In this document: positions 1-64,000 of the stretch, one piece after another
How positions within the stretch are numbered: the first letter of the stretch is position 1
Layout: every line of letters begins with the position of its first letter
NCBI GenBank assembly: GCA_024643725.1
Contig: JAHEMJ010000013.1
Location: 201,556 to 265,555 of the forward strand
From: Crocinitomicaceae bacterium
GTDB taxonomy: Bacteria > Bacteroidota > Bacteroidia > Flavobacteriales_D > Crocinitomicaceae
Direction of reading: 5' to 3'
DNA: 64,000 bases
Program-made: the position numbers and the translations under genes
Notes under the pieces: generated by a model
What the model was told of the DNA's origin: nothing
The model's database searches: none
The model's input: the letters and a program-made list of their open reading frames with translations, nothing else

Positions 1-528
1 ATCAACACAACAGGCTGTGTGAGTTTCTCCGATACGATGACCGCAGTGTACTGTAGTCCATTCGTCAATCCAAGCATTACAATGAATGCCGCGAACAACC
101 TGGTACTTTCCAATTATCCCGCTTCATCTACTATTGCTTGGTATGTTGACGGCGTTTTAGTTCAAAACCAAGTCAATGATACGATTTCGCCAACAATAAA
201 CGGAAATTACAGCGTTCAAATCACGGATCCGTTTGGATGCAGCTACAGTACAAGTGATTACCTGATTGACGTTTCAGTTTCGGAAAACACGTTTGGACAG
301 TGGATGATTTATCCGAATCCAGTAAAGGATATGCTGACCATACAAGTAGAAGAAGCAATGATGGGGACAAGCGTTGAATTATTGGACTTGAATGGTCGAT
401 CCTTGCTGTCGAATGTCCTAACTGAACAACACACGCAAATAAATCTTGACCAATTTCCTAGTGGGACATATTTCATTTGCCTGGAAATGAGCGGAATTCG
501 CAAGGTAAAGCGATTCGTGAGGGAGTGA
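1..528 (+). CDS. T9SS type A sorting-domain protein, C-terminal part (5' end outside window)
   Basis: The reading frame is open from base 1, so the gene starts upstream of the window. The visible part ends in a C-terminal sorting domain: a 'WMIYPNPVKDMLTIQ' start, then 'VELLDLNGRSLLS', 'FPSGTYFICLEM' and a basic tail 'RKVKRFVRE'. That layout is the usual T9SS type A signal of Bacteroidota, which directs export across the outer membrane. The part before it (about residues 20-90) has Ig/PKD-like beta-strand text, including 'TISPTINGNYSVQITDPFGCSYS'. The function of the missing N-terminal part cannot be judged. No terminator was recognised after the stop; a short repeat with a hairpin follows. 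Confidence 0.85.
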   Translation: MNTTGCVSFSDTMTAVYCSPFVNPSITMNAANNLVLSNYPASSTIAWYVDGVLVQNQVNDTISPTINGNYSVQITDPFGCSYSTSDYLIDVSVSENTFGQWMIYPNPVKDMLTIQVEEAMMGTSVELLDLNGRSLLSNVLTEQHTQINLDQFPSGTYFICLEMSGIRKVKRFVRE

Positions 529-535
529 GTTTAAT

Positions 536-575
536 GTGCTAATGTGCTTCCGCCAAGGCGGAGTGCTAATGTGCT
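536..575. repeat. 13-bp direct repeat flanking a 14-bp palindrome
   Basis: GTGCTAATGTGCT occurs at 536-548 and again at 563-575. Between the two copies lies the palindrome TCCGCCAAGGCGGA (549-562), which can form a 6-bp hairpin with an AA loop. The repeat is itself two GTGCT words joined by AAT. The arrangement looks like a palindromic insertion in a short GTGCTAAT microsatellite. No T-tract follows, so it is not a clear terminator. The rest of 576-704 shows nothing recognisable. Confidence 0.7.
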
Positions 576-704
576 AATTTGATCGTACAGTTGCAACTTT
601 ATTCATGAAGGTGTTCTTGCAAAACTTTGAACTTAAGAATGTCTCGATTTCAAGACTGCATAAATAAGTTGATTTTTTTATAAAACACCCAAAATTAGAT
701 TTAT

Positions 705-734
705 TGTACATATTTTTGTACTTAATTATGTACA
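705..734 (+). promoter_or_regulatory. Promoter/operator of the yefM-yoeB operon: three phased TGTAC boxes
   Basis: TGTACA at 705-710, TGTACT at 717-722 and TGTACA at 729-734 are spaced exactly 12 bp apart. A -7 box of Bacteroidota form, TATTTTTG (711-718), lies between and over the first two. From memory, E. coli YefM binds paired palindromes with a TGTACA core at about this spacing, so this is probably the autoregulatory operator. No convincing -33 TTG element was found at the expected distance. Confidence 0.75.
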
Positions 735-748
735 TTAAATTAATTATT

Positions 749-1000
749 ATGCTTACAGCAAGTATTTCAGATTTTCGAAAAGATATTAAAAGGTACTTAG
801 ACAAAGTCAGTCAAAACTTTGAAACATTGGTAATCCATAGAGGAAAAGATGATGGTATTGTTATTATTTCACTAGCAGAATATAATTCACTTTGTGCAAC
901 ACAGCATGAATTATCTTCCAAGCGCAACCAGGAACGTCTAGATTTAGCCATAGATCAAATGAAATCAGGGAAAACCGAAACAAAAAATTTAATTGAGTAA
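749..1000 (+). CDS. yefM: Antitoxin, Phd/YefM family
   Basis: This 83-residue protein starts 'MLTASISDFRKDIKRYLDKV', the typical Phd/YefM N-terminal DNA-binding fold, with 'LVIHRGKDDGIVIISLAEYNSL' as its second half. The C-terminal tail is charged and probably disordered, and would wrap and block the toxin. An ATG at 728 could add seven residues, but it lies inside the third TGTACA box and next to the likely transcription start, so I chose 749. The stop overlaps the toxin start (TAATG), so the two genes are translationally coupled. It is expected to repress its own promoter together with YoeB. Confidence 0.9.
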   Translation: MLTASISDFRKDIKRYLDKVSQNFETLVIHRGKDDGIVIISLAEYNSLCATQHELSSKRNQERLDLAIDQMKSGKTETKNLIE

Positions 1001-1263
1001 TGATTTTAAAATTCGTTGATTGTGCTTGGGAAGATTACCTTTATTGGCAAAAACAAGATAAAAAGAAAGTAAAACGCATCAACGAACTAATCAAAGATAT
1101 TATGCGTACTCCCTACCAGGGCCTTGGCAAACCGGAACCGCTAAAATATCTCTACTCAGGATGTTGGTCGAGAAGAATTGATGGTGAACACCGTCTAATC
1201 TACCACATTGCAAACGACGAATTAAACATTCTAAAGTGTCGTTTTCATTATGATGAAAAATAA
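1000..1263 (+). CDS. yoeB: Toxin YoeB, mRNA endoribonuclease
   Basis: The 87-residue protein matches the Txe/YoeB family along its whole length: 'DYLYWQ', 'INELIKDIMRTPYQGLGKPEPLK', 'SGCWSRRIDGEHRLIY' and a C-terminal 'CRFHY'. The family's catalytic residues are present at the E. coli numbering: Glu46, Arg65, His83 and Tyr84. YoeB cuts mRNA in the ribosomal A site, and YefM neutralises it. It overlaps the antitoxin stop by one base. No key residue is missing, so the toxin is probably active. A hairpin at its end serves the converging efflux operon. Confidence 0.95.
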   Translation: MILKFVDCAWEDYLYWQKQDKKKVKRINELIKDIMRTPYQGLGKPEPLKYLYSGCWSRRIDGEHRLIYHIANDELNILKCRFHYDEK

Positions 1264-1295
1264 AGCCCGTTCCAGCAGATACCGAAACGAGCTTT
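1256..1295 (-). terminator. Rho-independent terminator of RND operon 1
   Basis: The arms at 1262-1273 and 1284-1295 pair over 12 bp with two G-U wobbles. Read on the minus strand, the stem is followed by ATTTTT (1256-1261). It lies 20 bp after the stop of the minus-strand RND pump gene and overlaps the yoeB stop, so it separates two converging operons. Confidence 0.6.
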
Positions 1296-1314
1296 ATAGG
1301 AGTTGAATGTTATT

Positions 1315-4300
1315 TTAATCTTCCAGATCTACCATCAATTTTTTCGTTCTTGCGCGAAATTTATCTTGAATGCGGTCGACGGTGTAATACATCATTGGAA
1401 CGACAATAATTGTTAGGAACATCGAACTTGTTAATCCTCCAATTAAGATCCAAGCTAATCCGTTTTTCCACTCTGCTCCTGAACCCGTTGCTGTGGCAAT
1501 TGGAATCATTCCGACAACCATGGCAATCGTGGTCATTAAAATTGGACGCATACGTTCTTTTACCGCTTCAAGTAAGGCATTGTAGGTCGACATGCCTTTT
1601 TCTTTCAAGTGATTGGTAAAGTCGACAATCAAAATCGCATTCTTGGCGACCAGTCCGAGTAACATAAGCATTCCCAACATCGTAAAAATCCCCATATTGG
1701 AAGAACTCAAGGCCAAGGCCAAAATTGCCCCAATTAAGGAAACTAAAATCGAGAACAAGACCACAAATGGATACACGAAGTTATCGTACAATGCAACCAT
1801 GATCAAGTAAACAAGGATCAAACCAATTCCCATCGCCATTCCAAGTGCGCCCATGGATTCTTTCTGACGCTTAATCTCTCCACCCCATGTCAATCGCACG
1901 TTTTTATCCAATGGATTTTTCTCCAAGTACTTTTCAATTTCAGTGGAAACATTTCCAGCCGCCGTTCCAAGCACCCAACAACGTAAGGTTGTATTCGGAA
2001 TACGGTTTTTGCGTTCCAAGGTACCATTTCCATTCTCCACCGATACATCCGCGAATTCTCCAAGTTCCACTTGTTTGCCCTCCGAAGTGTTAAAGGTCAT
2101 GCTTTTGATGTCTTCGACATTTTTACGGTCAAATTCATCTACCATGACACGAATGTCGTACTCATGTCCTTTTTCATCGAATTGACTGTCATCATTTCCT
2201 GTCAAGGCATTCTGTAACTGCATTCCAACAACCGCAATCGGCAAGCCCAATTGACCCATTTTCTCTCGGTTCAATTCGATGCGCACTTCTGGTGTGATAT
2301 CGTCCGTAGAAATCGCTGGATCTTTTGCACCTTTAATCGTCAACAATTTTGCTTTTAACCTTCTCGCCTCTCGAATCAACAAGTCGTTATCGTCAGAGGA
2401 AAGGAACATTTCGATGGGCGCCTCTTCCGACTCAACCATCCCGATGTTCAAGGCTTTCACTTCAATTCCAGCATGTTGTTGTTTGATACGCTCACTGATT
2501 TCATCCATGTATTTCAAGGTTGGATACTTTTTTTGCATCCCCGGTTTCATCTTCACGGTAATTTCTGAGCGGTTTTCAGACCCAAAAGAGCTTGCCCCCA
2601 TTCCCGAACTTGGTCCACCAACATTCGCGAACACCGTTTCAATTACGTCCTTCTGTCCCAATAAAAACTGTTCAATTTCCAAGGTAATCGCATTGTTCTC
2701 TTCAAAGGTCGTACTCTTATCGTACTTCAATTTAATCATGAATTTCCCTTGATCTCCTTGCGCAACGAATTCTTGTCCGACAATGCCAAGTCCCATCGTG
2801 GAGAAACTTGCAACAAACAGTCCAAGGACAATTCCAACCATAATCAATTTATGTTTCAAGGACCATCCCACCAATTTCACATATTGATCCGTAAAAATCG
2901 TTACGCGACGTTCAAACCATAACAAGAATGCTTGGAATGGATTTTTTGGATTCAAATCCACTTCTTTCGCAAAGCGAGAAGCCAACCAAGGCGTCAAGGT
3001 AAAACAGACAAACAAGGACATCAAAGTCGACACCACCACGACAATGGAGAACTGGTGAAGAATATCCGAAATCGTTCCTTCGATGAAGACCACCGGAGAA
3101 AAGACCACGACATCCACCAAGGTGATTGCTAGTGCAGTGAATCCAATTTCATTTCGACCGTCAAGCGCTGCTTGACGACGTTTTTTACCCATTTGAAGGT
3201 GTCGGTAAATGTTTTCCAAGACGACAATCGAATCATCCACCAAGATTCCAATCACCAAAGACATCGCCAATAAGGTCATCAAGTTCAAGGTATATCCCAA
3301 TAAGTACATGGCAACGAATGTCGAAATCAAGGAAGCTGGAATGGAAATCAATACAATGAAGGCATTTCGCATACTATGTAAGAACAACAACATCACCGCA
3401 GCCACCAATAAGACGGCTAATTCCAAATCGTGAATAACGGCATCTACTGACTCTACAGTTGGACGAGAAGTATCAGTTGCCACCGTAAACTTCAATCCTT
3501 CTTTCTTGTATTTCTCTTCTAATACTTTAAATCGTTCTTTCGTCGCGACGGACATGTCCACCGCATTCGCATCACTTTGTTTTTTCACACGCAATCCGAT
3601 GCCATTCACGCCATTCAAACGTGAAACGGCCAACTGATCTTCTGTTGCATCCACCACTTCAGCGACGTCTTTCAGCTTGACACTTGAAATACCACGAGAG
3701 AACAAGATTAAATTTTCAATATCTGAAATCTTCGCGTATTTCCCTGCCAAACGAACCGTCATTTGCTCGCCTTCGCCTTTCACTTTTCCAGTAGGAAATT
3801 CCACATTGGATGAAGCAATGGCTTGATTGACATTTGCAAGGGACAATCCATAGCGTTTTAACTTGTCTTTGTCCACGTTAATGCGGAATGCACGACGCTC
3901 CCCACCAATCACTTGAACTTCCGCTACTCCTTTCGTCTGTTTGATCTGCGGAAGGATTTGATCATCCATTAATTCCATCAAGGAACGATCATCCATATTT
4001 GAAGCTACCGCACTCACTTGTAGTACAGGGGATGCATTCGGTTCAATCTTCGCAATCACCGGTGTTTGTGCTCCTTCCGGCAAGCTATTGAGTACGTTGT
4101 TTATTTTTCGTTGCGCATCTTGCAAGGATTTGTCAATGTCCGCAGAAGCCTTAAATTCAAGCAACATCAAGGATGCATTGTCCAAGGAAAAAGCGGTCAC
4201 TTCGCTAATGTTCTCTAATCCACTCAAGGCATCTTCCATCGGTTTAGAAACTTGTGTTTCAACCGTTGCAGGCGACGCTCCAGGATAGGTTGTTGTCACC

Positions 4301-4437
4301 GTTAACAGGGGCGGTGAGAAATCAGGAAGCAACTCGTAGGAAAGCTGATTGTAGCTCAAGAGTCCACCACCAATGAGGATGGTGAAAATCACAATAATAA
4401 ACGACGGACGTTTAATCGATAATTCTGTCAGTGTCAT
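1315..4437 (-). CDS. RND efflux pump, inner-membrane permease (HAE1/AcrB family)
   Basis: The 1040-residue length is normal for the family. It begins 'MTLTELSIKRPSFIIVIFTI', the typical first transmembrane helix, followed by a periplasmic porter region with 'YPGASPATVETQVSKPMEDAL'. 'GILVDDSIVVLENIYRH' near residue 400 carries the paired Asp residues of the proton relay in helix 4. A second periplasmic domain and 'MLGMLMLLGLVAKNAILIVDF' (helices 10-11) follow. It is a proton-driven exporter in the inner membrane that joins the fusion protein and TolC-like channel encoded just upstream; the substrate is unknown. It is the last gene of the operon, 6 bp after the fusion-protein gene. A paralogue lies at 27958-31128. 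Confidence 0.95.
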   Translation of the reverse strand: MTLTELSIKRPSFIIVIFTILIGGGLLSYNQLSYELLPDFSPPLLTVTTTYPGASPATVETQVSKPMEDALSGLENISEVTAFSLDNASLMLLEFKASADIDKSLQDAQRKINNVLNSLPEGAQTPVIAKIEPNASPVLQVSAVASNMDDRSLMELMDDQILPQIKQTKGVAEVQVIGGERRAFRINVDKDKLKRYGLSLANVNQAIASSNVEFPTGKVKGEGEQMTVRLAGKYAKISDIENLILFSRGISSVKLKDVAEVVDATEDQLAVSRLNGVNGIGLRVKKQSDANAVDMSVATKERFKVLEEKYKKEGLKFTVATDTSRPTVESVDAVIHDLELAVLLVAAVMLLFLHSMRNAFIVLISIPASLISTFVAMYLLGYTLNLMTLLAMSLVIGILVDDSIVVLENIYRHLQMGKKRRQAALDGRNEIGFTALAITLVDVVVFSPVVFIEGTISDILHQFSIVVVVSTLMSLFVCFTLTPWLASRFAKEVDLNPKNPFQAFLLWFERRVTIFTDQYVKLVGWSLKHKLIMVGIVLGLFVASFSTMGLGIVGQEFVAQGDQGKFMIKLKYDKSTTFEENNAITLEIEQFLLGQKDVIETVFANVGGPSSGMGASSFGSENRSEITVKMKPGMQKKYPTLKYMDEISERIKQQHAGIEVKALNIGMVESEEAPIEMFLSSDDNDLLIREARRLKAKLLTIKGAKDPAISTDDITPEVRIELNREKMGQLGLPIAVVGMQLQNALTGNDDSQFDEKGHEYDIRVMVDEFDRKNVEDIKSMTFNTSEGKQVELGEFADVSVENGNGTLERKNRIPNTTLRCWVLGTAAGNVSTEIEKYLEKNPLDKNVRLTWGGEIKRQKESMGALGMAMGIGLILVYLIMVALYDNFVYPFVVLFSILVSLIGAILALALSSSNMGIFTMLGMLMLLGLVAKNAILIVDFTNHLKEKGMSTYNALLEAVKERMRPILMTTIAMVVGMIPIATATGSGAEWKNGLAWILIGGLTSSMFLTIIVVPMMYYTVDRIQDKFRARTKKLMVDLED

Positions 4438-4443
4438 GTTCGT

Positions 4444-5499
4444 TTATTTAGCCAATTTAACGTTGGAGTTGTTCTCTAAATTCACTTGTCCTTTGACCAC
4501 TACGACATCGTTTTTCGTCAAGCCAGAAACCACTTCAATGTACTCCCCGTCTGATGTTCCAGCCGTAAAAGATGTCAAAATCGATTTACCATTGCGAACA
4601 ACATATACCTGTGGATTTTTCGAAGACCCAATCAAGGCTTTGCGAGATACGGCAAGTGTGGTGACACTTTGTGAATTTGCCAAGGAAACGGAACCATACA
4701 TTCCCGCCATGATGCGATCTTTCGCTGAATTTTGAATCGTCGTTTGAATTTTAAAATTGTGCGCAGCATCTGCTTGGACAGCCACCATGCTCACATTGCC
4801 TTTAAAGGCTGTCGTCCCATACACATCCGCATTCGCGATGACTTGTTGACCCTTTTGAAATTTCATCACATCGCGTTCAGGCACAGAAACGGTTAATTTC
4901 AGGGTTGAAATATCCGTTAATTCAACGATAGGCGTTCCCGGCATGACCATGGAACCCAAATCAACTAATTTCTTTGTGACCACCCCGCTGAAAGGCGCAA
5001 GAATGGACGTGCTTTTCAATTGTTTCTGTAATTGTTTCAATTGAACCTCCGCTGATTTCAAGGCCAATTCCATTTTTTCTGCTTCGATAGCAGATACCGC
5101 TTGGTCTTTTCGCAAACTAGCGAAGCGACTATTGTCATTTTTCAATTGCGCAATATTCAACTTGGCATTATCAATTTGCAATTGAATGAGCTCGTCATCT
5201 AATTTCGCAATGACTTGTCCTTTTGCAACGTTGTCCCCTTCCTTTACCAATAGTGAAATCAATTTTCCAGATGCATCAGAAGCGACATTGTTTTGATGAT
5301 TTGCTTCGAATACGCCTAGAAAACTCATGGCACGGTCAAAGGTATGCGTGAGTGGATGAGCTGCCTCAACCAAAATAGGTTGTTTGGCATCGTAAATAAA
5401 GATTTTTTCTTGTGCTGCTTTTTGGTTGGACAGTAATTTCACGACCAACAGGGCGACGATTACAATAGCAACAACAGCGATGGAGATGATTCTTTTCAT
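4444..5499 (-). CDS. Efflux RND periplasmic adaptor (membrane fusion protein)
   Basis: The 351-residue protein has an N-terminal membrane anchor ('IISIAVVAIVIVALLVVKLL'). A lipoyl half-motif is visible ('LLVKEGDNVAKGQVIAKLDDELI'), then a helical hairpin (about residues 110-160) and the second lipoyl half ('STSILAPFSGVVTKKLVDLGSMV'). Beta-barrel and membrane-proximal domains follow. It links the RND pump to the outer-membrane channel. Spacing is 5 bp to the TolC-like gene before it and 6 bp to the pump after it. There is no lipobox, so an uncleaved N-terminal helix probably anchors it. Confidence 0.93.
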   Translation of the reverse strand: MKRIISIAVVAIVIVALLVVKLLSNQKAAQEKIFIYDAKQPILVEAAHPLTHTFDRAMSFLGVFEANHQNNVASDASGKLISLLVKEGDNVAKGQVIAKLDDELIQLQIDNAKLNIAQLKNDNSRFASLRKDQAVSAIEAEKMELALKSAEVQLKQLQKQLKSTSILAPFSGVVTKKLVDLGSMVMPGTPIVELTDISTLKLTVSVPERDVMKFQKGQQVIANADVYGTTAFKGNVSMVAVQADAAHNFKIQTTIQNSAKDRIMAGMYGSVSLANSQSVTTLAVSRKALIGSSKNPQVYVVRNGKSILTSFTAGTSDGEYIEVVSGLTKNDVVVVKGQVNLENNSNVKLAK

Positions 5500-5504
5500 T
5501 TTTC

Positions 5505-6809
5505 TTATTTTATGTTTCCAATTGATTTTAAGTATTCTAATTCGGCTTGACGCAATTGAATGTATGCCGTCACAACGTTTGACTGTGCTTGTTCCAATCC
5601 AGTTTCTGCCATGATTAAGTCATTCGAGCTAATCATTCCTTCTTTAAATTTTAAACTTGCATTTCGGTGCACATTTTCAGCCAAGCGAAGTTGTTCTTTC
5701 GACACCTCCAACGATTCAGATTTCACGGTAATTTGACGTTTATTGTTTCGAATGGCATAATCCAACTGTTGATTGACTAATTCATACTGATTGTCAATTT
5801 TTTCATTGTTGAATTGATTGATTTTCGCTTTGTTAATTCGCTCCATTCCAGAAAACAGGTTCCAGTCCATGCGCAAACCGATAAAGGCACCTGGAATTCC
5901 TTTGCGGAAATCATCATCCGGTTTCAAGTTGACATTGTAATTGTAAATTCCGTAAAAATTCAAGTTTGGCAAGTAACTCATACGAATTCCCTTTGCCTCC
6001 GCTTCGTTCATTTTACGTTGCGATTCGATTAAGTTCAACTGCAACAAGTTTGGTGCGGCTTCTTTCAATATTGTTTTCTGTACCATCGCATCTTTCACGA
6101 GTGAAATTGTTGCATTTTCAGGTAAACCAATTAAGATTTTCAGCAAATATTCCAACTGCTCTTGGCTAGCCAACAAATTGGATTTGGTATTGATCAGACT
6201 TAATTCGTTGATTTTCACTTTATCTACATCCGTTGGAATAATGAGTCCTTGCGCAAGCGTTAATTCCATGTTTTTCAAAATGGCACGAGTGTGCTGAATA
6301 TTGGAATCAATGAACGCTAATTGCTGGTAAATTCCTTGCAATAAGAAATAGGAATTCGACACCTGATAACGCACTTCCTGAACGGCGATATCACGTTGTG
6401 TCCCTACCAAATCTGTATTAATCTTCAAGGCTGCGAGTCCGTAATTCACTTGCGAATTGAACAAAATTTGAGTCAATTGCAAATTGTTCGACAAGATAAA
6501 CGGCACACCAAATTTCACGGTGTTATACACGCCTGCCGGACCACCAAACGCTGAGGCAGGAATCACTTGTCCAGGAATGACCGCATTGTATTTGTAATCT
6601 GCATTGAAGTTCAGTTGTGGCATACGGGATGACAAATACGCTTCGCGTTGACGCTCATTGATCAAGACGTCTAAATTGGCATTTCTAATTTGCAAATTAG
6701 CGGTATCAGCCATTCGCAAGCAGGTCGATAAATCCAACTCTTGAGCACGTGAAGGATTCAAGTGAACAAGTGTTAAAAATAGCCCTGCGAAATAAAGAGA
6801 TTTACGCAT
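5505..6809 (-). CDS. TolC family outer-membrane efflux protein
   Basis: The 434-residue protein has a signal peptide ('SLYFAGLFLTLVHLNPSRAQ'). Two repeated halves of long coiled-coil helices follow, with OEP-family landmarks such as 'LSTCLRMADTANLQIRNANLDV', 'LFNSQVNYGLAALKI' and 'FKEGMISSNDLIMAETGLEQAQSN'. It forms the outer-membrane exit duct of the tripartite pump. Its first bases overlap the end of the TetR-type regulator gene by 8 bp, which suggests coupled translation. Confidence 0.93.
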   Translation of the reverse strand: MRKSLYFAGLFLTLVHLNPSRAQELDLSTCLRMADTANLQIRNANLDVLINERQREAYLSSRMPQLNFNADYKYNAVIPGQVIPASAFGGPAGVYNTVKFGVPFILSNNLQLTQILFNSQVNYGLAALKINTDLVGTQRDIAVQEVRYQVSNSYFLLQGIYQQLAFIDSNIQHTRAILKNMELTLAQGLIIPTDVDKVKINELSLINTKSNLLASQEQLEYLLKILIGLPENATISLVKDAMVQKTILKEAAPNLLQLNLIESQRKMNEAEAKGIRMSYLPNLNFYGIYNYNVNLKPDDDFRKGIPGAFIGLRMDWNLFSGMERINKAKINQFNNEKIDNQYELVNQQLDYAIRNNKRQITVKSESLEVSKEQLRLAENVHRNASLKFKEGMISSNDLIMAETGLEQAQSNVVTAYIQLRQAELEYLKSIGNIK

Positions 6810-7425
6810 GTTGATTGGAATTAGGGAATAAATAATTGATTAACATTTCTTTGACAATTTCTTGGTGAGCTGTCATTCGCTCTTCGTGTTCTTTATCAGA
6901 AATTTGATAGATTCCACAAACTAGTTTCTTACTCATAATCGGAAAATGACAGTTTGACATAAACAACAAGGTAACGTTGATCATGTTCACTTTGCGCATT
7001 TTTCCTTCTGCTTGCGCTTGTTCGCATTGTTCAAAAATCCCTGTTTCACGCAAGCGTCCAAGAAAAGGAGACTGATCCATTTCACTTTCCGATTCTTGGT
7101 TCAATCCAGCGTGAATAAATAAAGGTAATTCTGGATGTTTTTTCAGAAACTCAAATTCTCGATCGATCAACATACGGGTTTTGTCCTCCAAGGATAAATC
7201 TTGATGAAAAACTTCCGCCATTCCTTCGATAAAATCAGTTAAGGCAGTTTCTAAAATGAGTTCAAATAATTTACTTTTCGAACGGAAATAGTAGTTGAGT
7301 AAGGCCACATTAATACCTACAGACTTGGCAATTTCGCGTGTCGTACAACCGGAGAATCCTTTTGACATGAACACTTTACGTGCAGCATCCTTGATTTTCT
7401 GTTCGGTACTTTGGTCTTTTTTCAT
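6802..7425 (-). CDS. TetR/AcrR family transcriptional regulator of RND operon 1
   Basis: The 207-residue protein has an N-terminal TetR helix-turn-helix at about residues 10-55 ('IKDAARKVFMSKGFSGCTTR' onward to 'GINVALLNYYFRSKSKLFELIL'). The C-terminal ligand domain is divergent, as is usual. It is the first gene of the operon and overlaps tolC by 8 bp. A perfect palindrome lies at 7462-7479, upstream of its start. I infer that it represses the whole four-gene operon and its own synthesis, and that a pump substrate relieves repression. The ligand cannot be predicted. Confidence 0.92.
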   Translation of the reverse strand: MKKDQSTEQKIKDAARKVFMSKGFSGCTTREIAKSVGINVALLNYYFRSKSKLFELILETALTDFIEGMAEVFHQDLSLEDKTRMLIDREFEFLKKHPELPLFIHAGLNQESESEMDQSPFLGRLRETGIFEQCEQAQAEGKMRKVNMINVTLLFMSNCHFPIMSKKLVCGIYQISDKEHEERMTAHQEIVKEMLINYLFPNSNQHA

Positions 7426-7444
7426 GAAATAAAATTTCGCGCTG

Positions 7445-7479
7445 CAAATTTAAACACTTATTTTAAACATTTGTTTAAA
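7445..7479 (-). promoter_or_regulatory. Promoter and palindromic operator of RND operon 1
   Basis: The 18-bp palindrome TTTAAACATTTGTTTAAA (7462-7479) has perfect 8-bp arms around TT. A third half-site, TTTAAACA, lies at 7449-7456 and overlaps a minus-strand -7 box TAAATTTG (7445-7452). The start codon is at 7425. The position fits repression by the TetR-family product. The site is AT-rich, so chance occurrence is a real alternative. Confidence 0.6.
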
Positions 7480-7525
7480 TTCCATAAAAAATTAAACGCT
7501 TGATTAAATTTTTATCCAGATAAAA

Positions 7526-7553
7526 AAAAGGCTTGTGTTTCCACAAGCCTTTT
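7526..7553. terminator. Strong bidirectional hairpin terminator
   Basis: A perfect 12-bp stem (AAAAGGCTTGTG at 7526-7537, CACAAGCCTTTT at 7542-7553) encloses a TTTC loop, with an A-run on one side and a T-run on the other. No gene ends next to it. It lies between the efflux promoter and the repeat block, so it may insulate the operon from read-through. Confidence 0.7.
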
Positions 7554-7598
7554 ATCAATTCAAAAAATTCTAAACAAAAGAACTCCTCATTTATTCTT

Positions 7599-7627
7599 TT
7601 ACTTTTTGGCATTGCCCCAAGAAGTAA
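7599..7627. repeat. Hairpin element TTACTTTTTGG...CC, copy 1
   Basis: Arms at 7599-7609 and 7617-7627 are inverted repeats with one mismatch around the loop CATTGCC. The same element occurs without mismatch at 7966-7994. It belongs to a block with no convincing coding sequence (7554-8509). Confidence 0.6.
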
Positions 7628-7676
7628 CAAATTCTGGTGCTACGATCAAAATTCTTGTAAATGACTTTTGTTTACA

Positions 7677-7922
7677 CTTCGAAGAGAAAAATTCATAATA
7701 GAATTTAGACCGACATAGAATTCGATGGTTTTCAAGGAGCATTGTCACACGCGAATGCTCAGCATAGCTGCAAGCTCATGCGCCAAGCATCGTGTGACAA
7801 AATCCGCAGAAAACCCTTTGCTTGACGTGAGGAATGTCCTTTCAGAGTAAGGTCTGCAAAGGGAATCGAATTCGAAGTCTTGATCTTTTTGCGAACTTTT
7901 TGGATCAAGCCAAAAAGTGGAA
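7677..7922. repeat. 246-bp direct repeat, copy A
   Basis: Copy A matches 8177-8422 with about 11 substitutions and no indel by eye (roughly 95% identity). Internal structure includes TGTCACACG (7743-7751) paired with CGTGTGACA (7791-7799), and ACTTTTTGG/CCAAAAAGT around ATCAAG near its end (about 7896-7918). A minus-strand open frame at 7745-8023 runs through it, but I do not consider it a gene. It looks like a structured dispersed intergenic repeat. Confidence 0.85.
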
Positions 7923-7965
7923 GAATAAAAAAGAAAAGAAGAATGTTCTGTTTGTTTTCGTATTC

Positions 7966-7994
7966 TTACTTTTTGGCATTGCCCCAAAAAGTAA
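7966..7994. repeat. Hairpin element TTACTTTTTGG...CC, copy 2
   Basis: Perfect 11-bp arms (7966-7976 and 7984-7994) enclose a 7-base loop CATTGCC. Apart from one base it is the same as the element at 7599-7627. It sits between the two 246-bp copies. Confidence 0.65.
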
Positions 7995-8012
7995 CAAAAA
8001 AGTCTAGCGCTT

Positions 8013-8134
8013 AAAAGATGCAACTACCCTCATCTTCCTTGTTGCTAAAATTTCTGAAACTCGCCTCGTGCCTCGGCTCAGACAGCCAGAAATTTTCACG
8101 CAACTTCGTCGTGAGGCTTGACGTTACATCTTTT
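8013..8134. repeat. Nested inverted repeats between the 246-bp copies
   Basis: Outer arms AAAAGATGCAAC (8013-8024) and GTTACATCTTTT (8123-8134) pair with one mismatch. Inner arms AAAATTTCT (8047-8055) and AGAAATTTT (8088-8096) pair perfectly. The segment could fold as one long structure, either as RNA or as a remnant of a palindromic mobile unit. No coding sequence is evident. Confidence 0.5.
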
Positions 8135-8176
8135 CATGCGCGGGGATGATAATTTTGTAAAGGAATGATATTTTTC

Positions 8177-8422
8177 CTTCGAAGAGAAAAATTCAAAATA
8201 GAATTTGGACCGACATAGAATTCGAAGTTTTTCAAGGAGCATTGTCACGCGCGAATGCTCAGCATAGCTGCAAGCTCATGCGCCAAGCATCGTGTGACAA
8301 AATCCGAAGAAAACCCTTAGCTTGATGTAAAGAATATCCTTTCAGAGTAAGGTCTGCAAAGGGAATCGAATTCGAAGTCTTGATCTTTTTGCGAACTTTT
8401 TGGATCAAGCCAAAAAGTGGAA
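8177..8422. repeat. 246-bp direct repeat, copy B
   Basis: Copy B starts exactly 500 bp after copy A and keeps the same register to its end. One substitution in the TGTCAC arm changes a pair to a G-U wobble, which keeps the stem. The remaining 8423-8509 is AT-rich, and I see no terminator or gene in it. Confidence 0.85.
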
Positions 8423-8509
8423 AAAAATGTTAAATAATTTCAAATGATGTTGCGTCTCAAGAATTTGGTCTTAATCAGCCTTTGATCATTTTAAATTAAA
8501 GAATTCTTC

Positions 8510-9763
8510 TTATAAACCGTTCGCTGCTTTGCGAAGGGTTAAATCCAAGAACAATTCATCCATTTTTTCTTTTTGTTTTTTGTCGCGGTTCGACAAGTCC
8601 AATTGTCCAAGACTTTTCAAGATTACCTCAGCATCAGCCGTGTTTCTCATCGCGAAATAACATTCCAATAAATCGAAGTAAATCGCCGTGGTAATGTCTT
8701 TATCGATGCGTGCTTTTTTATCGTACACATCAGATTCCGTCAGGATTACTTTGAATGCATCAATAGCAGCGGTCAGTTTTTGTTTTGCCAACGTTTCGTT
8801 TGTTGTCAGTGTTTTCAGTCCGATTGTCGCATTGTTGTATGCTTCCATCACATCCGCATGTGCATCGTTTTTTGATTTTACATAATCCAAAGAGGTAGCA
8901 CGTGTCGTGATTTCATATCCAATGCGATCGTTCACCAAATGATTGATAAACTTCAAGTTTTCTTTCAAAATCGCCTCTTCCGTGGATTTAATCAAAAAGC
9001 TAAAATCTGATGATGGAGCCGTTTTAGACTGTGAAGACTTGTACGTTTTGGTATTTGTCAATTCCACCGGCGCCACATAGAATATTTCTTGATTATTCAT
9101 TCCAGCAACGCGAACAGACATCGGCATTTTGTACGTAAATTCAATGTAGTAATACGTGACTTTATACGTTGTTCTTACGCCATCCTTTACCGAAACTTCA
9201 TCTTTCACTTCCGTTTTAATCTGCGGTTGTGAATGCTCAAATCCTTGAATATTCACCGTATATGAAAGCGCGTTTACTTGTGCTTTTGTAAATCCATCTA
9301 ATACCAAATACGTAGCCGCCAAAGAAGGATAATCGTAACTTGTTTTCAATGCAGGTTGTGACACAGTGCGACGGTAAGGTTGCGCAACGTAATCGTGAAC
9401 GGGTTTTGTATTCTCGTTCAACAATTGTTTTTCAATCACTTTCGTTGCTGTAGACTTCGCGTTATAGACTTCCATCTCTTTCGCGTATTTATCGTCCGCC
9501 GCTTTCACTTTCGCTGGATAATCAGCCATTTCACGTTGATAATCGGCTTCTGCACGCGCTTTTTCCGCTTCGTATTCAGCCATTAACTTCGCGTTTTCCG
9601 CTTCCGCTGATGACGTAATCGTCGAATAATAGTTGTCCACTTTCGGTTGAACCGGATTTGTTGGTAATTTCACGTAAGTGTAGGTAATGTCCTCTGATTT
9701 AACAGATTGAGCAAATGACATTCCAACAAGACAAGTTAAAATGAAGGATAATGATAATTTCAT
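8510..9763 (-). CDS. Secreted protein of unknown function with coiled-coil segment
   Basis: The 417-residue protein has a clear signal peptide ('MKLSLSFILTCLVGMSFAQ'). Residues of about 50-110 are rich in Ala, Glu and Lys ('AEAENAKLMAEYEAEKARAE'), typical of a coiled coil. A beta-rich middle follows ('YKVTYYYIEFTYKMPMSVRV'). The C-terminal third is helical and TPR-like ('AYNNATIGLKTL' to 'LLECYFAMRNTADAEVILKSLG'). There is no T9SS tail or lipobox, so it is probably periplasmic. I do not recognise the family. It stands alone, followed by the repeat block. Confidence 0.75.
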   Translation of the reverse strand: MKLSLSFILTCLVGMSFAQSVKSEDITYTYVKLPTNPVQPKVDNYYSTITSSAEAENAKLMAEYEAEKARAEADYQREMADYPAKVKAADDKYAKEMEVYNAKSTATKVIEKQLLNENTKPVHDYVAQPYRRTVSQPALKTSYDYPSLAATYLVLDGFTKAQVNALSYTVNIQGFEHSQPQIKTEVKDEVSVKDGVRTTYKVTYYYIEFTYKMPMSVRVAGMNNQEIFYVAPVELTNTKTYKSSQSKTAPSSDFSFLIKSTEEAILKENLKFINHLVNDRIGYEITTRATSLDYVKSKNDAHADVMEAYNNATIGLKTLTTNETLAKQKLTAAIDAFKVILTESDVYDKKARIDKDITTAIYFDLLECYFAMRNTADAEVILKSLGQLDLSNRDKKQKEKMDELFLDLTLRKAANGL

Positions 9764-9832
9764 AAATTGATTTTTGATATTAATTGTAGTTCAAACGTCC
9801 CAATTGTATAAAGGATGCCTGCTTTGGTTCAT

Positions 9833-11155
9833 TTAATTTCGTTTTCTTTTGGGCTTGCCATATTTATCCATCATGGCTTTCTTGTGATCGTAGCGCACGT
9901 TGACCTTTTTGTTCTTGGCCTTCTTTTCGTGAAAGGAAGCTCCCACGTTTTCTCGTTTCGGTAATTTAATCAGCTTTCCAGGCACGACTAATTTTGGCTT
10001 TTCGAATTCTAATAATTCATCCGTTAATGCAAGGTCCTCTGGGATAGCGGTAAACGGTAGTTGTTTACGCATCAACGCTTCGATCTGCTCCAATGCCGGT
10101 GCATCCTTATCGGAAACAAATGTAATCGCTTCACCATTTTTATCGGCGCGACCAGTTCGTCCAATGCGGTGAATGTAATTCTCCGGACTCTCTGGAAGAT
10201 CAAAGTTGAATACATGCGTAACATCCGTTACGTCGATTCCTCTCGCAATTAAATCCGTTGCAATTAAAATGCGGATTTCTCCTTGCTGAAATTGATTAAC
10301 GGTGTTAAAACGGAAGTTCTGTGCTTTATTGGAGTGGATTACCCCTACTTTATCGTCCCACATTGTGGACATTTCTTCAAAAAGTAAATCAGCTAAAGAA
10401 CGAGAAGAAACAAAGACAAGTACTTTCGCTTCTTCATCCATTTGATCCAACAGGTGACTCAACAAGCGGACTTTAGACGTGAAATTCTGTACGCGAAAAC
10501 CGTGTTGTTCAATTTGATCTAAGGATGATCCTGCGCGTGCAGCTTCTACACGAACGGGCACGGTGAAATGGTCATCTAAAAATTGTGCTACTTCCTCCGA
10601 CAAAGTCGCCGAAAAAACCATGTTTTGTCTTCTGGTCGGCAAAAATTCAAAAATGCGTAACAATTGTGGACGGAATCCCAAACTCAAGGTTTCATCGACC
10701 TCATCGATGACCACTTTTTTTGCATGTTTCAATTGCAAGGTGCCAATCGCTGCTAGATCGAGGATTCGTCCTGGTGTTCCAACTAGAATATCTAAACCCT
10801 GAAGCACCATTGCTGCTTGCGTGTTCATGTTTGTCCCACCATAAACACCACCAACGGCAACATTCATGTATGTCGTTAATTTTTCTACCTCACTCACCAC
10901 CTGCGTCACCAATTCACGTGTTGGAACAATGATCAAAATTTGCGGATGCGGCTCTTTTGAAAACTTCCACATGCACAGACATGGCAGCAAATACGCCAAG
11001 GTTTTTCCCGTTCCTGTTTGCGCGATGCCGATGGTATCCTTTCCGGACATCATTACATTGAAACTTGCTGCTTGAATGGTTGTGGGCGTGTTGTACCCTA
11101 AATCATCCAAGGCATTCCAAATGGGCTTTTTTAAATTTAAATCGCGAAAGGTCAT
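9833..11155 (-). CDS. DEAD-box-type RNA helicase with DEVD motif II
   Basis: The 440-residue protein carries the helicase set in order: Q motif ('FRDLNLKKPIWNALDDLGYNTPTTIQ'), motif I 'AQTGTGKT', 'PTRELV', 'TPGR', motif II 'DEVD', motif III 'SAT', motif V 'ATDLIARGID' and motif VI 'HRIGRTGR'. The basic tail ('KKAKNKKVNVRYDHKKAMMDKYGKPKRKRN') suits RNA binding. It probably remodels RNA or ribosome intermediates using ATP. Motif II is DEVD rather than DEAD, which is a conservative change. A -7 box TAGCTTTG lies just upstream. The second helicase at 44961-46178 has the standard motif. Confidence 0.93.
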   Translation of the reverse strand: MTFRDLNLKKPIWNALDDLGYNTPTTIQAASFNVMMSGKDTIGIAQTGTGKTLAYLLPCLCMWKFSKEPHPQILIIVPTRELVTQVVSEVEKLTTYMNVAVGGVYGGTNMNTQAAMVLQGLDILVGTPGRILDLAAIGTLQLKHAKKVVIDEVDETLSLGFRPQLLRIFEFLPTRRQNMVFSATLSEEVAQFLDDHFTVPVRVEAARAGSSLDQIEQHGFRVQNFTSKVRLLSHLLDQMDEEAKVLVFVSSRSLADLLFEEMSTMWDDKVGVIHSNKAQNFRFNTVNQFQQGEIRILIATDLIARGIDVTDVTHVFNFDLPESPENYIHRIGRTGRADKNGEAITFVSDKDAPALEQIEALMRKQLPFTAIPEDLALTDELLEFEKPKLVVPGKLIKLPKRENVGASFHEKKAKNKKVNVRYDHKKAMMDKYGKPKRKRN

Positions 11156-11171
11156 GGAATTTAATTTTCCG

Positions 11172-11179
11172 CAAAGCTA
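11172..11179 (-). promoter_or_regulatory. -7 promoter box TAGCTTTG of the DEAD-box gene
   Basis: TAGCTTTG on the minus strand fits the Bacteroidota TAnnTTTG consensus and lies 17 bp before the start codon at 11155. No -33 box was confirmed. Apart from this, 11180-11326 shows nothing supported. Confidence 0.45.
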
Positions 11180-11326
11180 CGGAAAGAAATGAAGCGAATC
11201 GTGTTTGGTTGGATTTCAAGCTTTCTATTTTTACCGGTCCTCGACTTGTATATGCTGTTTATTTCAATGGAAGGATCTTTTATTGTTTTCTGGTAAAAGG
11301 GACAATATGCCTAAACGGCATCACTT

Positions 11327-13030
11327 TTATTTCTGCAGATTCAATTTTTCCTCCAAGTCACCCATGAGCGAATGAACATGAACAACATACATTCCCGGAT
11401 CCAATTTAGACACATCAATCTGTTGTCCACCAATGAATGTTTGCTGCAGCATTTTCTGTCCTGTAATGGAATAAATGGACACTTCTCCGTCCTCCACTCC
11501 TTTTATCGATAGTTGTCCATGAGATGGATTCGGATACAAGGTAATCAGTCCTTTCTCAATCGATGTAAATCCAGCATATCCATTGATATTTACCGTCGTA
11601 TTGGTGACAATCGCCGGATTAAAATCGAAGTAAATATAAGCGGTGTTTTGAATTTCAGTATTCAAGGAAAGATTTGGATTTTCCTTCATGGAATACATGA
11701 AATATCCTTGACTTCCTTCTAGGCTATCTTGGGAGGACATCAATTGAATGCCGCTAAATCGAAAGACAACCTCTCTTGTACTTGGATTCAAGGTATAACT
11801 AACGGGATGTTTGGAGCCGATAAAACGAAAAGTGGTCAAATCAAGATTAGGTGAAATCGTATCGCGAACAACGACATTCAACGCTGGATAATTTCCATCA
11901 TTTTGGAAGCGCACCATATATTCAATGGTTTCTTGTACATCCGGCTGAATGTATGTTGGTAAATTACTTTGCTTGTCATTCGGGTCATAGGAATTCAATA
12001 CGGTGGCTACGAAAGCGGATGTATTAAATTGAAGGTCTTGCTCTCCCTGTGCAGATACGCTAACCGAAAAGTTGAACAAGGTGCCCGCTGGTGTATTACC
12101 CGCAAAGGTACACGGAAAGTAATACGATTGACAAGCCGACAAATACGCTTCTAAAATGCTGACGGTGTCATTCGCAAAAGTAGCGTTCGGAAGTCCACTC
12201 AGGTCTGGTGTCACCCCAGCTGGAATAGCGATTTGAATAATGCTATTTGCGTAATTCCCACACGAAACATTGCACACTTCGACACTGACATTTCCATGTT
12301 GCAAGGGTGCTAAAAACTGAAAAGCCGCCGCGGATGAAATTTCCAAATCGGGAATCAAACCATTTCCAGCACACTCCAAAGTCATGTTCATGGGTACACC
12401 CAAAGCAAGTCCGCTAGCGTCAAAAGAATTAATCGCAAAATTAGAGGAGGTTTGCGTATATCCGTGGTTCTGCAACCAAGCTGCACTAATGCCAACAGTA
12501 TATGGTGTTGCATTGACATCCAATTCTGTGTAATAGGCATTCCCAAAGGAATTTTGTGGATAAATCGTTGTGGTAACTCCCGCATTGTTTGTCACATCGT
12601 AAGGAACGTTTTGCAAGAAAGTTGCTGAAGGATTCAACATGGAAATTACTTGAAAGAATCCACAATGACTTGTATTGGTAATAACCCATTCAATGGTAGA
12701 AGTTCCTGCTACTTGTCCAGACGTACCACTTGTCACCGTCACTAACGCATTGTAAATCCCCGCTTGACTGTAATCATGTTCGAAAATGTAACAGTTTTGA
12801 CTATTCGGGGCAGAAAATACCACCATTGTATCCGCATGTCCATCGGTCCAGTCCACAATGATTTGCGCACCTGATTCTGGCAATGCACCAGTTGTGGTAC
12901 AAACCGACATGTTGGAATGACAGCCAATTCCTGGAATGGAATTATACATTAAATTGATGGAATTGACCTGTCCGAAGAGATTCGTTAGAAAAATGCTAAA
13001 TAAGGAGCAAAGTGTGAAGATTTTTTTCAT
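11327..13030 (-). CDS. Secreted T9SS type A protein with DPNDK-type repeat domain
   Basis: The 567-residue protein has a signal peptide ('MKKIFTLCSLFSIFLTNLFGQ') and a C-terminal type A sorting domain starting 'LITLYPNPSHGQLSIKG' and ending 'DLEEKLNLQK'. Before the tail lies a domain found in many Bacteroidota surface proteins: 'NSYDPNDKQ', 'VQETIEYMVRFQNDGNYPALNVVVRD' and 'AYIYFDFNPAIVTN' (DUF11/DUF7619-like). The N-terminal 200 residues are beta-rich and Cys-containing. It is probably a surface or extracellular adhesin-like structural protein; the ligand is unknown. It is a single gene on its own. Confidence 0.9.
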   Translation of the reverse strand: MKKIFTLCSLFSIFLTNLFGQVNSINLMYNSIPGIGCHSNMSVCTTTGALPESGAQIIVDWTDGHADTMVVFSAPNSQNCYIFEHDYSQAGIYNALVTVTSGTSGQVAGTSTIEWVITNTSHCGFFQVISMLNPSATFLQNVPYDVTNNAGVTTTIYPQNSFGNAYYTELDVNATPYTVGISAAWLQNHGYTQTSSNFAINSFDASGLALGVPMNMTLECAGNGLIPDLEISSAAAFQFLAPLQHGNVSVEVCNVSCGNYANSIIQIAIPAGVTPDLSGLPNATFANDTVSILEAYLSACQSYYFPCTFAGNTPAGTLFNFSVSVSAQGEQDLQFNTSAFVATVLNSYDPNDKQSNLPTYIQPDVQETIEYMVRFQNDGNYPALNVVVRDTISPNLDLTTFRFIGSKHPVSYTLNPSTREVVFRFSGIQLMSSQDSLEGSQGYFMYSMKENPNLSLNTEIQNTAYIYFDFNPAIVTNTTVNINGYAGFTSIEKGLITLYPNPSHGQLSIKGVEDGEVSIYSITGQKMLQQTFIGGQQIDVSKLDPGMYVVHVHSLMGDLEEKLNLQK

Positions 13031-13174
13031 GAAAAGAATTTAGTTCGCAAGTCAGACGAGTGACGTAATGTTAAGTTGCATGAGTGATGAAAAATTGAAA
13101 AAAGCCAACAAATCAACGCATTAGGCACTTTCTAAGATTCACCGAATATACTTATCTTTATAAAAATTAAACGC

Positions 13175-15688
13175 ATGAGAATAAAGACATTACTTTTTGT
13201 CCTGTTGACATCTGTTACCACATTTGCACAATGGACTCCCCTAACGGATGTGAATACAGAAGTAGCGACTTCGAATTCCGATGACATGAAAGTCTTGGGA
13301 ACGGTCAACGGTAAAACAGTTTCTGTTTTCTGGAAAGTAGTCAACGCACCCGTGAATTACGAACTCCGCATGCAGGTCTTGAACAATCAAGGTGTAAAAC
13401 AATTGGGGCCGGATGGGATGCTTGTGAGCAACACCTTGCCCATGAGTACGTCCACAGCCATTATGAAAATTGCTACGGACAACAATGAAAACGTCTATAT
13501 TGGAGTCACGGGAACGAATGGAGGAATCGGCTTTGCATTTAAATTGGACATCAATGGAAATCACTTATGGAATCCAAATGGCATCAATTTAGGTTCTGGT
13601 TACGTTGTAACCATTTTACCTTTATCCACTGGAGAAGCAATTGTGGCATGGAATGCGAGCAATCAAACCATGATGCAAAAATACAGTGCGAATGGAACAC
13701 CCGTGTGGTCAACAGCACAACAAGTCAGCAACGGCGCGACAAATGGAAAATCTCCTGGTGACCTGTTTGAGCTTTCTAACAATGAATTTCTACTGGTTTT
13801 TCATGTCTTGAGTTTTGGCATTAACTCCACACTTTGGGCTCAGAAATACAGTGGATTAGGCGTTCCACAATGGCCGAATCCAATTCAATTATCGAATAAA
13901 GGAACCGCTTACAACACCATGTACAGTTCCGCCCAAGACGGAAACATCGTTTATTATGGCTACAAAGGTGCGACTGGGACGCATTTCGACTCCTATTTAC
14001 AACGCATCAATCCAGATGGAACGTTGCCTTGGGGAATCAACGGAAAGGATTTCGATATCACCACGACTCGAAATGAAATGGACACAAAAATTGCCTTTGC
14101 CACAGGATCACCATATGTATGGTCCATTTGTAATTACACAAATTCCGCGCAAAGTGATTACGGTGTGTACATCCAGAAGTTTGACAAATTAACGGGTGAT
14201 CGACAGTTTACGGATACCGCAAAAATGATCTACGCGATTGGAACTTGGAAAATCAACGCTGGTGATTTACAATTAATCAATGGACTACCCGTCTTTTTGG
14301 TAAAGAGTGGCTATGACAATGGGGCAACGCCAACCACTTTACACGCGTGTATGTTAAATGCAAATGGTTCGTTTGCTTGGGCATATGAAACCAAACCAAT
14401 GGCAACTTATTTAGCTAGCAAAAAACGCGTCTTTTTCTCGAAATCAACGAATGGAAAAGTTGTTGCCTCGTTTATCGAAACAAAGGCCACAGGTGGATCA
14501 AAAATCTATGCACACAGTGTTCCCGTGAATAACAATACTGGAACAGCGATTGTGACAGCGTGTAATTCCTACACATGGATAGACAACGTGACCTATACCG
14601 CAAATAATAATACCGCAACCTACCTCTTGACCAATATCAACGGTGGAGATTCTTTGGTCACCTTAAACCTAACCATTACTCCTGCCATTTTGGACACCTT
14701 GTCCGTGAGCGCATGCGGATCGTATTCATGGAATGGAACTACGTATTCCAATTCGGGAATTTACGCTGGACAAACATCAAACTGTGTGACGCATTATTTG
14801 AACCTCACGATTACACCAAGTACCATTCACAATTTAAGTATCGTAGAATGTGGTTCCTACACATGGAATGGAACAACATATAACACCAGTGGCGTGTATA
14901 CAGGTCCAACGAACAACTGTGTAACGGAAATACTCGATCTCACAATTACACCGAGTTCGAGTGACACAACAAGTGCTACTTCTTGCGATTCCTATAACTG
15001 GAATGGGAATACCTATACGACTTCAGGAATTTATCCCGGTCCAACGACCAATTGCGTGACATCCTATTTGGATTTAACCATTACCCAAAGTTCTGCGGAT
15101 ACACTCAGTGTAAGTTCTTGTTCTGATTACGTTTGGAACGGAAACACCTATGCCACATCAGGTGTTTACCAAGGGACCACAAACAATTGTATAACCGAAT
15201 ACTTGAATTTGACCATTGTCACGGTGGATGTAAGCACTTCCGTTTCCGGAATGACTTTATCCGCAAATAACACCACCATGGGAACGACTTATCAATGGGT
15301 GGATTGCGACGCGAACAACACGCCGATACCTGGAGCAACGAATCAGTTTTTCACAGCTACCGATCCAGGGAATTATGCAGTGGTTATCACACAAGGCAAC
15401 TGCACGCAAACAAGTGCTTGTACGAATGTCACGGATGCATCCGTATTTGAAAATGACTTATCAAGCGTGCGTATTTATCCAAATCCAACGAATGATCTAT
15501 TGTACATGGAAACAGCCATTAATCATCCAACAAATTACCAAGTTAAAGATGGAAATGGACGCGTTGTCCTTCACGGAACGATGTTCGAAGCAACGGGAAG
15601 CATTTCATTGAAAAACATATCAAACGGCATCTACTTTTTACAAATCGAGGATGTCACACTTCCGACACGCATCGTTAAACACGATTAA
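13175..15688 (+). CDS. Large secreted T9SS type A protein with 45-residue repeats
   Basis: The 837-residue protein has a signal peptide ('MRIKTLLFVLLTSVTTFAQ'). A region of about 430 residues resembles beta-propeller or delta-60 repeat proteins ('NVYIGVTGTNGGIGFAFKLDINGNHLW'). Four exact-length 45-residue repeats and one divergent first unit follow, each with Cys, 'YxWNGxTYxxSGxYxGxTxNC' and 'LxLTIT'. An Ig-like segment and a type A sorting tail ('VRIYPNPTNDLLYMET' to 'RIVKHD') complete it. The repeats form a typical stalk of a surface-exposed protein. A terminator follows the stop. The ligand is unknown. Confidence 0.9.
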   Translation: MRIKTLLFVLLTSVTTFAQWTPLTDVNTEVATSNSDDMKVLGTVNGKTVSVFWKVVNAPVNYELRMQVLNNQGVKQLGPDGMLVSNTLPMSTSTAIMKIATDNNENVYIGVTGTNGGIGFAFKLDINGNHLWNPNGINLGSGYVVTILPLSTGEAIVAWNASNQTMMQKYSANGTPVWSTAQQVSNGATNGKSPGDLFELSNNEFLLVFHVLSFGINSTLWAQKYSGLGVPQWPNPIQLSNKGTAYNTMYSSAQDGNIVYYGYKGATGTHFDSYLQRINPDGTLPWGINGKDFDITTTRNEMDTKIAFATGSPYVWSICNYTNSAQSDYGVYIQKFDKLTGDRQFTDTAKMIYAIGTWKINAGDLQLINGLPVFLVKSGYDNGATPTTLHACMLNANGSFAWAYETKPMATYLASKKRVFFSKSTNGKVVASFIETKATGGSKIYAHSVPVNNNTGTAIVTACNSYTWIDNVTYTANNNTATYLLTNINGGDSLVTLNLTITPAILDTLSVSACGSYSWNGTTYSNSGIYAGQTSNCVTHYLNLTITPSTIHNLSIVECGSYTWNGTTYNTSGVYTGPTNNCVTEILDLTITPSSSDTTSATSCDSYNWNGNTYTTSGIYPGPTTNCVTSYLDLTITQSSADTLSVSSCSDYVWNGNTYATSGVYQGTTNNCITEYLNLTIVTVDVSTSVSGMTLSANNTTMGTTYQWVDCDANNTPIPGATNQFFTATDPGNYAVVITQGNCTQTSACTNVTDASVFENDLSSVRIYPNPTNDLLYMETAINHPTNYQVKDGNGRVVLHGTMFEATGSISLKNISNGIYFLQIEDVTLPTRIVKHD
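14714..15253 (+). repeat. Four in-frame 135-bp repeats
   Basis: Units begin at 14714, 14849, 14984 and 15119, each exactly 135 bp (45 codons). A longer, divergent first unit of 153 bp starts at 14561. Each encodes a Cys-x-x-Tyr...Trp-Asn-Gly module. The DNA has diverged more than the protein pattern, so the array is old rather than a fresh duplication. Confidence 0.85.
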
Positions 15689-15700
15689 AGCCTGAAAATG

Positions 15701-15732
15701 AAAAAGCCCTGACGATATTGCCAGGGCTTTTT
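15701..15732. terminator. Bidirectional terminator between convergent genes
   Basis: Arms AAAAAGCCCTG (15701-15711) and CAGGGCTTTTT (15722-15732) pair perfectly around a 10-base loop, with A/T runs on both sides. It serves the T9SS gene on the plus strand and the helicase on the minus strand, whose stop lies directly beside it. Confidence 0.9.
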
Positions 15733-18039
15733 TTATTGGGAAACTTGTGTATACGCTTGATAAAGTTTGAGTTCATCCCATGTTGCCTTGTTTCCAAGTT
15801 TTTCTTTCAAAGGCGTCAAAGATGTTCCTTCAAAACCATCAAACATCGTAGCCAATTGATGGATGCGTTTTTCATTCATCACATCGCTCAACTCAATTTT
15901 TTCAGCCCGGATGAGGAAGGCAAAGTGACTCGCGATCGTTTGTGGGGACAATTGACGAATGCGCGCAATTTCTGCTGCATCTTTCCCACTTTCCAACAAT
16001 TCCAAGGTTTGCTCGTACGTTGATTTTTTCTCCTTCTTGGACACCGCCAATTTCTTACTTGTTTTCGTAAAGATGACGTCCATCTCTTCTTCCGGATCAT
16101 CCAACAACGAAGGAAGCTCCTTCATTTCTTGTTTAATGAGGGCCATCTTAGCTAAGCGGTAATTGGCGATTTCTGGGAGTGTTAAAAAGGATTTCGTCAC
16201 CTCTTTTCCCGCGGCCAAGGTTTCCACCATGATGCGTACCTTTTTAATGCGTAAAATGGTTTCATGCAACAACTCATCCAATTCTTCTAACTCCTCAGCG
16301 TACTGTTTGGTTTTGCGAACACGACTTAATTCGGCTATTTTTCGCAAGTTCGAGGTAAGTACATCGTCCAACAATTTAAAGAAATATTGATACGCTGCTT
16401 GCACGCGTTCGTTGATGAATTGAATTTCAAACTTTCCCGCTTGAAATTGCACCTCTAATTGACGACAAAACTTACGAGCAGGGTCCATCGTCGACTGAAT
16501 GATCTGATTTTGCAAGGTCACCCAACTCTTGTTTTTTGCTTTTTCACTTTTGACGCCTACGATTTGATAACTTGCCTCATGACTCCCCCACTTCGAACCA
16601 AGTTCATACCAATCAAATGCTTGTTTTAAGGATTGAAGAAGGTAATTCTTCGTGCTTTCCGCCAAATAGCTCGGCAGCAATTCTTCCGATGCTTTATGTT
16701 GACTAAATGCCACCACTTGCTGGTCATTCGATAATCCATTCATGCGCATTGGTTTCAACAGAACCAATCCTTGTAAGGTACGCAAGCGTGAAAGGGCGAC
16801 ATAGGCTTGTCCTGGAGCAAAGACATCCGACACATCTAACACCGCCTTATCGAATGTTAAACCTTGACTTTTGTGAACGGTAATTGCCCAAGCGAGTTTC
16901 AATGGATAATGGACAAATGTCCCGAGAATTTCTTCTTTTACCTCACCTGTCGCATCGTTTAAGGCGTATCGAATGTTGTTCCATTCAAATTTTTCGACGG
17001 TAATCGTTTTCTTTTCCTCCGGAAAATGGACCGTGATTTCATGTTCACTGAGGGATTCGATCTTTCCCATTTTCCCATTAAAGTAGTTTTTATCGAAGGA
17101 TAAATCGTTCTTCACAAACATGACTTGCGCGCCAATCTTTAACTCCAAAGTTTCTTCTAATGGAAAAAGGTGTTTTGGATAGTCCCCCGTGATTTCAGCA
17201 TCGAAACTCACTTTTTTTCCCGGCAATGCTTGTAATGCTTTGGCGTTCATTTCGTCCGCCTTGGAATTATGGGTGGTTAAGGTGATGTAACCTTCTTCTT
17301 TCGAAGCATCAAAATCCGGATTAACAAAATGATTCAGCACTTCCACATCCGCTGCGGAAATCTGGTTGTTTCGCAGGTTATTTAAAACTTGAATAAAATC
17401 CTGATCCTGTTGACGATAAATCGTTGAAAGTTCAATGTATAATGGCTGAATTTCTTGCAAGACTTTCGCATGAAAAAAGAAAACACCGTCGTAATAGGAA
17501 CGAAGCACCTGCCATTCTTCCTGTTTTACCACCGGAGGAAGCTGCAGCAAATCACCGATAAACAACACTTGCACACCACCGAATGGTTCATGAGTCCGAC
17601 GAACATTTCTCAAGGTCCAGTCCATGGAATCTAGTAAATCAGCGCGCAACATACTCACTTCATCGATGATCAATAGTTCAATGTTTCGAATGATTTTTTG
17701 ACGCGTTTTATTCATCGAAAAATGGCGCATCAAGGTATCCTTCGTTTCAAACTTGACTGTATCGGTAAAAGAAGCCTTCACACCAAACGCCGGAATGAAT
17801 CCCGCGAAAGGCAATTGAAAAAAGGAATGAATGGTCACCCCTCCAGCATTCAAGGCCGCGATTCCCGTTGGTGCGACAATCACCGCATTTTTATGCGTAG
17901 ACTCCATAATTTTCCGCAGCAAGGTTGTTTTACCCGTCCCCGCTTTTCCCGTCAAAAAAATCGTTTGATTGGTTTGATTAATAAACTGTTCCGTAAATTC
18001 GGCTGGAGAGCGCTGAGATTGATTCAATTTGGAGGTCAT
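15733..18039 (-). CDS. PIF1/RecD-like superfamily 1 helicase with C-terminal HTH domain
   Basis: I start the gene at the ATG at 18039 ('MTSKLNQSQRSPAEFTEQF'), giving 768 residues. The open frame continues 22 codons upstream, but that part is AT-rich and overlaps the next element. Walker A 'GKAGTGKTT' lies at about residues 31-39, 'PTGIAALNAGG' near 58-68, Walker B 'IIDEVSML' near 124-131, and 'VHKSQGLTFDKAVLDV' is the late SF1 motif. The C-terminal 80 residues contain a helicase-associated HTH ('QTLELLESGKDAAEIARIRQ'). It is an ATP-driven DNA helicase for repair or replication restart. The same architecture is common in Bacteroidota chromosomes. Confidence 0.9.
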   Translation of the reverse strand: MTSKLNQSQRSPAEFTEQFINQTNQTIFLTGKAGTGKTTLLRKIMESTHKNAVIVAPTGIAALNAGGVTIHSFFQLPFAGFIPAFGVKASFTDTVKFETKDTLMRHFSMNKTRQKIIRNIELLIIDEVSMLRADLLDSMDWTLRNVRRTHEPFGGVQVLFIGDLLQLPPVVKQEEWQVLRSYYDGVFFFHAKVLQEIQPLYIELSTIYRQQDQDFIQVLNNLRNNQISAADVEVLNHFVNPDFDASKEEGYITLTTHNSKADEMNAKALQALPGKKVSFDAEITGDYPKHLFPLEETLELKIGAQVMFVKNDLSFDKNYFNGKMGKIESLSEHEITVHFPEEKKTITVEKFEWNNIRYALNDATGEVKEEILGTFVHYPLKLAWAITVHKSQGLTFDKAVLDVSDVFAPGQAYVALSRLRTLQGLVLLKPMRMNGLSNDQQVVAFSQHKASEELLPSYLAESTKNYLLQSLKQAFDWYELGSKWGSHEASYQIVGVKSEKAKNKSWVTLQNQIIQSTMDPARKFCRQLEVQFQAGKFEIQFINERVQAAYQYFFKLLDDVLTSNLRKIAELSRVRKTKQYAEELEELDELLHETILRIKKVRIMVETLAAGKEVTKSFLTLPEIANYRLAKMALIKQEMKELPSLLDDPEEEMDVIFTKTSKKLAVSKKEKKSTYEQTLELLESGKDAAEIARIRQLSPQTIASHFAFLIRAEKIELSDVMNEKRIHQLATMFDGFEGTSLTPLKEKLGNKATWDELKLYQAYTQVSQ

Positions 18040-18088
18040 ATATATGAAGTTACGAAAATAGTTAGAATGCTGAGAAGTATTTTTAATA

Positions 18089-18840
18089 TTAATCGATAAG
18101 TTCATTGATCCTTTTTAATAGTCCGTCAACTGACGACTTCACCAACTTAGAAAATGCAAAGCAACGTTTTCCGAGGTCTTTCAACGAAGTGCCCAAATGA
18201 TAAACTTCCTGAGCATCTATGATTAGAAATCGATGGTGACTTTTAGCGAAGGAATGTAGTTCAAATCCACCATATTGTTCCTTGGTTTTTTTTGAGATCC
18301 AACTGAATTTGTTTCGAATGTGATTTTGTACATAACCGTACAATAACGCCCTTCTTTTTCTTACTGAGGTGAGTGAAGCTACTTTCATCGATGTAGTTAT
18401 CGATCAGCACGATGTTTTTCTCATCGGAACGAATAATGCGAGAAGCGAAGGCATAAGCATCAATACTTGTCCATCGAAGAAAATGCCTTGGGTTGGGAAC
18501 AATTGGGTATTTAATTTAAGTTCAATCTACTCCACTTTTTCTTCAAGATTTTAAAGATGATTTTCTAAACAAATCACTCGATTATTCACTGCATAGCCTT
18601 ACATGAGGTAATCTGTCAAAACCCGATTCGCTCAAATACGAAATTGAGTACCTCTTTTTGAGTTTACTCGGTAGCCAACATAAAATGGCATCAAGATTGA
18701 AATGTTCGACAATGAATAATTTACCATCGCTTGCAGTTATTGCAAAAAATGCAACAACTGAGGATTTATCCAATTCTTCATTCTTAAGTATATTCTTATG
18801 GTGTCTTGATTTGACTTATTTATCTTTTCAATGTGAGAAG
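18089..18840 (-). pseudogene. RhuM-family (Virulence_RhuM) DNA-binding protein, decayed
   Basis: Translating the minus strand in shifting frames recovers a family protein: 'SRHHKNILKNEELDKSSVVA', then 'YVGYRVNSKRGTQFRI' with TGA where Trp is expected and TAA for a Lys. Next come 'QGIFFDGQV', 'DAYAFASRIIRSDEKNIVLI' and 'SHHRFLIIDAQEVYHLGTSL'. Frame changes occur near 18463 (one base missing in a T run) and at the eight-base homopolymer 18286-18293, and another in-frame stop lies near the N-terminus. Intact relatives are about 330 residues and combine a RhuM/KilA-like N-terminus with a PLD-like C-terminus (family call from memory). With at least two frameshifts and three stops, it is dead. Confidence 0.8.
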
Positions 18841-18878
18841 AAAAAGACCTTACTGAACTTTTTAATTCATTCGTTTAC

Positions 18879-19328
18879 TCATTTAAAATTTCGAACAATA
18901 CTGAGTGCCCCCCAAGGAAATCCATTTGGCCATTCTTGAGAAACAGAAAACCAAGCAACCTCAAAATTCATATTAAAGCCATTTTTTGACATAAATTGTA
19001 TTCCAATTGGCACATATAGAACTGGTAAAAAATCATCCATTATGAAAGGACAAACGGTAATTTGCGCTCCCGTATAAGGTGAAAAAGCAGTCGTTTTATT
19101 TATTTTTCCAAAATAATACTTTATTCCTGCATATCCACCAAATGCACCTCCACCTAACTCCAGATTGATGTTTTGATTAAAAAAATGATTGTAGTTCAAA
19201 TCCAAAAAAGGTGTTGGTCCTCCAAATTTTAAACCAATGCCATTTTTATAAATTAGTCTTCGATTCACCTCCTGACCGTAAAGTTGATTCAATTGTAACA
19301 GGCATAAAATAATTAGTAGTTTTTTCAT
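18879..19328 (-). CDS. Small outer-membrane beta-barrel-like protein, unknown function
   Basis: I start at the ATG at 19328, where a clean signal peptide begins ('MKKLLIILCLLQLNQLYGQ'), giving 149 residues. The longer open frame lacks this signal at its start. The mature part alternates aromatic and Gly residues ('GIGLKFGGPTPFLDLNYNHF', 'NLELGGGAFGGYAGIKYYFG') and ends 'SIVRNFK' with a terminal aromatic residue, as in outer-membrane beta-barrels. No family is recognised. 19329-19600 is AT-rich and shows nothing else. Confidence 0.7.
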   Translation of the reverse strand: MKKLLIILCLLQLNQLYGQEVNRRLIYKNGIGLKFGGPTPFLDLNYNHFFNQNINLELGGGAFGGYAGIKYYFGKINKTTAFSPYTGAQITVCPFIMDDFLPVLYVPIGIQFMSKNGFNMNFEVAWFSVSQEWPNGFPWGALSIVRNFK

Positions 19329-19600
19329 GTAAATTCGTTTAAGTTTATTCAAACCTACCTCTATTCCTCCTAGCGCTAAAACTGATTTCAACTTGTGAAA
19401 ATTTAGGAATTGTGATATTCGCAAATGGAAGTGATAAATTATTAAATCAGAAAATAATTAATATTCAAAAAACAAATGAATTAATGGCGTTTAGTTAAAG
19501 CTTTTTCGAAACAATTATTTTTTTAATCAATCTAAAATGGTAAGCTTTCCCCTTAAGCTAATACGCAATAAATCAAAAAGCTTCAAACTATTTACAACCT

Positions 19601-19834
19601 TTAAAAATGCCGTTTCGCAAACGCTCTTCCAGATCCTGACTTTAAGTATTTCTCGAATTCAAATGCTTTGTATTTATCATTGAAAGCAACATACATTTCT
19701 AACTCAACTGGAAGTTTATCTTTCGTTGAAAACACAAATCCTTTCGAGTGTCGATCCAATCTTTTATTTAGGTTACTTGTACAGCCCGTATATGGACTAC
19801 CATTGGAACACCTTAGTTGATAAACAAAATACAT
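19601..19834 (-). CDS. GIY-YIG domain protein (YhbQ/UvrC-type single domain)
   Basis: The 77-residue protein has the GIY-YIG layout: 'MYFVYQLRCSNGSPYTGCTSNLNKRLDRH', a linker and 'KAFEFEKYLKSGSGRAFAKRHF'. The first motif is FVY and the second YTG, both usual in small flavobacterial members. The conserved Arg of 'NKRL' and Glu of 'FEFEKYLK' are present. The length is normal for the single-domain family (about 80-90 residues). Biological roles in this family are poorly defined. It lies next to the tandem repeats and a pseudogene, but nothing shows that it is mobile. Confidence 0.85.
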   Translation of the reverse strand: MYFVYQLRCSNGSPYTGCTSNLNKRLDRHSKGFVFSTKDKLPVELEMYVAFNDKYKAFEFEKYLKSGSGRAFAKRHF

Positions 19835-19900
19835 GTCCAGTAAACGAAAAATTCAAGAAATTATTTCACCAAAACTTTGGATGGACCTGAAGTAATTTCG

Positions 19901-20247
19901 CCTTCGTTTTTGATACTCAAATTACCTTGTTACCAAAGTGGACGGGTCCGCCGTAGCTCGCCGATTCAACAAAGAATTAAAATTCAATAATGGGTTAAAA
20001 AAAAGCTCGCCTTCGTTTTTGATACTCAAATTACCTTGTTGCCAAAGTGGACGGGTCCGCCGTAGCTCGCCGATTCAACAAAGAATTAAAATTCAATAAT
20101 GGGTTAAAAAAAAGCTCGCCTTCGTTTTTGATACTCAAATTACCTTGTTACCAAAGTGGACGGGTCCGCCGTAGCTCGCCGATTCAACACAGAATTAAAA
20201 TTCAATAATGGGTTAAAAAAAAGCTCGCCTTCGTTTTTGATACTCAA
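19901..20247. repeat. Three tandem 109-bp repeats plus a partial fourth
   Basis: The anchor CCTTCGTTTTTGATACTCAAA recurs at 19901, 20010, 20119 and 20228, each 109 bp apart. Three units are complete (19901-20227), and the fourth is partial and runs into the tmRNA terminator. The units are nearly identical; I see only single-base differences (G for A near 20041, C for A near 20190). Each unit carries the T-tract and 3' arm of that terminator but not its 5' arm. High identity implies recent amplification. Confidence 0.9.
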
Positions 20248-20261
20248 AAACTTCGGCGAGC
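20215..20261 (-). terminator. Rho-independent terminator of tmRNA
   Basis: On the minus strand GCTCGCC pairs with GGCGAGC (7 bp), then a three-base symmetric mismatch, then GTTTTTG pairs with CAAAAAC around loop AGTAT. A run of eight T follows (20215-20222). It starts only three bases after the tmRNA 3' end. Confidence 0.85.
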
Positions 20262-20264
20262 GAA

Positions 20265-20665
20265 GGTGGAGCCGGAGGGGTTCGAACCCTCGTCCAAACG
20301 ACGAGTTTTCAAGCTTTCTACATGCTTATTCCTCGGTTGATTTTCGATTCAGGCACGGACAAGAACACCCAAAACCTGAACTTAGGTACTGAAATTCGCA
20401 TTTGCTTAGTACCATCGCAAACACTAGCCTAATGGGATGAACTTTCGGGTGGTAAATCGATTAGGCGACGATCTACCGAAAGTACTTGTCCAACCTACTG
20501 TGCTTCAGTCGGATTAAGCCAATTAACATTCAGCTAATTAAGCAGCAAGTGCGTATGACGTATTGTCAATTATTGTTCGTGACAAGATATTTAAGAGGTT
20601 CACCACAACCCTCTGCATGCTGACACTTGACTACCGCTATCGCTGTCAAATCCAAGGTCGGCCCC
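20265..20665 (-). ncRNA. ssrA: Transfer-messenger RNA (tmRNA)
   Basis: The minus-strand 5' end GGGGCCGACCTTGGATTTGA (from 20665) pairs with the 3' end CGGCTCC to make the alanyl acceptor stem, including the G3-U pair used by alanyl-tRNA synthetase. The T-arm with TTCGAAC lies near the 3' end (about 20276-20292). After discriminator A the template reads CCT, so the final A of CCA is added after transcription. An internal tag frame ends in codons for YALAA and a stop. The length of about 400 bases is normal for a one-piece tmRNA. It rescues stalled ribosomes with SmpB. Confidence 0.97.
20538..20567 (-). other. tmRNA tag reading frame, probably DNTSYALAA
   Basis: On the minus strand GAC AAT ACG TCA TAC GCA CTT GCT GCT is followed by TAA. 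The final YALAA matches the protease recognition end of known tags. The resume codon is inferred as GAC; the exact start of the tag is uncertain because the upstream frame is open for further codons. Confidence 0.7.
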
Positions 20666-20673
20666 ATGATGGA

Positions 20674-20681
20674 CAAAGATA
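20674..20681 (-). promoter_or_regulatory. -7 promoter box TATCTTTG of tmRNA
   Basis: TATCTTTG on the minus strand fits TAnnTTTG and ends 8 bases before the mature 5' G of tmRNA, the expected distance to a transcription start. No clear -33 TTG was found at about 19 bp upstream. Confidence 0.6.
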
Positions 20682-20732
20682 CAAGGAAAATTCGAGATGA
20701 TTTTTGTATCCGTTACAGATACATGAAACTAA

Positions 20733-22580
20733 TTATTTAACAACGGTTACAAATCCTTGGTACAATTCATTGACTGTATTCGCTGGATTGAAATAGACCA
20801 CGTAAGTATAAACACCATCAAGCACTGGAATTCCAGTTCTTTCGTCTTTCCCATCCCATTTCAGCTGGGTGGGTGAAAAGGTACAAATCACATTGCCCCA
20901 ACGATTGAAAATCCAGCCGCGTTCCACTTTTCCATTTTGAATAATGATGTCAAACGTGTCATTCACCATGTCTCCATTTGGCGTAAAGACATTTGGAATG
21001 TAAATAACGGATGGCTCAATAATGCAGGTGTCTAATTGGACATTCACTGTATGCAGGTAATCACAGCCATTCCCGTTTTGTTCAATTTGTGTTAAGCTCT
21101 GTGCTCCGTAAATCCATTGATTAAATACGAACACGGAATCAAATTCACATAAAGTGATGTTTTCTGTCCATGGTGTTACTGAATACAAACTCAAGGTGGC
21201 AATGTGTGTGCTATCGCATAAATTCATATCCTGAAATGCGGCTGAATACTGTCCCGGTGCACTTTCCCAAATACCATTAATATAGGCGGAATCACCCGGA
21301 CAAATGGTCAAGGATTCTGTCGTTGTTTGTGGTGTACATCCATTGGTCACGGTAATATTGATACATTGTGTATCGGCACAGTTTCCAGAACCCAAGGCAT
21401 AACAAATTTGCCATGTCCCGACACCAGCAATTTGGGGATTAAATATCCCTGTTGCAGATAAACACGATCCACAATTCGACGACCAAACACCTCCCCCATT
21501 CACCGCTTGAATTTGTTGTGCAGCATCCTGATTGGTGAAGGGTCCAGCTGGTGAAATGCTCGCATTCGAACCTTGATTTCCTGCGGTGACGGTGAACGTT
21601 TCAATCACTGAACAGCCATTTGCTCCGGTAACAGTGACTGTATAGTTACCCGGACACACATTAGAAAGTGAACTTGTCGTTGCGCCATTTGACCAACTAT
21701 ACGTATACGGTGCTAGTCCATTAGTCACGGATGTTTGAATGGATCCATCGCATGCATTGATGCAGGTTTCATTCGCAATAACGGGAGTAACAGTCATTCC
21801 TGGATTGACACTACAAAGTGGATTCATGCTTCCAATCCATGCGTCATTTGCCGCATTATTCGCCATTCCTGGCGTTTGGCCCGTTGCCACATCTGAACTT
21901 GTCCAATTTGCGACTAAATTCCAATTATTTGAGGTCGTATTCGTAAATGAAAACACTTTTCCAGCGGCTGAACCTGCAAAATATACAATCGCATTGCTCG
22001 TGTTATTTCCCCAACTCACACTGTGAAATGGTACCCCCGTTGAAGGAATAGTTGGAACTTGGAACGAATCGTCCGAATTGGCCATCGCTAATGGTGACCA
22101 GGATCCGCCTGCTGACCAGTTCGCATCCGGTGGATATGCTTGATTTGTCGTTGTTGGACTAACCGTCGTCTTTTCCAATAACATCGAACTCGATGGTATG
22201 ACCAAACGACAATTTCCATCTGTCGTAGAAATGTCATCCGGTGGTAAACTTGTGTTCGGACTCGCATCATTATAGATCACAATGTATGTTCCTTGAGAAA
22301 TACTTTGCCAAAATGGAATATTTGCAAAACGAACAGCTCCACCAGCAATCCCTGTTCCTGAACCTGGAGCGAAATAACCATTATTGTCGTCGATGATGAC
22401 TTTTCTTAAATCCAACGTAGGAACCGGGGTGACACAGGTTGGCGTACCAATGACAACAAATTCGACATATTCACTTGAACCTGTACCTTGGGAAATTTCA
22501 TTAATGATTAATTGCTGTGCTTGATAACCACTAAAAAGCAAAAGCAATACACTCAGAATTAAGACTTTATTCATTGTCAT
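20733..22580 (-). CDS. Gliding-motility-type surface protein with T9SS type B sorting domain
   Basis: I start at 22580 ('MTMNKVLILSVLLLLFSGYQAQ'), which gives a clean signal peptide; the longer frame adds a basic stretch unlike a signal. N-terminal 'IINEISQGTGSSEYVEFVVIG' is lamin-tail-like. Around residues 270-340 an SprB-type repeat is visible ('CDGSIQTSVTNGLAPYTYSW' and 'NVCPGNYTVTVTGANGCS'). The C-terminus, from 'YIPNVFTPNGDMVNDTF' through 'IFNRWGNVI' to 'GVYTYVVYF', is the CHU_C/gliding-motility C-terminal domain, which marks type B T9SS cargo. It is predicted to be at the cell surface or released. There is no operon partner. Confidence 0.92.
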   Translation of the reverse strand: MTMNKVLILSVLLLLFSGYQAQQLIINEISQGTGSSEYVEFVVIGTPTCVTPVPTLDLRKVIIDDNNGYFAPGSGTGIAGGAVRFANIPFWQSISQGTYIVIYNDASPNTSLPPDDISTTDGNCRLVIPSSSMLLEKTTVSPTTTNQAYPPDANWSAGGSWSPLAMANSDDSFQVPTIPSTGVPFHSVSWGNNTSNAIVYFAGSAAGKVFSFTNTTSNNWNLVANWTSSDVATGQTPGMANNAANDAWIGSMNPLCSVNPGMTVTPVIANETCINACDGSIQTSVTNGLAPYTYSWSNGATTSSLSNVCPGNYTVTVTGANGCSVIETFTVTAGNQGSNASISPAGPFTNQDAAQQIQAVNGGGVWSSNCGSCLSATGIFNPQIAGVGTWQICYALGSGNCADTQCINITVTNGCTPQTTTESLTICPGDSAYINGIWESAPGQYSAAFQDMNLCDSTHIATLSLYSVTPWTENITLCEFDSVFVFNQWIYGAQSLTQIEQNGNGCDYLHTVNVQLDTCIIEPSVIYIPNVFTPNGDMVNDTFDIIIQNGKVERGWIFNRWGNVICTFSPTQLKWDGKDERTGIPVLDGVYTYVVYFNPANTVNELYQGFVTVVK

Positions 22581-22657
22581 GGATCGACATTCAATCTTAC
22601 GTTGGTTTCGGTGCAAACGCTTGTTCACCTCAAGGAGATCAACGCAAAATTTCTCCG

Positions 22658-22665
22658 CAAAGGTA
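22658..22665 (-). promoter_or_regulatory. -7 box TACCTTTG upstream of the type B T9SS gene
   Basis: TACCTTTG on the minus strand fits TAnnTTTG and lies 78 bp before the chosen start at 22580. That would give a leader of about 70 bases. Confidence 0.4.
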
Positions 22666-22794
22666 CTTTAACTAAGCGAATTAATTCGACTAAACATATG
22701 ATAAAATTGTTAAGATATAAGATGCTGAAAATAGAATGCCTCGAACAGCCGATAACATCGCGAGCAATACGGGTAGATTTTGTATCTTCACCTC

Positions 22795-24282
22795 ATGAAA
22801 AATTTAGCCTTTTCCCTTTGTGTTGTTGTAGCAAATCATTTATCCATTGCGCAAAAAACAACAACATCTGATTCCATTCAATGGTTTACAGACGCTAAAC
22901 TCGGCATCTTTATTCACTGGGGGATTTACGCTGTTGATGGCACTTCCGAAAGTTGGGCTTTTCACAATAAAGGTGTTCCATATCCAACGTACATGTCACA
23001 ACTGGAGCGATTTGACGCGGTAAACTATCATCCGGAGGAATGGGCAAAGTTGATCAAGGAAAGTGGTGCGCAATATACGGTCATGACCACGCAACACCAC
23101 GATGGCGTGGCATTATGGGATACTAAATTTACGACACCAAGAACAACAGAAGTTGAATTGAAAAAAGCGCTTCCCACCGTTGTTTATTCGAAATACATGA
23201 GAGATTTTCTATGGAAGGAGAAATTACCCTTGAGCGTTGTTTACCAGACACCTGCGAAACGTGATTTAATCACTCCATTTGTCGATGCCGTTCGCGCAGA
23301 AGGACTGAAATTCGGTGCGTATTATTCCCTGTTGGATTGGTCGCATGACGATTACCCAACCTTTCTTAAAGACTATAACCGTTATCAAATCAAAGACGAC
23401 AGTGTGCGTTGGAATCGCTTTTTGTCCTTTATGCACGGACAAATTCAAGAAATTAATCAGCAATTTAAACCGGATTTATACTGGTTCGATGGCGACTGGG
23501 AACATTCAGAATCCGAATGGCAAGCTGCGAAAATCGATCAAATCATTCATGGGAGTAATCCAACGGCGATTTTGAATGGACGCTTGAAGTCCTACGGTGA
23601 TTACGATACACCCGAGCAAAACATGCCGATTGTACATCCCGATCGAAATACCTGGGAACTTTGTTTAACCAGCAACGACAATTGGGGCTATCGTCCGATG
23701 GATCACAACATGAAAACAGTGAACGAGGTCCTGCAAATATTCACCGAGTGTTTAGGAATGGGCGGAAATTTACTCCTAGACATCGGCCCAAAAGCAGATG
23801 GCACCATTCCAAGTGAACAAATGAATTTGTTAAAAGCTGTGGGACGCTGGACCTCCAAGCACAAAGAAGCGATTTATGGATCGAAAGCTGGACTTCCAGA
23901 CGGACACTTCCACGGAAACAGCACCATTTCCAGCGATTCAATGACGATTTTCTTGTTTCTTCCAGCCATTGGTGTGGACACTACCAATCAAGCAACGAGG
24001 GAATTAAACTATGGCACCATTTCCACCACGCCCGTTGCAACATCGAATTTAAAAGTAACGGTTCAACTGAAAGGATTAATGTCCGACATTCAAAGCATCA
24101 CCGTACTTGGGACGAATACCTCTGTCCCATACAAAGTAGTCGGCAAAATCGACTGGAGCTATGTACCTGGAACCATCTACATGGATGTTCCCGTTTCTGC
24201 GCTTGATCCAGAAATCAGCGTGCTGAAAATCCAATTAAAACAACCCATGAAACTCTACCGAGGAAAAGGTGGATTTCATTAA
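22795..24282 (+). CDS. Alpha-L-fucosidase, GH29 (first copy)
   Basis: I start at 22795 ('MKNLAFSLCVVVANHLSIAQ'), which gives a signal peptide and 495 residues. GH29 landmarks in order are 'WFTDAKLGIFIHWGIYAV', 'HHDGVALWD' (about residues 101-109), 'FGAYYSLLDW' and 'PDLYWFDGDWEHSE'. The Asp of 'YWFDG' (about residue 232) is the expected nucleophile. 'GNLLLDIGPKADGTIP' is also typical. The enzyme releases L-fucose from glycans by retaining hydrolysis, here in the periplasm or outside. It heads a three-gene operon with a DUF4838 protein and a second GH29, which suggests joint degradation of one fucosylated glycan. Confidence 0.92.
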   Translation: MKNLAFSLCVVVANHLSIAQKTTTSDSIQWFTDAKLGIFIHWGIYAVDGTSESWAFHNKGVPYPTYMSQLERFDAVNYHPEEWAKLIKESGAQYTVMTTQHHDGVALWDTKFTTPRTTEVELKKALPTVVYSKYMRDFLWKEKLPLSVVYQTPAKRDLITPFVDAVRAEGLKFGAYYSLLDWSHDDYPTFLKDYNRYQIKDDSVRWNRFLSFMHGQIQEINQQFKPDLYWFDGDWEHSESEWQAAKIDQIIHGSNPTAILNGRLKSYGDYDTPEQNMPIVHPDRNTWELCLTSNDNWGYRPMDHNMKTVNEVLQIFTECLGMGGNLLLDIGPKADGTIPSEQMNLLKAVGRWTSKHKEAIYGSKAGLPDGHFHGNSTISSDSMTIFLFLPAIGVDTTNQATRELNYGTISTTPVATSNLKVTVQLKGLMSDIQSITVLGTNTSVPYKVVGKIDWSYVPGTIYMDVPVSALDPEISVLKIQLKQPMKLYRGKGGFH

Positions 24283-24298
24283 TAAATGTACCTATAAA

Positions 24299-26545
24299 AT
24301 GAAATTCATGACTTTTAATTATGGCGAATCTGCCACAGTTAACTTCCCGATAAAATTACTGGTCGCATGCACGATTATTTTACAATCGTTTGCTTCCTAT
24401 ACTCAAGTTGTTTCTTACCCAAAACTCAATATAACGTTTGAGTTTTACTTAAGAGAAATCACCGGATTGGAAACAGACTTTAAATTTCATTTTGAAGGTC
24501 CAAACGACAAACTTTTCAGGCGAACAAAAGAATGGGGTGCAGACGGATTCGGTGTAATAGCAGACCGAAAAAACCTAGTTTTTTATGGTGCAACCGAACA
24601 AGCCATTGAACACGCTATTTATTACACCCTCGAACATTCGTTCGGTATTCGCTTTTACAGTGCAGAGGAAACGTTTATACCAAAATTGGCCCGCATCAAA
24701 CCACTCCCCTACACCATCTATGAACAAGTTCCTGCTTTTGAATACCGCGAAGTTTTTTATGGTGAGGCGCGTCGGGCTGGATATGCGGAATCCTTTTATT
24801 TAACCGATGGACAAGGAACGGGAAGTTTTGAGCGTCATCCCGGCTGGGGATTATGGGTTCATACACTGCATCGTTTATTACCCCCGGAAACGTATTTCGA
24901 ACAACATCCAGAATATTACGCGCTGCGCAACGGTGTTCGTATGAAAGATCAACTTTGCTTGAGTAATCCCGAGGTGCTCGCTCACGTGAGCAATGCACTA
25001 CAATTGGAGATCAACAAACATCCACAGGATACGTATTGGAGTGTCAGTCAAATGGACAACTACAACTATTGTGAATGTGAGAAATGTGCACACATCGATG
25101 AGGAGGAAGGGGCGCACTCCGGTTCCATTATCCGCTTCGTGAATGAAATTGCAAAACGCTTTCCAGACAAAGTCATTTCAACGCTGGCGTATCAATATTC
25201 ACGCACTGCACCGAAATTGACAAAGCCACTTCCAAATGTCAATATCATGCTTTGTACCATTGAAGAAAACAGGGCAAAATCATTGACAGGAACTGGATTT
25301 GAAAAAGATTTGGTGGAATGGTCGAAAATCAGTCAAAACATCCTCATTTGGGATTACGTCATCAACTTCTCTCACATGGTGATGCCTTTTCCAAATTGGC
25401 CTACCCTTCAGGAAAACATTCAACTTTTCAAAAAATTCGGTGTCAACATGCTCTTTGAACAGGGATACAATCATTCTTCCTCCGAAATGCAAGAACTACG
25501 CTGTTTCCTGCTTTCCAAATGGATGTGGGATCCGTACCTCGATGAAACGATGTTGATGGATGCCTTTCTTTCAAACTATTACGGCGCCGCAGGACCCATC
25601 GTCAAGGAAATCCTCGATCGGGAGGTAAGCGAATTGCAAAAAAGTGGCAAATCCTTGACCTTGTACGAACCACCAATGACGCACATTAGAGGATACTTGT
25701 CCCCGGAAAACCTACATTGGTATCACACCATGTTCGAAAAAGCGAAAAGTCTGGAAGGCTTGAGTGCAAAACACATTGAACGACTCGAAATGGCGCAACA
25801 AAGCATGCGCTACGCCTCATTGGAAATCGCTAAATCTCCGGATGCCGGAAAGGATTGGTATTTTTATTCAACAGATAATCCGTATGATCAAATGCTGACG
25901 GACTTCGTTCGTCTTGCACTGAAAAACGGACCGAATCTTTTGCATGAAATCAAATTGAGTCCAAAGGAATATGAGCAAATCACTCGCGACTATTGGAAAA
26001 ATGGAAAAGTCAAGCACCTCGCATCCAATGGCTCTTTGAAATACCTCACTCTTCCAAATAAATCGTACCGCGACGGTGCCAAGAAAGCGGATGGAAGTCC
26101 AATTGACAGCCTGACTTTCTGCAGCGCACAGCCGCTGATCAATGGAATCAAAGGAACGACAGATTATCAATACAATTGGCAAGGATGGCAAGGAAGGAAC
26201 GCTGAACTCATCATTGACCTTGGAAAAGTGGATTCCATTTCATCCATTCGTTTGAACTTTCTTGAAAACAACTCCGCATGGATTGTTGGTCCGAAAGCGC
26301 TGAATGTACGCATTGTGCAAAAACTGGAAGATTTGGAAGGTCCGAACGCTTTTCAAGCAACTGTGGAAAATCCCGATGCGGGAAAACAAATGCCCTCTGG
26401 AACTTATCCACTTCCATTAACGCTTCCACACAAAACTGCTGGACGCTACCTTTACATTCAAGTTATCAATCCTGGAGCTTTGCCGAAATGGCGCGGTGTG
26501 GATGGTGATGGCTGGTTATTTATTGACGAAATTGAAATTCACTAA
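24299..26545 (+). CDS. DUF4838 glycosidase-like protein with galactose-binding-like C-terminus
   Basis: I start at 24299 rather than an upstream ATG at 24269 that overlaps the previous gene, giving 748 residues. The first 36 residues include a hydrophobic stretch ('KLLVACTIILQSFASYTQ') and probably act as a signal peptide. 'GADGFGVIADRKNLVFYGAT' resembles the N-terminal domain of GH67/GH20 enzymes. 'YWSVSQMDNYNYCECEKCAH' and 'RFVNEIAKRFPDKVISTLAY' are DUF4838 hallmarks. The last 150 residues look like an F5/8-type carbohydrate-binding domain ('AELIIDLGKVDSISSIRLNF'). The activity is not established for this family. It sits between two GH29 genes, 16 bp after one and 1 bp before the next. Confidence 0.8.
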   Translation: MKFMTFNYGESATVNFPIKLLVACTIILQSFASYTQVVSYPKLNITFEFYLREITGLETDFKFHFEGPNDKLFRRTKEWGADGFGVIADRKNLVFYGATEQAIEHAIYYTLEHSFGIRFYSAEETFIPKLARIKPLPYTIYEQVPAFEYREVFYGEARRAGYAESFYLTDGQGTGSFERHPGWGLWVHTLHRLLPPETYFEQHPEYYALRNGVRMKDQLCLSNPEVLAHVSNALQLEINKHPQDTYWSVSQMDNYNYCECEKCAHIDEEEGAHSGSIIRFVNEIAKRFPDKVISTLAYQYSRTAPKLTKPLPNVNIMLCTIEENRAKSLTGTGFEKDLVEWSKISQNILIWDYVINFSHMVMPFPNWPTLQENIQLFKKFGVNMLFEQGYNHSSSEMQELRCFLLSKWMWDPYLDETMLMDAFLSNYYGAAGPIVKEILDREVSELQKSGKSLTLYEPPMTHIRGYLSPENLHWYHTMFEKAKSLEGLSAKHIERLEMAQQSMRYASLEIAKSPDAGKDWYFYSTDNPYDQMLTDFVRLALKNGPNLLHEIKLSPKEYEQITRDYWKNGKVKHLASNGSLKYLTLPNKSYRDGAKKADGSPIDSLTFCSAQPLINGIKGTTDYQYNWQGWQGRNAELIIDLGKVDSISSIRLNFLENNSAWIVGPKALNVRIVQKLEDLEGPNAFQATVENPDAGKQMPSGTYPLPLTLPHKTAGRYLYIQVINPGALPKWRGVDGDGWLFIDEIEIH

Positions 26546-26546
26546 G

Positions 26547-27950
26547 ATGAAACCGTATTTTACCCTCATTCTTTCTAGTTTGCTTTGGACTGTCCAAGCG
26601 CAAGAACACGAACAAAAGTACTTCCCACCTACTGATCCTTTGGTTCAAGCGAAATTGGAAACGTGGCAGGATTTCAAATTTGGACTCTTGATGCATTGGG
26701 GAACGTATTCGCAATTAGGCGTCGTGGAAAGTTGGAGCATTTGTCCAGAGGATGAAGATTGGTGCATTCGTCGTGGTCCTTACAAAAACGACTACTACGG
26801 CTACGTAAAAAACTACGAAAACTTGCAAACGACATTTAATCCTGTTCAATTCCAACCAGAAAAATGGGCAAAAGCAGCCAAAGATGCCGGCATGAAGTAC
26901 ATGGTGTTCACCACAAAACACCACGATGGATTCTGCATGTTCGACTCACAATTTACAGATTACACCGTCGCAAATGAAAAGTGTCCCTATTCCACAAATC
27001 CAAATGCAAATATTGCCTTAAAAGTATTCGATGCCTTTCGTAAGGAAGGACTCTGGATTGGCGCGTATTTCAGTAAACCGGATTGGAGCAGCGACGATTA
27101 TTGGGACCCAACTTTTCCACCTTACGACCGAAATCCCAATTACGATTTAACGAAAAAACCCAAGAAATGGGACAGATTCGTGCAGTTCACACACCATCAA
27201 ATCATGGAGTTGATGACCGATTACGGAAAAATTGACTTGCTTTGGCTCGATGGCGGTTGGGTGCAACCGATGACGGCAACCTCACCTCGCTGGGGATACA
27301 AACCGGTAAATCAAGACATCAAAATGGATTCATTGGTCAATGAAGCTCGAAAATTACAACCGGGATTAATCGTCGTCGATCGTGCTGTTGAAGGCCCCAA
27401 TCAAAATTATTTGACACCTGAGCAACAAATCCCCGCAAAACCCCTTCCCTATCCGTGGGAGTCCTGCATGACGATGGCGAACAGTTGGAGTTATGTGCCA
27501 AATGACCAATATAAGTCCACAGCGAAAATCCTAGAGAATCTTTGCCTCATCGTTTCTCGTGGTGGAAATTACTTATTAAACATTGCTCCAAATGCACAAG
27601 GTGAATGGGATCCCATTGCTTATCAACGTCTCGCTGAAATTGGCACATGGATGAAGGAAAATGGCACAGCGATTTATGGAACGCATCCGGTTGCACCGTA
27701 TGAAGTAAAAACCGAACAAGGAACATGGGTCTTTACAGAGAACGACCAATTGGAACTCTTTGCGATTTTTATTCCTGTTGATTTCGAAGTAATGTTTGTG
27801 GAACTTCCAATCAATCAACTGAACTTGAATGGTCAAAAAAACATCACCGCACTTGGATCAACGACGCGCTATAAAGTGAAAATGTCCTCCGTGAATGTAC
27901 TTTCGTACGACCACAAAGGACTTCCTCAAGTATGGAAACTATCCAAGTAA
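26547..27950 (+). CDS. Alpha-L-fucosidase, GH29 (second copy)
   Basis: The ATG at 26547 follows the DUF4838 stop by one base and opens a signal peptide ('MKPYFTLILSSLLWTVQAQ'); the protein has 467 residues. GH29 landmarks are 'FKFGLLMHWGTYSQLGV', 'TTKHHDGFCMFDS', 'IGAYFSKPDW' and 'IDLLWLDGGWVQ', whose Asp (about residue 235) is the expected nucleophile. 'GGNYLLNIAPNAQGEW' matches the family too. It is quite different from the first GH29 in sequence, so the two probably differ in linkage preference rather than being a recent duplicate. Its stop is 7 bp from the stop of the converging RND gene. Confidence 0.92.
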   Translation: MKPYFTLILSSLLWTVQAQEHEQKYFPPTDPLVQAKLETWQDFKFGLLMHWGTYSQLGVVESWSICPEDEDWCIRRGPYKNDYYGYVKNYENLQTTFNPVQFQPEKWAKAAKDAGMKYMVFTTKHHDGFCMFDSQFTDYTVANEKCPYSTNPNANIALKVFDAFRKEGLWIGAYFSKPDWSSDDYWDPTFPPYDRNPNYDLTKKPKKWDRFVQFTHHQIMELMTDYGKIDLLWLDGGWVQPMTATSPRWGYKPVNQDIKMDSLVNEARKLQPGLIVVDRAVEGPNQNYLTPEQQIPAKPLPYPWESCMTMANSWSYVPNDQYKSTAKILENLCLIVSRGGNYLLNIAPNAQGEWDPIAYQRLAEIGTWMKENGTAIYGTHPVAPYEVKTEQGTWVFTENDQLELFAIFIPVDFEVMFVELPINQLNLNGQKNITALGSTTRYKVKMSSVNVLSYDHKGLPQVWKLSK

Positions 27951-27957
27951 ACTTGGA
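27942..27957. other. Small dyad across the shared convergent gene ends
   Basis: TCCAAG (27942-27947) and CTTGGA (27952-27957) form a 6-bp hairpin with loop TAAA, including the stop codon of the GH29 gene. There is no T-tract, so it is at best a weak transcription pause or Rho-assisted end for the two converging operons. Confidence 0.35.
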
Positions 27958-30900
27958 CTAGTGTGCGCTGTGTTCTTTGAGCATCGCGGCGACATCTAAT
28001 CCTTCTTTGCGAATGATTTTCAATTGCGCTTTGCCTTCTTTGTTCTTGATGTCCTTTTTGAAGACATCGAAAATCATGTAAACGGATGGCACAACTACCA
28101 AGGTCAAGATCATGGAACTTGTTAATCCACCAATCAAAACCCAAGCCAATCCACTTTTCCACTCTGCTCCTGGACCATGCGCCAAGGCAATCGGCATCAT
28201 TCCTGTAATCATCGAAAGGGTGGTCATTAAAATTGGACGCAAACGCGTTTTCCCTGCAGCAATTAATGCTTCCACGGTATTTCTTCCTTCTGACTTCAAT
28301 TGATTGGCAAAATCGACAATCAAAATGGCATTCTTGGCCACAAGTCCAATCAACATGATCATTCCCAACATCGAGAAGATACTCAAGGGTTGCATGGATA
28401 AAGCCAAAGCCAACAATGCTCCGACAACCGCAACAGGAATGGAGAATAAGACGACAAATGGATACACGTACGAGTCGTACAATGCCACCATAATTAAATA
28501 CACGAACAAGATCGACGCAATCAATGCAAATCCTAAATTCGCAAAGGCTTCACCCATATTTTTCGAGTTTCCTTCAAAACTCACAACCACCGAACTTGGA
28601 TAATTTTTCTTCTTGATGAACTTCGTCATTTCACCGGTCACTGTTCCACTGGAAACACCGAGAACTTGGGATGAAATGGAAATACAAGGAACTCGGTTCT
28701 TACGCTCTAGCTTCGTTGATCCAGTGGTGCGTCCGATGTTCGCAAACTGTTCCAATCGAATGTTCTCTCCACGGTTATTGATAAAAATCAACGAGGCTAA
28801 ATCACCTTCATTGCGACGGTCAAAATTGTCGTACATCACATTGATGTCATAATCTTTTCCTTTGTCCGTGTAGGATGCCTTACTATTCCCCGAAAATGCC
28901 GCTTGCATGGTCATTCCGACCACATCCATGCTTAATCCAAGCTCAGCCATTTTTTCGCGATTGATGTCCACACTGATTTCTGGATTTCCAGATTCAATGG
29001 ACATTTTCACTTCCGCCGTTCCTTGAATGGATTTCAGTTGATCCACCAATTCATTGGCAATTTGGAAATTGTCATTCAAGTCATTTCCCGTAACGGCCAT
29101 TTGAACCGGTGCTTGATTTGCTCCCCCTGTAATACTCACCGCGGCTGAACTCACTTTCACACCTGGAAGGATTTTCTCCAATTCCAATTTCATGTATTGC
29201 GCGTAGATGCTCGATTCGACCTCGCGCTGTTCACGCGGAACGAGTTTGACATTGATTTCCGCCTTATTGTTCGTTGAATTACTTCCGCCAATCGCGTTCG
29301 ATGCCGTCCCAATGCTCGAGAATACATTTTTCACATCTGCGTTTTTGAACAAATGCTCTTCCGCTTTTTGAACGGCCTCATTCGTTTGTGCTAAAGTCGC
29401 ATTTTGTGCCAATTCAATATTCACGATAAACTCACTGGTATCACCTTGACTCACAAACTCTGTTCCGATGTAGCCTTTCCCGACCAACATAAACGATGCA
29501 ATGACGACCACAATGGTTCCCAAAATCACATAGCGTTTTTTCCCAAGCGCATAAGCCAAAATGTGTCCATACGTATCCGTGAGGTTGGTAATAAATCGCT
29601 CAAACAGTAAGATGAAACGACCAAACAAGGTTTTATTCGTGATTTCCTCTTTGCGCGCCATGCGCGAAGCCAAAAGTGGCGTCAGCGTGAAGGAAACGAA
29701 CAAACTCATCAAGGTGGATAAGACAATCACCACGGAGAATTGGGACAATAAATTGGAAATAATTCCTCCGACAAGTGTTAACGGTAAGAAAACCACGACA
29801 TCCACCAAGGTAATTCCCAATGCCGTAAAACCAATTTCTTTTCTTCCTTTAATCGCCGCTGTCACGCGATCTTGTCCAAGCTCGAGGTGTCGATAAATGT
29901 TCTCAAGAACGACAATCGAGTCATCGACGAGAATCCCTACAACCAATGAGATCGCCAACAAGGTCATCAAGTTCAAGGAGTATCCTAATAAGAACATCGC
30001 CACAAAAACAGAAATCAAGGAAGCGGGAATGGCAATCATCACAATGACTGCATTTCGAATGCTATGCAAGAAAAGCAACATACAAAGTGCCACAATGAAA
30101 ATGGCCAATCCAAGGTCGTTCATTACAGCACTCGCTGCCGCCAAGGTAAAATCGGATGAATCCGAAGCGATGTCGAAGGTTAAGTTTTTCGCTTTATATG
30201 TCGTTTCAAGGTTCTTAATTTCCTTTTTCACCAACTTGCTCAACTCCACTGCGTTCGCATCGTTTTGCTTGATGATTAACAGTCCAATCGAGTTTCTCCC
30301 ATTAATGCGACTGAACGTTTTGATTTCTTTCGTTCCATCTAAAATCGTTGCCACCTCAAATAAGCGAATTTTGGAACCCGTATTTTTATCGATGCCGACC
30401 GGCAAGTTACGAATGTCATCCAAGGATTGATATTTCCCCTTCAATTTGATGACCGTTTGCGTATTGTCATTGGTCAATTTCCCTGTTGGGAACTCCAAAT
30501 TCGCATTTTTTACGGCTTGACTAATTTGCAGAATGGACAAGTTATACAATTCCGCTTGACGGCGATTGATGTTGATGTTGATCATGCGTTCCTCACCACC
30601 GACAATCGATATTTGAGCAGCTCCTTTTACACGTCCCAACAAAGGTTTGATTTCATCTTTTACCAACGAATACAATTCACTTGGTGGCATTTTGGCCGTT
30701 ACACCCAAACGCATAATCGGCGCCTCATCAAAGGAGAATTTTCCTAATGACGGTGATTGAACATCGTCCGGCAATTTGGAGAGAATCGCATTGACCTTGC
30801 GCTGTGCATCTTGAATAGCTTGATTCGCATCCGAATCTGGTTTCAACATCAACACAACTGATGAAACACCTTCCATGGATGTGGATTTAATCTCATCCAA

Positions 30901-31128
30901 ATTTTCCAAATTGGACAAAGCGTCCTCAAGTACTTTCGTCACCGAATTCTCCACCTCTGTCGGCGATGCACCAGGATAAACCGTCGTAACACTCACGACT
31001 GGAATCGAGAATTTGGGCATTAATTCATAATTCAGTTTCGAATAACTGAGGAGTCCCAGAAATCCGAGTACTGAGAAGATCACCACAATGAGTGATGGTC
31101 TTTTAATTGCTAATTCCGTAATTGACAT
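27958..31128 (-). CDS. RND efflux pump, inner-membrane permease (second operon)
   Basis: I start at 31128 ('MSITELAIKRPSLIVVIFSV'); the longer frame lies within the upstream gene end. At 1056 residues it is a full-length HAE1/AcrB-family pump with 'YPGASPTEVENSVTKVLEDAL', 'LVVGILVDDSIVVLENIYRH' (helix 4 Asp pair) and 'MLGMIMLIGLVAKNAILIVDF'. It resembles the pump at 1315-4437 throughout, so the two operons are paralogues. It ends 'DVAAMLKEHSAH', a slightly longer cytoplasmic tail. It is the last gene of the operon, 7 bp after the fusion-protein gene. The substrate is unknown. Confidence 0.95.
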   Translation of the reverse strand: MSITELAIKRPSLIVVIFSVLGFLGLLSYSKLNYELMPKFSIPVVSVTTVYPGASPTEVENSVTKVLEDALSNLENLDEIKSTSMEGVSSVVLMLKPDSDANQAIQDAQRKVNAILSKLPDDVQSPSLGKFSFDEAPIMRLGVTAKMPPSELYSLVKDEIKPLLGRVKGAAQISIVGGEERMINININRRQAELYNLSILQISQAVKNANLEFPTGKLTNDNTQTVIKLKGKYQSLDDIRNLPVGIDKNTGSKIRLFEVATILDGTKEIKTFSRINGRNSIGLLIIKQNDANAVELSKLVKKEIKNLETTYKAKNLTFDIASDSSDFTLAAASAVMNDLGLAIFIVALCMLLFLHSIRNAVIVMIAIPASLISVFVAMFLLGYSLNLMTLLAISLVVGILVDDSIVVLENIYRHLELGQDRVTAAIKGRKEIGFTALGITLVDVVVFLPLTLVGGIISNLLSQFSVVIVLSTLMSLFVSFTLTPLLASRMARKEEITNKTLFGRFILLFERFITNLTDTYGHILAYALGKKRYVILGTIVVVIASFMLVGKGYIGTEFVSQGDTSEFIVNIELAQNATLAQTNEAVQKAEEHLFKNADVKNVFSSIGTASNAIGGSNSTNNKAEINVKLVPREQREVESSIYAQYMKLELEKILPGVKVSSAAVSITGGANQAPVQMAVTGNDLNDNFQIANELVDQLKSIQGTAEVKMSIESGNPEISVDINREKMAELGLSMDVVGMTMQAAFSGNSKASYTDKGKDYDINVMYDNFDRRNEGDLASLIFINNRGENIRLEQFANIGRTTGSTKLERKNRVPCISISSQVLGVSSGTVTGEMTKFIKKKNYPSSVVVSFEGNSKNMGEAFANLGFALIASILFVYLIMVALYDSYVYPFVVLFSIPVAVVGALLALALSMQPLSIFSMLGMIMLIGLVAKNAILIVDFANQLKSEGRNTVEALIAAGKTRLRPILMTTLSMITGMMPIALAHGPGAEWKSGLAWVLIGGLTSSMILTLVVVPSVYMIFDVFKKDIKNKEGKAQLKIIRKEGLDVAAMLKEHSAH

Positions 31129-31135
31129 GGATTTC

Positions 31136-32203
31136 TTATTTAATGATTTCAACTTTCGATCCATCTGCAATGTTCAATTGTCCAGTGCGAACAACAACAT
31201 CTGCTTCGGTTAATCCACCCAATACTTCCACAAAATCACCTTGAATGTATCCCGTTTGAATGCTGCGTTTCACCGCGACATTGTTGACAATGACATACAC
31301 ATTCGGATCTTGTAATCCACCAACGATGCATTGAATCGGTAACATCATCGCTTGACGTGGTTCTGACATTTCAAAAGAAACAACACCAGTCATTCCAGCT
31401 TTCAACGGTTCGTTTGCGCTATTCGCTAATTCAATTTCCACACCATAGTTTCTAGATGCATCTGCTTTCGAAGCGATGTACGTGATTTTTCCATTTCGTG
31501 GTGAAGTTGGATACAAATCTGGTTTTACACGAATGCTTTGTCCTACTTTAAAACGAACCACATCGCGGTCCAAAAGTGACGCTTTCATTTTCAAACTGGA
31601 AATATCTAAGATCTCAGCAATGCTTGCTCCGGGAGAAACGAAAGAACCCACTTCCAATGACAATTTGTTCACAACACCGGAAATCGGAGAAATGATTTTT
31701 GTCGCTCTCAACTGTCTCTTCAAAGTAGAAACGCGCGCCTCGGCGCTTTTTACTTGCATTTTCAAGTCTTCAATTTGTTGTTTTGTCGCTGCATTCCCTG
31801 CCAACATTCCTTCAAATTTGTTCAAATCTGTTTTTGCTTTATCCCAAGTAGCATTGGCTAATTCTAAATCGATTAACAATTGCTCATCGTCGATTTTCGC
31901 AATGAGTTGTCCTTTCGAAACAGATTGTCCTTCGCGAATGGACACTTGAACGATGCGTCCAGATTGTTCGGATAAAAAGTTCAGAGAGTGATTTGGATTA
32001 AACACTCCATTGACTTCGATTAATTGATTTAACAATTGTGATTGAGCGTGAACAATGGTCACCGGGAAGATCACTGTTTTCGTTTCAGCAATGGCCGCTT
32101 TCGCTTCCATCACTTTTTTATTGCTGGATAATTTCCATCCAACGAATGCAACAAGGAGAATCGTGATGATGGATGGAACGAGAATTTTTCTGATTTTTTT
32201 CAT
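31136..32203 (-). CDS. Efflux RND periplasmic adaptor (second operon)
   Basis: The 355-residue protein begins with a membrane anchor ('ILVPSIITILLVAFVGWKLS'). Lipoyl halves are visible ('VSIREGQSVSKGQLIAKIDDEQLLI' and 'ATKIISPISGVVNKLSLEVGSFV') around a coiled-coil hairpin, then a beta-barrel domain ('MKASLLDRDVVRFKVGQSIRV'). It couples the pump encoded downstream to the TolC-like channel encoded upstream. Gaps are 8 and 7 bp, consistent with one transcript. Confidence 0.93.
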   Translation of the reverse strand: MKKIRKILVPSIITILLVAFVGWKLSSNKKVMEAKAAIAETKTVIFPVTIVHAQSQLLNQLIEVNGVFNPNHSLNFLSEQSGRIVQVSIREGQSVSKGQLIAKIDDEQLLIDLELANATWDKAKTDLNKFEGMLAGNAATKQQIEDLKMQVKSAEARVSTLKRQLRATKIISPISGVVNKLSLEVGSFVSPGASIAEILDISSLKMKASLLDRDVVRFKVGQSIRVKPDLYPTSPRNGKITYIASKADASRNYGVEIELANSANEPLKAGMTGVVSFEMSEPRQAMMLPIQCIVGGLQDPNVYVIVNNVAVKRSIQTGYIQGDFVEVLGGLTEADVVVRTGQLNIADGSKVEIIK

Positions 32204-32211
32204 GGTATTGA

Positions 32212-33564
32212 CTATTTAATGATTGACTTAATATTTCCAGCTGCTTTCAATGCTTCTAATTCCGCCATGCGGATTTGAGCAACTGATCGCAAGTAATTTG
32301 TTTGCGCTTCTTTCAAACTTGTTTCAGCATTCAACAATTCTGCGGTACTGATGATACCTGCTTGATATTGCAACATGGTTGTCTGATAAATTTCCTCCGC
32401 TAATTGCAAATTGTTGCGCTGTGTTTCCATGGCACCTAAACTCACATTTAACTTCGTTTCCATGTTTTTGAGTTGGAAATTCAACGAGTTCTTGAGCTGT
32501 TCTTCGTCCAACAAACTTTGTTTTTGCTGTATGCTTAATTGTTGGATTTTCGCATGCTTCGTTAATCCATCAAAAATGGGCATGTTCATGTTAATCGAAA
32601 GCACCGAGTTCGGATACCACGTTGTTGCGCTGCTTAAAAAATCCAATTGGTTGCGTTGTGCTTGATATCCATAACGGAATCCCAAGGAAAAACTCGGTAA
32701 ATAAGACGCTTTCAATTGATTGATGTTGATGTTTGTCATGCGACGTTGCGCCATGAGGATTTGAAAGTCAAGGTTGTTATTTACGTCCATTTTTGAAGCA
32801 ATCGTCGATGCCACTTTTTCCTGCTCCACCTTTGTCGAAAGTTCAATCGCTTGATCTAATGGATAAGCCATGACATATTTTAAATAGACCATCTGTTGTT
32901 GGTAGTTCAATTCGATATTGGACAATTCTGTTTCCAAATTGGTGCGATTGACTTTCAATTTGTCGTAATCCAATTGTTTGGCGAATCCATTGTCCAATTG
33001 AACTTTGGTAATCTTCAAAAGGCTATCTAATTTCTTTACGTTCGCTTGCACAATCTCTTTTTGAAGTCCGATCAATTGTACATTGTAATAAGCAATGGCC
33101 ACATCGAAAATCACTTGCTCCTCCGTTTTATTGACAGTTAGTTGCGTAATGGTTTGAAGTTCTTTGTTCGCTGCGAGTCCGGTTAATAGCGATTGGTCAT
33201 AAATCACTTGGGAAGCGTCAATGAATCCATTCACGGTGTATTTCGTACCGAATTTCACAGCCACATCTTGACCTGGCTGACCAAAAACGGCTCCAGGAAT
33301 AATGTTCGTTGCCAACTTCAAGTTATTGTTCACGCCTCCGGACGCACGTACTTGAGGCAAATATAACGCGAGCGCTTCATTGAACTTTTGTTCGTTTTTA
33401 TCCAATTCCAATTTGGATTTCTGAATGTTCACTTGATGCGCGACACCGTAAACCACCGCATCTTGCAGCGTAAAAGTGGTCACTTGTCCATAGGACACGG
33501 AACCCATGGAAATACAGATCAGCGCGAGTGCAAACCATGTGTTTTGAGAGAATTGTTGTTTCAT
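32212..33564 (-). CDS. TolC family outer-membrane efflux protein (second operon)
   Basis: The 450-residue protein has a signal peptide ('MKQQFSQNTWFALALICISM' up to 'SYGQ'). OEP-type helical repeats follow ('LQDAVVYGVAHQVNIQKSKL', 'LDNGFAKQLDYDKLKVNRTNLE', 'YQAGIISTAELLNAETSLKEAQ'). It is the outer-membrane duct of the second tripartite pump. It starts 3 bp after the regulator gene. Like operon 1, the order is regulator, TolC, fusion protein, pump. Confidence 0.93.
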   Translation of the reverse strand: MKQQFSQNTWFALALICISMGSVSYGQVTTFTLQDAVVYGVAHQVNIQKSKLELDKNEQKFNEALALYLPQVRASGGVNNNLKLATNIIPGAVFGQPGQDVAVKFGTKYTVNGFIDASQVIYDQSLLTGLAANKELQTITQLTVNKTEEQVIFDVAIAYYNVQLIGLQKEIVQANVKKLDSLLKITKVQLDNGFAKQLDYDKLKVNRTNLETELSNIELNYQQQMVYLKYVMAYPLDQAIELSTKVEQEKVASTIASKMDVNNNLDFQILMAQRRMTNININQLKASYLPSFSLGFRYGYQAQRNQLDFLSSATTWYPNSVLSINMNMPIFDGLTKHAKIQQLSIQQKQSLLDEEQLKNSLNFQLKNMETKLNVSLGAMETQRNNLQLAEEIYQTTMLQYQAGIISTAELLNAETSLKEAQTNYLRSVAQIRMAELEALKAAGNIKSIIK

Positions 33565-33567
33565 TTC

Positions 33568-34044
33568 CTAGTTGTTTTCTATTTGATGTTGATCGTTCCA
33601 TTTTTGAAATACGTGCACCAATTCTCCTTGCATAAAATCGATGAACGCAATGACATTTTTCAAATCTTGATTGAAGTCCACTGTTTCCGTGGTTCGAACA
33701 GATAAGATTTCTTTGAGCAATTGATTCACACTTAGTAGCTTATCCAATCCATCTTTGGCATTGGCGTTCCAATTGCGTAATTGATGTTTGAAATAGCGCT
33801 TGCGGTCACCTGGAATCGTTATCGACTCCACTTTATTGCGCAAAACCAAGGTGTTAAGCGCCGTACTCACAGCACTTTTACTGGTGTTCAATGTTTCACG
33901 GATTTCGTCGAAGCTTAACTCCGTTCGATCCGAAACCAGCAATAAAGCAAGAATACGCGCTTCCGTTGGAGGCATGCCTGCTCTTACTTGAAACACACTC
34001 ATTTTTTGAATGATTTCGAGTTGTTCTGGACGTAATTCTATCAT
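33568..34044 (-). CDS. GbsR/MarR-type transcriptional regulator of RND operon 2
   Basis: The 158-residue protein carries a winged helix ('GMPPTEARILALLLVSDRTE', 'LSFDEIRETLNTSKSAVSTALNTLVLRNKVESITIPGDRKRYFK' region, about residues 20-90). A C-terminal helical dimerisation part of about 60 residues follows. This matches the GbsR branch of MarR-like regulators common in Bacteroidota. It is the first gene of the efflux operon, 3 bp before tolC. A 9-bp-arm palindrome lies over the promoter region (34082-34107), so I infer that it represses this operon. The inducer is unknown. Confidence 0.88.
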   Translation of the reverse strand: MIELRPEQLEIIQKMSVFQVRAGMPPTEARILALLLVSDRTELSFDEIRETLNTSKSAVSTALNTLVLRNKVESITIPGDRKRYFKHQLRNWNANAKDGLDKLLSVNQLLKEILSVRTTETVDFNQDLKNVIAFIDFMQGELVHVFQKWNDQHQIENN

Positions 34045-34064
34045 ATAGCTCCTAAATTCGAGCG

Positions 34065-34107
34065 CAAAGGTACAACGTTCTTTTGGTTCTGAATTAAAAG
34101 AACCAAA
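34065..34107 (-). promoter_or_regulatory. Promoter and palindromic operator of RND operon 2
   Basis: TTTGGTTCT (34082-34090) and AGAACCAAA (34099-34107) are perfect 9-bp arms with an 8-bp spacer. A minus-strand -7 box TACCTTTG lies at 34065-34072, and the regulator start codon is at 34044. The palindrome covers the place where a -33 box would be, as expected for a repressor site. The sequence differs completely from the operator of operon 1. Confidence 0.65.
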
Positions 34108-34171
34108 TTATTTTTACATCCTTTACAGATGTCGATATGGAATAAAGCATTCAAAACCTTAATTTTAAGGT

Positions 34172-34972
34172 ATGGAAGAAAACTACCTAGCACTAAACCG
34201 TCAGAATTGGAATAATCGCGTTGAAGGACACCTTCAGTCCGATTTCTATCGAATGGACGCATTTCGTTCCGGAGAGAATTCCTTAAAGGAAATTGAATTA
34301 GGCCTTTTGGGTGATGTTTCTGGAAAAAAGGTACTCCACTTGCAATGTCACTTCGGACAAGATTCGCTTTCCCTAGCACGCATGGGCGCACACGTCACAG
34401 GCATAGACTTTTCGGAAAAAGCCATTGAATCAGCCAAGACCTTAGCCTCCGAACTTGAACTCCAAGCAACATTCATCTGTTGCGACATCTATGATTCACG
34501 GCAATTTCTAACGGAAAAATTCGACATCGTTTATACGACCTACGGAACAATTGGATGGCTTCCTGATCTATCGAAATGGGCGGAAGTGATTGCCAACTCC
34601 CTCAAGCCGAACGGCAAATTAATTTTCGTGGAATTCCATCCCGTTGTGTGGATGTTCGACGATGATTTTCAAAAAGTCGCCTATAATTATTTTCAAGATG
34701 AGGCCATTGTGGAAGAAATTTCTGGTTCATATGCGGACAAGTCTTTGGAAATAACCGACACAACCATTACTTGGAATCATGGATTAAGTGAAGTGTATCA
34801 AGCCTTACAAAACGCTGGACTTACAATCGATCATTTTTCAGAGTACCCATTTTCACCTTACGATTGCTTGAAGGATTTGGTAGAAGTCGAACCAAATCGT
34901 TTTCAAGTGAAACACTTATTGAATAAAATACCCATGGTCTATGCATTGACCGCTCATCCAAAAAATCCGTAA
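34172..34972 (+). CDS. Class I SAM-dependent methyltransferase
   Basis: The 266-residue protein has motif I 'GKKVLHLQCHFGQDSLSLARMG', then 'VTGIDFSEKAI' (acidic residue binding the ribose) and 'FDIVYTTYGTIGWLPDLSKW', typical of a Methyltransf_25-like fold. The C-terminal 'LIFVEFHPVVWMFDDDFQKV' is common in a flavobacterial subfamily of unknown substrate. It starts about 65 bp from the operator of the divergent efflux operon, and the SGNH-like gene follows 9 bp later. The substrate (small molecule or protein) cannot be told. Confidence 0.85.
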   Translation: MEENYLALNRQNWNNRVEGHLQSDFYRMDAFRSGENSLKEIELGLLGDVSGKKVLHLQCHFGQDSLSLARMGAHVTGIDFSEKAIESAKTLASELELQATFICCDIYDSRQFLTEKFDIVYTTYGTIGWLPDLSKWAEVIANSLKPNGKLIFVEFHPVVWMFDDDFQKVAYNYFQDEAIVEEISGSYADKSLEITDTTITWNHGLSEVYQALQNAGLTIDHFSEYPFSPYDCLKDLVEVEPNRFQVKHLLNKIPMVYALTAHPKNP

Positions 34973-34981
34973 ATTCGTCGA

Positions 34982-36214
34982 ATGAAAATTATTGCAAGCC
35001 TTCTGTTCGCTTTTGTCGTTCAACTTTCATGGACACAAGACAGCATCTCCGTTTTGTTTATTGGAAATAGTTATTTGAGTGTAAATAACTTACCACAAAT
35101 GGTACAAGATTTAACACTTTCCCTAGGTGATCATATGCTGATGGATAGTAAAATGAATGGTGGATTTACTTTCCAATCACATGCGACGGATCCGGCAACG
35201 TACGATAAAATCCATGCAAAGCCTTGGAATTTTGTCATCTTACAAGGACAAAGTCAAGAGCCGAGTTTTCCGTACGACCAAGTAAATCAACAAACCTTGC
35301 CCTTCGCAAAACAGTTGTCCGATAGTGTTTACGCTGCGAATGAATGTTCTCAAGTGAATTACTACATGACATGGGGACGTCAAGTTGGTGATCCGCAATG
35401 GGATTCCATCAATACATTTGACAAAATGAACGAGCGCTTGCGAAATGCCTACTTGCGCATCGCAGACTCAACGCATGCTTCTGTTTCACCGGTTGGTGTT
35501 GCTTGGAAATACGTTCGTGACCATTATCCAGCCATTAACCTTTACGCTGGTGACGGCTCCCACCCTAGCCTGGAAGGATCTTATTTGGCGGCATGTACGT
35601 TTTACAGTTCGCTTTTTCAAAAATCGGCATTGGGAGCAACATACACAGCCGGACTAGATCCTCAAACCTGTGCCATTTTACAACAAGTAGCAAGTACCAT
35701 CGTCCTTGACAGCATTCCAACATGGAAATTGGTGCATCATGATTCGCTTTTTCATGCTTCCTTTTTGGCTGGCATCAACGGATACGATGTCTTATTTTCC
35801 GCAACGACAAGTTCAGCTGGAAACCTTGTTTGGGATTTCGGAGATGGAAGTCCGGTTGGATTTGGACAAAGTCCATCGCATACCTATATTCCAGGAACCT
35901 ACACGGTTACCCTTTTTGCAAGCGGCGCATGTGGCATGGACACCGTGCAACAGCAAATTACGGTGAACACTGTTTCGTTGGATGAAATCGCTACACAATA
36001 CCCGTATTTTTATCAAAACGATAATGGAAACCTGATTTGTCAAACCAACTTCTTTGAGGTCCTAAATGTGGAAGCATTGAATCTCGCTGGACAGCAGATT
36101 CCAGTTTTTTCTTCTTTGAATGGAGATGGAACGATGTCATTCCAAAACAATCCAGATATCTTTCTGATTCGTATTGCATTTGATCATTATGTCCTCATTC
36201 AACGTGTACACTAA
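34982..36214 (+). CDS. Secreted SGNH-like hydrolase (DUF4886-like) with PKD domain
   Basis: The 410-residue protein has a signal peptide ('MKIIASLLFAFVVQLSWTQ'). The SGNH pattern is 'VLFIGNSYLSVNNLP' (block I is GNS rather than GDS), 'FVILQGQSQEP' and 'DGSHPSLEGSYLAAC' (catalytic Asp/His block). A PKD domain follows near residues 265-325 ('LVWDFGDGSPVGFGQSPSHTY'). The C-terminal 70 residues resemble a degenerate T9SS tail, so export is uncertain. The substrate may be an ester on a glycan or lipid. Its stop overlaps the next start (TAATG). Confidence 0.8.
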   Translation: MKIIASLLFAFVVQLSWTQDSISVLFIGNSYLSVNNLPQMVQDLTLSLGDHMLMDSKMNGGFTFQSHATDPATYDKIHAKPWNFVILQGQSQEPSFPYDQVNQQTLPFAKQLSDSVYAANECSQVNYYMTWGRQVGDPQWDSINTFDKMNERLRNAYLRIADSTHASVSPVGVAWKYVRDHYPAINLYAGDGSHPSLEGSYLAACTFYSSLFQKSALGATYTAGLDPQTCAILQQVASTIVLDSIPTWKLVHHDSLFHASFLAGINGYDVLFSATTSSAGNLVWDFGDGSPVGFGQSPSHTYIPGTYTVTLFASGACGMDTVQQQITVNTVSLDEIATQYPYFYQNDNGNLICQTNFFEVLNVEALNLAGQQIPVFSSLNGDGTMSFQNNPDIFLIRIAFDHYVLIQRVH

Positions 36215-36774
36215 TGGATTACATCACGGATCAGACCTTTGAAGGAATCAATGGAGACGAATTATCCCTCGCTGAATACGAAAACTGCCAATTTAAATCG
36301 TGTTCCTTTGGAAACGCGGACTTGTCCAATTTCACCTTTGTTGACTGTGAATTCATTGCTTGTGACCTTAGTTCCATTCGCAGTAAAAAAACATCCTTTC
36401 GCGAAGTTTACTTCAGGGATTGTAAGTTGATGGGCATTCACTTTGAGGATTGTAATCCCTATGGATTAAAATGCCATTTTGAGTCCTGTACCTTGGACTA
36501 TTCCTTCTTTTATCAATGCCCCATGAAAGGTTCACGTTTTTCCAATTCGCGTTTAATCGAGGTGGACTTTACCGAGACAAATTTAGAAAGCGTTTCTTTC
36601 GAAGGATGCAATCTATCCGGTTCTGTTTTTCAATTTAGTCATTTGGAAAAAGCCAATTTCGTTGGTGCACAAGGTTACATCATTGATCCATCCAATAACC
36701 GCATGAAGGGAGCTAAATTTAGTCGAGAAGGTTTGGCTGGACTCCTCACGACTTTCGGAATCGACATCGCATAA
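36214..36774 (+). CDS. Pentapeptide-repeat protein (Qnr/McbG-like fold)
   Basis: The 186-residue protein is built of five-residue steps with Phe or Leu at the centre, for example 'CSFGNADLSNFTFVDCEFIACDL' and 'VDFTETNLESVSFEGCNLSGSVF'. Such repeats form a right-handed quadrilateral beta-helix that can mimic DNA and bind gyrase in Qnr proteins. It is shorter than Qnr (about 215 residues), and DNA-mimic function is not shown by the sequence. It overlaps the SGNH gene by one base, so the two are coupled. A terminator follows directly. Confidence 0.88.
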   Translation: MDYITDQTFEGINGDELSLAEYENCQFKSCSFGNADLSNFTFVDCEFIACDLSSIRSKKTSFREVYFRDCKLMGIHFEDCNPYGLKCHFESCTLDYSFFYQCPMKGSRFSNSRLIEVDFTETNLESVSFEGCNLSGSVFQFSHLEKANFVGAQGYIIDPSNNRMKGAKFSREGLAGLLTTFGIDIA

Positions 36775-36804
36775 AAAAACCCTGACAAAGCTGTCAGGGT
36801 TTTT
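36775..36804. terminator. Bidirectional terminator, 13-bp stem
   Basis: AAAAACCCTGACA (36775-36787) and TGTCAGGGTTTTT (36792-36804) pair perfectly around loop AAGC. It lies between the pentapeptide-repeat gene and the converging T9SS gene. Confidence 0.92.
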
Positions 36805-36835
36805 GCATAATTTCGTTGAAATCTATGGTTTCATG

Positions 36836-37972
36836 CTATTTCATCACTTTTTGCGTGTAAACCGTTGAACCAACTTCCAATTGGAAGAAGTATGTTCCTG
36901 ACGGTAAATTCGTGGTCGCGATGGACGCTTTTTGTACAGACTGTAAGGATTGTGTTTTCACCACTTGTCCAGTCATGTTCAATAACTTCATTGTTCCCGA
37001 AGTAACTTCGTCAAATTGAACGGTTAATTCAGATCCCATTGGATTCAATACCGTAAATGGATTTTTCACCAATTCGTTTAATCCGCTTAGTTGTGCAGCG
37101 TCATTCACGACAATGGTTTTGATGTTTGTCGATTTAATTGGACAATAAAGGATGAATTCAAGATTCACACAGCCATTCCCCATTCCATTCGGGATGTAAT
37201 AATTGATGGTGTATGTTCCAATCGTTACATTCATGGAATCAACGAATGTCCAAACCGTTTGTAAGGTATCCACTCCAATCATAGTAGAAGAGGTCATAGA
37301 AGCGGAAGTACATGCGTTAAAATCAAAGTTACAGTCTTCGTATTGTTGCACAAAGTTCCCAATGGCAGCAGGACCACAATTGGCGTTGTTCACGACTAAG
37401 GTATCACCCGTATTTGCTCCGGAAACGGTCATGGAATCACACACGTTCATTTGACATCCGTTTATATCTACAACAGTCACACAATAATTGAAGCCAGGAA
37501 TCAGGTTGTACAGATTTTGAAGTGTATTGGCTGTACTCCAAAGGAAAGTGTATGGTGCTGTTCCACCTGTCACATTCGTCACGATCGATCCATCATTCGA
37601 ACTAACCGTTGAACAAGGCGTTGTTGTTAAAGTCACATTGAAATTCGCACATGGATTTGGTCCACCACCTAAAATGATGAAAGATGCATTCATGGAATCA
37701 ATTCCACCCGCTGGATTACTTTGGTTGTAATAGACACCGTAATTTCCTGGACACAAGTTTCCAATTTGATAGGTGTTTGTCGCGACAATTGCTCCATTTC
37801 CGTACCAAGTAATAGACGATTGAATTACTTGAGATGGATTCGTTATGGCAGCAGTTCCGTCACAAACGTTTGGTCCACTCGCCGGTGTGATGGCCAATTG
37901 TGCATTCGAAAATTGAGCTAAGAACAAAAGACTTAGTCCCAAAAACATTGATTTAAGTAAGTGTTTTTTCAT
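36836..37972 (-). CDS. Secreted T9SS type A protein with SprB-like repeat
   Basis: The 378-residue protein has a signal peptide ('MKKHLLKSMFLGLSLLFLAQ' to 'SNAQ'). About residues 110-185 form a SprB/PKD-like repeat ('SNDGSIVTNVTGGTAPYTFL' and 'PGFNYCVTVVDINGCQ'). The tail 'LVKNPFTVLNPMGSELTVQF', 'GTMKLLNMTGQVVKTQSL' and 'LPSGTYFFQLEVGSTVYTQKVMK' is a type A sorting domain. It is probably a surface or secreted structural protein. There is no operon partner; the next minus-strand gene ends 73 bp upstream. Confidence 0.88.
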   Translation of the reverse strand: MKKHLLKSMFLGLSLLFLAQFSNAQLAITPASGPNVCDGTAAITNPSQVIQSSITWYGNGAIVATNTYQIGNLCPGNYGVYYNQSNPAGGIDSMNASFIILGGGPNPCANFNVTLTTTPCSTVSSNDGSIVTNVTGGTAPYTFLWSTANTLQNLYNLIPGFNYCVTVVDINGCQMNVCDSMTVSGANTGDTLVVNNANCGPAAIGNFVQQYEDCNFDFNACTSASMTSSTMIGVDTLQTVWTFVDSMNVTIGTYTINYYIPNGMGNGCVNLEFILYCPIKSTNIKTIVVNDAAQLSGLNELVKNPFTVLNPMGSELTVQFDEVTSGTMKLLNMTGQVVKTQSLQSVQKASIATTNLPSGTYFFQLEVGSTVYTQKVMK

Positions 37973-38045
37973 GTGTTGATTGATTAGTAAGGTTCAAATT
38001 TAATCATTTCTGTGCCTAAAACGAAGTTACAGGTATGGAAGTTGC

Positions 38046-39044
38046 TCATTGAATGGATATTAAGCGAAAATACTTTGTGTCGGATAAATGCAATGGGGCA
38101 TTCCAATGGAAAATCCAATAGCACCATTTATGGATAAAGCTCCGAAAACGATGGATTTTTCCAATTTGCCAAGTCAAATACTTGTATTCCAAACCATTTT
38201 CGGTATCAAAAACGATTTGCCTTGAAAAATATGCCGGAAGTGAACTCAAAACAGCATCTGGACCATGAAACAAAAAACGAACATGTTGGTGTTCTGCAAT
38301 GTTGTCTACACGGTGAATGATGTCCTTTCTTACCCGGTTCCATTGTTCTTTCTCTATGTGGCGACAAAAGCGACAATTGTCAGAACAAGTATCATGATCA
38401 ATTTCCATAAATGCATCGGAATTCAGTCGATAAATGGTCAATGAAACATAGTTGCTATAGATTCCCGATGCATCCATTTGTAAACGTTCTGGATTTAAGG
38501 TGTCTTCGATGTTATTCCCCTCAAAATCATACGCTTGAAAAGCATATGGCGCCAAGGTTTCTCCAAATGGATTATAATAGGCCAGGACTTGGTATGTACC
38601 TTGATTGAAATCCGGAAAAGCATAGTTCGAATAAATGTTTTTTCTCGCGTTGACCCTATCATTCACGAAGAGTGGAATGGACACGGATTCTTTCGCTCTC
38701 AAACGTTTAAATTGAACGGAGCCCAGGATGGACGTATCCATTTCTAGTTCCAAAGGATTCTCAAAAACTTTGGTGTAATAATGAGTGTCTTGGTTCACCG
38801 AAAAGACTTGTAACTGAAGGATGCGCTTTCCTTTCGTTTGGTTTCCCGGAAGTAATATGCTTAAATCACGATCGGTCTGATTGGTGAATGTGACTTCAAA
38901 TTGCATCATGTCACCATTTTGATAAAAGGGTTTCTTCAACGTTAATTCCATCGACAGCTCAGGACGACGCAGGTAAGCAAAACTTTGACTTCCGCTCAGC
39001 AATAAACAGCAAAAAAGAATGACCTTAATCCCAACCAATTTCAT
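38046..39044 (-). CDS. Exported protein of unknown function, partner of the MORN-repeat gene
   Basis: The 332-residue protein has a signal peptide ('VILFCCLLLSGSQSFA'). The first half is an Ig-like beta domain ('LSMELTLKKPFYQNGDMMQF' and 'SVSIPLFVNDRVNARKNIYS'), similar in pattern to intracellular proteinase inhibitor (BsuPI)-like folds. The C-terminal third contains a Cys/His cluster ('DHDTCSDNCRFCRHIEKEQW') that could bind a metal. There is no T9SS tail. Its start overlaps the MORN-repeat gene end by 20 bp, so the two are probably translated together and may act together. I do not recognise a family with confidence. Confidence 0.7.
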   Translation of the reverse strand: MKLVGIKVILFCCLLLSGSQSFAYLRRPELSMELTLKKPFYQNGDMMQFEVTFTNQTDRDLSILLPGNQTKGKRILQLQVFSVNQDTHYYTKVFENPLELEMDTSILGSVQFKRLRAKESVSIPLFVNDRVNARKNIYSNYAFPDFNQGTYQVLAYYNPFGETLAPYAFQAYDFEGNNIEDTLNPERLQMDASGIYSNYVSLTIYRLNSDAFMEIDHDTCSDNCRFCRHIEKEQWNRVRKDIIHRVDNIAEHQHVRFLFHGPDAVLSSLPAYFSRQIVFDTENGLEYKYLTWQIGKIHRFRSFIHKWCYWIFHWNAPLHLSDTKYFRLISIQ

Positions 39045-41298
39045 GTATCCAAGGGTTATTTTCTTTTAATAAATCGTCGTTCGTAAACAGTTGATTTTCC
39101 ACTTCCACTTCCCCATCGGCGTAGATTAAAAGTGGAATGTTTCCAGCCGGAATGGTCATGGATGCACGCATCAAACAGGCATTTTTATAGGAAATGGAAA
39201 TGGCATTTGGACGATTCGTTCGTTTCCATCCAAAATCAACTTCCCGATTACGTGGGTTTTCATTCGTATAACCGAATTCCATCCATGATTGAATGTTGGG
39301 GAAATAACTACTCAATACCGCATAGGTATAAAGTCCTTCAAGCATGATTTTTCCCACATATTCACCATTCACGATTTCCAAAGACGGTCGACTCCATCCG
39401 AGTTTCTTCAATGATTCGAAAAACTCCTTATTGCGCGGATTGGTCGTATCTCCTTCCATCAATCTGGGGAAAGCGGCCACAGGAAAATGCACCTTCACGA
39501 ATTGTTGTCCAACATCCAAAGACTGAAAGTCAAAGCTATGATATGGCGTGCAATCCATGATATATGAATACCATTGAGCCAATGAATCGATTTGTTCTCT
39601 TGAGTAATGTTCGTTACCCGAATTGAAAAACTGACGATGCACCAATCCATACACGTTTGAACGCTCACTTTCTGTTAGAACGGAAAGTTTACGTTTGTTA
39701 TTGACATCCGTTTTGGAGGAAATCAAACAACCATTCAGGTACTCCTGTGAGAAAATCAGTTCTTGTTTAGCGTTATAACGACGACACGTTCCATTTCTCA
39801 ATCCGTTTGAATAAGAGTACGCAACAAGAACGTTACCCAAACTATCTGATTCCCTGTATGGACCTTCGAGTTTTCCATCCACTGTCTGACGACTTCTCAC
39901 TTTGATGCCATTCGAAGCGTAAAATTCTTCACTGCGATCCGTCTTTTTTTGAAGAACCTGCGTTTGAAGACCGAAGTCAGACTTGATATTCTCACTTTGA
40001 ATGTGTTCCTTTTGAATAATATGGGTTTTCAAATTGGAATTGGAATAAAATTCGCGTTGCGTATAAGAAGTAAAAAATGCTTCTTCAATGATTTCTACTT
40101 CAAGTGCAAGAACACCAGTTTCAAACCATTCTTTCTGAATTTTTTTGGCTGTTTTCACTTTTGAATCATCCTCGAAATGAAGGATCGACATCTGTCCATT
40201 TGGAAAATAAGCAACGTAGGTGGTATCTGCATTCGGCAAGTGATTCAAAATGGATTTTAATTTTCCATCAGGATACCGTTCTATTTCAATGTCTTTTTTG
40301 TAGTCATTGGCTCTAATCATTGTTTGATAGAGCAACACACCGTCGTTGTTCCATTTCTTTGTATAGCCATTACCTTCAGCATCTAGAACGACTTCTAAAA
40401 GTAACTTTCCCTGCTCGGTCCATTCCTTTTTTGTTGGTTTGAACGGATGATTAGACGTTACATCGTAAAAATCCTCGGTATGAAGTTGACCGTTGTCATA
40501 CCAGGTTCGATAATACCCTTGTATCAGATTGTCCTTGTAGGTCAAATCTACATTTTTCATCCCCAAGTAATTGTAACCAATCCAATGTCCATCTGGATTT
40601 CCATCTTTATAGAATCCTTTTGTTTTTACTTTCCCATTTTCATGGTACTCCGTAAACGGACCATCCTTTGAGGAATCACGAGAGAACTCACTCAAAATTA
40701 ATTTATGGTGGAATTTACTGATGAGGACACCCTCCGCGGAATAATTTTCTTCGTCACCAAATTGAACCGTCAGATAGGTATATCCTTCATCGTCCACTGT
40801 ATGTGGTGGATGATCCTTGATTTCGTATTCGCTGATTTCGCTCAAGCGAACAAAAGCAAACGATTGCACAAAGCGCTTCTTTCCATTGAGATGATAATCC
40901 GTTTGTTGCATGCATCGTCGACCTGTTTCATCTAAATAATACTTCACATACATGGCAGGCTGACCATTTTCCCAATACGTTTTCAGCTCCGCAATAGTTC
41001 CATCATGACGTGATTCATATCGTTTTAAAATCACACGAGGATTTCCATCTTGAAAATTGGCCTCTTCGGAAAGTAAGTGTCCATTTTTAAATTCACGTCG
41101 TTCATATAATCTCCCCTCAATAAAGGATTCACATTTCCCATTCAAGGGTGTTTTCATGTCCGCTTCGTAATACGTCGAAAAGACATAATTACTTCCTTTT
41201 TTGTCATAGGAATTGAAGGTGCAATTTTCCTGGGCGTGGAGAAAAGGTATCCAAGCAAAAGATAAAAACAGAAATAACGCGGTATACGTTCTACACAT
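39025..41298 (-). CDS. Exported MORN-repeat (YwqK-like) protein
   Basis: The 757-residue protein has a signal peptide ('MCRTYTALFLFLSFAWIPFL' to 'HAQ'). Many MORN_2-type units follow across residues 60-530, for example 'GPFTEYHENGKVKTKGFYKD', 'GYYRTWYDNGQLHTEDFYD' and 'DIEIERYPDGKLKSILNHLP'. The last 200 residues are a different domain ('GQQFVKVHFPVAAFPRLMEG', with 'YVGKIMLEGLYTYAVLSSYF') of unknown fold. In Bacillus, YwqK is the antitoxin to YwqJ, but most Bacteroidota MORN_2 proteins have no such role. It overlaps the downstream 332-residue partner. Confidence 0.8.
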   Translation of the reverse strand: MCRTYTALFLFLSFAWIPFLHAQENCTFNSYDKKGSNYVFSTYYEADMKTPLNGKCESFIEGRLYERREFKNGHLLSEEANFQDGNPRVILKRYESRHDGTIAELKTYWENGQPAMYVKYYLDETGRRCMQQTDYHLNGKKRFVQSFAFVRLSEISEYEIKDHPPHTVDDEGYTYLTVQFGDEENYSAEGVLISKFHHKLILSEFSRDSSKDGPFTEYHENGKVKTKGFYKDGNPDGHWIGYNYLGMKNVDLTYKDNLIQGYYRTWYDNGQLHTEDFYDVTSNHPFKPTKKEWTEQGKLLLEVVLDAEGNGYTKKWNNDGVLLYQTMIRANDYKKDIEIERYPDGKLKSILNHLPNADTTYVAYFPNGQMSILHFEDDSKVKTAKKIQKEWFETGVLALEVEIIEEAFFTSYTQREFYSNSNLKTHIIQKEHIQSENIKSDFGLQTQVLQKKTDRSEEFYASNGIKVRSRQTVDGKLEGPYRESDSLGNVLVAYSYSNGLRNGTCRRYNAKQELIFSQEYLNGCLISSKTDVNNKRKLSVLTESERSNVYGLVHRQFFNSGNEHYSREQIDSLAQWYSYIMDCTPYHSFDFQSLDVGQQFVKVHFPVAAFPRLMEGDTTNPRNKEFFESLKKLGWSRPSLEIVNGEYVGKIMLEGLYTYAVLSSYFPNIQSWMEFGYTNENPRNREVDFGWKRTNRPNAISISYKNACLMRASMTIPAGNIPLLIYADGEVEVENQLFTNDDLLKENNPWIHEIGWD

Positions 41299-41368
41299 GA
41301 TTTTTAATACAACATATCCTCAATAAAGTTCAAAGAAAGAAATAGAAATAAGGTGGTAAACACTTTAC

Positions 41369-41962
41369 CTACTTTTCTGCAACAACTTGAATAACGGCTG
41401 CCGTTCCAAAATGGAATTCACCTTCATGAACCTCGCGCTCCAATTGATGAATTTCCAAGTGCTCAAATTCATGAAAGTCGGAACGCAACTCCTCTTCGGA
41501 ATACAACATTGTTTCTGTCATGGGTCCACCAGTCTTATATTCCATCTGACTTTTATGATACGCTTCCAAAACCAATTTCCCTCCGGATTTTAAGGCTTTA
41601 AAAAATTGCCCATGTACTTTTTCGCGCAAAGCGGTTGGTAAGTGTCCAAAAATAATCACAATGCCATCCCAAGCATTCGGTTGAAATTCATATTCGTTCA
41701 GATCCGCTAACACGGGATGAATAACAACCCCTTTCATTTCAGCCAATTGCGTCATTTTTCGAATGCCTTCTTCGGAATAATCAACACAAGTCACATCGTG
41801 TCCTTGTTCAGCCAAATATACTCCATTTCTACCTTCTCCTTCTGCTAAACAAAGAATCTTTGATCCTTCTGGAAAGGACTGGGTTCGCAAAAAATCATTT
41901 GCTTCGATTCCATAGGCAAAGACCTCCTGTTTGTAGCGTTCATTCCAAAATTCTGCTTGCAT
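41369..41962 (-). CDS. SAM-dependent methyltransferase (TehB-like)
   Basis: The 197-residue protein begins 'MQAEFWNERYKQEVFAYGIE', a typical opening for TehB/thiopurine-type methyltransferases. Motif I is 'SKILCLAEGEGRNGVYLAEQ', with 'VTCVDYSEEGI' and 'WDGIVIIFGHLP' as later motifs. Members methylate small thiol or metalloid compounds. It is the third gene of the sulfur-handling operon, 10 bp after the TauE-type gene. The context supports a thiol or hydrosulfide substrate, but that is an inference. Confidence 0.85.
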   Translation of the reverse strand: MQAEFWNERYKQEVFAYGIEANDFLRTQSFPEGSKILCLAEGEGRNGVYLAEQGHDVTCVDYSEEGIRKMTQLAEMKGVVIHPVLADLNEYEFQPNAWDGIVIIFGHLPTALREKVHGQFFKALKSGGKLVLEAYHKSQMEYKTGGPMTETMLYSEEELRSDFHEFEHLEIHQLEREVHEGEFHFGTAAVIQVVAEK

Positions 41963-41972
41963 TTTTCTCGCT

Positions 41973-42788
41973 TTAAAATATGAGTGTAATTTCTTCGAAG
42001 CCTACGACTAATCCCATCAGCAACACGAACCAGGCAAATGCTTTTCGTAACATCGTTGTTTCTATTCGTTTCGCTAGTTGTCCTCCAAGGAGAATCCCAA
42101 CTATGGAAAGTCCCGTGATTGATACCAGAAAGAGCAGGTCCATGCTTTCACCTTGCGTCCAAACATCACCTGTGAAACCTAGGAGCGAATTCACGGCGAT
42201 AATCAACAAGGAAGTTCCTACTGCTTCTTTCATCGGCAGTTTACTAAACATGACCAAGGCTGGAACAATGAGGAATCCACCTCCTACGCCTACCAAACCT
42301 GTTAATAATCCCACCACGAGTCCTTGAATCACAAGTGAAAAACGCAATAACTCTGTTCCACTTTTTCCGCTCTCGCGCTGAATCGTATTTTGTCTTGTAG
42401 GACGCAACATGTTCCAAGCTGCAAGCAACATTAATACCGTAAATAACAACATCATGGCATGGGACTTTGATAAATGCCAATCATGCATGGAAAAAATTGG
42501 ATTCGGAATCATTGGTAAAATCCATCTGCGTGTCGCGAAGACCATCAGCATGGAGGGTAGTCCAAAAACAAGTGCTGCGCGCACATTGACTTCCTGTAAT
42601 TTCCAACGTGAATAAATGCCAAAAAGACTTGTTGTCCCTACAATAAACAGGGAATAACCAGTCGCCAAGCTTGGATAAACTCCAAACAAATAAACCAAAA
42701 CGGGAACCGTTAAAATGGATCCACCGCCTCCAATGAGTCCTAAAATAAGCCCGATGAATACGGCAGCGACATAGCCAAAAATCTCCAC
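41973..42788 (-). CDS. TauE/SafE family sulfite/organosulfonate exporter
   Basis: The 271-residue protein is very hydrophobic with about eight predicted helices. It has the family repeat 'IGLILGLIGGGGSILTVPVL' at the N-terminus and 'GLLTGLVGVGGGFLIVPALV' in the second half, the duplicated Gly-rich signature of TauE/SafE. It is predicted in the inner membrane, exporting sulfite or another sulfur anion. It starts immediately after the MBL-rhodanese gene stop, so the pair are coupled; such pairing also occurs in the staphylococcal cst operon (from memory). Confidence 0.9.
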   Translation of the reverse strand: MEIFGYVAAVFIGLILGLIGGGGSILTVPVLVYLFGVYPSLATGYSLFIVGTTSLFGIYSRWKLQEVNVRAALVFGLPSMLMVFATRRWILPMIPNPIFSMHDWHLSKSHAMMLLFTVLMLLAAWNMLRPTRQNTIQRESGKSGTELLRFSLVIQGLVVGLLTGLVGVGGGFLIVPALVMFSKLPMKEAVGTSLLIIAVNSLLGFTGDVWTQGESMDLLFLVSITGLSIVGILLGGQLAKRIETTMLRKAFAWFVLLMGLVVGFEEITLIF

Positions 42789-44201
42789 TTATTTCAACAC
42801 TTTACTTTGACAGATGAAATCCGTCGTAGGTATCGCTGTTTTCGAAATAGCTGCGAATCCACCATCTACTTCTGTGAAGTTTCTATATCCTCTTGCCTGT
42901 AAAATACTCGCTGCAATCATGCTTCGGTATCCACCTTGACAATGCATGAAGAAATGTTGATCAGGATGAATGTCCTTGGTCCATTCGTTGATATATGCCA
43001 ACGGTTTACTGTATGCTTCTGCTACATGTTCGGCAGCGTATTCGCCTTCCTTACGCACATCGATTACAACTGATTTTTCAGCATCAAATTGCGCGGCAAA
43101 TTCTTCTGGACTAATGCGGTGCACTTGATCCATTTCTTTACCTGCTTCCTTCCAAGCTGTAAATCCACCCGCTAAATAACCCACCACGTGATCAAATCCA
43201 ACACGACTCAAACGTGTAATGACTTCCTCTTCCATTCCTGGATCAGTCACCAACAAAATTTCTTGTTTCACATCGCCAATCAAGGCACCAACCCATGGAG
43301 CAAAATCTCCTTTGATTCCGATATTGATGGCATTTGGCACAAATCCTTTGTGGAATTCTCCTGCAGGACGTGTGTCTAATATCAAGGCTCCAGTTGACTC
43401 TGCTACTAATTCAAATGCATCTGCTGTCAATGGATTCATGGCACGTGTTTTTACCTCATCGAAACTAGCATATCCTCCTTTATTCATGGCCACGTTAAAT
43501 CCAAAATATGCTGGCGGAGGTAGAAGTCCATCCGTCACGGCAGCGATGAACGCTTCTTTATTTGGTTGATTCAAGGCGTAATTCATTTTCTTTTGATTAC
43601 CCAGCGAATCGACGGTTTCTTTCATCATGTTTTTACCACAAGCTGATCCTGCGCCATGGGCTGGATAAACCGTTACGTCATCCGACAACGGCATGATCTT
43701 CGACATCAAACTTTCGTATAAAAGTCCAGCCAATTGATCTTGTGTCATGTCTGCTGCTTTTTGTGCTAAATCGGGACGACCAACGTCTCCGAGAAACAAG
43801 GTATCTCCAGAAAACAACGAATGGTCTTTCCCTTGTTCGTCCATCAACAAATAACACGTACTTTCCATGGTATGTCCTGGCGTATGCAATGCTTTCAATT
43901 TCACCGAACCGACTTCAAAAATCTGCTCATCTTCCGCTACAATGGCTTCGAATGCAGGCTTTGCCGTTGGACCATACACAATGGGGGCATTGGTCTTTTG
44001 ACTTAAGTCCAAATGTCCAGAAACGAAATCAGCGTGAAAATGCGTTTCAAAAATGTACTTCAATGTCACACCGTCTTCCTTCAATCGTTGAAGGTAAGGT
44101 TCTACTTCGCGAAGTGGATCAATAATCACTGCTTCTGTTCCACTCACAATGTAGTATGCGCCTTGCGCCAAACATCCCGTATAAATTTGTTCGATTTTCA
44201 T
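42789..44201 (-). CDS. MBL-fold persulfide dioxygenase with two rhodanese domains (CstB-like)
   Basis: I start at 44201 ('MKIEQIYTGCLAQGAYYIVS'), giving 470 residues. The metallo-beta-lactamase domain (about 1-240) has the iron-binding motif 'ETHFHADFVSGH' and 'HTPGHTMEST'. Two rhodanese-like domains follow. The first (about 255-355) lacks a catalytic Cys; its loop reads 'LLVTDPGMEEE'. The second ends in 'HCQGGYRS' with the active-site Cys. This order matches CstB of staphylococci, which oxidises persulfide and makes thiosulfate. A Crp/Fnr-like box lies upstream. It probably detoxifies sulfide-derived persulfides. Confidence 0.9.
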   Translation of the reverse strand: MKIEQIYTGCLAQGAYYIVSGTEAVIIDPLREVEPYLQRLKEDGVTLKYIFETHFHADFVSGHLDLSQKTNAPIVYGPTAKPAFEAIVAEDEQIFEVGSVKLKALHTPGHTMESTCYLLMDEQGKDHSLFSGDTLFLGDVGRPDLAQKAADMTQDQLAGLLYESLMSKIMPLSDDVTVYPAHGAGSACGKNMMKETVDSLGNQKKMNYALNQPNKEAFIAAVTDGLLPPPAYFGFNVAMNKGGYASFDEVKTRAMNPLTADAFELVAESTGALILDTRPAGEFHKGFVPNAINIGIKGDFAPWVGALIGDVKQEILLVTDPGMEEEVITRLSRVGFDHVVGYLAGGFTAWKEAGKEMDQVHRISPEEFAAQFDAEKSVVIDVRKEGEYAAEHVAEAYSKPLAYINEWTKDIHPDQHFFMHCQGGYRSMIAASILQARGYRNFTEVDGGFAAISKTAIPTTDFICQSKVLK

Positions 44202-44223
44202 CTCTGTTGTTTTAATATCAGTA

Positions 44224-44267
44224 CAAATATAGCCCACCAATTTGAATCAAAAAGTGATTTAAGTCAC
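44224..44267 (-). promoter_or_regulatory. Promoter of the sulfur operon with Crp/Fnr-like box
   Basis: On the minus strand a -7 box TATATTTG lies at 44224-44231, with a dyad GTGA-N6-TCAC at 44254-44267 upstream of it. If transcription starts near 44217, the dyad centre is about 43 bases upstream, a class II activator position. The dyad fits Crp/Fnr consensus, but no regulator gene is nearby. No CstR-like repressor gene was seen. Confidence 0.5.
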
Positions 44268-44305
44268 AATTCTAGAAAAAGATAAATTCCACTGTCCAAC
44301 AAAAA

Positions 44306-44329
44306 AAAAGACATCCGAAGATGTCTTTT
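44306..44329 (-). terminator. Rho-independent terminator of the chalcone-isomerase-like gene
   Basis: AAAAGACATC (44306-44315) and GATGTCTTTT (44320-44329) form a perfect 10-bp stem with loop CGAA. On the minus strand it is followed by a T-run (44301-44309 complement). It lies 20 bp after the gene's stop at 44349. Confidence 0.88.
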
Positions 44330-44348
44330 CACTTATAGTGTTTTGGGA

Positions 44349-44903
44349 CTATCCTTTACCCAACATGCCTTTTTTCAAATTCTCGTCAGCTGGTTTGGAT
44401 CCGAGCCAAATAGAAAACAACGCTTTTTTAAAGTCATATCCTGGGATGGTTCCTTTTACCACTCCATTTTTTGTCACTTTTGTTCCTTTTTCCGGTGTGT
44501 AATCGAAATGAATAATGTCTCCATTTTTAAATTCTTCGGAGAAAAAAGCTATGAATTTTTTCTTCTCATCCGCGGACGCCTTGCAGGATGCATTTGCAAA
44601 TCCTTCATTCACAGATTCAATAAATCGCTCTCTTGTGACACTACTAGAAATGATTTTCAAATGAATCGCCATTTCTTCGTTTCCGAAAATGATTTTACTC
44701 GCATCGCTTGTCTTAGCGTCCAAGTATAAAGCTGCGACGTATAGGTCCATCCAATATTTCTCACGGAGTCCACCGCCATTCAACACCAATTCGTTTTTAC
44801 CAATTTTCTCTGTTAATGGAAACTTTACGCCATTAATTGTTTTCGTTTGTCCAAAGGAAGTAAATCCTAGCACTACGAAAAGTAAAAGTTTGATTGTTTT
44901 CAT
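44349..44903 (-). CDS. Exported chalcone-isomerase-like protein
   Basis: The 184-residue protein has a signal peptide ('MKTIKLLLFVVLGFTSFGQ') and a Chalcone_3-type fold: 'INGVKFPLTEKIGKNELVLN', 'GLREKYWMDLYVAALYL', 'SSVTRERFIESVNEGF' and a C-terminal 'GTIPGYDFKKALFSIWLGSKPADENLKKGMLG'. Bacterial members are periplasmic and probably bind lipid or fatty acid rather than isomerise flavonoids. It is a single gene between a terminator and the helicase gene. The physiological role is unknown. Confidence 0.85.
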   Translation of the reverse strand: MKTIKLLLFVVLGFTSFGQTKTINGVKFPLTEKIGKNELVLNGGGLREKYWMDLYVAALYLDAKTSDASKIIFGNEEMAIHLKIISSSVTRERFIESVNEGFANASCKASADEKKKFIAFFSEEFKNGDIIHFDYTPEKGTKVTKNGVVKGTIPGYDFKKALFSIWLGSKPADENLKKGMLGKG

Positions 44904-44960
44904 AAGATTCGTTTAGGGTTTCTCAAAAATAAGGAATGATCGATAATTTTCCAACAAAGA

Positions 44961-46178
44961 TTAATCATCCCATTCATTTGGATCCGTATTTTCTTCCAAA
45001 AGTTTCTTCCAATTGTAATTTAAATCCTCGGTATCCTCTATGATAGACATGTAATCTTTGTTATCGATATCATATCGCAATATTTCCTCACCAGTGTAGG
45101 ATTCTATCGCTTCTAACAACACCACTTCTTCCTCACTACAGAAGGATAATGCTTGTCCGGTTTGTTGACCACGTCCTGTACGTCCACAGCGGTGAACATA
45201 ATTTTCAGGAGAGTCAGGCAAATCGTAATTAATCACATAATCCATGTTCGGAATATCAATTCCACGGCAGGCAACATCGGTTGTAATCAATACTTGGTTT
45301 TCAGTCGAACGAAAACGATCTAAAATCGCAAAACGGTCTTCCTGCTCCTTACCTCCATGCAATGCTTCTGCCTTCACTCCTACGCGCTCCATAGCAGCAA
45401 CAACACGTTCTGCCCTCACTTTTGTCCGAACAAAGACCAAGAATTTAAATTCCGGGTATTCTTTAATCATGTTTTCCAAGAAGAATCGCTTGTCGTCCAT
45501 TTCAATAAAAGCAACCGCATGCGTAACGTTTTTGGAAACGGGATTCTTTGGCGATATCTGAATGCGAATCGCATCTTTGACCACATCATAAGCCAAGGAT
45601 TTGATTTTCTTCGAAATGGTTGCTGTAAAAAATAAGGTTTGACGGTTTTTCGGAATTTTCTTTAACACATCGTGGATGTCCTTCGTGAATCCTAGGTCCA
45701 ACATCAAATCTGCTTCATCTAAAACCAACATTTCCAATTTGGAAATATCAATGAATCCTTGGGCAATCAGGTCGAACATGCGTCCTGGCGTGGACACCAA
45801 AATATCCAACCCATTTTTTAATTGAGTGATTTGTTTTTCTTGTTCAACTCCACCGTAAAGTCCTAGGACACTCACTGGTGTTTTTGCCCCAATTTGCACT
45901 ACAACATCTGAGATTTGTTTCGCTAATTCACGCGTTGGAACCAGTACCAATCCACGGATTCCTTTGTACGCTCCGCGTCTTTTTGTCGCGAATTTATGCA
46001 ACATCGGAATGACAAAAGCTGCCGTTTTTCCTGTACCTGTTTGTGCAACGGCCATGACATCTTCTCCATCCAAAATGGGTTTAATGGCTCTGTGTTGAAT
46101 GTCGGTTGGACGCTTGAATCCTAGGATGTCAAGCTGGTCTTTGATTTCGTCAATAAGGGAATAGTCCTTGAATTTCAT
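44961..46178 (-). CDS. DEAD-box RNA helicase (second copy)
   Basis: I start at 46178 ('MKFKDYSLIDEIKDQLDILG'), giving 405 residues. The standard set is present: Q motif, 'AQTGTGKT', 'PTRELAKQ', 'STPGR', 'DEAD' in 'VLDEADLMLDLGF', 'TAT' in motif III, 'TTDVACRGIDI' and 'HRCGRTGR'. It has only a short acidic tail ('LLEENTDPNEWDD'), unlike the basic tail of the helicase at 9833-11155. It acts in RNA remodelling. The box TACCTTTG lies only 5 bases before the chosen start, so the mRNA may have almost no leader. Confidence 0.93.
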   Translation of the reverse strand: MKFKDYSLIDEIKDQLDILGFKRPTDIQHRAIKPILDGEDVMAVAQTGTGKTAAFVIPMLHKFATKRRGAYKGIRGLVLVPTRELAKQISDVVVQIGAKTPVSVLGLYGGVEQEKQITQLKNGLDILVSTPGRMFDLIAQGFIDISKLEMLVLDEADLMLDLGFTKDIHDVLKKIPKNRQTLFFTATISKKIKSLAYDVVKDAIRIQISPKNPVSKNVTHAVAFIEMDDKRFFLENMIKEYPEFKFLVFVRTKVRAERVVAAMERVGVKAEALHGGKEQEDRFAILDRFRSTENQVLITTDVACRGIDIPNMDYVINYDLPDSPENYVHRCGRTGRGQQTGQALSFCSEEEVVLLEAIESYTGEEILRYDIDNKDYMSIIEDTEDLNYNWKKLLEENTDPNEWDD

Positions 46179-46182
46179 ACGA

Positions 46183-46190
46183 CAAAGGTA
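46183..46190 (-). promoter_or_regulatory. -7 box TACCTTTG next to the helicase start
   Basis: The box on the minus strand ends 4 bases before the ATG at 46178. If it is used, transcription would begin at or very near the start codon. An alternative upstream in-frame start at 46223 is possible but would place the box inside the gene. Confidence 0.4.
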
Positions 46191-46285
46191 CGGATGTTTG
46201 AGTGGAATCGGATAACTATCCATGATTTCCTGAGGTGAATGAACCTTTTTAAGTTACGTGTGTAAGCAAGGAAAAACAGACACAC

Positions 46286-47962
46286 ATGAAAAGAATCTTC
46301 TTATTAACGGTATTAGCGACTTTCACTTGGAAAGCGCAAGCCACAGAAAAAGACCTCATCAAGGCAAGTTTATCCGAAGTCACCGTGTATTCACAAGGTG
46401 CACAATTGCATCACAAGGCAAATTACACCGCAAAGGTTGGTGTAACGGAAGTGAGTATTGAAGGGATTAGTCCATATATTGATCCGAAAAGTATTCAAGT
46501 GAAAGCAACTGGAAATGTGGTGATTTTGGATTCGAAGTATGTCCTTTACTATCCACAACCAACACAAGTCACAGAAGACGGCATCCCATTAAAAATCAAA
46601 CGCAGCATTTCATTGTTGGAAGATTCCTTGCGTTCTTGGAACTTCGACATTCAGGAAATTGATGATGAAATCGGTGTATTAAATGCGACGAAATACATCA
46701 TCAGTAATAATGGTTCGATGAAAGGCTCTGGAAAGGTGAACGATTCCATTCAATTATTGAAGTCTGCGGTGGACTATTATGCTTTAAAAATGAATGAAAT
46801 CAACAAAAAACTATTGACCTTACAACGCAAAAAAGCAGTAAAGGTAGATGCAAAAAAAGAAATGGAAGCGCGTTTAGAAGAATTGCGCAATTACCAAAAT
46901 GGGAATGGCTTGAACGTTGAGAACAACAAAGCCATTCCACGTATCGTGATTACCCTTTCTTCCAATGAAGTGGTCAGTGGAAAATTGAGTTTCTCTTATG
47001 TCATTTCTCAAGCTGGCTGGACTCCCCTGTACGATTTACGCAGTGACTCCTCAACCGGAAAAATCAACTTAACGTATAAGGCGCAAGTACACCAAAATTC
47101 TGGATTAGACTGGAACGATATTCGTTTGAACATTTCAACCAACAATCCATACGCCAATAAAACGAAACCTGAATTAAATCCATGGTACATTGATTACCAA
47201 GCAGCATATGGACGCAAAGTGCAAGAAGCAGCAGTATGTTCTGGCACAAGCGCTGGATTAATCAATACGCAAGCGATGAACATGGGGTATTCTTTCACGC
47301 AAAAAGACTTGGGAGATGCTTTATCTGCCGCAAACTTCACCAAAGTTGTTCAAATGCTCATTGCCGCCGAATTTAAAATCGACCTACCCTACTCGATTCC
47401 TTCCAATAATGATCAACACATGGTACTCATCAAGCAAACGGATTTAGCAACAACTTTCAAATACTATGCTGTTCCAAAAATGGATCCAGGGGTATTCTTG
47501 GTTGCCCAAATGACAAAATTGGATGAATTGCAATTGATTCCAGCTAAGGCTAATATCTTCTTTGATGGTTCCTACATTGGGGAAACTTACATCGATCCAA
47601 CGCGCATGGAAGACACCTTGAATTTGTCGCTAGGAAAAGATCCAAACATTGTGGTGAAACGAACTTTATTGAAAAAAGAATGCAAGGACAAGGTCATTCA
47701 AGATAAGCGCGAACGAACGTTTGCGTACTCGATTGAAGTTCGAAATAGTAAATCGAGTCCGATTGATATTGTGATTCAAGATCAAATTCCAATTACACAA
47801 AATACGGACATCACCATTGAGTCAGTCAACTTGGACAAAGGACGTTTAAACGAACGAACCGGAGTCATCGAATGGAGTTTCAACTTGAAACCGAAGGAAA
47901 ATAAAGTGATCGACTTTGACTACAAGATTCGCCACTCGAAAGACAAAGAAATTAATATCTAA
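46286..47962 (+). CDS. DUF4140/DUF4139 protein (mucoidy inhibitor MuiA-like)
   Basis: The 558-residue protein has a signal peptide ('MKRIFLLTVLATFTWKAQA'). Its N-terminal DUF4140 region has 'LSEVTVYSQGAQLHHKANYT' and 'GISPYIDPKSIQVKATG', then a coiled coil (about 95-210). The C-terminal DUF4139 part contains 'ISQAGWTPLYDLRSDSSTGK', 'NQNTDITIESVNLDKGRL'-like text and 'GVIEWSFNLKPKENKVIDFD'. These proteins are exported and of unknown activity; the MuiA name derives from a plasmid gene affecting mucoidy. An 18-bp-stem terminator follows the stop immediately. Confidence 0.88.
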   Translation: MKRIFLLTVLATFTWKAQATEKDLIKASLSEVTVYSQGAQLHHKANYTAKVGVTEVSIEGISPYIDPKSIQVKATGNVVILDSKYVLYYPQPTQVTEDGIPLKIKRSISLLEDSLRSWNFDIQEIDDEIGVLNATKYIISNNGSMKGSGKVNDSIQLLKSAVDYYALKMNEINKKLLTLQRKKAVKVDAKKEMEARLEELRNYQNGNGLNVENNKAIPRIVITLSSNEVVSGKLSFSYVISQAGWTPLYDLRSDSSTGKINLTYKAQVHQNSGLDWNDIRLNISTNNPYANKTKPELNPWYIDYQAAYGRKVQEAAVCSGTSAGLINTQAMNMGYSFTQKDLGDALSAANFTKVVQMLIAAEFKIDLPYSIPSNNDQHMVLIKQTDLATTFKYYAVPKMDPGVFLVAQMTKLDELQLIPAKANIFFDGSYIGETYIDPTRMEDTLNLSLGKDPNIVVKRTLLKKECKDKVIQDKRERTFAYSIEVRNSKSSPIDIVIQDQIPITQNTDITIESVNLDKGRLNERTGVIEWSFNLKPKENKVIDFDYKIRHSKDKEINI

Positions 47963-48003
47963 ACGAAAAAGCCCCTGACGATTCTGTCAGGGGCTTTTTC
48001 GTT
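47962..48003. terminator. Bidirectional terminator, 18-bp stem
   Basis: AACGAAAAAGCCCCTGAC (47962-47979) pairs perfectly with GTCAGGGGCTTTTTCGTT (47986-48003) around loop GATTCT. Its right end overlaps the stop codon of the minus-strand ParE-type toxin gene, and its left end overlaps the last base of the plus-strand gene. Confidence 0.95.
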
Positions 48004-48301
48004 ATATTCTTTTTTTCCAATTCGAAGGATTTAACTTCGTATGAAATACCGCGATAATGATGAACTTATGATTTTTAGCATCTATAAAATAATGAATCAT
48101 ATATGGAAAAGTCGTCATAACCTTTGAACGAACCTCTTGATATTTCAAGGCGAAAGCATAAGGGTTCAATTGTATGATGGAAACATCTGCGCTTATATGT
48201 TCAAGAAAAAGTTTTCCTAAACCTACTTTTCTTTCATTATACCAAATAACTGTTTTTTCAATGTCTTTTCTTGCCTGAAAAATAATTTCAGCCCGCCACA
48301 T
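48002..48301 (-). CDS. ParE/RelE-superfamily toxin
   Basis: The 99-residue protein starts at the ATG 48301 ('MWRAEIIFQARKDIEKTVIW'). It has the ParE layout: an N-terminal helix with 'ARKDIEKTVIWYNERKVGLG' and 'LFLEHISADVSIIQLNPYAFALKY', then 'VRSKVMTTFPYMIHYFIDAK' and a final 'IIIAVFHTKLNPSNW' strand and tail. ParE members poison gyrase, while RelE members cut mRNA; the Glu/Arg/His triad of YoeB is not seen, so a ParE role is more likely. The start overlaps the antitoxin stop (TGATG). It overlaps the end of the terminator from the converging gene. Confidence 0.85.
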   Translation of the reverse strand: MWRAEIIFQARKDIEKTVIWYNERKVGLGKLFLEHISADVSIIQLNPYAFALKYQEVRSKVMTTFPYMIHYFIDAKNHKFIIIAVFHTKLNPSNWKKRI

Positions 48302-48531
48302 CAAACCTCTTTTTCAAGATCATCCATTGCCTTTTGAAAGGAAGTTGCATTCAATGGATTACGTTCGTATTCCGCCATCCGGTCGTTCAACTCATTTTTT
48401 TGCCATGTAGGTAATTCGTATCCCTCCTGTTCTAGCCCAGTAAATTTTGTTTTTAGTTCATTCCATTCCTCAATTGGAATAAAGACGCCCGTGGTTTTCC
48501 CATGCTCATCTGAAATATATTGAACGCTCAT
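48301..48531 (-). CDS. Antitoxin component of the ParE pair
   Basis: The 76-residue protein opens 'MSVQYISDEHGKTTGVFIPI', a Phd-like N-terminal strand-turn, and ends in a helical, acidic region ('MAEYERNPLNATSFQKAMDD') that would bind the toxin. This antitoxin type is paired with ParE in many Bacteroidota. It overlaps the toxin start by one base. Its DNA-binding residues are not obvious, so autoregulation is likely but unproved. The promoter region 48532-48674 has no -7 box that I trust. Confidence 0.8.
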   Translation of the reverse strand: MSVQYISDEHGKTTGVFIPIEEWNELKTKFTGLEQEGYELPTWQKNELNDRMAEYERNPLNATSFQKAMDDLEKEV

Positions 48532-48674
48532 CTTGATGGATTTTAATTGTATATCGATGGATCATACTTCTATCAACTTAAAGATAAGAAAAAAAACAGT
48601 GATAAACGGTAAATCCATTCAATTTTTAAAATCCACGAAGAGTTCGATCAAATCAAACAATCGTACAGTTTTAT

Positions 48675-50117
48675 TTAATGACTCGCCACGTACTTTCTGT
48701 ATTCCATTTTGTTGGAATCAAAAGTCATCAGTTTGGCAAGTGCTGTTGCATTCTCACGATCTAACAAACGATCTGACAAGAATTTTGCGACTTCCAATTT
48801 ATTTTCATCGTATGTATACAATTCTACAATTTTCCCTGCTTGATCCGTTGTAAGGCACGTTGCTTTCAAGGCCAATTTCACTGCTTCGACACGATCATCT
48901 TCAAAACTTTGGTCTTTCAATTCTTCCAGGAATGTTGGCAAATTATTCAAGGTGCGATTGCAAGAAATCAACGCTCCAGATGTATTTACGTTCGTTTGCG
49001 TATTGACTTGATTCTGTTGTGCATTCGTTTGATAATTGACGTTCCCACCTGAGTTGGTAGTCGTCGTGGTGGTGGTAGTGGTAATTGTTGTTTGTCCAGT
49101 CGTTTGCTGCGTATTCATTCCATTCGCATTCACGTTCATCTGAACATTCCCATTGTTTCCATAGGTGTTTTGCGTTTGCATGCCGTTCGCATTGACATTC
49201 ATGTTGATGTTGGCGTTATTGGACGGAGTCACCGATTGATTCGTTCCCGTTGCATTGACATTCATGTTTACAGTAGCGTTTGGATTCACTTGCTGTTGTT
49301 CCATTCCAGTCGTATTCACATTCATGTTCACACCCATATTTCCACTTTGCATGTTGGGATCCATTCCTGAAACATTGATACTGATTCCCACATTGCCATT
49401 TTGCATCGTCGGATCCATACCATTTCCAGAAACATTCATGTTCATATTCACATTTCCATTTTGTGTGGATTGCGTTTGATTCATGCCATTTGCATTCACG
49501 TTCACATTCATCCCGACATTTCCTGTCTGCGTTGTTTGCGTTTGATTCATGCCACCTGCATTGACATTCATGTTCACATTCGCATTTGGATTGGACGTTT
49601 GTTGATTCATGCCATTTGCATTCACGTTCATCGTCACATTACCATTTGTAGGTGTTTGGACATTGGTATTAGTGTTCGCGTTGGTCGTTTGCGTAGTCGT
49701 GGTTTGTACTGTAGTGGTTTGAACCACTGCATCTGAGTAAACCGCAGTATCTGTCGGACGATAAACAACGGCACTTGGATTGATCACTCCTGCCGTAGGC
49801 ACGATGCTCACCAACTGTAATTTTCCCACTCCTTTTTTAAAGACAATGCGTGTGGTAATATCGCTTGGCTCGTCCATGAAAAAGTTTTTATTCACATCCG
49901 GCGTCTTCCCGTCAGCGAAAATAATCTTCAATGAATACCCGCCATTCTTGATTCCTGCAATGTACACATTTGTTTGTGGCTGGGAATTTTGTTTAATCCC
50001 ATTCAAAATCGCATAGAACTGTTGTCCACCATTATTAAAAATGGTCAAGTTGCTTTGAGCAATGGAAATCACGCTCATAAAAGCAAATAAAACACTTGTA
50101 ATCAATTTCATAATCAT
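48675..50117 (-). CDS. Exported DUF4476 protein with Asn-rich repeat region
   Basis: I start at 50117 ('MIMKLITSVLFAFMSVISIA'), since the longer frame uses TTG; an ATG six bases later is equally possible. The signal peptide leads to a beta domain ('NLTIFNNGGQQFYAILNGIK' to about residue 115). A Thr/Gln/Asn-rich linker and about nine units of 'NVNMNVNANGMNQ' type follow (about 160-342). The C-terminal 95 residues are DUF4476 ('LEELKDQSFEDDRVEAVKLA' and 'SDRLLDRENATALAKLMTFD'). Functions in the family are unknown. The repeat region is probably a disordered surface or periplasmic spacer. Confidence 0.87.
   Translation of the reverse strand: MIMKLITSVLFAFMSVISIAQSNLTIFNNGGQQFYAILNGIKQNSQPQTNVYIAGIKNGGYSLKIIFADGKTPDVNKNFFMDEPSDITTRIVFKKGVGKLQLVSIVPTAGVINPSAVVYRPTDTAVYSDAVVQTTTVQTTTTQTTNANTNTNVQTPTNGNVTMNVNANGMNQQTSNPNANVNMNVNAGGMNQTQTTQTGNVGMNVNVNANGMNQTQSTQNGNVNMNMNVSGNGMDPTMQNGNVGISINVSGMDPNMQSGNMGVNMNVNTTGMEQQQVNPNATVNMNVNATGTNQSVTPSNNANINMNVNANGMQTQNTYGNNGNVQMNVNANGMNTQQTTGQTTITTTTTTTTTNSGGNVNYQTNAQQNQVNTQTNVNTSGALISCNRTLNNLPTFLEELKDQSFEDDRVEAVKLALKATCLTTDQAGKIVELYTYDENKLEVAKFLSDRLLDRENATALAKLMTFDSNKMEYRKYVASH
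49092..49640 (-). repeat. About nine degenerate in-frame Asn-rich repeats of 18-22 codons
   Basis: Units of the pattern N-V-x-M-N-V-N-x-x-G-M-x followed by a short Gln/Thr stretch repeat about nine times, with unequal lengths (about 54-66 bp). The bases are Thr/Asn/Gln-codon rich. The copies are degenerate but clearly related. Confidence 0.8.
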
Positions 50118-50192
50118 TATTTTTTTCAAAAATACACAAATTTGATGTGCTTGTCAAAATGCTATATCAATCCTTTTCCTAACTTCGCAAAC

Positions 50193-51563
50193 ATGAATTT
50201 TGTCATTGTCGATGTGGAAACAACCGGAGGAAATACCAAAGACTCCAAAATCACTGAATTAGCGATGTACAAATACGATGGCGAAAAAGTCATCGATTCC
50301 ATGATCTCCCTAATCAACCCAGAGCAAGCCATTCCCGAGTTTATCGTTCGCTTAACAGGCATCACCGATTCCATGGTTGCAGACGCTCCGAAATTTTATG
50401 AACTAGCAAAAGACATCATCGAATTCACCAAAGACTGCGTATTTGTCGCTCACAATGTCGCCTTCGACTACGGCATGTTTCGCAGTGAATTTCGTCGTTT
50501 GGGCTATGACTTCAGGTTACCGCATTTGTGTACGGTTCGCGCCTCGCGTTATGTCATTCCTGGACACGCCAGTTACAGTTTAGGGAAATTATGCCGTGAA
50601 ATTGGCATCGAAAACAATGCGCGTCACCGAGCAGATGGCGACGCCAAAGCAACCACCGAGTTATTTCACCTGATTTTTCACAAGGACCCAAACAACTTAC
50701 GTACGTTTGTTCAACAAGAACTGAATCCAAAATCCATTCACCCAAATCTAAGTTTGGATGTGATCGATAACCTGCCTTCAAAAACAGGGGTGTATTTGTT
50801 GTACAACGAATTCAACCAATTGATTTACATTGGGAAAAGCATCAACATCAAGAAACGCATCGAACAACACTTGCGCAATACGAAAACGGCAAAAGGACTA
50901 AAAATGATTCAGGATATTTGCCGCATTGAACATGAATTGACTGGCAGTGAATTAATTGCGATGTTGTTGGAATCCGAATTAATTAAAAAACACCAACCCA
51001 TTTACAACAGAAAGTTGCGCAAAAGCTTCTTTCCCTTTGGTATTTTTGATGAAGTGGACGAACAAGGTTACATCCAATTGAAAGTTGATTCGATTGCGAA
51101 AAAAGAAGGACATCCACTGATCCATTTTTCAAGTAAAAAAGAAGGGACGGATTATTTAACCTATCAAGTAGAAAAGTTTGAACTGTGTCAAAAACTATGT
51201 CACCTGTATCCGACACAATCCGCATGTTTTCATTACACGATTAAATCCTGTAAAGGAGCTTGTGTGCAAGAGGAATCAACCGATTCCTATAATGCGCGAA
51301 TTGATGCACTCATTGAACAATTGAACTTTAAAGGTTCTTCCTTTTTTATTATCGACAAAGGAAGAAATAAAGGCGAAAAAAGCTTGGTTTGGATTGACCG
51401 TGGCATGTACAAAGGTTACGGCTACGCACCCTTTCATTTTCACGGAAAAGAGCCCATGCATTGGATGAGATACATTCAATTAGAAGCCGAAAACCGCGAT
51501 AACAAATCGATTATCAACTTGTTTTTACGGAAGGACAAACGTCACCGATTAGTTACGCTATAA
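50193..51563 (+). CDS. DEDDh exonuclease fused to GIY-YIG domain
   Basis: I start at the ATG 50193 ('MNFVIVDVETTGGNTKDSKI'), giving 456 residues. The exonuclease domain (1-170) has 'VDVETTGG' (Exo I), 'VAHNVAFDYGMF' (Exo II) and 'HRADGDAKAT' (Exo III, His and Asp). The GIY-YIG domain (about 190-270) has 'TGVYLLYNEFNQLIYIGKSI' and 'KKRIEQHL'. The C-terminal part is Cys-rich ('SACFHYTIKSCKGACVQEES'). This joint architecture (Cho/UvrC-like) is common in Bacteroidota and likely acts in DNA repair. Three same-strand genes follow within 2 kb. Confidence 0.9.
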   Translation: MNFVIVDVETTGGNTKDSKITELAMYKYDGEKVIDSMISLINPEQAIPEFIVRLTGITDSMVADAPKFYELAKDIIEFTKDCVFVAHNVAFDYGMFRSEFRRLGYDFRLPHLCTVRASRYVIPGHASYSLGKLCREIGIENNARHRADGDAKATTELFHLIFHKDPNNLRTFVQQELNPKSIHPNLSLDVIDNLPSKTGVYLLYNEFNQLIYIGKSINIKKRIEQHLRNTKTAKGLKMIQDICRIEHELTGSELIAMLLESELIKKHQPIYNRKLRKSFFPFGIFDEVDEQGYIQLKVDSIAKKEGHPLIHFSSKKEGTDYLTYQVEKFELCQKLCHLYPTQSACFHYTIKSCKGACVQEESTDSYNARIDALIEQLNFKGSSFFIIDKGRNKGEKSLVWIDRGMYKGYGYAPFHFHGKEPMHWMRYIQLEAENRDNKSIINLFLRKDKRHRLVTL

Positions 51564-51572
51564 CGTTAGACT

Positions 51573-52346
51573 ATGCTTGGAAAAGTACGTGTATTAGGCT
51601 CTGGAACATCACAAGGAATCCCAATGATTGCCTGTGATTGCGACACTTGTCTGTCCACCGACCCAAAGGATAAACGACTCCGTGCATCGATACTCATCGA
51701 ATTAAATGGAAAGAACTATGTCGTTGATGCTGGACCTGATTTTCGCACACAAATGTTGAGAGAGCATGTCAAACAATTAGACGCTATTCTCTTTACGCAT
51801 GAGCACAAAGATCATGTGGCGGGTTTGGATGATGTGCGCGCCTTTAATTTCTTCTCAGAAAAACCGATGGACATCTATTGCACGGACAATGTAGAAGTTG
51901 CCTTGCGGAGAGAATTTCATTACATATTTGATGAAAACAACTATCCAGGTGTGCCAAAAATTACATTGAATCGCATCGATAAACATGCGTTTGAACTAGA
52001 TGGAATTCGCATTCAACCGATTGAGGTCCTGCATTACAAATTGCCCGTACTTGGTTTTCGCATTGGTAACTTTGCCTACATTACGGATGCGAAAACAGTT
52101 TCGCAAGAAGAAAGAGAAAAACTGAAAGATGTTGACATTTTGATCGTTAATGCCTTGCACAAATTTCCGCACATCTCTCATTTTAACTTAGATGAAGCCC
52201 TGGCGTTTATTGCGGATATCCAACCCAAACAAGCTTACTTAACACACATCTCTCATCTTTTCGGTCGACACGAACACATTCTGGAAGAATTACCATCCAA
52301 CGTATCCGTCCTCTACGACGGCATGCAGCTTGAATTCACATGCTAA
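51573..52346 (+). CDS. MBL-fold hydrolase (PhnP-like phosphodiesterase)
   Basis: The 257-residue protein has 'LGSGTSQGIPMIACDCDTC' at the start and the metal motif 'FTHEHKDHVAGLDDVRAF' (HxHxDH). A later 'YITDAKTVSQEE' and 'AYLTHISHLFGRH' supply more metal ligands. This matches PhnP-like and tRNase Z-like MBL proteins; the exact substrate (a cyclic phosphodiester in PhnP) is not fixed. It lies 9 bp after the exonuclease fusion gene, in the same direction. A hairpin follows its stop. Confidence 0.87.
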   Translation: MLGKVRVLGSGTSQGIPMIACDCDTCLSTDPKDKRLRASILIELNGKNYVVDAGPDFRTQMLREHVKQLDAILFTHEHKDHVAGLDDVRAFNFFSEKPMDIYCTDNVEVALRREFHYIFDENNYPGVPKITLNRIDKHAFELDGIRIQPIEVLHYKLPVLGFRIGNFAYITDAKTVSQEEREKLKDVDILIVNALHKFPHISHFNLDEALAFIADIQPKQAYLTHISHLFGRHEHILEELPSNVSVLYDGMQLEFTC

Positions 52347-52347
52347 C

Positions 52348-52381
52348 AAGGTAAATGTGAATAAATCAACTGATTTACCTT
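52348..52381 (+). terminator. Possible weak terminator after the MBL gene
   Basis: AAGGTAAAT (52348-52356) and ATTTACCTT (52373-52381) pair over 9 bp with a 16-base loop, but only TCTCTT follows. It could also be a regulatory hairpin in the leader of the acyltransferase gene. Confidence 0.35.
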
Positions 52382-52415
52382 TCTCTTGCAAGATGAAAAA
52401 TGCTAATTTCGAACC

Positions 52416-53237
52416 GTGCAAGCACCAAAACTAATTGACATCAAAGAACTAATCCGAAGTAAAAACCCCAAATTATTGCGGTATTTACCAGGATTTGTCT
52501 TGCGCTATCTGCGTAAAACGCTGCATGAAAAAGAGTTAAATGCGTTTATCACGGCGCATGGCGAATTGGAAGGACATGCCTTCTGCGAAGCGGCAACCAA
52601 GTATTTCAATTTCAAGTTTGAAGTGGACGGAATCGAGCACATTCCCAAAACAGGACCGATTATCATCGCTATGAATCATCCGCTTGGTGGTGTGGATGCC
52701 ATCGCATTTATCGTGGCACTGCAAAACCATCGCAGAGACTTGAAATTCATTGTGAACGATTTGCTAACCAACCTTGACAATTTAAACGAGTTCTTTGTTG
52801 GCATCAATAAACATGGGAAAAACGGCATTTCCACAAGAGAACGGATCAAGCAAGCTTTTTACGAAGATCAAGCTCTGTGCATCTTTCCAGCCGGAATGGT
52901 GAGTCGCATTTACGATGGACAGATTCAGGATAGCGAATGGAAAAAAACGTTTATCACTTATGGACGTGAACTGAATCGTCCAATTGTCCCGATCCACATC
53001 AGTGGACAACTATCTCCATTCTTCTACCGCTTATATAAAATCCGAACATTCTTCGGCATCAAAGCCAACATCGAGATGTTCTATTTGGCAGATGAAATGT
53101 TGAAACAAAAAAACAAAACCATTCGATTTACCGTTGGAAAACCAATCATGGGCAAAGACATCGATCCAAACATGGACGATTTAAAAGCAGCAAATTGGTT
53201 TAAATCACAAGTATATCATTTAAAAAAAACGAAATGA
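52416..53237 (+). CDS. Lysophospholipid/aminolipid O-acyltransferase (PlsC-like)
   Basis: The 273-residue protein uses a GTG start at 52416. The acyltransferase core lies at about 85-200: 'IIIAMNHPLGGVDAI' (an H-x4-D-like motif), 'FIVNDLLTNLDNLNEFFVGI' and 'ALCIFPAGMVSRIYDG' (the later FPAG block). It has an N-terminal extension of about 60 residues ('KLLRYLPGFVLRYLRKTLHE') seen in OlsA/GlsA-like enzymes of Bacteroidota. It overlaps the GNAT gene by 4 bp. The pair probably acts in aminolipid (ornithine or glycine lipid) synthesis, with this enzyme adding the O-acyl chain. Confidence 0.85.
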   Translation: MQAPKLIDIKELIRSKNPKLLRYLPGFVLRYLRKTLHEKELNAFITAHGELEGHAFCEAATKYFNFKFEVDGIEHIPKTGPIIIAMNHPLGGVDAIAFIVALQNHRRDLKFIVNDLLTNLDNLNEFFVGINKHGKNGISTRERIKQAFYEDQALCIFPAGMVSRIYDGQIQDSEWKKTFITYGRELNRPIVPIHISGQLSPFFYRLYKIRTFFGIKANIEMFYLADEMLKQKNKTIRFTVGKPIMGKDIDPNMDDLKAANWFKSQVYHLKKTK

Positions 53238-54148
53238 AACCAATTAGAGAAGCGATTTCAAAAGAACTATTGAAAGCTGAATTAACGACAGATCGTTTTT
53301 TACGTGTCACACGAAAAGGAGGAAATGAAATTTACATGGTCAATTGCCACAATGCACCGAATGTTTTGGAGGAAATTGGTCGTTTACGCGAGGTGACTTT
53401 CCGCGCATCCGGTGGAGGAACCGGCGAATCCATCGACTTAGATGAATTTGATTTAGGTCCTTACGCCTACGAACAACTCATTGTTTGGTCTGTGGAAGAT
53501 GAAGAAATCATCGGCGGATACCGTTTTAAAAAATGCAAGGAGGCAATCGATGATCAACAAAATATTCACTTGTCCACCACGCATTACTTTGACTTTAAAC
53601 CAGCGTTTATTTCGGATTATTTGCCAAATACGATTGAACTAGGACGCAGCTGGGTTCAACCCAATTTTCAGCCATCTGTCAATCCGAAAAAAGGATTGTT
53701 TGCCTTGGATAACATATGGGATGGACTCGGAGCCTTAATTCGTTTTAATCCAGAAATCGACTATTTCTTTGGTAAAGTAACCATGTATCCAAATTACGAT
53801 GTGGCTTGCCGTGATTTCCTATTATTCTTTTTACATAAGTTTTTTCCAGATAAAAGTGGACTGATGCACGCTTTTTATCCACTTGAAATTCAGTCAGACC
53901 CAGCCATTTTTGAAGAATTAATCATGGGACTTGACTACAAAGAAGCGTTCAAAACCTTGAATACCTTCACAAGAGAGCGAGGCGAATTTATTCCGCCGTT
54001 GATGAATATTTACATGAATTTGTCACCAACCATGATGACGTTTGATACCGCGATTAATCCAGATTTTGGAAATGTAGAGGAAACAGGAATTTTGGTGAAA
54101 ATCGCGGACATTTATCCAGATAAAAAGGAGCGTCACATTGACTTTTAA
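53234..54148 (+). CDS. GNAT-family N-acyltransferase (OlsB/GlsB-like)
   Basis: The 304-residue protein matches the hemolysin-type/OlsB GNAT family: 'GRLREVTFRASGGGTGESID', 'IIGGYRFKKCKEAIDDQQNI', 'TIELGRSWVQPNFQ' and 'IDYFFGKVTMYPNYDVACRD'. These enzymes put a 3-hydroxy acyl chain from ACP on an amino acid. Together with the PlsC-like gene (overlap 4 bp), the context suggests aminolipid synthesis; whether the amino acid is ornithine or glycine cannot be told from sequence alone. Its stop overlaps the stop of the converging sigma factor gene (shared TTAA). Confidence 0.87.
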   Translation: MKPIREAISKELLKAELTTDRFLRVTRKGGNEIYMVNCHNAPNVLEEIGRLREVTFRASGGGTGESIDLDEFDLGPYAYEQLIVWSVEDEEIIGGYRFKKCKEAIDDQQNIHLSTTHYFDFKPAFISDYLPNTIELGRSWVQPNFQPSVNPKKGLFALDNIWDGLGALIRFNPEIDYFFGKVTMYPNYDVACRDFLLFFLHKFFPDKSGLMHAFYPLEIQSDPAIFEELIMGLDYKEAFKTLNTFTRERGEFIPPLMNIYMNLSPTMMTFDTAINPDFGNVEETGILVKIADIYPDKKERHIDF

Positions 54149-54687
54149 GACTTACTATTCAGCCATTCTTCTAAATTGACATTACCAGTTTGACGTTTTA
54201 CCTTCTCTTTTATGCGAGAAATGTACATGTCCACATGTTTTATTCCCATTTTCTCGGAAATATACTTTGACGGTTTATCGTAGCAGTATTTCATCTTCAA
54301 AACCAATGCATCGCGTTTATTGACAGATCCAAGCACTGCTTCAAATAACTGGGTAATTAATTCCTCTTGATCGTAAACGGGATGTTCAGATACAATCACT
54401 TTCTCAGAGGTGGTATTCACCCACACTTGATTCTTTTTGGCTTGACGTTTACGGATTTCAGAGATGCAGAAATGATGTGTAATGGTTTTTAACCAGCCAT
54501 AGGACGCGAACAACTCCGGTTGGTGATCGTAACGCTCGGCAATCAATTGGTAAAAATGAATGGAAAATTCTTGAAAAGTATCCGGTAATTCAGATGCAGG
54601 GATGCTTCTTCGCATGACATGCTTAAAAAAGGATCCATGCTGAGTCATTAACTCATTATAAACCATGGTATGTCGTGCGCTGTTCAT
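54145..54687 (-). CDS. Sigma-70 family (ECF-like) RNA polymerase sigma factor
   Basis: I start at 54687 ('MNSARHTMVYNELMTQHGSF'), since the extra frame uses TTG; this gives 180 residues. Region 2 lies at about 15-90 ('FQEFSIHFYQLIAERYDHQP' and 'SYGWLKTITHHFCISEIRKR'). Region 4 is 'NKRDALVLKMKYCYDKPSKY' with 'ISEKMGIKHVDMYISRIKEK', a helix-turn-helix. No anti-sigma gene is adjacent, so regulation is not clear. The divergent gene upstream is porQ, with 128 bp between starts. Confidence 0.88.
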   Translation of the reverse strand: MNSARHTMVYNELMTQHGSFFKHVMRRSIPASELPDTFQEFSIHFYQLIAERYDHQPELFASYGWLKTITHHFCISEIRKRQAKKNQVWVNTTSEKVIVSEHPVYDQEELITQLFEAVLGSVNKRDALVLKMKYCYDKPSKYISEKMGIKHVDMYISRIKEKVKRQTGNVNLEEWLNSKS

Positions 54688-54815
54688 CGTTTTCCGACAA
54701 AACAAAAATCAGTCCAAAATTTTCACAAACCAAAAATTCCTCGTTTTATTTACACTAAAAACACTTTTTTAGCCTTAAATTCACAATTAAATTTCGTTTT
54801 CTTCGTTGTTGAACC

Positions 54816-55850
54816 ATGCGCAAATTAGTATTTCTAATTTTCTTCCTTCCATTTTTGAGCAAAGCTCAATATTATGGTGGTACACAAACCTTCCAATTTT
54901 TGAATGCCTCTACCTCTGCACGCAACGCAGGAGCTGGAAATGGATTGATTAGCGTTTACGATAACGACCTTGGTCTCGCTTTGGATAATCCGGCTTTGTT
55001 GAACGAAAAAATGAAAGGACAACTTCAGTATTCCTACGGAATGTATCCCGCCGGAGTAAACTATGGCAACGTCAGCTATGCCTTTCATTCGAAATTAGGA
55101 ACCTTTGCTCCAAGTGTCCGTTATTTCAGCTATGGAAAATTTGTAGAAACAGATGAAATTGGAAATGCCATTGGTGAATTTAGCGGTTCAGAATATGCAA
55201 TTGGAACCAGTTATTGCCGAAAAATAAATGATGTCATGAGTATTGGGGCAAGCCTATCGATACTTGGCTCTCAATTGTACCGATACAGCTCCTTCGGTTT
55301 CACCTCCAGTTTTAGTGGATTATTGGTACACCCGAACAAATTATTATGTGCGACATTCCTAGTGAAAAATGCTGGTTTGACGTTAAAGGATTACACAGGA
55401 ACGAGCCAATCTCAATTGCCGTTAGATGTTCAAGTAGGCATGAGTTACAAGCTCAAACACGCTCCTTTTCGATTTGGATTCCAAGCACACCAACTCAATC
55501 ACCTGAACAACGTCTACCTAGACCCACTTGCAAAACCGACGTATGATCCATTAACAGGAGACACCATTCCAATTTACACACCTTCCATCGGAACAAAAAT
55601 CGCCAATCACTTTAATTTTCAAGTGGAATTACTGGCGTCAAAATCCTTTCAAATGCGCGCAGGATTCAACTACATGCGACGTGAGCAATTAAAGGTAACA
55701 GATCATCCCGGACTTGCTGGTTTCTCGACAGGTTTCTCGTTGAAATTAAAGAAATTTAATTTGGATTATGGCATTCAATTCTACTCCAAAGCGGGAACCA
55801 TTCATTCCATTGGACTAAGTTCATCCTTGAGCAACTGGAAGAAAAAGTAA
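54816..55850 (+). CDS. porQ: Type IX secretion system protein PorQ
   Basis: The 344-residue protein has a signal peptide ('MRKLVFLIFFLPFLSKAQ'). The mature part begins 'YYGGTQTFQFLNASTSARNA', the typical PorQ opening, followed by an outer-membrane beta-barrel of alternating strands ('LGTFAPSVRYFSYGKFVETD' and 'EYAIGTSYCRKINDVMSIGA') and a final strand 'TIHSIGLSSSLSNW'. PorQ acts in T9SS at the outer membrane, with PorZ, PorU and PorV in the attachment complex. It matches the T9SS cargo genes in this window (1, 11327, 13175, 20733, 36836). It is not in an operon with other T9SS components here. Confidence 0.9.
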   Translation: MRKLVFLIFFLPFLSKAQYYGGTQTFQFLNASTSARNAGAGNGLISVYDNDLGLALDNPALLNEKMKGQLQYSYGMYPAGVNYGNVSYAFHSKLGTFAPSVRYFSYGKFVETDEIGNAIGEFSGSEYAIGTSYCRKINDVMSIGASLSILGSQLYRYSSFGFTSSFSGLLVHPNKLLCATFLVKNAGLTLKDYTGTSQSQLPLDVQVGMSYKLKHAPFRFGFQAHQLNHLNNVYLDPLAKPTYDPLTGDTIPIYTPSIGTKIANHFNFQVELLASKSFQMRAGFNYMRREQLKVTDHPGLAGFSTGFSLKLKKFNLDYGIQFYSKAGTIHSIGLSSSLSNWKKK

Positions 55851-55852
55851 GC

Positions 55853-56563
55853 CTACTTGCTTAGGTCCGTTAAATGGAAATCCTTCGTTAACGAAATGTA
55901 CGCATCATGGTAGGATCCGTCTAAATTCCGAATCGTTAATTCATCTTCTATTACTTTCCTTTCATCCTTCACAAAATCAACGATGACGCGCTTGTTTAAC
56001 TTTTGTGTATTTGCGTGAATGGCGATGATACGAGCTGGAAACAAACCGTAGGACTTACCTAAATCCAACAAAAAGGAGCGCTGATCCCCAGGGATAATTA
56101 ACGTGAAAATCCCTTCATTTGATAACAATTCAGCGGCCTTTCTCACGAATAAGTCGAATTGCTCCCGACTCATATGCTTGGCTTGATCTTGCGTTTCATT
56201 TCCCGACTTTAACCCATCAACGTAAAAAGGTGGATTGCTAAAGATCAGGTCATATGTTTTTGTTGATTCAAAAGATAAAAAATCCATCGAATACACCTGA
56301 ACCGAATTTGGCCATGGCGAATGTTGTACGTTCCATGCACATTCTTTCGCTGCTGTTTCGTGGATTTCAATTGCGTCAATTTCTAATCGTGGATTTTGCT
56401 GAAGCGCCATCAAGGAAAGCACGCCTGTCCCTGTGCCGATATCTAAACCACGCGTTTTACCCTGTGCTGGAATTAATGCACCAAGGACCATGCTATCAGT
56501 TCCTACTTTAAGTGGATTGTTCGACTGTTGAACATCGAACTGCTGAAAGCGAAAAACGGACAA
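55853..56563 (-). CDS. tRNA1(Val) (adenine37-N6)-methyltransferase-like (TrmN6/YfiC)
   Basis: The 236-residue protein begins 'MSVFRFQQFDVQQSNNPLKV', a typical TrmN6/YfiC opening, with 'GTDSMVLGA'. Motif I is 'TRGLDIGTGTGVLSLMALQQ'. 'DLIFSNPPFYVDG' is the NPPF catalytic motif of N6-adenine methyltransferases. It modifies A37 of tRNA-Val in E. coli, and the role is expected to be similar here. Its stop is 2 bp from that of porQ, and it follows proS by 1 bp, so the two translation-related genes form one transcript. Confidence 0.88.
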   Translation of the reverse strand: MSVFRFQQFDVQQSNNPLKVGTDSMVLGALIPAQGKTRGLDIGTGTGVLSLMALQQNPRLEIDAIEIHETAAKECAWNVQHSPWPNSVQVYSMDFLSFESTKTYDLIFSNPPFYVDGLKSGNETQDQAKHMSREQFDLFVRKAAELLSNEGIFTLIIPGDQRSFLLDLGKSYGLFPARIIAIHANTQKLNKRVIVDFVKDERKVIEDELTIRNLDGSYHDAYISLTKDFHLTDLSK

Positions 56564-56564
56564 A

Positions 56565-58037
56565 TCAATAGGCTTTTGCGAAGATTACGCGTCCTGCAGA
56601 TGGTTTTCCTGTAACCATGCAAACACCCGCTTCTTCTTTGCGATCCAAGGCAATGCAACGAATGGTCGCTTTGGTTTCTTCTTTGATGCGTTCCTCTGTT
56701 TCAGAAGTTCCATCCCAATGCGCTAAAAAGAATCCACCTTTGTCGATTTCTTTTTTGAATTCGTCATACGAATCTATTTCACGGGTATTTTCCAAACGGA
56801 AGGCTTTTGCGCGCGCTAATAGGTTGGACTGAATGTCCGCCAACAATTGTTCAATGTGATTTTCTAATCCATCAAAGTCGACTACCTCTTTGGTTTTATT
56901 GTCACGACGAGCGATTTCTGCTTTTCCATTTTCCAAATCTCTTGGACCCATTGCTACACGAACAGGTACTCCTTTTGACTCGTATTCGGCAAATTTCCAT
57001 CCTGGACGACGGTTTTCGTCATCGTCGTATTTAAAGGAGATGCCCTTTGCTTTTAATTTTTTTGACAACTCAGCCATTTTCTCTGAAATCGCTGCTAACT
57101 CTTCATCTGTGCGATAAATTGGAACAGCCACCACTTGAATGGGAGCCAAGGCCGGAGGAAGAACCAATCCTTCGTCATCGGAATGTGTCATAATCAAAGC
57201 ACCCATTAAACGTGTCGAAACACCCCAAGATGTTGCCCAAACATAATCTAATTTACCTTCTTTATCGGCAAACTTCACTTCAAATGCTTTCGCGAAATTT
57301 TGTCCAAGAAAATGGGAAGTCCCCGCTTGAAGTGCTTTTCCATCTTGCATCATCGCTTCGATGCACAAAGTGTCGTCCGCTCCAGCAAAACGTTCATTCG
57401 CGGTTTTTCTTCCTTTTATCACAGGCATCGCCATGTAGTTTTCAGCGAAATCTGCATAGACATCTAACATTTGCTCCGTTTCCGCAATCGCTTCTGCTTT
57501 CGTTGCATGCGCAGTGTGTCCTTCTTGCCACAAAAACTCTGTCGTTCTTAAGAACAAACGCGTTTTCATTTCCCATCGAACGACATTCGCCCATTGGTTA
57601 ATCAAAATCGGTAAATCACGGTAAGACTGAATCCAATTTTTGTAAGAGTTCCAAATAATGGTTTCAGAAGTTGGACGAACAATTAATTCTTCTTCCAATT
57701 TAGAGTCTGGATCTACCACAACGCCACTTCCATCCTCTGCATTCTTTAAGCGATAATGAGTTACAACCGCACATTCTTTGGCAAATCCATCCACGTGACT
57801 TGCTTCTTTGCTCAAATAGGATTTTGGAATGAATAACGGAAAGTACGCATTCGAGTGTCCCGTTTCTTTGAATTTTACATCCAAAATATCACGCATTTTC
57901 TCCCAAATTGCATAACCATAGGGCTTGATCACCATGCATCCACGAACATCGGAATGTTCGGCTAAATCTGCACGGTAAACCAATTCGTTATACCATTTTG
58001 AATAATCTTCTGCTCTCGTAACGTATTTCTGTGCCAT
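56565..58037 (-). CDS. proS: Prolyl-tRNA synthetase, archaeal/eukaryal type
   Basis: I start at 58037 ('[20 protein letters not shown]'), giving 490 residues. Class II motifs are visible: '[20 protein letters not shown]' (motif 1 area), '[20 protein letters not shown]' and '[20 protein letters not shown]' (motif 2). An anticodon-binding domain and a C-terminal zinc-like domain ('[23 protein letters not shown]') complete the type-3 form. It attaches proline to tRNA-Pro. This type, without the bacterial insertion domain, is usual in Bacteroidota. A -7 box TACCTTTG lies 18 bp upstream. Confidence 0.95.
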
Positions 58038-58055
58038 TGCTCCTGTAATTGAATG

Positions 58056-58063
58056 CAAAGGTA
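58056..58063 (-). promoter_or_regulatory. -7 promoter box TACCTTTG of proS
   Basis: TACCTTTG on the minus strand lies 18 bp before the start codon at 58037, the usual distance for a short leader. No -33 box was confirmed. Confidence 0.5.
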
Positions 58064-58112
58064 GGGAAAATACTTCAAAAATAAAGAGATGCTGAGCGGA
58101 GAATCATCGGTT

Positions 58113-59951
58113 CTAGCGATTGCTCTTACTGGCTTCTGGAGTCAATTGATTTGAGATCAAATCATGGGTGTAATGCTGGTACATCGCTTTCATTTGCTCG
58201 ATGATTTTCTGCTCATGAGAACTGCGTTTTTGCTTCATATTCTCATTCCAAACCGTGTTCATGAATCCATGATTGGTCATGTCGAAATTGATCAAATTAC
58301 CTTGTTCACACACCATTTTCGGCATACTATTCGGATTAAAATAAGAAGTTCCGAATGCATAATACGTGCTTTTAATTCCTAATAAATCCAATACGGTTGG
58401 AAGAATATCAATTTGTTGAAACACCTTACCCTTTGGTACTTTTGGTAAGTTCATCGAAGCATGATAGAAACCAATTGGAATGCGATAGGTCCAATTCAAT
58501 GAATGTCGGTCGCGACGCTGGGTTGGTCCTACGTGATCGGCACAAAACACAAACAAGGTATGTTTGAACCAAGCTTGCTTTTGTGCTTTTACCCAAAACT
58601 CCCTTAAGGCCATGTCGACATAGGAAATTGTCGCGCAAAGCGGTTCTGGACCTTTCTTCACTTTAGCTTTAAATTCCGTAGGAATCGTGTATGGATGATG
58701 CGAAGACAGGGTGAAAATCATGGAAAAGAACGGTGACTTGAAATGACTCATCTCGTCCGCTGCAAAGCTCAGCATATGATGATCTTCAATGCCCCAATTC
58801 CCGTCAAAGTGCGCATCATTTGGGTATTCATTTCGCCCATAATAGCGATCAAATCCAGCAGCGGAGGTGAATCCATCAAAACGCATAGAACCATTGTTCG
58901 CCCCATGAAAAAAGGCGGAAAAATAGCCATCTTTCTTTAAAATGGATGGAAGTCCTTGAAATTGATTCGAACTATACGAGGACAAAATAAACGACTCATT
59001 GGTATAGGCTGGAATCGATGAAACCACAGATGGAACAGCGTCCATGGACGTCCGGGAATTTGCAATCGCATCCTCAAAGAACATCGATTTTCCTAGAATG
59101 GAATCTAAAAATGGGGTATAGCTTTCGGGACTATTTGGACCACAATACATGGTGCCAAAACTCTCTAAAAGGATAAAACATACATTCGTTCCTTTTGGCA
59201 AGAGCCGTTGTGGATTTGTCTCCTGAACTGGATTAAAGATCGTGTTGAGTTGTGTTTCGTCAAAATAATGTTTCTCCTCTACCCCTTTCATGTTCCAAGT
59301 CTTCACTAAGGTGAATGCCGTGTTCAATACAGCAGGAGCGTTTTCCAGACTACTGTAATTCGTTGCCTCAATGATGCCGATTGGTTTTAATTGAAAACCA
59401 CCTCGTCCGATCAAAATGCTACTTCCTAAAATCAATACAAAGGACGCCCATTGTTTTTTATCATTCCAAAGAACCGGCGTCGATTTCACCTTTAGAAAAC
59501 TACGACCAATGAACCATAAACTGAGGACAAAAAACAAAATCAACCACCAAAACTCCAAGATAAAATCACCAGCAAGACTCGATGTTTCCGTGTTGGTCAA
59601 CATGTAGACAAAGTAATCGAAACTGGTGCGCTTTGCGGTATAGGAAAAATAGGCCACATCCCAAGCGTTGAAAACAAAAATCGAAAAGGAGGTGAGGTAA
59701 AACACTGGGATTTTAATCCATGTTCGTACTTTTTCCCAGGAATTAGGCAAGGGGAAATAACTCAAGATCAGGAAGGGGAAAAAGAACAAGGCAATGGTAA
59801 TCAAATCGAACCAAGCACCAATCACATAGTCTTTTAAGTAAAATTCCGGGAACTTTTTGCTATTTGAAACAACCAACATGACACGGTACATGCTCAAGCA
59901 AAGCCAAACCCACGCAAGAGGTTTAAACGATTTTAAAATCGATCGATTCAT
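58113..59951 (-). CDS. LTA-synthase/phosphoglycerol-transferase family membrane enzyme
   Basis: The 612-residue protein has about five N-terminal transmembrane helices ('PLAWVWLCLSMYRVMLVV', 'LITIALFFFPFLILSYFPL', 'IPVFYLTSFSIFVFNAW', 'FILEFWWLILFFVLSLWF'). A sulfatase-fold domain follows outside the membrane, with 'NVCFILLESFGTMYCGP' (metal Glu), 'ANSRTSMDAVPSVVSSIPAY' (nucleophile loop), 'GANNGSMRFDGF' and 'FCADHVGPTQRRD' (Asp/His). Gram-negative members such as MdoB transfer phosphoglycerol or phosphoethanolamine to glycans or lipids. It is the downstream neighbour of the E1 gene, 9 bp away. The substrate is unknown. Confidence 0.85.
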   Translation of the reverse strand: MNRSILKSFKPLAWVWLCLSMYRVMLVVSNSKKFPEFYLKDYVIGAWFDLITIALFFFPFLILSYFPLPNSWEKVRTWIKIPVFYLTSFSIFVFNAWDVAYFSYTAKRTSFDYFVYMLTNTETSSLAGDFILEFWWLILFFVLSLWFIGRSFLKVKSTPVLWNDKKQWASFVLILGSSILIGRGGFQLKPIGIIEATNYSSLENAPAVLNTAFTLVKTWNMKGVEEKHYFDETQLNTIFNPVQETNPQRLLPKGTNVCFILLESFGTMYCGPNSPESYTPFLDSILGKSMFFEDAIANSRTSMDAVPSVVSSIPAYTNESFILSSYSSNQFQGLPSILKKDGYFSAFFHGANNGSMRFDGFTSAAGFDRYYGRNEYPNDAHFDGNWGIEDHHMLSFAADEMSHFKSPFFSMIFTLSSHHPYTIPTEFKAKVKKGPEPLCATISYVDMALREFWVKAQKQAWFKHTLFVFCADHVGPTQRRDRHSLNWTYRIPIGFYHASMNLPKVPKGKVFQQIDILPTVLDLLGIKSTYYAFGTSYFNPNSMPKMVCEQGNLINFDMTNHGFMNTVWNENMKQKRSSHEQKIIEQMKAMYQHYTHDLISNQLTPEASKSNR

Positions 59952-59960
59952 CTAGGCAAA

Positions 59961-61946
59961 TTAGTAGGTCATCAAACGTTGGATTGCTTCTTCCAAACGC
60001 TCAGATGCCAAAAACTGTTTTTCCAAAGTCACTGCAAACGGAACCGGAGTATCCAGAGAAGCCACTCGTAGAACGGGAGCATCCAAGTTTTCAAAGCAAT
60101 GCTCAGTAATCAACGCGACCAACTCACCACCGATACCGCCTGTCATGCAATCTTCATGAAGCACAAGGACTTTTCCTGTTTTATTCGCAGCAGCGAAAAT
60201 GGCTTCTTTGTCCAAAGGCAATAAGGTACGTAAATCGACGATTTCTGCAGAAATCTCCGGGAACTTCGCAAGGGTTTCGGTTGCCCAATGAACACCGAGT
60301 CCGTATGTGATGATGGTTAAATCGGTTCCGTGACTTACCGTTCTAGCTTTACCGATTTCCACCGTATAATAATCCGTTGGAATTTCTTCTTTTAAACTGC
60401 GGTACAAGTATTTGTGTTCAAAGAACAAAACTGGATTTGGGTCCTCAAATGCTGCATTCAGTAATCCTTTGGCGTCGTATGGTGTCGAAGGATATAAAAT
60501 CTTCAATCCTGGCGTGTGAAAAAACCATGCTTCATTGCTTTGAGAGTGAAATGGTCCAGCGGCTGTACCTGCACCCGTCGGCATGCGGACAACAACATCT
60601 GCGTTTTGACCCCAACGCCAATGCATTTTCGCTAAATTATTGATGATTTGATTAAATCCACATGTGACAAAATCAGCAAACTGCATTTCTACCATGGCTT
60701 TCATTCCTGAAATAGATAATCCGAGTCCAGTTCCAACAATTGCTGATTCACACAACGGAGTATTTCGTACACGGTCTTTTCCAAATTTCTCCACGAGTCC
60801 TTCGGTTACTTTGAAAGCACCACCGTATTCAGCGATATCTTGCCCCATTAAAACGAGTCCTTGGTGTTTTTCCATGGACTGAATGAGGGCATCTTGAATC
60901 GCATCAATAAAACGCTTTTCCGTTTTTTGTCCGCTCGCCTCCACTACTTGTTGAATGTGAGGGGCATAAACATCGGACATTTCGATTTCCAAACTAGCCT
61001 CAATCGCCGGTTCAGCTTGCGCTTGATCGAATCCAGCTTGAATTTCTTCTTTGATCGATTCTTTGATTTCTTGCACCTTCGCTTCGGTGAGTAGTCCAAG
61101 TTCTACTAAAAAAGCTTCGAAATTGGAAACAGGATCTTTTTTCTCCCATTCCTCTTGTATTCCTTCTGGGTAGTATTTCGTCCCGGACGATTCTTCGTGT
61201 CCACGCATACGGAACGTCATCAATTCCAATAAATATGGCTTAGGATTCACTCGAATTTCATCGTTGATTTGACGCATTACTCGAATGACTTCTAAGACAT
61301 TATTACCATCTACTTGAAGCGCATTCATTCCGTATCCAATTCCTTTATCGATGAATTGTTTGCATCTAAATTGCTCAACAGAAGGTGTAGAAAGTCCCCA
61401 GCAGTTGTTTTCTATGGCAAAAATAACGGGCAAGTCCCAAACAGCGGCAACATTCAAGGACTCGTGAAAATCCCCTTCTGACGCACCACCGTCGCCGGTA
61501 AATACCAATGTTGATTTTTGACTTTTTGTAATTTTATTTGCTAAAGCGATTCCATCGGCAATTCCAAGTTGTGGACCAAGGTGCGAAATCATTCCGACCA
61601 GTTTATGTTCTTGGGTTCCAAAGTGGAAACTACGATCTCTCCCTTTGGTGAAGCCGTTTAGTTTTCCTTGAAATTGAGAAAAAAGTCGATTTAGCGGAAT
61701 GTCACGTGTGGTGAAAACGCCCAAGTTTCGGTGCATGGGTAGGATGTATTCATCCGCATCCATGGCGTAAGCACATCCAACAGAGATGCCTTCCTGACCC
61801 CAGCCTGAAAACCACTTCGTGATTTTTCCTTGGCGCAGGAGAATGAGCATTTTTTCTTCAATTAATCTTGGACGGACCAATTTGTGGTAAATACTCAATA
61901 ACTCTTCATCAGAGAATCCTTCTCGGTTAAATGCGATTTGTGACAT
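59961..61946 (-). CDS. 2-oxoacid dehydrogenase E1, fused alpha and beta subunits
   Basis: The 661-residue protein joins E1-alpha (about 1-325) and E1-beta (about 340-661). The alpha part has the thiamine diphosphate motif 'GDGGASEGDFHESLNVAAVW' ending 'FAIENN'. The beta part has 'LVLMGQDIAEYGGAFKVTEG', 'MVEMQFADFVTCGFNQIINN' and 'LHEDCMTGGIGGELVALI'. It decarboxylates pyruvate or a branched-chain oxoacid and passes the acyl group to E2 lipoate. Fused E1 is common in Bacteroidota; substrate choice (pyruvate or branched chain) is not settled by sequence. E2 and E3 genes are not in the window. Confidence 0.92.
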   Translation of the reverse strand: MSQIAFNREGFSDEELLSIYHKLVRPRLIEEKMLILLRQGKITKWFSGWGQEGISVGCAYAMDADEYILPMHRNLGVFTTRDIPLNRLFSQFQGKLNGFTKGRDRSFHFGTQEHKLVGMISHLGPQLGIADGIALANKITKSQKSTLVFTGDGGASEGDFHESLNVAAVWDLPVIFAIENNCWGLSTPSVEQFRCKQFIDKGIGYGMNALQVDGNNVLEVIRVMRQINDEIRVNPKPYLLELMTFRMRGHEESSGTKYYPEGIQEEWEKKDPVSNFEAFLVELGLLTEAKVQEIKESIKEEIQAGFDQAQAEPAIEASLEIEMSDVYAPHIQQVVEASGQKTEKRFIDAIQDALIQSMEKHQGLVLMGQDIAEYGGAFKVTEGLVEKFGKDRVRNTPLCESAIVGTGLGLSISGMKAMVEMQFADFVTCGFNQIINNLAKMHWRWGQNADVVVRMPTGAGTAAGPFHSQSNEAWFFHTPGLKILYPSTPYDAKGLLNAAFEDPNPVLFFEHKYLYRSLKEEIPTDYYTVEIGKARTVSHGTDLTIITYGLGVHWATETLAKFPEISAEIVDLRTLLPLDKEAIFAAANKTGKVLVLHEDCMTGGIGGELVALITEHCFENLDAPVLRVASLDTPVPFAVTLEKQFLASERLEEAIQRLMTY

Positions 61947-62017
61947 GTGTCTTTTACTTTAAATACTCGATACTATGCGAAAGAAGAACAGCTTCCTTGT
62001 CCACTGAATGCAAAAAA

Positions 62018-62566
62018 TTATACTTTCAATCCACGAACCACGCGTTCTTTGCGTTTTGTTTTTTGAAGTCGTTTTTTCACTACTAACAAATGTGCAGAAC
62101 GTGGAGCACCACGCATGAGGTCAACCTTGTAAACATTTTCTCCGTAATTGATTTTTGGACCACCTTGACTATTCCAATCAGCTTCGAAGTAATAACGTTT
62201 CACGCTACTTCCTTCAGCCTTTGTGGCGAATGATAAGATGCGACCATCACCTAATTCGAAACGTACTTGCACTTCGCCTTTTGGGCCAAAATTTTCGAAT
62301 ACACACTTCGTCATCGCCGGAATAACAATGCTTTCGCGTTCACTACTCGAACTAGCTACGAGCGTTCCATTTTGCGTTGTATTTTGACTATCATCTCTTT
62401 TTTCTTGATTTAAGATAATCGTGTGAGAGGTATAAAATTGAACTTGACGCATTTTCTCGTCAGTATCCAAGGAAAATTCATCTCTAAGTTGCGTTGTATA
62501 TGGAACCTTTACCCCACATGAAATGAGCACCAAACTCATTGAAAATAAAAACATGATATTCTTCAT
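62018..62566 (-). CDS. Lipoprotein of unknown function
   Basis: The 182-residue protein has a lipobox ('MFLFSMSLVLISCGVKVPYT', Cys at about residue 17). The mature domain is beta-rich with 'TIILNQEKRDDSQN' and 'VIPAMTKCVFENFGPKGEVQ', then 'RILSFATKAEGSSVKRYYFE' and a very basic tail ('KKRLQKTKRKERVVRGLKV'). It is expected in the outer or inner membrane leaflet facing the periplasm. The family is not recognised. It is divergent from the 62603 lipoprotein gene, with promoters that overlap. Confidence 0.7.
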   Translation of the reverse strand: MKNIMFLFSMSLVLISCGVKVPYTTQLRDEFSLDTDEKMRQVQFYTSHTIILNQEKRDDSQNTTQNGTLVASSSSERESIVIPAMTKCVFENFGPKGEVQVRFELGDGRILSFATKAEGSSVKRYYFEADWNSQGGPKINYGENVYKVDLMRGAPRSAHLLVVKKRLQKTKRKERVVRGLKV

Positions 62567-62572
62567 AATCCG

Positions 62573-62590
62573 TAATTTTGGTCAAATTTA
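62573..62590. promoter_or_regulatory. Overlapping divergent -7 boxes
   Basis: TAATTTTG on the plus strand (62573-62580) and TAAATTTG on the minus strand (62583-62590) both fit TAnnTTTG. They lie 22 bp before the plus-strand start at 62603 and 16 bp before the minus-strand start at 62566. The two transcripts would overlap by about ten bases at their 5' ends. Confidence 0.45.
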
Positions 62591-62602
62591 CAGAAAATCG
62601 CA

Positions 62603-63253
62603 ATGAAAAATCTGAAAAAACACTTTTTAACATGGATCATTTTGAGTTTCATTGGACTCTTTGGGTTTTCATGTACGGAAACGAAATCAGGAAAGATAAA
62701 AGATTTGGATTCGATTCGCTCCACTTCCAATTACCACAGCAAACCAAAACCCATTCAATCCGCCGATGTTTTTCAAGCGTTATTGGATCGATACAACCAA
62801 GACTCCGTTCAATTAGCCATTTCGAGCATGTCAAAAGACACGACGGACTCTTTCCTCGATCAATTCATTTTTGAGAAAGCCGATCGGTATTATTTGACCG
62901 ACTCTAATCAACATGCCTATAATCACCGTTTTTGGTTATTCAAAAACGATTCCAATGCCGTTAAAAACACCTTTTACAATTGGTTTGACCAACAATTCTG
63001 TCAACGAAACGCTACGATTAAAATACTTAGTCGTCAAAAACTATATCCAGGAAACCTTGTGTTTATTTGCACCAACCAAAGCATACATGTGGTCAGCAGT
63101 GAATCAAAAATTGATTTGCTCAAATGGCTGCGTTTTATTCAATTTACTGAAAATAAAACGCGCTTTATTTACATTTGTCAGCAGGTTAAGAACAAGCCTG
63201 CTCTGTGGTATTCGTACAACCTTAAGAAAACAACGTTAATTCCAGCACAATGA
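62603..63253 (+). CDS. Lipoprotein of unknown function
   Basis: The 216-residue protein has a signal sequence with a lipobox-like 'LFGFSCTETKSG' (Cys at about residue 24). The mature part is basic and aromatic, with 'ADRYYLTDSNQHAYNHRFWL', 'NTFYNWFDQQFCQRNATIKI' and 'FIYICQQVKNKPALWYSYNL'. No domain is recognised. It overlaps the next small gene by four bases (ATGA), so the two are translated together. The codon use is normal for the region. Confidence 0.7.
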   Translation: MKNLKKHFLTWIILSFIGLFGFSCTETKSGKIKDLDSIRSTSNYHSKPKPIQSADVFQALLDRYNQDSVQLAISSMSKDTTDSFLDQFIFEKADRYYLTDSNQHAYNHRFWLFKNDSNAVKNTFYNWFDQQFCQRNATIKILSRQKLYPGNLVFICTNQSIHVVSSESKIDLLKWLRFIQFTENKTRFIYICQQVKNKPALWYSYNLKKTTLIPAQ

Positions 63254-63585
63254 ACCTATTAAATCGTGGACAAATCGTGGTCTTTCCCACAAATGAATTT
63301 GAAAAATGGGCGACTCAACACAGCGAAGAAACGTTGTATTTTTCAGAGAATCCAGAACCATCCGTTTATTTGATCGAAGAGGAATTCTGGGAAGATGAAT
63401 TGATGATTGAAAAATACCGAAAGAAAATCATGGCAAGAGAATGTTCTGAAATTTGCTTAGATCAAAGCAAATGGCCTGTGGTAAAGGACAATGAAACTTT
63501 TTTTCGTTACTTTAAGGCTCACCTAGGCATTATGGTGGTGGACTTATTAGACACTGACCTAAGCTTAGAAGAGCTCGAATTATAA
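63250..63585 (+). CDS. Small acidic cytoplasmic protein of unknown function
   Basis: The 111-residue protein is acidic, especially 'YLIEEEFWEDELMIEKYRKK' and the tail 'VVDLLDTDLSLEELEL'. It has no signal or membrane segment. No family is recognised. The start overlaps the lipoprotein stop by four bases (ATGA), and its end overlaps the converging CYTH gene at the palindrome TTATAA (63580-63585). It is probably expressed from the lipoprotein promoter. Nothing in the sequence shows a role. Confidence 0.7.
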   Translation: MNLLNRGQIVVFPTNEFEKWATQHSEETLYFSENPEPSVYLIEEEFWEDELMIEKYRKKIMARECSEICLDQSKWPVVKDNETFFRYFKAHLGIMVVDLLDTDLSLEELEL

Positions 63586-64000
63586 GCTCTTGAACAAATT
63601 CGCATTTAAATAACGTGGATCATTGGTTACTTCCTCTCCTAGCCAAGGGGGTAAAACAAATTCCTCATCCGAAGAAAGCAATTCTATTTCTGCCAAAATG
63701 AGTCCTTCGTGTTTGCCATGGAAGACATCAATTTCCCATGTGTGCCCTTGAATAGAAACTTCATAACGCGTTTTTTGTAAGCACTTCAATTGAGCGACCT
63801 GTATCATTTCATTGGCGTCCTGAAGAGCAACCTCGTATTCAAATTCATGTCTCGAAATCCCTTTCCCCATCTTAATCGTTAGAAAGGCTTTTGTTCCTTT
63901 CACTCGAATACGGATAGACTTTTCGTCATCCTGAAACAAATATGCTTGTTGAATTTCATGCTTTGCTATTGTAGCTTCGTTCATCCAGTCCATGGATTGA
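63580..64000 (-). CDS. CYTH-domain protein, N-terminus cut by the window end
   Basis: The frame runs through the ATG at 63993 without a stop (upstream codons CAA TCC), so the true start with the usual 'EIERKFLV' motif lies outside. Visible CYTH features are 'EIQQAYLFQDDEKSIRIRVK' and 'AFLTIKMGKGISRHEFEYEV', then 'KTRYEVSIQGHTWEIDVFHG' and 'LILAEIELLSSDEEFVLPPW'. These charged strands form the triphosphate tunnel of CYTH/TTM enzymes, which act on inorganic triphosphate or similar substrates. Length fits a single-domain member (about 155 residues). The exact substrate is unknown. Confidence 0.88.
   Translation of the reverse strand, partial: QSMDWMNEATIAKHEIQQAYLFQDDEKSIRIRVKGTKAFLTIKMGKGISRHEFEYEVALQDANEMIQVAQLKCLQKTRYEVSIQGHTWEIDVFHGKHEGLILAEIELLSSDEEFVLPPWLGEEVTNDPRYLNANLFKSL

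Follow-up and report, generated by a model that had tools for sequence, protein, structure and literature searches.

A tandem array at the ssrA 3' end of a Crocinitomicaceae bacterium as the probable expanded end of a small GIY-YIG nuclease element

What produced a 109-bp tandem array directly behind the tmRNA gene of a Crocinitomicaceae bacterium, and what is the array part of? The window, by which we mean the whole stretch of 64,000 nucleotides analysed here, carries ssrA on the reverse strand at 20265..20665 (ARAGORN, tag DNTSYALAA; Rfam RF00023, E 3.2e-50), and the further features of the locus follow it on that strand, at lower coordinates. The initial annotation described three units and a partial fourth, and so it proved: TRF reports a repeat of period 109 with 3.2 copies, 98% matches and a score of 688 at 19898..20248, and the units, counted from the tmRNA, measure 110, 109 and 109 nt plus a 53-nt partial. 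Each opens with TCCAC, and they differ at two sites within their common part. The array occupies a single place in the genome, which disposes of a dispersed-repeat reading. Another tandem repeat, of period 60-66 and about 70% alike, lies elsewhere in the window at 49432..49647.

The breakpoints of the array fall inside two hairpins. Directly behind the tmRNA stands a terminator-like stem-loop, hairpin A (20223..20261), followed by eight T residues at 20215..20222. Its loop and 3' side make up a 24-bp core, of which there are four copies, with starts at 19898, 20007, 20116 and 20225. The complete hairpin is found only beside the tmRNA and its matching 5' arm in no other copy, as the initial annotation had recognised. 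That annotation also had the array start from the ssrA 3' end, which stands in general terms, with the correction that the exact repeat start lies in the loop of hairpin A and not at the gene end. The array ends inside hairpin B (19890..19928, AAGGTAATTT..AAATTACTT), which contains the last copy of the core. Each full unit also holds a small hairpin of the form R'-loop-R, at 20156..20170 in unit 1 (GGCGGA-CCCG-TCCAC), 20047..20061 in unit 2 and 19938..19952 in unit 3; the arms of the first agree with the last 6 nt of the tmRNA gene at 10 of 12 positions. The gene itself ends in CTCCACC followed by TTCG, so that CCA is not encoded, as is usual in the genus, and CTCCACC also forms the left boundary of the element proposed below. 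A known RNA family inside the array can be set aside, only the tmRNA scoring above the Rfam gathering score in the window, and the RNA fold of the whole array is weak (z only -1.8) and was left unused as evidence.

Directly behind the array on its strand lies a gene about which the initial annotation was silent. It is an intergenic open reading frame at 19601..19834 with an ATG start and no internal stop, encoding a 77-aa single-domain GIY-YIG nuclease (PF01541, E 3e-13, covering residues 1-69). Behind it, at 19539..19583, is an eroded right end resembling the motif that precedes an intact tmRNA 3'-end copy in a relative from the same genus, G077 (0 of 1000 shuffles score as high). We suspect, with a probability of roughly 0.7, that the array is the expanded left end of an element of about 0.7 kb, of homing type and selfish-looking, seated at the 3' end of ssrA. 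Sequence comparison is the source for its anatomy, its linkage to RNA genes, the RNA-end copies, the target-fitting arms, the array breakpoints and the similar arrays found elsewhere.

GIY-YIG annotations near tRNAs occur in databases and provide a lead. Forty-one genomes of the genus were searched for PF01541, and 31 short-ORF matches were examined, two more from a G014:C13 array being omitted. Seven of the 31 are genes that we take to be YhbQ-like; no tRNA or tmRNA gene was found in their loci, two of which had merely 85 and 282 bp upstream. Nor was one found within about 1.5 kb of 17 long GIY-YIG proteins, so that these controls combined give a linkage of 0/24. Among the remaining 24 short-ORF genes, 17 follow a tRNA or tmRNA gene on their own strand, three had less than 260 bp upstream, and four (L062, L068, L086 and L099) have no same-strand upstream RNA gene, the first of these having a tmRNA on the opposite strand. 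A 16-gene profile run over 199 genomes of the order gave matches at E 1e-8 or better in 104. We examined 109 of these matches, 23 in 23 loci (7 of 30 having already been sampled) and 86 on 80 regions taken in list order, a sample that omits matches further down the list, those already sampled and one at a contig start. Dropped before counting were the seven YhbQ-like genes, identical gene sequences, the two short matches of the G014:C13 array and genes with less than 500 bp upstream (less than 700 bp for the named records described below, from which the viral L293 was also removed).

On this basis 27 of 32 distinct matches in the genus, and 53 of 80 in other genera of the order, have a same-strand RNA gene no more than 500 bp upstream. 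Counting either side, again on the same strand, brings the latter figure to 62/80, 9 of the 27 matches that lack an RNA gene upstream having one within 500 bp downstream. At 96 matches the upstream sequence extends for 1400 bp or more; the nearest RNA gene is within 500 bp at 69 of them and 500-1000 bp away at 5, with none at 1000-1400 bp, and an RNA gene on the opposite strand within 500 bp was found at 0/96. The RNA types at the 81 linked matches (of 113 before de-duplication) are Met 13, Phe, tmRNA and Asn 10 each, Asp 8, Ala and Val 7 each, Arg 6, Leu and Pro 4 each, and His and Ser 1 each. Named genomes were searched with the tmRNA-type subfamily, and the best 80 of at least 535 relatives, mostly from Bacteroidota with ten Patescibacteria by title and one Rickettsiales MAG, were retained. 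A same-strand RNA gene lies within 700 bp upstream in 56 of the 67 records with at least 700 bp there (tmRNA 26, Ser 17, Ala 6, Val, Met and Trp 2 each, Glu 1). Rfam finds a tmRNA missed by ARAGORN in two of the 11 unlinked records, and in seven others inspection by eye reveals what is left of an RNA 3' terminus, with CCACC at its end and TTCGC after it; of the last two, L274 is masked and L219 was left out of the reading by eye. As a rule, then, the family appears to be tied to tRNA and tmRNA genes and to sit behind them on their strand. In a poorly resolved tree of the subfamily (78 columns) the RNA types are partly clustered, with 20 changes against a shuffled mean of 29.6, and a single clade of all tmRNA-linked proteins is rejected (p 0.002). 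Joining the window's clade to the main tmRNA clade of its own order is not clearly rejected (p 0.052), nor is a single clade of Patescibacteria (p 0.16); with only the single tmRNA-linked clade rejected, we make no case from the tree for horizontal transfer, including that between phyla.

The loci share an order of parts. The left end runs from the RNA 3' terminus (R, for example TCCACC) through TTCG and hairpin A, the terminator, to a spacer, the R'-loop-R hairpin, hairpin B and the gene. The arms of the small hairpin tend to track the RNA gene in front of them, reading GGYGGA..TCCAC at tmRNA and Ala, GGCGGA..TCCGC at Ser, GGCGGG..CCCGC at Trp and GGCAGC..GCTGC at Glu, with a poorer fit at Met and Val. 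Over 65 spacers the arms score 682 against their own RNA ends, compared with 619 (sd 7.8) when permuted, a value reached in 0 of 2000 permutations that leave relatedness in, and the RNA type of the locus is top or tied in 55 of the 65. A second copy of the 3' part of the same RNA lies behind the gene at 45 of 81 loci, as against 0/81 in the reverse complement and 132/5856 with RNA types swapped. Of these copies, 41 lie outside any ARAGORN-predicted gene, and the other four overlap the prediction of an adjacent tRNA, which in two cases is a tRNA-Arg located behind a Pro-linked gene. Only one of the ten tmRNA-linked loci, that of G077, passes this second-copy test. In the window the right-hand copy is unrecognisable, and what is left is the eroded relative of the motif that precedes the copy in G077.

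Palindromes such as TCCGCCGCGGCGGA interrupt some RNA-end copies and pseudo-tRNA ends. That sequence occurs 10 times in the window's genome (G000), 23 times in G014, 29 in G077, 20 in G132, 4 in G101, once each in G003 and G036 and not at all in G038, with 0 in a backward-read control. At L011, L016 and L033 the tmRNA is followed by 3'-end copies with a palindrome-like insert in the T-arm. At L100/L056 (G014:C13:112506-113259) a tRNA-Phe is followed by whole elements in tandem, each a GIY-YIG gene with a pseudo-tRNA end, in 329-bp steps; two are alike and the third is truncated. A unit of about 150 bp in which no gene was seen stands at tmRNA 3' ends at L026, L034, L037, L038, L049, L195 and L004; it reads TCTGAT..AAAAGC..GCTTTTTGATCCACTGCACGTTAG or similar, followed in most cases by an RNA-end copy, and may derive from the element by loss of the gene.

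The protein offers some guidance to what the element might do. The window gene stands outside any intron or intein: it is an open reading frame of its own, and the tmRNA is, as stated, the one Rfam family in the window. A protein search of its genome returns only the gene itself, the two other PF01541 matches there being long proteins, and a 16-row alignment in which the window protein is one row has 8 invariant columns. For an ortholog in G109 (78 aa, 61% identical to the window protein) the predicted structure, with a mean pLDDT of 81.6, is a single-domain GIY-YIG fold like that of UPF0213/YhbQ. Foldseek gives this model 1zg2 (UPF0213) as its best PDB match, at E 6e-5 and alone under 0.001, followed by Slx1 structures with E-values of 0.06-0.16 and probability near 1 (6seh at 0.056, 4xlg at 0.083). 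Known GIY-YIG homing enzymes have a separate DNA-binding part besides the catalytic domain. The window protein shows nothing beyond that domain (77 aa, Pfam match 1-69), which leaves target choice unaccounted for in a homing model. Slx1 is a structure-specific nuclease acting on branched DNA, and given the resemblance of the model to UPF0213 and then Slx1, the enzyme may recognise the structure of DNA. A phage or plasmid origin was set aside, the window protein having no match in phage or plasmid collections; viral contigs hold one relative, 51% identical, with no tRNA found there.

The same predicted fold, near UPF0213 and by weak E-values Slx1, would also suit a host factor for RNA processing or repair, co-expressed with the tRNA genes behind which it sits on the same strand, in which case the repeats would be by-products. 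A patchy distribution speaks against such a role: in the first genus set the gene is present at 3 of 23 tmRNA loci (three of these loci breaking off behind the tmRNA where the contig ends), the tmRNA of G007 has no such gene despite a shared helicase gene downstream, and broken gene copies occur in the family. RNA-end copies and hairpins fitted to the target would not be expected of it either, and we regard it as quite improbable.

The homing-type element that we favour should leave signs of insertion at RNA 3' ends, which are well-known hot spots for insertion in bacteria, usually put down to integrases. Copies of the tmRNA 3' end are present in G077 and G035. In G035 an extra small unit separates the tmRNA from a 17-nt copy of its end, AACCCCTCCGGCTCCAC, and behind that copy comes a near-match to the sequence that directly follows the tmRNA in G000, G014 and G077. 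Among exact 3'-anchored copies of at least 12 nt (33 loci), 20 begin 0-6 nt after the start of the T-loop TTC, a clustering that is only a hint of where a break might fall, as mismatches and T-loop palindromes also set the starts. An acceptor-stem change of the tmRNA (C-G versus T-A in G000, G014, G035 and G077) was left unused as representing one lineage; the occupied tmRNAs of G193, from the same genus, and of G144, G120 and G101 have the other form. The suggestion in the initial annotation that the ssrA 3' end is a hot spot for inserted sequence is upheld. Its further proposal, that an island or prophage of integrase type once attached here, fares badly. tmRNA genes are classic attachment sites, and relatives do carry copies of the tmRNA 3' end. 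The search that it called for, an integrase gene near ssrA, found three PF00589 matches in the genome (one below the cut-off) and none on the window's contig, C10, and the lack of a tyrosine-recombinase match there disfavours this reading. The gene linked to the site is instead a GIY-YIG nuclease, and many tRNA types show the same layout, so that we consider an integrase origin very unlikely.

How might a one-gene element of this kind come to lie behind so many RNA genes? On the reading that we prefer, its parts would run from the RNA gene through hairpin A, a spacer and a hairpin in which the final 6 nt of the RNA gene recur in both inverted and direct form to hairpin B, the GIY-YIG gene and a second RNA 3'-end copy, of which the window retains only an eroded trace. 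We infer that the element acts like a free-standing homing endonuclease. The nuclease would break an unoccupied tRNA or tmRNA gene near the T-loop, and repair off an occupied chromosome would bring in the element together with a functional RNA 3' half, the former 3' end persisting as a pseudo-copy; the RNA-end copies would serve as homology arms. Against this model, the working RNA gene retains its T-loop, and self-protection is unaccounted for. The 109-bp array would have formed later, through unequal exchange between the 24-bp cores of hairpins A and B or a switch of template from one to the other, perhaps set off by the nuclease or by the hairpins themselves. Because the two hairpins have the core in common, exchange between them adds 109-bp steps.

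Arrays of this sort are infrequent and recurrent. TRF finds repeats of any kind, some of short period, in 11 of 143 distinct spacers, and those of period 100-175 in seven, the window included. They include Marivirga aurantiaca (107 x 4.2), Bacteroidales UBA6267 (109 x 2.2), Sediminibacterium goheungense at a tRNA-Ser (175 x 2.2) and a Chitinophagaceae MAG (103 x 1.9). Six arrays, that of the window among them, were examined for their starting point, which always falls within hairpin A, be it the loop (window, L279 and L287), the 5' arm (L243 and L289) or the 3' arm (L247). The 5' arm of later copies is different in L279, as it is in the window, and partly lost in L243. Inspection by eye adds G161 and G135, each with two copies of which the second contains a palindrome-like insert, and G144, with two to three copies. 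Within the genus, G014, G035, G077 and G193, the four other genomes found to have the gene behind the tmRNA, show at most one intact R'-loop-R hairpin, three of them carrying a decayed copy; copy number thus differs among relatives, in keeping with the earlier surmise of a recent change in it.

The same element could nevertheless owe its array to nothing more than slippage in replication or RecA exchange involving the hairpin cores, with a nuclease that takes no part and may be dead cargo. Hairpins, together with direct repeats some 20-25 bp long that bound the array (in the window, L243 and L287), would suffice for this, and 132 of the 143 spacers have no TRF repeat. The recurrence of arrays at the same place in other genera tells against it, as does the example of SegB, a neighbouring GIY-YIG enzyme able to drive such amplification (PMC13096335). 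We give this account close to an even chance. A slippage event private to this genome, which the initial annotation had held in reserve, fits poorly with arrays of similar period that start inside the same hairpin in other genera.

Returning to the homing-type element, one attractive extension is that these loci form a class of their own among mobile elements, minimal in size (under 1 kb) and with one nuclease gene of 77-110 aa. Such elements would use portable RNA 3' ends as homology arms to home from one genome to another when the RNA gene is all that the two have in common, the end hairpin being rewritten for each target and the nuclease driving tandem expansion of the left end. We hold this fuller proposal tentatively, at somewhat less than even odds. 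Whatever its fate, an element a few hundred bases long, with a nuclease as its one gene, seems to occupy places of the integrase type in Bacteroidota and some Patescibacteria, and it may account for many small GIY-YIG genes, pseudo-tRNA ends and local repeats. If its mobility is real, the element would be among the smallest mobile elements with an enzyme of their own, and a compact system for asking how a nuclease that lacks a DNA-binding domain finds its target and whether it makes tandem repeats.

Several known systems invite comparison. Integrase elements use tRNA and tmRNA genes as attachment sites, and like the element considered here they insert at the RNA 3' end and are accompanied by a second copy of that end; unlike them, the present element is about 0.7 kb long with one nuclease gene, on a contig without an integrase. 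UPF0213/YhbQ proteins are alike in size and fold (1zg2), whereas the seven YhbQ-like genes of the genus stand apart from RNA genes. Slx1, similar in predicted fold, cuts branched DNA of a kind that the hairpin-rich ends of the element could offer; unlike for Slx1, neither a partner protein nor a further domain was seen, and function is here a prediction. In CPR bacteria (Patescibacteria), GIY-YIG genes are described from rRNA-gene insertions resembling neither intron group (PMC11270868, in its main text, from which the words tRNA and tmRNA are absent); those insertions lie inside the rRNA genes, in contrast to the window's family. The literature searched, with preprints and most subscription papers outside its scope, yielded no description of elements like the present one. 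A close likeness is to SegB of the T-even phages, a GIY-YIG enzyme encoded beside tRNA genes that drives tandem amplification via homologous recombination (PMC13096335). Unlike SegB, the proteins of the present family have about 77-110 aa with little beyond the catalytic domain, are known from sequence, and are encoded on bacterial chromosomes, as a rule behind an RNA gene on its strand, together with copies of the RNA 3' end and hairpins that fit the target. What the two appear to have in common is an intron-free GIY-YIG gene adjoining tRNA genes and a tandemly repeated neighbourhood, which in the case of SegB is amplified by recombination.
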